A stretch of 21,896 nucleotides of DNA, from the IMG/VR virus record IMGVR_UViG_3300022934_000231, positions 1 to 21,896 of that record. One strand, 5' to 3'. The notes under the pieces were generated by a model, which did not search any database, was not told the DNA's origin, and saw only the letters and a program-made list of their open reading frames with translations. Below are positions 1-21,896 of the stretch, one piece after another (within the stretch, counting starts at the first letter, position 1; each line of letters begins with the position of its first letter). A program made the position numbers and the translations under genes. The stretch is from a virus.

Positions 1-1544
1 TCCGCGGCCCGTGCTTCTTCCATCAAGCCCGCATTTAAATCAGCTATAATTTTTGCAGCTTTGTCTACTTGTGCCGCGGTAACGGCGACGGGGTTTCCGT
101 CTTCATCCGTTGTTCTAAGCACTTTACTTGCAAGGTCTGCGGCTTTCTCGTTCACTTGCATTAACCGTTGTTCCAACAAAAGTTGGGTTGACGCACCTTC
201 CAACTTTGCGGCTTCTCGCATTAAGTTTGGATCGCCTGACCTAGCCATAATTTCAATCATAGATGACAACGCGTTCATGTTTTGCGCAACAGACCTTCTG
301 ACGGTCGGTCCCACTCGCTCATTGCCAATGACATTTTGAAGCAACATTCCCAAGCCCTTGCTGCGAGCAGCAACTGCGGGCAGTCTTTCGCCAAAATCAA
401 CACCCATTTCATCCGCTAATTTTACAATTGCAGGGTATTTATCCATTATGTTTTCAATGGCAATTTCAGGGTTTTCGCTAACTTCCGTGAGGAAAGTTAC
501 GATTTCAGGTCCAACCTGTTTAATCCGACCTTCTGTAGTGATCCCTTGAACAGCGTCTTTTACGCTCCGCGAAGCGAGTTGCGCCAATTGTCCAATGCGT
601 AGCGTCGGGTTCACAATACCCGCACCTAACTCTGCGCTTAAACGAGCAAATTCGTTACCCGGTGCTGCTTCTTCTACCAATCCACCGGCTAAGGCAGCAC
701 TCAAAACAGAGGTGCCCTCTATTGCAGAAGTTGCCGCGGGCATTGTCTGCATTGATTGAAACATCTTTTCAAGGGCCGTGGTCGAAGGAGCGTAAGAATA
801 GAATGTTGGCAAAGACGTACCCGCTTTCTTACTCATGTCGCGAGTAAGGTTGGTCATCATCAAGTTTGCGTTCACAGGTAATTTGGATATAGCCTGCTGC
901 ATTTGCCCTACGGGGGCCAAACCTGCACCGGTTGTCCGCCCGGCTTCGTAAAATCCTCTTTCCAAAGGAGGTTTATCCGGAAAAAATTGACTTGTTATTT
1001 CATCGGCAACCAAGTAGGAGCCGGCGCCGGCTGCAAGCATCAACGGAATTGACGCGCCACCTGTAAATGGAACAGCTGCAACGCCCATGCCGAGGGCCAA
1101 AGCAGGAGGAGCTTCCCGTAGAGCACCTTGCACAAAAGCTCTTGGTCCACCAATCAAAGGCTGACCGGTAAGTTCAGAAATGATCTCTAAATCTTCTTTT
1201 TGTGCGCGCAAAGCATTATAATCTACTTGCGCGCGGCCCGCGATTTCTTGTGCAATCTCGCGCACAGAATAACCCGCTTCACGAGCGCCTGAAACGTCAA
1301 AATCCACAAGCTCTGGAACTAAACGCTCAGAGGCCGCAATAGTAGGCCCCAGCTGAACAGTAGAAACATCGCGGCCCATCAAATCTGCAATGATGTCTGC
1401 GTCTGACGTTCTACGGCCCATTAAATCTTCGTAGTTTACCCCTGCGCGTTTTGCTAACTCTTGAGCAATTTCTGCGTCGCTGTATCCGGCCTCGCGAGCG
1501 GCCCCGAGTTGAAAACCACTTAAATCTACATTCGGATCAGCCAT
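1..1544 (-). CDS. Large internal virion protein, 3' end beyond the window
   Basis: I translated this frame from ATG at 1544 to base 1: 514 codons with no stop, so the C-terminus lies outside the window. An AGGGGG ribosome site 5 bases upstream overlaps the stop of the preceding gene and supports the start. Residues 16-38 and 87-109 are a tandem duplication (AREAGYS..EIAQE.A.RA.V.Y) 71 residues apart. Residues about 145-180 are hydrophobic and rich in Ala and Gly and could enter a membrane. The rest is helical and rich in Ala, Glu, Leu and Met. No catalytic motif, such as that of a lytic transglycosylase, is visible in the part present. Position after two other Ala/Gln-rich proteins suggests a DNA-ejection protein in the style of T7 gp15/gp16. 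That role is inferred from context; the existence of the gene is secure. Confidence 0.85.
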   Translation of the reverse strand, partial: MADPNVDLSGFQLGAAREAGYSDAEIAQELAKRAGVNYEDLMGRRTSDADIIADLMGRDVSTVQLGPTIAASERLVPELVDFDVSGAREAGYSVREIAQEIAGRAQVDYNALRAQKEDLEIISELTGQPLIGGPRAFVQGALREAPPALALGMGVAAVPFTGGASIPLMLAAGAGSYLVADEITSQFFPDKPPLERGFYEAGRTTGAGLAPVGQMQQAISKLPVNANLMMTNLTRDMSKKAGTSLPTFYSYAPSTTALEKMFQSMQTMPAATSAIEGTSVLSAALAGGLVEEAAPGNEFARLSAELGAGIVNPTLRIGQLAQLASRSVKDAVQGITTEGRIKQVGPEIVTFLTEVSENPEIAIENIMDKYPAIVKLADEMGVDFGERLPAVAARSKGLGMLLQNVIGNERVGPTVRRSVAQNMNALSSMIEIMARSGDPNLMREAAKLEGASTQLLLEQRLMQVNEKAADLASKVLRTTDEDGNPVAVTAAQVDKAAKIIADLNAGLMEEARAA

Positions 1545-1549
1545 GTTTG

Positions 1550-1555
1550 CCCCCT
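1550..1555 (-). promoter_or_regulatory. Ribosome binding site AGGGGG for the truncated last gene
   Basis: On the minus strand the stop of the upstream gene runs straight into this site (TAGGGGG), followed by CAAAC and the ATG at 1544. The purine run and 5-base spacing fix the start of the partial gene. Confidence 0.6.
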
Positions 1556-4049
1556 AGAAGTCTGAAAGTGGTTTGCGGCCATCTTTCTTCAAGAACCGAT
1601 TAATGCCTAACAACAAAGACTCATATGATTGTATCATAGCTTTACTTTGCTCAATAGCGTTTTCGGCTTTCTGTCTTTCTGAGAATGAGCCAATTGTTTT
1701 CAAATCGGCCTGCGCAAGATCAAGCTGTTGCTTATAGAAATCCACAGTCGCTTGAACTGCGGCAGCAGCTGCGCTAGGAGATTCCGTAAATGCAGTAGTT
1801 TTCGGTAATATATTAGCAAATTGGTTCACAGCTTCTTGCGAACGGCCCGCTGTCATATCGCGGAAGGCAACTTTGGCGTTTTCGTTCAAGCGTTCCACTT
1901 GTTTAATAGCATCTTGAACTTCAGACGCAGGAGCACCTAACATAAAGATACCCGCACCTTTGTTGACTAAATTACCAAAAAAGGCTCGTGTACCAAAGGC
2001 TTTGCCACCGATTTGTTCAAAGGGCAGGTTGCTTGCTAACATCGCTTGTTCTTCTGCGCTCATGTCTGGCACACTAATTTGTGTGGGCAAACCTAATATG
2101 GCTCTTTTTTGTTCGGATTCCATGACTAAGTTTGGCAAGTCAGGCGTGACGTTTGACCCCGGCTTGGGTTGGCCCGCTTCAACAATAGCCGCTTGTATTT
2201 TTGCGGTTGTTGTAGGGTCTGTTTTGCCTGCCGCGTACTGATTCATTACGTCTACATCGGTCAACAGATCATAATCACTGCCGGTTATTGAAATACGCTT
2301 AACACCGGGCGTATCCATTAGTGTTTTTTCTTCAGGAGAGCCTGCGTACACAACTTCTATGCTGCCGTCTGGCAGCTGATACTGTACGCTCGTTGTGGAA
2401 GCTTCGTCAGCCAAACGCTCTTCTTTCATACGCGCTGTTTGAGCTTTGTATTCATCAATAATTTGCTGTTCTGTACGATAATCTTGGTCGTATTGTACTC
2501 TCAGTTGATCCAGAGCCAAGGCTTGATCTGCACGAAGCGCAGCGTCTGCTTGGAAGGCATTCGCAATGTCGTTTTGTACTTTTGCAACCTGACGATTAAT
2601 TGCGTTGTCGTCCAGCTGCATCTGTAAAAGCTCTGTGCGAAGTGTGGACTCAAAGTCTTGACCGTCCAGCTGTAGCTTTTCTTGCAATGCGCGGTTAAGT
2701 GCGTTTTGTGTTGCAGTGAATGCGCGCTGACTGTCTGTCGCAATGCGGTCAAGCGTTGCGTTATAAGAGGCCAAGGCTTGGCTTTGTTCCAGACCTTTGT
2801 CCATCTTCGCAATGTCATAAATGTTCGCTTGTTTCATTTCTTTCAAGCGATTGTTAATTTGCGCGTCTGCGTTTATCTTCGCTAATTCCTTTTGCAACTT
2901 ACCGCGCAATTCTATAGCGGCCTGAGTTTCATTGCCTTGTAGTTTTACAAGTGCTTTTTGAAGCTCTTCAGAATTTTTTTGCATTGTTGTCGCATGCGAT
3001 TGAGCGTCATCTTGCAAAGTAATGTCGTGCTTAAACTTATTAGTTTGTATCGTCAGTTCTTGCGCAAACTGGTTTTGTTGTTTTTGCAGTTCAAGGGCAC
3101 GTTGTTGCGCGGTTTCAAAGGCGCCTTCAGCCGAAGTTAGCGCGCTCAACGCCATTTGCTTTTCTTCAGCGGACTGCGCGCGCTTCAATGCCTCTACTTC
3201 TCGCGCCGACTGGCCCAAGTTTCCAAAGACGTTAGACTGCTGCAAGCCGCCCATAATGCGTTCCGCCGCGCTCATTGGCTGCGCAGTAGGCGCACCCGCT
3301 GCGAGAGCCGCGTTCGCTAAATCAAAGAAAAACTGTGACTGGCTCAAGTCGCGCGCCCGGTCAATTTCTGCTTGTTGGTCAGTTCCGCCAAGAATGTCTT
3401 GGCGCATTTTCAGGCGCTGTTGATACATCTGTTCTAACGACGGATCGCCGCCTGTCTGTAGGTGAACTGGTCCGCCTTGGCTAAAATTTGCGGGTGGTGT
3501 GTTTCCCGCCCCCATCATCATTAGCTGACCAACACCCTGACCCATCTCATTTTCCATCGATGCATCCGCAATTTCCCGCATCATAGAGCCAATGCCGCTG
3601 TCAATCGCACCCTCTTCGGTCATCATAATGGTCGGCTGCACCATGGCCAAAACGCTTTCAGGAGTTTTCTGTGCATCCGCTTCGCCAACATATTGCGCAA
3701 GCTCCGCGTACCGCGATTCGAGAGGCGCCTCATTGCCGCGCAATGCGTTAATCATGCTCACGACGTCGTCGGCAGCATCAATTCCACCCATCATCTTATT
3801 GATGTAATCGCGGCCCTCGGCTTCCATTCCGCCTTCAACTTCCATCAGAATTTGTTCTTCAGGAACGGGGTTTGCCATCGGTGCGGGGGCCGCGGGCATC
3901 ATATCTTGAGGCATAGGCTGCGCAGGACCGCCTGCTTGACGAAACAAAGGACGCTGCATAACTGCGCCGCCGCCCATGTATTTTTCGGCCATGTCGGGGT
4001 CTATTTTACGCTGCACATATTCAGGAAGTGCTTTAAAACCTTCGTTCAT
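1554..4049 (-). CDS. Internal virion-type protein, Met-rich head and long coiled coil
   Basis: 831 residues. The start ATG at 4049 overlaps the upstream stop by one base (TAATG). Residues 1-210 are rich in Met, Gly, Pro and Ala, with motifs such as ALPEYVQRKI, GGGAVMQRPLFRQ and PESVLAMVQP that I recall from marine phage virion proteins. Residues about 220-560 are dense in Gln, Ala, Glu, Lys and Leu with few prolines, which predicts a long helical coiled coil. Residues 560-831 are mixed, with a further helical stretch near the end. There is no signal peptide or enzyme motif. With its two large neighbours it probably forms the internal, ejected protein set of a podovirus-like particle. A tape-measure role is an alternative if the tail is longer than assumed. 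Function is inferred. Confidence 0.9.
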   Translation of the reverse strand: MNEGFKALPEYVQRKIDPDMAEKYMGGGAVMQRPLFRQAGGPAQPMPQDMMPAAPAPMANPVPEEQILMEVEGGMEAEGRDYINKMMGGIDAADDVVSMINALRGNEAPLESRYAELAQYVGEADAQKTPESVLAMVQPTIMMTEEGAIDSGIGSMMREIADASMENEMGQGVGQLMMMGAGNTPPANFSQGGPVHLQTGGDPSLEQMYQQRLKMRQDILGGTDQQAEIDRARDLSQSQFFFDLANAALAAGAPTAQPMSAAERIMGGLQQSNVFGNLGQSAREVEALKRAQSAEEKQMALSALTSAEGAFETAQQRALELQKQQNQFAQELTIQTNKFKHDITLQDDAQSHATTMQKNSEELQKALVKLQGNETQAAIELRGKLQKELAKINADAQINNRLKEMKQANIYDIAKMDKGLEQSQALASYNATLDRIATDSQRAFTATQNALNRALQEKLQLDGQDFESTLRTELLQMQLDDNAINRQVAKVQNDIANAFQADAALRADQALALDQLRVQYDQDYRTEQQIIDEYKAQTARMKEERLADEASTTSVQYQLPDGSIEVVYAGSPEEKTLMDTPGVKRISITGSDYDLLTDVDVMNQYAAGKTDPTTTAKIQAAIVEAGQPKPGSNVTPDLPNLVMESEQKRAILGLPTQISVPDMSAEEQAMLASNLPFEQIGGKAFGTRAFFGNLVNKGAGIFMLGAPASEVQDAIKQVERLNENAKVAFRDMTAGRSQEAVNQFANILPKTTAFTESPSAAAAAVQATVDFYKQQLDLAQADLKTIGSFSERQKAENAIEQSKAMIQSYESLLLGINRFLKKDGRKPLSDF

Positions 4050-6643
4050 TATAAAATCCCCGCTCTTTGTGCGCCCGTCGCTGCGGACAGTCCAGCAATG
4101 CCAAGGCTTGCCGCTTGCATGAATGGTGACGCGTTGCTCCCTGACGTCATGGTTTGTGTGGATTGTGACGTCGGAATACCCGCATAGACATCAGACAAGA
4201 ACCCAAGTTGTTGGAATGGCTGCTGATACCGCTGTACATTGCTCATGCGCTGGGCGTCGAGCACTGCTTGATCCTGTGCCTGCAACATACCACCGGTTTG
4301 CATCAGTGAGCTTATGTCGCGGTTGCGCATGGCTTGTTCAAGTTCGCCAAGACCGGCTTGCTGAATGCCCATTTGCGCTTGCTGCGCGCCAAGGTTGCCA
4401 AACTGCTGACCCGCTTGGAAGCCCATCCGACCGATGTCCATGCCCATTTGACCTGCGGCTTGACCCGCTTGTAGAGCCTGACTTGTGCCTTGTAGACCAA
4501 GTGCTCCCGCTTGTTGCGCGGCAGTCATGCCCAATTGAGCTTGTTGAGCGGCGTTTGCGGCTTGCTGTTGACGCGCACTCAAACCAAGTTGTCCCATTTG
4601 ACCAGCGGTTGTACCCATCAAAGAACCAAGACCTTGTGACAGGGCACCGGCTTGTTGCGCACCCGCTTGGCGAATACGTGAGGCGTCCAAGCCCATTTGA
4701 CCCGCCTGTGTCGTCAATTGACCCGCAAGCTGCTGTGCATTCATGCCTGTTTGTGCCGCAAGCTGTTCGACGTTCATACCCGTGGACGCAAGCGCCTGCT
4801 GGTTTGCCGCTTGGAATTGAGCTTGGCTCATTCCCAAGTTTGCTGCCGCTTGCGCGGTGTTTGCCGCCATTTGTTCGGTCTGTAGGCCCATTTGTCCAGC
4901 GGCTTGAGCAAAGTTGCCTGCAATTTGTTGTGCTTGCATACCTGTTTGCGCAGCCAGCTGTTCAATACTTAAACCCGTATCGGCAATCGCTTTTGCGTTT
5001 GCGGCTTCGAACTCCCGTGCGCTAAGGCCAAGTTGCGCGCCTTGCAATGCACCTGTTTGAGCAAGCTGTTCCGCGCCTAAACCTAACTGACCTGCGGCTT
5101 GTGCCGCTTGTGCAGAAGTTCCTGCGCCCGCTTGACCCAATTGACCTGTAGCCTGTGCCGCCGCGATTTGACGTTGACGCGCTTGTTCAAAGGCGCTTTG
5201 CGCACGTTGTCCGGCACTTTCAAAGCCCGCTTGACGCATTTGCGCCGCGGTGCGACCCTGTTGTTCAAGAACATTGCGCCCAAGCTCTGCTTCAGCAACC
5301 GCTTGACGGCTTCCACCAAAAGCACCTGACTGAACGGCTTGTGCTCTCACGTTTTGCGCTTGAATGTCGCCTTGTCGTTGAATGTCACGAAGAGCTTGCT
5401 GTACGGCAACGTCTTCAAACGGATTCATATACTCATATGCAGAGTATGGGTTAAATTCAGCAGCGGCACCACTCAGTCCCGCAATACCCGCTTGCGCGGT
5501 GCCCATTCCGAACTCCGCTGCGCGACCTAATTGCTCTTGCGACCTTGCCGTAGATTGACGGGCAAGAGCCGCCGCTTGATCGGCACCCATTTGACCACGT
5601 TGAGCCTCACCGACACCTGCCGCAGAGGCTCCGGTCAAACGACCTTCCAGAGGAGCTTGTAAGCCACGAGCACGAGCCGTAACATCTGCCGCAACGCCGC
5701 GAGCCGCGTCGCCTGCGCCGTAAAGCGCGTCAGTGGCACGACCTGTGGAGCCGCGAGCGCGATCTACCGCCTGCCCCATTTGCGCCTGCCCACGTTGGAC
5801 TTGTTGGCCCATTAGTCTTTCTGCACCAGCTAAACCAGCGGCCTGCCGACCCAACACGTTCTGACCGCCCATACGAGCTTGCGCGGCAATATTTTGTGCA
5901 CCTCGGCCAATCTGACCTAATTGCCGGCCTGTCATTGCGGCCTGCATTGCAGCTTGAGAAGACGCTCCACGTAAATCCCGCATTGCACTTTGTGTGCCTT
6001 GCCGCGCGAAACCTAAGCCTTGACCCGCAATGTTTTGAGCGATTTGTGCTTCACGCAGCCCACCAAAAGTAGACGCCTGCAAACCCGGCGTTGCTCCCGC
6101 CGCAGCGTTTTGAATACCTTGACCAAACTGCCCCGCAATATTTTGCGCCTGTGCGCCGGCCCCACGGATGTCCGCCATACCTTGACGACCAAACTGGTTT
6201 GCGACGTTGAGGCCCTGCATCGTGGCCTCAATACCTTGGCCCGTGGTGTACTGACCCTGCTGAACACCCTGCAAACCGCCTTGCAAGAACGGTTGATAAG
6301 AACCCACGCCTCTTGCCGCAAGATTAGCCGCGTCCATTTGGTTTTGAGACAAGCCTGCAACCTGATAGTCGGGCGGCGCAAACATGGCGTTTTGGCTGAC
6401 TTGTCCAATGTCTTCCGCAGAGTAAGTTGTTCCGGGGGCGTAACCTTCTTCGCCTTCTACACCTTGCGCTGGTATTGACAAACGTTGAGCAATTTCTTCA
6501 TCAGTCAGACCTTGGCCGCGCAGGTTTTGAACCTGCTGACCAAACATTTGGTTGCGCACAAGCCCTTGTACGTCGCCTAATAGACCTAAACGATACGCCT
6601 CAATAGCGGGGTCTTGGCGGGTAATCGTTGTTTGGACGCTCAT
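4049..6643 (-). CDS. Ala/Gln/Gly-rich repeat protein, probable internal virion protein
   Basis: 864 residues. The ATG at 6643 overlaps the upstream TGA by four bases (ATGA). The N-terminal third carries DPAIEAYRLGLLGDVQ (11-26) and GLTDEEIAQRL (45-55). A central segment around NPYSAYEYMNPFEDVAVQQ (398-416) and QSGAFGGSRQAVAEAELGR (438-456) resembles a conserved block I recall from marine podovirus internal proteins. Residues 521-751 are a regular helical repeat described separately. The C-terminus ends in a small Ala/Gly-rich tail (SPFMQAASLGIAGLSAATG). Cysteine is absent and aromatic residues are few. The composition fits an extended all-helical rod packed inside the capsid or tail and passed to the host at ejection. 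No enzymatic motif is seen, and the role is inferred from composition and gene order. Confidence 0.9.
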   Translation of the reverse strand: MSVQTTITRQDPAIEAYRLGLLGDVQGLVRNQMFGQQVQNLRGQGLTDEEIAQRLSIPAQGVEGEEGYAPGTTYSAEDIGQVSQNAMFAPPDYQVAGLSQNQMDAANLAARGVGSYQPFLQGGLQGVQQGQYTTGQGIEATMQGLNVANQFGRQGMADIRGAGAQAQNIAGQFGQGIQNAAAGATPGLQASTFGGLREAQIAQNIAGQGLGFARQGTQSAMRDLRGASSQAAMQAAMTGRQLGQIGRGAQNIAAQARMGGQNVLGRQAAGLAGAERLMGQQVQRGQAQMGQAVDRARGSTGRATDALYGAGDAARGVAADVTARARGLQAPLEGRLTGASAAGVGEAQRGQMGADQAAALARQSTARSQEQLGRAAEFGMGTAQAGIAGLSGAAAEFNPYSAYEYMNPFEDVAVQQALRDIQRQGDIQAQNVRAQAVQSGAFGGSRQAVAEAELGRNVLEQQGRTAAQMRQAGFESAGQRAQSAFEQARQRQIAAAQATGQLGQAGAGTSAQAAQAAGQLGLGAEQLAQTGALQGAQLGLSAREFEAANAKAIADTGLSIEQLAAQTGMQAQQIAGNFAQAAGQMGLQTEQMAANTAQAAANLGMSQAQFQAANQQALASTGMNVEQLAAQTGMNAQQLAGQLTTQAGQMGLDASRIRQAGAQQAGALSQGLGSLMGTTAGQMGQLGLSARQQQAANAAQQAQLGMTAAQQAGALGLQGTSQALQAGQAAGQMGMDIGRMGFQAGQQFGNLGAQQAQMGIQQAGLGELEQAMRNRDISSLMQTGGMLQAQDQAVLDAQRMSNVQRYQQPFQQLGFLSDVYAGIPTSQSTQTMTSGSNASPFMQAASLGIAGLSAATGAQRAGIL
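4391..5083 (-). repeat. 18/11-residue helical repeat array
   Basis: Residues 521-751 of the 864-residue protein divide without remainder into units of 18 or 11 residues, nearly all beginning with Gly-Leu or Gly-Met. The order of lengths is 18, 18, 11, 18, 18, 18, 11, 18, 18, 18, 18, 11, 18, 18. Examples are GLQTEQMAANTAQAAANL (18) and GMNVEQLAAQT (11). Both lengths are whole numbers of helical turns (5 and 3), so the Gly-Leu/Met pairs would recur on one face of a continuous helix. Confidence 0.85.
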
Positions 6644-8112
6644 GCTACCGCTCCCCCTTCAAAGGCCCTCATTAAGTCGTACATCTTTTTCACCCCTTGC
6701 TTGCGGCTGCCATTGCCCAAGCCGCGTACCGCGCGGGCCGTCATTACGAATTCGCCGTCCGATAGCATAGCAGGAACGTCATCAGATGTTTCTGTGCCGG
6801 GGCCAGAAATAAAGCCGTCGCGCCGCGGGAAATCCGACATCGACATTTCACCGCCCTGCGCAGCATATTGTGGACGCAAGTAGTTTTGGTAAATGTATCC
6901 ACCGTCGTCGGTCTGTGTTGGACGGCTTACAGGAGACATCGTCGTTGGCATGTTGTAGCCCGCAAACACACTGTATTTGCCGGGGTTTTGATCGTAAAGC
7001 TCTTGCGAACTAATGCCGAATGGCGATTCGCCAATCTCTGCTTCAGGTGTCTCAAACCCGCCTGCCGCACCGAGGACCGCGGTTCCCGCAAGGGCCAGAG
7101 GGCCATAACGCGCAATCAAGCCGGGCTGCTGTGACTTGACCGTTTCCATGGCAATTTCAAACGCCTTGCTTGGCATTGTTTTGGCCATTTCGGTCAAAGC
7201 AGGCGTGGTGCTTACAAGCTTGCTTGCCTCAGTTGCCATTTCAGTTGGGTTCAACACATTGCGATTTGGATCAAATACATTGCTGTAAATATCTTGTGCA
7301 GTGTCTAAGCTGCGGGACAAAATACCTTGTGAGTCAGGGGCAGGCTGTGGCGTGGTTCCGGGCGGCGAAGCGGGCGCGTCAACAGAAGCTTGCCCCTGTA
7401 ATCCGCTTGTTAATTCGGTAGTGTTTGTTACGGGCGAAGCGTCCCCTGTGAAAAATGATTCTACTTTAGGATTCAGTGCAAACCGCTCTCCCGACACACC
7501 TAAAGCAGACTGTTTGAACGCATCGCTTGTCAAGCTACCTGTTTGGAATGCAGAAGTCACACCGCCCATCAAGCCGCCAAACGCTGCTGATTTTAGAGCA
7601 TCCTTAAAGCTACCACCCTGCACCAAGGTTGTAATGCCCGCGCCCAACGCGCCGGACGCCACCGTGCCAAGGCCCGGAAACAGCATGTTCAAGCCAATCG
7701 GCACAATAATCGGAGCGATCTTTTTGAAAACGTTCTTGATGCCGCGCACAAGTTTCTTCAAGAAAAACTCAGGCTGACCCGTCATCGGGTTAATGCTGTT
7801 TGCCTCAGAGCCAACAACATAACGGTCCATGTCTACATTAGAACGGTCAAATGCATTCGCTAATTCGCCCGCGAGCCGCGGGTTCTCTTCCAGTAACTCT
7901 GGTGAAACAGCAATCTCGCCAGTCCGCATGTGAACAAGCTGGTCATCTCCGTTACGGCCCATCATGGCCATACGGTTGCCAACGTCCACCATAGAATTAA
8001 TGCCCCGCGGGGCACCAAACGCTAGTACGTTGTCTTCTATTTCGTCCATGTTTGACGTGAGGAAGGACGCCAAACCGCCAGCGGGCATTCTTTTCAGAGA
8101 GTCATATTCCAT
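6640..8112 (-). CDS. Virion protein with Gly-zipper-like hydrophobic core, first of the internal block
   Basis: 490 residues. It starts at ATG 8112 after the largest gap in the window (58 bases), with AGGTTGA upstream as a weak ribosome site. The N-terminal motif HMRTGEIAVSPELLEENP (61-78) and the C-terminal motif VPAMLSDGEFVMTARAVRG (446-464) followed by NGSRKQGVKKMYDLM (467-481) are hallmarks of a family I recall from marine phages. Residues 118-132 are basic (FLKKLVRGIKNVFKK) and precede a hydrophobic, Gly-rich stretch at 133-165 and another at about 176-190, which could insert into a membrane. The last bases overlap the next gene (ATGA). An internal virion protein helping DNA cross the host envelope is the best guess; no enzyme motif is seen. 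Confidence 0.9.
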   Translation of the reverse strand: MEYDSLKRMPAGGLASFLTSNMDEIEDNVLAFGAPRGINSMVDVGNRMAMMGRNGDDQLVHMRTGEIAVSPELLEENPRLAGELANAFDRSNVDMDRYVVGSEANSINPMTGQPEFFLKKLVRGIKNVFKKIAPIIVPIGLNMLFPGLGTVASGALGAGITTLVQGGSFKDALKSAAFGGLMGGVTSAFQTGSLTSDAFKQSALGVSGERFALNPKVESFFTGDASPVTNTTELTSGLQGQASVDAPASPPGTTPQPAPDSQGILSRSLDTAQDIYSNVFDPNRNVLNPTEMATEASKLVSTTPALTEMAKTMPSKAFEIAMETVKSQQPGLIARYGPLALAGTAVLGAAGGFETPEAEIGESPFGISSQELYDQNPGKYSVFAGYNMPTTMSPVSRPTQTDDGGYIYQNYLRPQYAAQGGEMSMSDFPRRDGFISGPGTETSDDVPAMLSDGEFVMTARAVRGLGNGSRKQGVKKMYDLMRAFEGGAVA

Positions 8113-8146
8113 GTTTCAACCTATGTCTTACCCGCATGTTACCAAA

Positions 8147-8176
8147 CTTATAGCATGGTTTCCATCATAATCACAA
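8147..8176 (-). promoter_or_regulatory. Candidate sigma-70-like promoter in the largest gap
   Basis: Reading the minus strand, TTGTGA (8176-8171) and TATAAG (8152-8147) are separated by exactly 18 bases. They match the consensus at 4 of 6 and 5 of 6 positions. They sit in the only sizeable intergenic gap, before the 490-residue virion gene. Such matches arise by chance in AT-richer DNA, so this is a weak call. Confidence 0.25.
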
Positions 8177-8404
8177 TGTTGAGCCGCTCGCAGCTTCAGG
8201 CATCGTTACTGTTATCGCAGTGTGTCTTTTAGTGTCCGCGGTCCACGGCTCGCCGCATTGTGGACATGTCCCGTCAGGATACGACGCAACTTCCTCTGGA
8301 GTATCTACCAAGTTATCGCAATTATGGCATTGTACAGAGTCCACAGAAGTAGCGGGTCTAAACTTACCGCCATCCGGCATTGTAATGATTGTTTCGTCCG
8401 ACAT
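8171..8404 (-). CDS. Small zinc-ribbon protein
   Basis: 77 residues. An AGGTGA ribosome site lies 3 bases upstream of the ATG at 8404, directly after the stop of the preceding gene. Two CxxC knuckles, C26-H-N-C29 and C47-P-Q-C50 followed by GEPW, are spaced as in rubredoxin-like or zinc-ribbon folds, so one bound zinc is expected. The flanks are polar and hydroxyl-rich, with no membrane segment. It sits between the nozzle/tail genes and the internal protein block, where it could be a minor virion part, an assembly factor or a late regulator; nothing in the sequence decides between these. The gene is real by spacing and motif, but its function is unknown. Confidence 0.85.
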   Translation of the reverse strand: MSDETIITMPDGGKFRPATSVDSVQCHNCDNLVDTPEEVASYPDGTCPQCGEPWTADTKRHTAITVTMPEAASGSTL

Positions 8405-8411
8405 ATATCAC

Positions 8412-8708
8412 CTATGTTGTTACCACGGCCACAGACCCAACGGCACCAGTGCCAGACGATCCACGAGCATGAGGAGTGTTTGCTTGGGTAATCTTAACAT
8501 ACCCGCCATGATTAAAGATAGTCCCAAGCTCCAATCCAAAGTCATCCGTTTGCAAGTTCGTAAACACACCAAAAGTATTTCTACCTTCCCCGGGATTTTG
8601 AACCTGCTGCACATAAATAGAAAACGCGCGAACCACTTCAGAAATATACTGCTGATTGTACTCTTTAGGCGCGTTTGGGAAATAAGGTATGGCAAGATTG
8701 CGTGACAT
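8412..8708 (-). CDS. Small conserved tail-associated protein
   Basis: 98 residues. The start overlaps the stop of the nozzle gene (TAATG). The N-terminal half (NLAIPYFPNAPKEYNQQY, then VVRAFSIYVQQVQNPGEG) and GTIFNHGGYVKI match a small protein I recall beside nozzle genes in marine phages, where it lacks a known role. The C-terminal residues GSSGTGAVGSVAVVTT look like one copy of the 22-residue module repeated in the protein at 16644-17687, and the last residues resemble the end of the 101-residue protein at 19829-20134. It is probably a structural accessory of the tail or of a fibre base. The function is inferred only. Confidence 0.88.
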   Translation of the reverse strand: MSRNLAIPYFPNAPKEYNQQYISEVVRAFSIYVQQVQNPGEGRNTFGVFTNLQTDDFGLELGTIFNHGGYVKITQANTPHARGSSGTGAVGSVAVVTT

Positions 8709-10627
8709 TATCGTTTCCCGTCTGGACGTATGTCAATGCGGGGTGAGCCTAAACGCCATCCCGTTCCAACCGCATCACTATCTATTTTAATAGCAACAGA
8801 ACGGCCCCGTAAGCGAACGTGCGCATCTTGCGTAAATTGCTCAACGGGCACCGAAGCCGTTTTTTCTACCGCCTTACTATTAGTTTGCAGATATGCGCCG
8901 CCCGGAAAGTTTCTTGTTTTCAAAGTAAAATTAGCGGTAGGAGTTTCTGCGGTGGAGTCCCTGAAGGTCAGATCAGGTATCAAACGTCTTACAAACGAAA
9001 ACTGTTCTCCTTCTCCAATATCAAATTGACTGGACTCAATGTAAGACGTGATTGCCGTAGCAGGATTAGTGCTGCCATCATCAAACCCACTCTCGTGTGC
9101 GTACAAGTAGCCATCGTTGCTTGCTGCCGTTGGATTTTCTTCAACACCACGATCAACCCATGCGGTACGGTTTAACGTGCCATAATACCAAACGTTCTGA
9201 AGGTAATTAAAGACAACATAACGATCATTGTTTTGTGAACCTGAAGATGGGTAAAACCACCATATTTCGGAGAAGGATGAGTTAACCGAAGCAAAGCACT
9301 TTTCAGCCTGCGCGGTATTGAAATCAGAGAAAACATAATCGCGAACAGAGCAGGGCAGCGTCTGTACTCCGCCGTTGTATACATAGAACTCATTCTTACC
9401 CATCCAGTAAACAGCGTCTTGCACCGCAGCTACTGACAAAGGACTACGAATAGTAATGTTCTCTGAAATCATGTTGATGCCAAACGTAAACGGTGGCCCG
9501 ATATACTGCATGGCATGCAAAGATATATCGGTAAAGACTAGGATTTGCTGCCTTGTTTCAACTGCCGTTACGATTTTAGAACCAGAACCTATGCGGAGAT
9601 CACCTGCTGTATTTTCTGGCGTGGGTCGCCAGTCTGCAACATTTTCCTGATCAGAAAACCGTATTAACAGCGGGTCTTGTACACCAATGTTATCTAACGG
9701 GTCGCATCCGAAAGCAATGACATGGCGGTCTACGTCCGACACAATAATCTGAGCAGCTATTGTTGGGGCTAAATCGGCACCCGCAAGGTCACTGATTGCA
9801 GTTGCGCGGTTGTTGTTCAAACCCACAGAAGAATCCCAGTAGTAAATACCACCGTTAACAACGTTAATGATTAAGTCTTCACCAAAGTTATCGTGCGTCC
9901 AAATGCGAAGTTGGTCTGTAATCAAGTCAACAGTCGCAGCCGAACCCCACGCACCACGGCTCCATGCACCCGCGCCCCAACCTGTTCCAGTGACAGACGT
10001 ATCCAAACCGACATTGATTTGATACTCTCCCACAGTTGCAGTGCCGCCACTTCCTGTATCTGAAGAATTAGCCGTCACAGGGGTAGGTGTGTACTGACCG
10101 TCAATGGTGATTTGACGAAGAGTAGCTACCGCACGAGCGGTAATTGTATACGTTGAAGTGTCTGTTACTTCTTCGATCTGATATTCTTGGTTAAGAACAT
10201 CAGCCGTGATGTTGCCGCCCAAACTAACTGCATCACTGAAAGTAACAAAGTCGCCAGAAACCGCGCCATGTGAAGGGTCGTTTACTGTAATCGTAGACGA
10301 TCCATCAGTTGCAGAAAAGGTTACATCGCCCGCTCCTGTTGTGGAGCGTATTGGAGTACAGTCATAATACTCCTGACCCGACTCAACGTAATACTTTAGA
10401 TGGGTGCCAACACCTAAGTATCCAGACAGACTAAGGGTTCTCCAAGGATGCAGCGCACGACATGACCCCAAGAAAGAGGACGTACCCAACTTTGTCCAAC
10501 CGCCAATTTTTTCTGGAAAGCCCTGCCTAAAACGAACCTTGTCACAATCAAACCATCCGCCTTCATTGGTATACGAAGTCGTCTCTCTGTTGATCCCCGG
10601 TTGAAACTGCAACTTTTGTAAAGGCAT
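8708..10627 (-). CDS. Tail nozzle / P22 gp10-like DNA-stabilisation protein
   Basis: 639 residues, with GAGG 8 bases upstream of the ATG at 10627. The N-terminus (LQKLQFQPGINRETTSYTNE, then GGWFDCDKVRFRQGFPEKIG) and the later blocks (VIAFGCDPL, RFSDQENVADWRP, GSGSKIVTAVETRQQILVFT, SPLSVAAVQDAVYWMG) are typical of the beta-propeller tail hub family that includes P22 gp10 and podovirus nozzles. That family closes the tail tube below the adaptor and holds DNA in the filled head. Residues about 95-235 look like an inserted beta-rich region, ending in a Trp repeat, WGAGAWSRGAWG (217-228). The gene follows the 717-residue tail protein by 12 bases and overlaps the next gene by one. Family assignment is by recall of motifs, and I am fairly sure of it. 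Confidence 0.88.
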   Translation of the reverse strand: MPLQKLQFQPGINRETTSYTNEGGWFDCDKVRFRQGFPEKIGGWTKLGTSSFLGSCRALHPWRTLSLSGYLGVGTHLKYYVESGQEYYDCTPIRSTTGAGDVTFSATDGSSTITVNDPSHGAVSGDFVTFSDAVSLGGNITADVLNQEYQIEEVTDTSTYTITARAVATLRQITIDGQYTPTPVTANSSDTGSGGTATVGEYQINVGLDTSVTGTGWGAGAWSRGAWGSAATVDLITDQLRIWTHDNFGEDLIINVVNGGIYYWDSSVGLNNNRATAISDLAGADLAPTIAAQIIVSDVDRHVIAFGCDPLDNIGVQDPLLIRFSDQENVADWRPTPENTAGDLRIGSGSKIVTAVETRQQILVFTDISLHAMQYIGPPFTFGINMISENITIRSPLSVAAVQDAVYWMGKNEFYVYNGGVQTLPCSVRDYVFSDFNTAQAEKCFASVNSSFSEIWWFYPSSGSQNNDRYVVFNYLQNVWYYGTLNRTAWVDRGVEENPTAASNDGYLYAHESGFDDGSTNPATAITSYIESSQFDIGEGEQFSFVRRLIPDLTFRDSTAETPTANFTLKTRNFPGGAYLQTNSKAVEKTASVPVEQFTQDAHVRLRGRSVAIKIDSDAVGTGWRLGSPRIDIRPDGKR

Positions 10628-10639
10628 CCTTGTATCCTC

Positions 10640-12793
10640 TTATGGGGCCGCCGCAACAGCATAGAAAATATAAGTCTCTCCCGAATTATTGATCGTGCCA
10701 GAAGGCGCAGTAGACGCGACAACAAAGCCAGATGAGTCAGTGTCAACTACATCTTCACCTGTTGTTTCTGGGTTACTGGTATCTAGTTTAATGTAAGGAT
10801 CATTTCCTGCAACAATCCCTCGCGCACTATCCCAAACATACCAATTAGCAGTAGAGGTCGCACTTTTAACGAGCAGATATTGAGTGCCGTTTTCAAAGCC
10901 GCAGTCCACGGTAATATCGCTGCCCGTCCCTGTGTAGGAACCAACTTTGCTGATACCTTCTTGAGTAGCAAACAGGTACGCAGAATACAAACCACTCGAA
11001 TTTACATCATTCACATTGCCCACAGAAAAGACTTCTGAGGTAGGAGCGGTGCTGTTAAAGTAACTGGTGTTTGACGCCTCTGCACCATTATCGTTTAGGT
11101 TCAAATAATAGTCTTCGGGCGTGACGCTTCCATTTAAGTCTTTATGGTACACAATCCAATCCTGCGTTGAACCTGTTCGTTTAATCCACATCATTTCAGG
11201 CGTTGCACCTAAGCTATGCGAAATTGTTCTGGCAACTCCCGTTCCAAAATATGCCGCCACATCAAAATATTTTGGAGCGCGTCTCCAAGCATGCATTACA
11301 GAACCATTACTTCCACTGAGAGAGGCTATGATTGCATTCTTGTCTGTTGCGAATAAGTTATCTAAGCCCGACCCCGCACTGCTTTCGCCCGTGTAGTCTA
11401 CCGCTGCCGTTGAGTTATTCGTTTCTAAATAACCACGACCAAAACCACCCGATGTTGAAGCCCCATCGTATGGCACACCTCTAAATCGATCCACTAAATG
11501 CCTATCATAAGTGGCATCTCGACGCGTGTTCATCACCATGTCGGCAAATTCAAAGCTAGGTGCTGCCGCTGTCCCAGAGTTTGTTTTAAATACCTTAAAC
11601 AAGTCTGCAACATCGTTAAGACCGAACATCGGCCCACGTCTGACCGCTAGATAAATATAATCGCCATTACTGTTATAGTCACCAGACGTTCCCGGCACTG
11701 TAAAGCCTGTTGTGGTAAGACCAATGCCCGTGTTTGTATTCGATAAAGTCGTATCTTCGATCAACAAGTCAAACAAATTGTTTGTTTCTATGGGGCTGAA
11801 ACCACGAATGGTATCTTGAATGTGCCAAGAACCTGCTGCGTCTATACGTTTGGTAATTACAAACTGAGGCTCAAAGCCTAAATCTACGTCCAGTTCACTT
11901 CCGTTGGTCGCTTCATAGCTGCCACATTTAATGATGTCTGCGTTAGCTTCAGGGCCGAAGTCAGCGTCACCGTCATTGTGTGCGAATACATAACAGACGT
12001 AAGTCGCTGTGTTTATGTTTACAGAACTTGCAGGATTATTCCATGCAGACACATTGAAGTTAGTAGATGTAAATTTTGTTTGATAATCACTGGCTAAAGT
12101 TGATGAAGCCGTTGTGCTATTCCACTGCAAATAGTCACTTGTATCAGACCCAACATATTGCGTATCGGAATACCGTGCTGCAACAAGCCAATTACCCGCA
12201 GCGTCTGTCCTTTTAATGACCACCCAACCCGGACGGCTTCCAAGCGAATGCGATATTTCTCTACTTGTTGTTCCGTCCCCAGTGTATGTAAAGCAGTCAA
12301 AAAACTTAGCTTGATTAACAAAAGTCCAAGCAGCGAAATCAAAGTTGTTATTGTTTACAGAAGCTCTGTTTCCAACTGTGAACCCATCTGTATTAAACGC
12401 CGTAACACCCTGAGATTGCGTATCTTCTCCGGTTGTTGCATTACCACCGGATGTCCTTAGCTCCTTCGTGACACCGCGAACCGTGTCATAAAGGGCAGAG
12501 GCGGCCTGAGCGCTACCATCTGCTGCCTTGATAAAAACCAAGCCATCGTTCGTAGATAGGTCTATCCCAGTTGTAATTGTATTGCTGGTAGTGCCATCCC
12601 CCGCGTAAACATAGTTATTAAACACATGCTCAACGCCAACAACTCCGATACCCTGCGTGGGCCAAACCCCTGCTTTCTGATACTGCAACGCTTGCTGAAG
12701 CGTCCACACGCCCGGTGCCGCCGCCTGCTGTCCGTTGCTTGTCGGCTCCGTTGGGTTCTTTGTGATAATGCTTCCAAGAAAACGGCGTGTCAC
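10640..12793 (-). CDS. Large modular tail protein with GTG start
   Basis: 717 residues. The start is GTG at 12793, sharing its first G with the upstream TAG, which fits the coupled starts around it. Residues 26-45 (APGVWTLQQALQYQKAGVWP) form a short N-terminal motif like that of the adhesin at 13104-13973. The body holds four clear modules of about 100 residues, near 60-160, 168-273, 288-388 and 510-610, and a fifth at 615-717, with a degenerate stretch at about 390-505. Each starts with a strand like YTGDGTTSREISHSLG or SYTGTGSDITVDCGF, then IKRTDAAGNW or a variant, and ends in a hydrophobic strand such as YVCYVFAHND. I recall these modules from cyanophage and other marine phage tail proteins. 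It probably forms part of the outer tail or a fibre; receptor contact is inferred. Confidence 0.9.
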   Translation of the reverse strand: MTRRFLGSIITKNPTEPTSNGQQAAAPGVWTLQQALQYQKAGVWPTQGIGVVGVEHVFNNYVYAGDGTTSNTITTGIDLSTNDGLVFIKAADGSAQAASALYDTVRGVTKELRTSGGNATTGEDTQSQGVTAFNTDGFTVGNRASVNNNNFDFAAWTFVNQAKFFDCFTYTGDGTTSREISHSLGSRPGWVVIKRTDAAGNWLVAARYSDTQYVGSDTSDYLQWNSTTASSTLASDYQTKFTSTNFNVSAWNNPASSVNINTATYVCYVFAHNDGDADFGPEANADIIKCGSYEATNGSELDVDLGFEPQFVITKRIDAAGSWHIQDTIRGFSPIETNNLFDLLIEDTTLSNTNTGIGLTTTGFTVPGTSGDYNSNGDYIYLAVRRGPMFGLNDVADLFKVFKTNSGTAAAPSFEFADMVMNTRRDATYDRHLVDRFRGVPYDGASTSGGFGRGYLETNNSTAAVDYTGESSAGSGLDNLFATDKNAIIASLSGSNGSVMHAWRRAPKYFDVAAYFGTGVARTISHSLGATPEMMWIKRTGSTQDWIVYHKDLNGSVTPEDYYLNLNDNGAEASNTSYFNSTAPTSEVFSVGNVNDVNSSGLYSAYLFATQEGISKVGSYTGTGSDITVDCGFENGTQYLLVKSATSTANWYVWDSARGIVAGNDPYIKLDTSNPETTGEDVVDTDSSGFVVASTAPSGTINNSGETYIFYAVAAAP

Positions 12794-13104
12794 TATTCTT
12801 CTCCCTCAATCAAAACCCACTGCCATGTGTTGGTATCTAAATAATACGACTCACCGTCATTAGGCATAGGTGGAATAAATACGTCTCGTTGTGCGTCATA
12901 CTCACCACCTATTGTAGCAAAGTTTACACGAAAACTCCCGTTATAACTTGTCTGAACCCAACGACCACCAAAAGTTTCTTCGCAAAATGTTTTACCCAAA
13001 CTCTCCTGTTCAACGTCGTCATCATCCAAGAGAACAGCATTGTTCACCACAATAACCTGCAATATGCGGTTTGTCGTATCATCAAGTTGTGCAAAATGTG
13101 CCAT
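12793..13104 (-). CDS. Small partner protein of the second adhesin
   Basis: 103 residues, with the start overlapping the adhesin stop (TAATG). The N-terminus MAHFAQLDDTTNRILQVIVV, then SLGKTFCEETFGGRWVQTSY and NFATIGGEYD, is a small-protein family I recall from T4-like and other marine phages near tail fibres. The C-terminal PPMPNDGESYYLDTNTWQW resembles the end of the 150-residue protein at 13973-14425 (PP.P..DG..Y....T..W), which also follows a glycine-rich adhesin. Position suggests a dedicated folding or capping partner of the adhesin, analogous to tail-fibre assembly proteins. That role is inferred; the gene itself is secure. Confidence 0.88.
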   Translation of the reverse strand: MAHFAQLDDTTNRILQVIVVNNAVLLDDDDVEQESLGKTFCEETFGGRWVQTSYNGSFRVNFATIGGEYDAQRDVFIPPMPNDGESYYLDTNTWQWVLIEGEE

Positions 13105-13973
13105 TAGTAAACAATCGTCCCTGAACCTGTGAACGTATAGATGTAGAAACTACCGTCCGTTGTTTCCGTTGGAGAGCCTGTTGTAGAAGAGGCTTGACGT
13201 GTTGAGCGAAGGATAACGACACCTGACCCGCCAGACGAACCGTTATTTAAGTTTCCGCCACCGCCGCCACCGCCGCCCGTGTTGGCCGTTCCCGCAGTGG
13301 AAGGAGTCGTACCACTTGTACCCCCGCCGCCATCGCCGCCGCCACCTGAGCCGCCGCTGCCCGTGCCTTGAAGACCTGCGCCACCGCCACCGCCGCCTGC
13401 GCGGGTGACTGCACTTCCTGTAATTGAAGACGATAGACCATCGCCACCATTTCCTGCATCAACCGCAGTAGCATTTCCACCAGCAGCACTTGCACCGCCC
13501 CCGCCGCCGCCACGGCCAGCGTTACCGTCAGTATGTGCGTCACCACCATCGTTACCTTGGCCAACAGTGCCTGATCCACCGACACCTGCTCCCGCAGAAC
13601 CCGCAGAGCCGCCGCCACCTGAGCCGCCATCCCCGCCGGGCGAAGTTCTCACATTTGAACCTAAACCGCCACCTGTCGCAGTGATCGTCGTGATCCCAGT
13701 GCCTGAAATACTACTGTTAGAGCCGTTGGTATCTATACCACCACCTGCACCCACTGTAATAGTAAATGTCGTTCCACCGGGCCAAGTCTGGTCGCTTGCA
13801 GTTAAATAACCACCTGCACCGCCGCCACCATGACCTTGTGTGGATGATGCTGTACCGCCGCCGCCACCACCGCCAGCAATCACTAAATATTCAACAATAG
13901 CTTCATTAACAGGCCAGTCCGCAGAATTTTGCATCTGCGTGGCTAAGTCCCATACTCCTTGGTAATTAGGCAT
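13104..13973 (-). CDS. Glycine-rich tail adhesin (second)
   Basis: 289 residues from the ATG at 13973, which overlaps the upstream stop (TAATG); an in-frame ATG 15 bases earlier lies inside the preceding gene and is less likely. Residues 1-21 hold a short motif (GVWDLATQMQNSADWP). A beta strand (VEYLVIAG) leads into a long glycine-rich domain, about 34-245, of Gly runs broken by Ser, Ala, Asn and Thr. The end, SGVVILRSTRQ followed by SFYIYTFTGSGTIVY, is a conserved closing block of this protein type. Such domains form bundles of polyglycine II helices in distal adhesins such as Salmonella phage S16 gp38, where variable loops bind the receptor. By analogy this is a receptor-binding tip. The coding strand is extremely G-rich here. 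Confidence 0.88.
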   Translation of the reverse strand: MPNYQGVWDLATQMQNSADWPVNEAIVEYLVIAGGGGGGGTASSTQGHGGGGAGGYLTASDQTWPGGTTFTITVGAGGGIDTNGSNSSISGTGITTITATGGGLGSNVRTSPGGDGGSGGGGSAGSAGAGVGGSGTVGQGNDGGDAHTDGNAGRGGGGGGASAAGGNATAVDAGNGGDGLSSSITGSAVTRAGGGGGGAGLQGTGSGGSGGGGDGGGGTSGTTPSTAGTANTGGGGGGGGNLNNGSSGGSGVVILRSTRQASSTTGSPTETTDGSFYIYTFTGSGTIVY

Positions 13974-14425
13974 TATGTCTGCTCCCAAGTTTCTGTTTCG
14001 TCATTCCAGACATAACCATCTCCGGGGCGGGGCGAAGGTGGGTCAAAAGAACATGTCGCTTCGTTAAACGTCCAAGAGGCGTATCCGTAGTTTTCGGCAA
14101 AATCATTTTTAACGGCGTTCTGCTTTTCAAGTTTTTCTTCGTCTGTCATATCAAGAACATGCCAGACATCTTTGTAAACGCCATCCACAATTTTGTATTC
14201 AAGCCCATTGTGGTCAAAAGCTAGTGCGATATTTCCGCCTTTAGTGCTATCGAACTTTTCGTAAGCTCCTAATTTAGGTGGCTCAGAACGTACAAACTCC
14301 ATCCACCCTGAAGGCGGCCCAGAAGAAAAATCATGTTCAGGGTAAAGCTGCCGAACATTGCTTTCAAAATGCGGGTGGTCAATAAAGACGTTGTTCTCAT
14401 CAACCTTGATATACAGTTTTGCCAT
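13973..14425 (-). CDS. Small partner protein of the first adhesin
   Basis: 150 residues, overlapping the stop of the upstream adhesin and the start of the next (both TAATG). It opens MAKLYIKVDENNVFIDHPHF, continues with LYPEHDF and GWMEFVRSEPP, and has a charged helix around DMTDEEKLEKQNAVKNDFAE. The C-terminal PPSPRPGDGYVWNDETETW matches in pattern the end of the 103-residue protein at 12793-13104. I recall relatives of this protein next to fibre genes in marine phages. An assembly or chaperone function for the glycine-rich protein encoded just upstream is a reasonable inference but not shown. There is no membrane segment or enzyme motif. Confidence 0.88.
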   Translation of the reverse strand: MAKLYIKVDENNVFIDHPHFESNVRQLYPEHDFSSGPPSGWMEFVRSEPPKLGAYEKFDSTKGGNIALAFDHNGLEYKIVDGVYKDVWHVLDMTDEEKLEKQNAVKNDFAENYGYASWTFNEATCSFDPPSPRPGDGYVWNDETETWEQT

Positions 14426-15507
14426 TATACATCCGCCGTATTAGTTGAAGGAAAAGAACGAGTTGAACCCGGATATATAATCCTAACCGCGCCCCCCGCA
14501 CCATTATCGCTACTAGACGCACCGCCACCGCCGTAAGCACCACCACTACCACTAGTTGTATCTGCGCCGCCAGAACCACCATTACCTAAGTTCCCAGAGC
14601 TTACCGCAGCACCACTGGTGCCTTCGCCTTGCAGTCCAACGCCACCACCACCTGCTTGGTATCCACCCCCGCCTGCACCGCCAGAGCCTGCACCAGAACT
14701 GCCCGGATAAGCTGAAAGACCTTGGCCACCTGCGCCGGAGTAACCACCTGCACCGCCGCCGCCACCTTGTGCGGGATTGGCTGTACCACCGTCACCACCT
14801 GCACCGCCGCCATCACCCGTAAATGATCCACCGCTACCACCGGGTCGCCCCGCAGAGGAGCCGCCTTTACCGCCACCGCCGCCATTACCCGCTACGGTAG
14901 CGGTACTTACAAAATAAGAAGTTCCGCCAGCATTTCCGTCCGCATCAAAACCAGATGATCCGCTACCACCAGAGCCAACAACTACAGTGTAGCTGTTCCC
15001 AGCAGTTACGCTGTAGTTGTTTTTATAGCCTAAACCACCACCTGCACCACCCGCAGCATCATTCGTATTTGCCGTACCGCCCTCACCGCCACCACCAACG
15101 GCGACAATAGAAACAGAAGTAACACCTGTTGGGGCCGTCCAACTATAAGAACCGGGCGTGGTGTATTCATCTTGGCCTTGAACAATAGGTGTCACGCTAT
15201 TTGACGCGGCACTTCTTTCACTTGTGCCGTACACATTTTTAGCGACGACACTAATGGTATACGCGGTATTCGTCGTAAGGCCCGTGACTGTAATAGGTGA
15301 GGCCGAACCCGTAGCACCAATGGAATTTCCTGAGCTATCTTTAGCTGTTGCAATATATTCCGTAATTGCACTCGCACCTGTGTCGGTGGGTGCCGTAAAA
15401 GTGACAGACGCACTTGTTCCTGAAACTACACTTGCAGTTCCAATTGTAGGCGCATCTGGAGCCTTGATGCCATCCTGACCAATAAAGCCACCTTTACCAT
15501 ACGACAT
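14425..15507 (-). CDS. Fibronectin III plus glycine-rich tail adhesin (first)
   Basis: 360 residues, with AGGAGT 6 bases upstream of the ATG at 15507. Residues 17-109 form a fibronectin type III domain (APDAPTIGTASVVSGTSASV, ITEYIATAKDSSG, TVTGLTTNTAYTISVVAKN). Residues 113-135 start the adhesin part (YTTPGSYSWTAPTGVTSVSI), followed by a glycine-rich domain to about 340. The end GAVRIIYPGSTRSFPSTN is a conserved closing block. The layout resembles gp38-like distal adhesins with polyglycine II helices, here carried on an FN3 spacer. It probably contacts the host surface. It differs from the second adhesin (289 residues) by the FN3 domain and by its C-terminus. Confidence 0.9.
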   Translation of the reverse strand: MSYGKGGFIGQDGIKAPDAPTIGTASVVSGTSASVTFTAPTDTGASAITEYIATAKDSSGNSIGATGSASPITVTGLTTNTAYTISVVAKNVYGTSERSAASNSVTPIVQGQDEYTTPGSYSWTAPTGVTSVSIVAVGGGGEGGTANTNDAAGGAGGGLGYKNNYSVTAGNSYTVVVGSGGSGSSGFDADGNAGGTSYFVSTATVAGNGGGGGKGGSSAGRPGGSGGSFTGDGGGAGGDGGTANPAQGGGGGAGGYSGAGGQGLSAYPGSSGAGSGGAGGGGYQAGGGGVGLQGEGTSGAAVSSGNLGNGGSGGADTTSGSGGAYGGGGASSSDNGAGGAVRIIYPGSTRSFPSTNTADV

Positions 15508-15519
15508 ATATGACTCCTA

Positions 15520-15897
15520 TTAGTCAGTAATTTGCTCGTAGCTTATGACGACCTCTAGGTCGCTGGCTGTACCCGCTGTTGCGGTAATAGACATATCTTC
15601 CTCAAGGTATATTGCAGTGTTTTTATCCAACACAATCAAAGATGCATCCGCTGGTACAGAAACTGTACTAACCAACGAATATGCAGTACCTGCGCCATCA
15701 TCAGCAGAATGTACATCAATTGTAATGTCACACGCGTTTGTTCCGTCCACGTTTGAAACTTGTATCATGTTTACCTTCAAAACATTACCGCTGCTTGCTG
15801 CGTTGTTAAGAATTGTTGTTTGGGAAGTTGTTGTTAAAGCGAACTGATCGGTCTTACCTAAGATCGACGTTACGTTTACAATATTTGGTGCCGCCAT
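15520..15897 (-). CDS. Small beta-rich virion protein
   Basis: 125 residues with a strong AAGGAGAT ribosome site upstream of the ATG at 15897. It has no cleavable signal. The sequence alternates short strands (NVTSILGKTDQFALTTTSQT, VLKVNMIQVSNVDGT, DITIDVHSADDG, SLVSTVSVPADASLIVLDKN, AIYLEEDMSITATAG), which suggests a beta sandwich. I recall such proteins from many marine phages near neck or fibre genes, usually as structural proteins of unknown place. It may be a decoration, collar or fibre-base protein. Its location between the tail-fibre gene and the first adhesin favours the tail. Function is inferred. Confidence 0.88.
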   Translation of the reverse strand: MAAPNIVNVTSILGKTDQFALTTTSQTTILNNAASSGNVLKVNMIQVSNVDGTNACDITIDVHSADDGAGTAYSLVSTVSVPADASLIVLDKNTAIYLEEDMSITATAGTASDLEVVISYEQITD

Positions 15898-15909
15898 TTG
15901 TTTATCTCC

Positions 15910-16635
15910 TTAGCCGAACACAATTGCCATAGCTATGGCTTTACCAGTTGAAATACCGGGGGTGATTGTAGTGAAACCTAACGTTCCAGAGCCATCCGTC
16001 TTCAAGACCTGATTCACGGTTCCATCAGATGTCGGCAAAGTAAATGCAGTTACAAAAGACTGGAGGTTTGCATCATACGCCAACACATCCGTTCCAATTG
16101 CAACGCCAAGATTTGTTCTCGCAGTGGACGCATCGGAAGCACCCGTGCCACCATCCGCAACGGCTAAATCTGTAATGCCTGTGATGCTGCCGCCAGTAAT
16201 GTTAACGCTGTCCATAGAAAGCTGAGAACTGAAATCATACACAACAGCAGTGCTACCACCGCCGTCACAATAAACAACCTTTGTGTCGCCATCCGCTATG
16301 GTGACGTTACCACCAGAACCCTGTGTGATAATCACACTTTGACCAGAATTATTTCGCACAAAGAAGAGTTTTTCCTGATCGTTAGGTGAAACCGTTACAG
16401 TGTTTGTTCCAGACGGAGAGCCACCAAAAACCAAAACACGATACTGTCCCTCAGACAGCGCACCGTCTGTAGTGGTCAAAGTATGTGTTGTGCCGGACAG
16501 CGTAATGTCGCCCACACCAAAAACAAGTCGGTCAATGATTTGAAGGTTTAAGTTAGTTGTATCGCCCCAAGTACCGGACTGTTCACCAGTAGCTATAAGC
16601 TCAATACCACTATTTACTGTGTATGTACTAGCCAT
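15910..16635 (-). CDS. Tail fibre protein
   Basis: 241 residues, with AGGAT upstream of the ATG at 16635. The N-terminal GEQSGTWGDTTNLNLQIID (17-35) is a conserved opening in phage fibres of marine viruses. Residues 60-140 are beta-rich. Residues 158-177 (AVADGGTGASDASTARTNLG) are the classical GGTGA..A.AR.NLG element found in lambda-like and other side fibres, which forms part of a trimeric shaft. The end, TPGISTGKAIAMAIVFG, is a conserved terminal block. The protein is short for a fibre, so it may be a base or connector to which the downstream adhesins attach. Fibre identity is well supported; the exact place is inferred. Confidence 0.88.
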   Translation of the reverse strand: MASTYTVNSGIELIATGEQSGTWGDTTNLNLQIIDRLVFGVGDITLSGTTHTLTTTDGALSEGQYRVLVFGGSPSGTNTVTVSPNDQEKLFFVRNNSGQSVIITQGSGGNVTIADGDTKVVYCDGGGSTAVVYDFSSQLSMDSVNITGGSITGITDLAVADGGTGASDASTARTNLGVAIGTDVLAYDANLQSFVTAFTLPTSDGTVNQVLKTDGSGTLGFTTITPGISTGKAIAMAIVFG

Positions 16636-16643
16636 GTTTTATC

Positions 16644-17687
16644 CTATGCCGCTATTTCAGTCCAATCAGTATCTGGATCAGGATCAATTTCAGTATACTC
16701 TGTTGAGGGGTTTGGTGCAACGTTTGTCCAAGTTGTGCTGCTGCCGGGGTCTATTTCTGTGTAACTTGTAGAAGGAGAGGGATTAATCTTATCCCAGTCG
16801 GTTGCTGGTTCTGGTATAATTTTACTCCAGACAAGAACCTGACCGACTGCGCCAGATGCCGAAACACCTAACACATTCACTACTGCATCGCCAGTAGCGA
16901 TAGATTGACCAACCTGCCCAACCGCACTCAAACCTGTCTGCGGTACAATCGCCTGACCTTTGCCTTCTGCCGTGCCAACGGCCGCTGTAGCCTCAAGTCC
17001 TGTCAAAGTCACAGAGGTGTTTTGGATTACAGCCGCTTGCCCAACTTCACCATCGCCTTCAACACCCGTCAAACTGACTACAGCGTTGATCTTAATGCTT
17101 ACAGAGCCTACCTCACCCGTCCCCTCAACACCTGTAGGTGTAAAGATCATATCGCCATTTACAGCGACAGAACCGACTTGGCCTGTACCTTCGACCCCCG
17201 TTATGGTAGGAGCAGCACCTGCTTTGACAGTAACAGAACCAACACTGCCAACAGAATCCAAACCCGTCACTGGAACATCTGTCGCACCAGATATGGTGAC
17301 AGAACCAATTTCACCAGTTCCTTCCACGCCCGTTAGGTTGACAACAATATCGGTTCTTGTTCGAGCCTCTACCGTCCCAACCTGACCTGTAGCCGACAGA
17401 ACAAACTGCTTACCGCCCCAAACGGAATCGCCCCAAGCGTTATCACTCCATGAAGAAACATTGGTTTTGAGCGGTTCTGCCCTTACACCGGGCTTTGCGG
17501 TTACACCCTCTACGCCACCTGTTGCATGAATACCTGTAACAGAAACAGATACATTCTCTGTTGCGTTTACAGTGACAGACCCTACCGAACCAGTACCTTC
17601 AACGCCAGTGACCGTCACGGATTCATCTACAACGATTAAGCCCGTGCTTCCTATCGGCTCTGAGGATATGGGAAAGCCGCTTATCAT
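16644..17687 (-). CDS. Tandem-repeat tail protein (22-residue and 11-residue repeats)
   Basis: 347 residues. AGGGG, which overlaps the upstream stop, lies 6 bases before the ATG at 17687. Copies of a motif like LTGVEGTGEVGSVTV occur from residue 25 on and fall into strict 22-residue register from about 116 to 287. Residues 78-91 hold a Trp motif, SSWSDNAWGDSVWG. The C-terminal 56 residues are five copies of an 11-residue unit of the type P.P.T.W..I. followed by a final Ala. Repeats of this style are known to me from marine phage tail proteins. The Gly/Val/Thr pattern suggests stacked beta strands, possibly a fibrous trimer. It probably builds a spacer or fibre of the tail. Repeat number is likely to vary between relatives. 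Confidence 0.88.
   Translation of the reverse strand: MISGFPISSEPIGSTGLIVVDESVTVTGVEGTGSVGSVTVNATENVSVSVTGIHATGGVEGVTAKPGVRAEPLKTNVSSWSDNAWGDSVWGGKQFVLSATGQVGTVEARTRTDIVVNLTGVEGTGEIGSVTISGATDVPVTGLDSVGSVGSVTVKAGAAPTITGVEGTGQVGSVAVNGDMIFTPTGVEGTGEVGSVSIKINAVVSLTGVEGDGEVGQAAVIQNTSVTLTGLEATAAVGTAEGKGQAIVPQTGLSAVGQVGQSIATGDAVVNVLGVSASGAVGQVLVWSKIIPEPATDWDKINPSPSTSYTEIDPGSSTTWTNVAPNPSTEYTEIDPDPDTDWTEIAA
16650..16814 (-). repeat. 11-residue protein repeat, five copies
   Basis: Residues 292-346 of the repeat protein are five exact 11-residue units: PEPATDWDKIN, PSPSTSYTEID, PGSSTTWTNVA, PNPSTEYTEID and PDPDTDWTEIA. Pro-1, Thr-5, an aromatic at 7 and Ile/Val at 10 are constant. Confidence 0.88.
16827..17342 (-). 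repeat. 22-residue protein repeat array
   Basis: Eight consecutive units in exact 66-base register encode residues about 116-287 of the repeat protein. The key Gly falls at residues 120, 142, 164, 186, 208, 230, 252 and 274. Core pattern: TG[VL]EGTG.VGSV.V. Degenerate copies precede the array. DNA identity between copies is lower than protein identity, so the array is not freshly duplicated. Confidence 0.85.
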
Positions 17688-17696
17688 AGGCAGCCC

Positions 17697-18434
17697 CTAG
17701 TCTAACTTTTCTATGCTGAAGTGACTATTTGCACCTATTAATTGTACCGTGCCAGAAAGAGATTCCTGAGCAAAAAATAAATTCACTTCATCACTCGCTG
17801 AAAGCTCGTATATGGCCATTAAGTTTGTAGATGCCTCGTTGTGACCACTTGTGTTACGAATGTAATCACTGGCACTTCTTTCAGACTCAACTGTACTGTT
17901 TACACCAAAGGCCACTGAAACATTAGGTCTTGTAATAGTGGCAGAAAACCAGCAGTTGACGTAACAACGGTATATTCCGTCCCTTGGAACAGTTACACCA
18001 CTGGTTGCAATCGTAAACCCACCATAATTGAAGGTAGTCGAAGTGTTAAAGCAATCTCTTTGTGTTTGTGTAGCACTGCTGTTTACTGAGCCGTTGTTTG
18101 ATAAGGGCGTTTGCAAACCAACAAAGCCCGAAGCCGCCGCAGGAACACTGATGAAAACATCCTTAGTTCCCGCAGAAAGGTTAACAGCAGAACCACTATT
18201 TGAGCTTGCAAGAATAGTGTCTCGTGAAAGAGTTGTTCCTGAAGACGTGAACGTACCAACGCCTGTTTCCCATGCGGAATTGGTATCATCCACAATTACA
18301 TAATATGTTTCGTCGCCATTAGACAAAGCAGAGCTAAACGACTGGAAGTTAGTAGCGGCACCCGCCAATGTAAGAGTGCCTGTCCCAGTCGTTGTTGTTG
18401 TCTCTTTTACTCTGTCTGCAAGGACTATCGCCAT
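17697..18434 (-). CDS. Tail protein with C1q-like C-terminal domain, candidate receptor binder
   Basis: 245 residues. The ATG at 18434 follows the upstream stop directly (TAAATG). Residues 1-100 (AIVLADRVKETTTTTGTGT, SGTTLSRDTILASSNSGSAV, LSAGTKDVFISVPA) are a conserved N-terminal domain seen in many marine phage structural proteins, probably the anchor. Residues about 124-245 have the strand order of a C1q/TNF-like jelly roll: FNYGGFTIATSGVTVPRDGI, YRCYVNCWFSATI, TNLMAIYELSASDEVNLFFA, and a final GANSHFSIEKLD. Jelly rolls of this kind trimerise and are used as adhesive tips. Receptor binding is inferred from the fold, which I judge from pattern only. Confidence 0.88.
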   Translation of the reverse strand: MAIVLADRVKETTTTTGTGTLTLAGAATNFQSFSSALSNGDETYYVIVDDTNSAWETGVGTFTSSGTTLSRDTILASSNSGSAVNLSAGTKDVFISVPAAASGFVGLQTPLSNNGSVNSSATQTQRDCFNTSTTFNYGGFTIATSGVTVPRDGIYRCYVNCWFSATITRPNVSVAFGVNSTVESERSASDYIRNTSGHNEASTNLMAIYELSASDEVNLFFAQESLSGTVQLIGANSHFSIEKLD

Positions 18435-18884
18435 TTATGCAATCCGAATAATAGCGTTTGAAGCATCCGCTGTTGGGAACACAATCTGAAAATCACCCGC
18501 AGTAGATGTCTTGTCCGCACCAAAATCCAAAACGACCACAGAGTTAGTAGTTCCTGTGCCAGAACCTTCAGTAGTGTTGTAGATCAACGCGCCACGGGCA
18601 GTAATTGTCGCAGTTGTAAACGTAAGGTCATCAAAGTCGGTGAACGCGGTTGTCCCAGAAGATGAAGGGTTTACGTTAGTCAACGTCCCGCCGCCTGCTG
18701 AATACGAACCAGACGCACTAACTTCGTTTGTAGCTGTGTAGTCTGTAGTCGATGCGTCAAAGGACGCATTGTTGTCATACAAAGCAAGTTTGAAGGTGTC
18801 GCCACCTGATGCCAAAAAGTTGTGACCGCCCTCAAGAAGCTCTTTCTTGAAAGAAGTACACATAAAGTTGCCGCTGAAAGCCAT
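18435..18884 (-). CDS. Small conserved virion structural protein
   Basis: 149 residues. A strong AAGGAGA site lies inside the end of the upstream gene, and a single base separates that gene's stop from the ATG at 18884. Conserved-looking blocks are FMCTSFKKELLEGGHNFLAS, GDTFKLALYDNNASFDAST, TDFDDLTFTTATITARGALI, VVLDFGADKTSTAGDFQIVF and ASNAIIRIA. The N-terminus is helical and the remainder beta-rich. I recall this protein in many marine myo- and podoviruses, usually next to fibre genes, without a proven role. A decoration, head-completion or tail-tip role are all possible. The neighbouring C1q-like protein starts immediately after its stop. Confidence 0.88.
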   Translation of the reverse strand: MAFSGNFMCTSFKKELLEGGHNFLASGGDTFKLALYDNNASFDASTTDYTATNEVSASGSYSAGGGTLTNVNPSSSGTTAFTDFDDLTFTTATITARGALIYNTTEGSGTGTTNSVVVLDFGADKTSTAGDFQIVFPTADASNAIIRIA

Positions 18885-18885
18885 G

Positions 18886-19182
18886 TTAGAGTCTCCTTAT
18901 GAGTTCAGCCAAGTCGGGGTGTCCCGCATCTTTGAGTGCATTATACACAGTTGTGCGGTCACTGCGAATAGCTTGACGCATATAATATGCAACGAGCTTT
19001 TCGATGTGCTTAGAAAAAGCACGGGCTTGGTCTCTTATACCCGGATGGGCAGTATCGGAGACCGAAATTAATTTACTGACGCATTGCTCCGCAAGTTCAT
19101 CTGGAGTAAAGCCACGATTTTCAGTCGTGCGAACCCCAACAACCGCTTCATCTTTTGGAACATTTACTTTGAGTTCGAACAT
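18886..19182 (-). CDS. Small helical conserved protein of unknown function
   Basis: 98 residues, start overlapping the upstream stop (TAATG). Blocks visible: TTENRGFTPDELAEQCVSKL, SVSDTAHPGIRDQARAFSKH, IEKLVAYYMRQAIRSDRTTV and ALKDAGHPDLAELIRRL. The sequence predicts mostly helices and has two His-Pro turns; there is no signal or membrane segment. I recall close relatives in marine phages at the same place, between an adaptor gene and a small structural gene. It could be a minor virion protein or an assembly chaperone; nothing in the sequence decides. Confidence 0.87.
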   Translation of the reverse strand: MFELKVNVPKDEAVVGVRTTENRGFTPDELAEQCVSKLISVSDTAHPGIRDQARAFSKHIEKLVAYYMRQAIRSDRTTVYNALKDAGHPDLAELIRRL

Positions 19183-19832
19183 TATTGTTTCTGCCTTATA
19201 ACTTTTCCAGTGCGATACTCGTCGGTTGTTTCTTTGGCTTCACCCAAAAGTTTCAGACCAGTCAGTGACTCATTAAAGCGTTTGTCGTAATAAGCCATCA
19301 TGTCCTGCTCCCCCTTCATGTACAGATAGGCTTCCACCAACGCACCATACAACAAAGTTAATTCCGCATTTGTACTTAACCAAGTTGTGCCGCTGTCCGC
19401 TCCCGCGGTTAAGCTAAGAGGACGGTAAAAATAATGCAATTCAGCGGTGTACGTCGTATCGGGTGTGGGCGCCAACATAAAATTATCTATATCAAATACC
19501 GCATAATACCGCGGCGCACCGGTTGTTGTCGAATCCGGCGTGTATGTCTGCAAAAAGCTCGGGTCTTTAAAATCCAAAAATAACTTGTCACCGTCGGTGC
19601 CGGCAAGACTCAACGAAAAGGGTGCAAGAAAATCACTGGGACATGCCAAATATTTATTAGATGCCGAAGTAACCGCCGTTGCATTTTTTCTAAACAAGCT
19701 AAGTTGAACGCTTTTCAAAATACGTTCTTCTGCCTGCCGAATAAACAACGGTAAATTAGAAACAAATGTAGTTTCATCGTTTTCCGTGTAGTCCTGAATT
19801 GCCTGCTTTAGCTGTGCGTATGTAAAACTCAT
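19182..19832 (-). CDS. Head-to-tail adaptor, SU10-like family
   Basis: 216 residues. The start overlaps the upstream stop by four bases (ATGA). The opening FTYAQLKQAIQDYTENDETT, then FVSNLPLFIRQAEERILKSV, followed by YLACPSDFLAPFSLSL and RYYAVFDIDNFMLAPTPDTT, matches the adaptor family I associate with phage SU10, whose subunits form a ring under the portal. The C-terminal helices (TLLYGALVEAYLYMKGEQDM, MAYYDKRFNESLTGLKLLGE) are typical of these proteins and reach up to the portal. It would connect the portal to the nozzle encoded at 8708-10627. The family call is by motif recall and is fairly sure. Confidence 0.85.
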   Translation of the reverse strand: MSFTYAQLKQAIQDYTENDETTFVSNLPLFIRQAEERILKSVQLSLFRKNATAVTSASNKYLACPSDFLAPFSLSLAGTDGDKLFLDFKDPSFLQTYTPDSTTTGAPRYYAVFDIDNFMLAPTPDTTYTAELHYFYRPLSLTAGADSGTTWLSTNAELTLLYGALVEAYLYMKGEQDMMAYYDKRFNESLTGLKLLGEAKETTDEYRTGKVIRQKQ

Positions 19833-20134
19833 GTCGTCACCACTGTAACTGCCCCGACTTTACCGAAAGCTTGCACGGGCCGCAAATTTGGCGCCTCTAC
19901 AGTCGGAATGCCAACATAGACAGACATTGCGGCCTTTACGTCAGGCCGTGCTTCCCGTAACGCTTGCGCGTCAATTACTTTGCGAAACGGCCCCAATTGC
20001 GGCTGCTTTGCTTCCCATTCGTCCTTGCCGACGACCGCCCCGGTCCACTCTTTGCGCATATCTTTATACCGATACCGAAATCCGGATCGGTCAGATATGG
20101 CATAAGCGTATTTACCCGTTGCAAATTTTGCCAT
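19829..20134 (-). CDS. Small conserved protein between the adaptor genes
   Basis: 101 residues, start overlapping the upstream stop (TAATG). The N-terminal GKYAYAISDRSGFRYRYKDM and the following RKEWTGAVVGKDEWEAKQPQ, then LGPFRKVIDAQALREARP, form a compact, aromatic and basic domain found, to my recollection, in many marine phages. The C-terminus VGAVTVVTT resembles the end of the 98-residue protein at 8412-8708. There are no cysteines or membrane segments. Its place between two connector proteins suggests a neck or head-completion role, which is inference only. Confidence 0.87.
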   Translation of the reverse strand: MAKFATGKYAYAISDRSGFRYRYKDMRKEWTGAVVGKDEWEAKQPQLGPFRKVIDAQALREARPDVKAAMSVYVGIPTVEAPNLRPVQAFGKVGAVTVVTT

Positions 20135-20802
20135 TAGTTCGTCCTAAAGTATTCATACTGAGGCACAATGTTAAACGACGACCGATCACGGTCTTCGGCC
20201 ATCGCGCGCTCAAACTCTTCTTCATAAACCGCTTTCAGCAACTGAATTCTTTCAGGCGCGCGCTTCATTGCAATGTAGTAGGCAAGCCCGGCTGCAAGAC
20301 AGGGATAGAACCGAAACGGCATATCCATTGTGTTTGTTTGCGCATCACCATCATCCATTCGCGTCAACGCATCGTATATAATAACGTCGGTGCTGTTTTC
20401 CGGCACAGGCCATACTTTTAAGTTAGGCGTAAGCTGCCGATCCAAGAAAAACTGGGACGGACGCCCCTGCGTTGTCTTGTTTGGAATGGAAATAAACGTA
20501 TCGCGACTGACCCGATCCAAAGCATAATCAGTGTCGCTTCGACGTATTACTACCGACAAAACGTCAATAATATCTGTGCCCAAGTCATATTCACCGTCAC
20601 CTTGCGTCAACGACAAGGTGCGTTGCTTGATTGTCCACTGATTCAATCCACGGTTAGCCCATTCGGCAAGCATAAGATTTAACGAACGCTTCGCAGTCCG
20701 CAAGTCATAGCCTGTGCGAACTTCTAAGCCGCAACGCTCAAAAGCCTCTTCGATGTATTCGGCTACATCAAGCTCAAAATCTTTGCTTCCAGAAGTTGTC
20801 AT
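20134..20802 (-). CDS. P22 gp4-like head-completion / adaptor protein
   Basis: 222 residues. The ATG at 20802 lies 3 bases after the stop of the Lys/Met/Gly repeat gene. The N-terminal DVAEYIEEAFERCGLEVRTG, YDLRTAKRSLNLMLAEWANR and GLNQWTIKQRTLSLTQGDGE, then EYDLGTDIIDVLSVVIRR, is the pattern I associate with marine phage relatives of P22 gp4, which binds the portal and completes the DNA-filled head. The C-terminal helices (FYPCLAAGLAYYIAMKRAPE, LLKAVYEEEFERAMAEDRDR) fit adaptor proteins. A T7 gp11-like tail tubular A role is the near alternative, with the same place in the particle. It shares general layout with the SU10-like adaptor two genes on. Confidence 0.82.
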   Translation of the reverse strand: MTTSGSKDFELDVAEYIEEAFERCGLEVRTGYDLRTAKRSLNLMLAEWANRGLNQWTIKQRTLSLTQGDGEYDLGTDIIDVLSVVIRRSDTDYALDRVSRDTFISIPNKTTQGRPSQFFLDRQLTPNLKVWPVPENSTDVIIYDALTRMDDGDAQTNTMDMPFRFYPCLAAGLAYYIAMKRAPERIQLLKAVYEEEFERAMAEDRDRSSFNIVPQYEYFRTN

Positions 20803-20805
20803 TGC

Positions 20806-20967
20806 TTACTTCTTCTTTACCGCGCCACCAGAACGCATTTTCTTAACCATGCCGCCGCCGCGCATCTTTTTGACACCGCCACCTGCGCGCATTTTCTTAA
20901 CCATGCCGCCGCCGCGCATCTTTTTTGCGTTACCCATGGCCATTTTTTTGCGAGGACTCATTGCCAT
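20806..20967 (-). CDS. 53-residue Lys/Met/Gly repeat protein
   Basis: A short gene starting at ATG 20967 with a strong AGGAGAC site 6 bases upstream, inside the end of the preceding gene (38-base overlap). It begins MAMSPRKKMAMGNA and then repeats KKMRGGGMV, KKMRAGGGV, KKMRGGGMV and KKMRSGGAV, ending KKK. Net charge is strongly positive and there are no acidic residues. Such short KKM.GGG proteins occur, as I recall, in marine phages near connector genes; DNA binding or packing inside the head is plausible but unproven. An ATG eight codons in could also serve, but the ribosome site fits the first one best. The gene that follows starts 3 bases after its stop. Confidence 0.8.
   Translation of the reverse strand: MAMSPRKKMAMGNAKKMRGGGMVKKMRAGGGVKKMRGGGMVKKMRSGGAVKKK
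20834..20925 (-). repeat. Direct DNA repeat within the Lys/Met/Gly gene
   Basis: A 38-base stretch at 20834-20871 recurs without mismatch at 20888-20925, 54 bases (18 codons) apart. Each copy covers one KKMRGGGMVKKMR-type block, so the gene grew by an in-frame duplication of two 9-residue units. Confidence 0.9.
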
Positions 20968-21532
20968 CTTTTAGTCTCCTATACAAACGCTCACGTTGTT
21001 CAAATATAGCGTCTACGTCGTACTCTTCGCTATACTTATCATAATAACCCAAATCTTTCAAAATGTATGCAGATTCTTGCACCTTCGACAAACGCTGCAC
21101 AAACGTCATCGCGTAAGGGGTATTGATATGCGGCTCAAACTCTCCGTCATCCACAAAGTCATTGCTGTCATCGTCAGGGTGAAAACCCATTAACCACAGG
21201 TCTGGATCACCGAATAAGCCGTCCGCAATCGCCTCGTTATAGTCAGAAAGTTCTTGATGAAAGCTGTCTGCGTCACGTCTGTAGAACGTATTCACCAGTA
21301 TAATTAAATCAAACTCATCGTTGAAATGAGCCATAGTGTTTATCAACGCTTGCGACCCACCATACTGAAAAATGACCGCGACTTTGCCGTCTAACCACGC
21401 ACGTTTTGCATATGGACACGGTGGCAAATCATTAAAGAAAGGGTTTTTCTTTTCAAGCGCATAAGCCGACCACGCCCTAATTTCTTCGAAAATCTGCTTT
21501 TCGTCACCAATGTAAAAGTTCATTACATTCAT
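20930..21532 (-). CDS. Conserved phage protein with PPCPYAK motif, function unknown
   Basis: 200 residues from the ATG at 21532, which overlaps the upstream stop (TAATG); a second ATG three codons on is possible. An in-frame ATG 54 bases upstream lies inside the preceding gene and is disfavoured. Motifs are AYALEKKNPFFNDLPPCPYA (23-42), AKRAWLDGKVAVIF (42-55), FDLIILVNTFY (74-84) and DPDLWLMGFHPDDDSND (109-125), an acidic stretch, and a helical C-terminus with many Tyr and Arg. I recall the FFN..PPCPYAK signature from marine phage genomes, but no proven function. The Cys and several conserved His and Asp residues could bind a metal or substrate, which is a guess. The last 38 bases overlap the next gene. 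Confidence 0.85.
   Translation of the reverse strand: MNVMNFYIGDEKQIFEEIRAWSAYALEKKNPFFNDLPPCPYAKRAWLDGKVAVIFQYGGSQALINTMAHFNDEFDLIILVNTFYRRDADSFHQELSDYNEAIADGLFGDPDLWLMGFHPDDDSNDFVDDGEFEPHINTPYAMTFVQRLSKVQESAYILKDLGYYDKYSEEYDVDAIFEQRERLYRRLKDGNESSQKNGHG
20974..20980 (-). promoter_or_regulatory. Ribosome binding site AGGAGAC that fixes a short gene
   Basis: A near-perfect Shine-Dalgarno sequence lies 6 bases before the ATG at 20967, embedded in the coding end of the upstream gene. It is the main support, with the repeat pattern, for calling the 53-residue gene. Confidence 0.75.
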
Positions 21533-21896
21533 TACGACACTGACCCCCGTGTGCGTTTGCGACGTTCTGCCATGACTTGGCCACATCCGCGAGCAACAAT
21601 ACCTTTTTTGTTGGGTTTTGGAGTGGGCCTTTTAGGCTTTGTAACACTGATTTCACCACCAAAAGCAGCGTAAGTCACCTCTGCTGCTTTCGTGTTTTTC
21701 ACAACCTGTTTGCCTTTTTTGCCTTCACGCTTCTTTTTTTGCGCTGTTGCAGCACGTTCAGATTTTGAAAGGCTATTGGCCTTTGAACGTGGCAAACACC
21801 GGTCAGGATTTTGTTTATTTTTTGACGTGCCGCATTCGCCGGCAATATTGCCAGAGCTATCGATACGAACCCAGTCTTGGTTGCGCCACTTAGCTA
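21532..21896 (-). CDS. Small basic conserved protein, 5' end beyond the window
   Basis: The frame is open from the window edge; 120 complete codons before the stop are present and the start is missing. An internal ATG at 21795 gives only 87 residues and would discard the conserved upstream part, which begins AKWRNQDWVRIDSSGNIAGE and continues CGTSKNKQNPDRCLPRSK. Then follow LSKSERAATAQKKKREGKKG and, near the end, NKKGIVARGCGQVMAERRKR. The protein is strongly basic. I recall this arrangement (W..QDWVRI.SSGNI..CGTSK....DRCLPR) from marine phage genomes, where it has no proven role. Nucleic-acid binding is a guess from charge. Three cysteines could form a metal site with partners. It lies just before the PPCPYAK gene with a TAATG junction. 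Confidence 0.82.
   Translation of the reverse strand, partial: AKWRNQDWVRIDSSGNIAGECGTSKNKQNPDRCLPRSKANSLSKSERAATAQKKKREGKKGKQVVKNTKAAEVTYAAFGGEISVTKPKRPTPKPNKKGIVARGCGQVMAERRKRTRGSVS

Follow-up and report, generated by a model that had tools for sequence, protein, structure and literature searches.

A selected, helix-phased array of 18- and 11-residue units in a viral DNA-ejection-type protein

A real, selected and helix-phased array of short units is present in a DNA-ejection-type protein of 864 amino acids. The gene is found at positions 4049..6643, minus strand, of the window, i.e. the whole 21,896-nucleotide stretch of viral DNA that was analysed, and its assignment is based on the open reading frame, a family HMM, PHROG 4287 matches in relatives, and gene order. 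The array consists of twelve 18-residue and three 11-residue units (residues 509–757; 4373..5119, minus strand). It is situated between a conserved core of residues 397–502 (5138..5455, minus strand) and a conserved C-terminal part of residues 758–864 (4052..4372, minus strand), the latter common to the compact relatives L004–L006. The core encompasses the YMNP ... GAFGGSR helical hairpin; it is recognized by the family HMM and modelled with pLDDT >90 over much of its length. Residues 131–396 (5456..6253, minus strand) form a first variable helical region, which changes among relatives in length steps of 18, 36 or 54 residues.

Unit code and helical phase

The sequence-only reading had described residues 521–751 (4391..5083, minus strand) as 14 units of 18 or 11 residues, mostly led by Gly-Leu (GL) or Gly-Met (GM). 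The codon ends are correct, with residue 521 beginning at 5083 and residue 751 stopping at 4391, and the description is borne out: eleven 18s and three 11s account for the segment without remainder. Units start (length in brackets) at residues 521 (18), 539 (18), 557 (11), 568 (18), 586 (18), 604 (18), 622 (11), 633 (18), 651 (18), 669 (18), 687 (18), 705 (11), 716 (18) and 734 (18). GL or GM opens 13 of the 14, the exception being unit 669, which starts with SQ. The GL/GM parse with periods 11 and 18 has a score of 12; 1000 shuffles that kept the GL/GM count gave at most 5, and the best of any two periods from 5 to 30 gave at most 7 in 300 shuffles. The 18/11 register is also seen by self-comparison, where autocorrelation peaks at lag 65 (z 9.6), lag 18 (z 8.7), lag 11 (z 5.5) and lag 7 (z 4.0), and the top lags (65, 18, 47, 83, 36, 11, 54, 29 and 7) are all sums of 11s and 7s. 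The unit code is beyond chance.

The array proper is larger than 521–751, and its ends are set by the periodicity and by an exact gap of 249 residues relative to L004 and L005. A 65-residue higher period had been proposed as well, in the order 18+18+18+11. The period stands, as given by lag 65, but the clearest order is 18-11-18-18, which places super-units at residues 539–603 (4835..5029), 604–668 (4640..4834) and 687–751 (4391..4585), all on the minus strand, with one additional 18 preceding the third. Another 7-residue step is found at residues 752–758. This step, together with lags that sum 11s and 7s, leads to a reading of the 18-residue unit as 11+7. Tandem Repeats Finder detected no tandem array at the DNA level, and the unit copies are therefore old and diverged. 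Antisense to the array is a 300-codon open reading frame (4123–5025, plus strand), which is probably a by-product of codon and residue bias in the array.

That the units keep an alpha-helical phase, as had been suggested, is shown by analysis of residues 503–758. Ala/Gly residues peak exactly at 100 degrees per residue (normalised power 23.2) and polar residues peak there also (18.7), and in neither case was this equalled in 300 shuffles. On average, Ala/Gly residues point to 41 degrees and Gln/Asn/Glu/Asp residues to 197 degrees, i.e. opposite faces, with the Gln face at 190 degrees. Leu/Met/Ile/Phe residues show no 100-degree peak because they are divided between one stripe near 130 degrees and another near 285 degrees, which border the Ala/Gly and polar faces. 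It should be pointed out that any repeat of period 18 necessarily gives sharp lines at each multiple of 20 degrees, and the informative property is that the helical harmonic dominates; it is likewise dominant in the relatives L137 and L125, and L118 and L103 show other harmonics. Such a pattern is an alpha-helical signature and corresponds to a helix that packs along two seams. Residues 409–808 contain no proline. The 249-residue array has 1 Lys and 5 Arg, and its best 19-residue Kyte–Doolittle mean is 0.56. It is not hydrophobic, and the membrane-spanning tube that had been envisaged is therefore not supported.

Family members and gene order

Relatives were taken from viral contigs with an HMM of the core (residues 397–515, comprising YMNP..., GAFGGSRQ... 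and a long helix). The HMM matches at least 178 open reading frames, at least 153 of them distinct, and the proportions are not population estimates. Among the matches listed, many members are compact (247–393 amino acids) and have no array, some are 1239–1479 amino acids long with arrays of lag 11, 22, 33 or 66, and others use lags 18, 25 and 29. As many members have no array, the array is dispensable for basic function. Compact orthologues were located by gene order in the cultured phages DSL-LC04, HTVC027P, Ochrobactrum OH and MinM2. A search of named phages with the window protein as query gave no match, and the L011-derived core as query found Ochrobactrum OH only. A further set of long relatives, 855–1058 amino acids, has unrelated C-termini and no clear array; judged by length and C-terminus, these look like fusions to the product of the next gene, as do L010, L106, L112, L122 and similar members of about 870–1000 amino acids.

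Comparison of the window with L001 over the array gives pN 0.069, pS 0.70 and omega ~0.04, an approximate value since dS is near saturation, and resembles that of the conserved C-terminus. The array is under strong purifying selection. Length differences are of 18 and 54 residues between the window and L002, 36 between L001 and L002, and 54 and 54 between the window and L001; those between the window and L004 or L005 are of 249 residues, the whole array. Other pairs differ by 66 and 66 (L011/L012), 44 (L108/L109), 132 (L118/L115), and 66 and 110 (L102/L121) residues. At 3.6 residues per turn the 66-residue steps do not come out as whole turns; they do so only at the hendecad value, 3.67. The two interchangeable unit lengths proposed at the outset are conserved in relatives and altered by whole units only. 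In part, whole-unit length changes would be expected of any repeat; more remarkable is that arrays of unrelated sequence (the window, CRP-901 and a freshwater group) all have units close to whole turns in length. The idea that the two variable regions change strictly together was also considered, as the loss of 54 + 54 residues in L001 looked like a hairpin constraint, and was dropped since L002 lost 18 + 54.

The cultured Roseobacter phages CRP-901 and CRP-902 (OQ401623.1, L016, and OQ401624.1, L195) carry at the same locus a family member with an 18-residue array (WED25052.1 and WED25130.1). Their unit sequence is unrelated to that of the window and is charged (RFGAEDVMRGQFMEDRQA), and there are only 18s and no 11s. 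The two arrays differ by exactly one 18-residue unit. Both phages are cultured on the same host, Roseobacter sp. FZCC0083, and offer a natural experiment on a one-unit difference, and the syntenic L004 and L005, where the array is wholly absent, offer natural comparisons.

The context of DNA ejection assumed by the sequence-only reading is supported by gene order and by profile matches in relatives. The cassette, all on the minus strand, begins with a P22-gp10-like head-closure/stabilization protein (8708..10627; PHROG 3287 and annotated homologues), followed by a 490-residue protein (6640..8112; profile match and gene order), the 864-residue protein and an 831-residue protein (1554..4049). 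A fourth cassette protein, incomplete at the window edge (3..1544), has the position of P22 gp16/DNA transfer protein, in keeping with the annotation of its DSL-LC04 equivalent. The order of gp10-like, 490-, 864- and 831-residue genes is kept with all four present in L001, L003–L006 and L015, and in L023 and L026 as far as detectable; it is also the P22 order (10 ... 7, 20, 16). Of 52 family members, 28 match PHROG 4287 (‘DNA ejection protein’), and in several the match spans most of the protein (L018, 2e-40; L019, 2e-19; L015, 7e-9; L005, 3e-5). The gene sits in the ejection cassette after the gp10-like head-closure gene, as do the PHROG 4287 proteins of Ochrobactrum phage OH (p40), Synechococcus phage MinM2 and phage DSL-LC04, which differ in being compact (294–379 amino acids) and without an array. 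The window protein itself has no PHROG 4287 match at 0.001. Its membership would follow from relatives, such as L005, that share its N-terminus, core and C-terminus.

The 490-residue neighbour has at residues 416–468 a C-terminal motif, GPGTETSDDVPAMLSDGEFVMTARAVRG, that is common to many tape-measure proteins and is here found in an ejection cassette. A tape-measure identity of the 864-residue protein was rejected, as it has no tape-measure profile match; the neighbour shows nothing beyond the C-terminal motif.

Joints, conduits and alternative roles

Short-tailed phages must cross an envelope far thicker than the length of their own tail, and to our knowledge there is no agreed answer as to what sets how long their temporary conduit is. 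We regard the chances as evenly balanced that the 864-residue product serves DNA ejection in a marine short-tailed phage of P22-like gene order and that its array forms a section of the conduit. The best mechanism would be that of a phase-locked, jointed helical spacer, which joins its neighbours in the ejection conduit in a manner analogous to phiX174 H. A conserved protein of ~375 residues (N-terminus, GAFGGSR helical hairpin and C-terminal helix) may have gained the 249-residue array, made of 11-residue units, most with an extra heptad (11+7 = 18). Lengths of 7, 11 and 18 residues are close to 2, 3 and 5 helix turns, so that gain or loss of a unit barely shifts the helical phase, and thus the Ala/Gly face, the Gln-rich face and the pair of Leu/Met seams would be retained. 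After ejection, we infer, several copies pack side by side via the two seams, and together with neighbouring ejection proteins they would form a helical section, as stalk or channel, of the conduit across the envelope. The number of units would set the length of this section, and the Gly-Leu joints could make it flexible enough to pass the portal and to refold.

The closest parallel is the phiX174 DNA pilot protein H, whose decameric helical tube has hendecads and then heptads and is lined by Gln (PMC7354561). The tube (residues 151–271) resembles the window array in that a single long helix combines 11-residue hendecads with 7-residue heptads, in its Gln/Asn-rich face, and in its DNA-delivery setting (PMC7354561); in the array these properties appear as lags of 7, 11 and 18 and as the Gln face at 190 degrees. 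However, phiX174 is a tailless ssDNA phage, and in H the hendecads and heptads are in separate blocks with no Gly-Leu joints, whereas in the window array 11 and 18 (11+7) alternate, the length is twice as great, and the structure is a monomer prediction. The likeness may be one of mechanism, and no homology is claimed. Within the partial literature covered, the phiX174 paper is the only one that pairs an ejection protein with hendecads.

Ejection proteins of T7 and P22 also make helical trans-envelope channels (PMC8954989; PMC11784390). The outer-membrane channel proteins P22 gp7 and T7 gp14 have the same place in the cassette and are mostly helical; they differ in being about 200–230 amino acids long and without arrays. 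Residues 373–495 show a weak fold match to T7 gp14 of the ejected channel (9jz0_0; 107 of 119 residues), with a Z of 7.1 (VIA) that is within helical-hairpin noise and a Foldseek E of 7.1; T7 gp14 is not listed among the fold matches of the L118 model. Homology to either protein by profile was rejected, the hhalign probability being <1 percent against both, and the family profile, run against PDB sequences, gave a single chance-level row. These failed comparisons, the absence of a PHROG 4287 match in the window protein and the many members without an array would count against the conduit.

The joints between units bear on whether the array is one helix. The AlphaFold monomer, from 52 sequences, is almost wholly helical and of low confidence (mean pLDDT 66.6, pTM 0.32), with predicted helices at residues 445–537, 542–555, 560–602, 607–623, 625–649, 654–670, 685–714 and 738–820. 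It is broken at 539, 557, 604, 622 and 651, where GL or GM is followed by S, N or D. Among 13 units, 9 have S/T/D/N at position 3 (p 7e-6) and 10 have a hydrophobic residue at position 7; the statistics treat units as independent, which duplicated units are not. This is the capping-box/hydrophobic-staple layout of a helix start. The breaks and this layout would count against a conduit helix and would be expected of a jointed chain of helix-turn-helix units, where each GL/GM is a turn, with Gly the C-cap, Leu/Met the hydrophobic staple and S/T/D/N the N-cap, and the array is a bundle or solenoid, in the virion or conduit, rather than a rod. A Pfam DprA winged-helix match at residues 616–644 (E 2e-6) might also favour such a chain. 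Yet the chain needs neither unit lengths of whole turns nor coherent faces, the same model bridges the joints at 568, 586 and 633, and the Gly is replaced in some units of relatives. In addition, the model of the hendecad relative L118 (pLDDT 60.5) has array helices of 53 and 71 residues that run through most of its GL joints. We consider the chain possible although rather unlikely. The joints may be either real turns or kinks able to straighten, and neither model is good enough to choose.

It is less likely still that the array is an internal scaffold or packing element, which organizes the protein core in the capsid as a spacer between portal and DNA and takes no part in a conduit. T7 ejection proteins do assemble as a core within the head before ejection (PMC11784390), and the arrays are variable and absent from many members; against this, the amide-rich face and the hendecad/heptad mix seem to resemble the phiX174 delivery tube. 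Replication slippage that expanded a low-complexity segment devoid of any specific role might account for the Ala/Gln/Gly-rich composition and for copy number that varies among relatives, but it appears highly improbable given the missing DNA-level array, the two-face helical pattern, and purifying selection (omega ~0.04, at near-saturated dS). Least credible is a DNA-binding array of helix-turn-helix units: the DprA_WH match and weak HTH matches point to it, but DprA_WH covers 29 of 61 profile positions and is found in 3 of 52 members, and the array has few basic residues.

Returning to the conduit section, countable phase-locked units raise the hypothesis of a natural ruler for conduit length, and the whole-block length changes of relatives suggest a modular, length-adjustable part of the machine for passage of DNA through the envelope. 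The code itself (11 plus an optional 7, with a small-residue face, an amide face and two hydrophobic seams) could serve as a template for the design of long helical barrels.

An array in the next gene and other proteins of the window

The L005 homologue of the 831-residue neighbour (7501–10542 in L005) has a strong array of 11-residue units (z 9.2 at lag 11 and 10.9 at lag 33), and the L005 homologue of the 864-residue protein has none. A weaker 11-residue array is found in the corresponding gene of L004, from 9125. Strong arrays occur in the gene under study in 23 of 119 cases, in the next gene in 2 of 119, and in both genes in none; the second of the next-gene cases (L154) could represent a split gene. 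The idea that arrays in the two genes are in general inversely related was rejected, as only L005 and, weakly, L004 support a shift. Tentatively, a wide family of short-tailed phages might build part of the conduit from a modular 7/11/18 helical code that evolves in length by whole turns, with the array in either of two neighbouring ejection proteins.

Other minus-strand genes of the window were noted. The 347-residue protein at 16644–17687 has GVEGTG.VGSV-like repeats and a short acidic/aromatic C-terminal repeat, and has no Pfam match. Two Gly-rich proteins (13104–13988 and 14425–15507), which both match Pfam Gly_rich_2 and of which the second also has an fn3 domain, are likely tail-tip or adhesin parts. 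Two SU10_adaptor proteins are encoded in the one genome (19182–19832 and 20134–20802), and these also fit a short-tailed phage.
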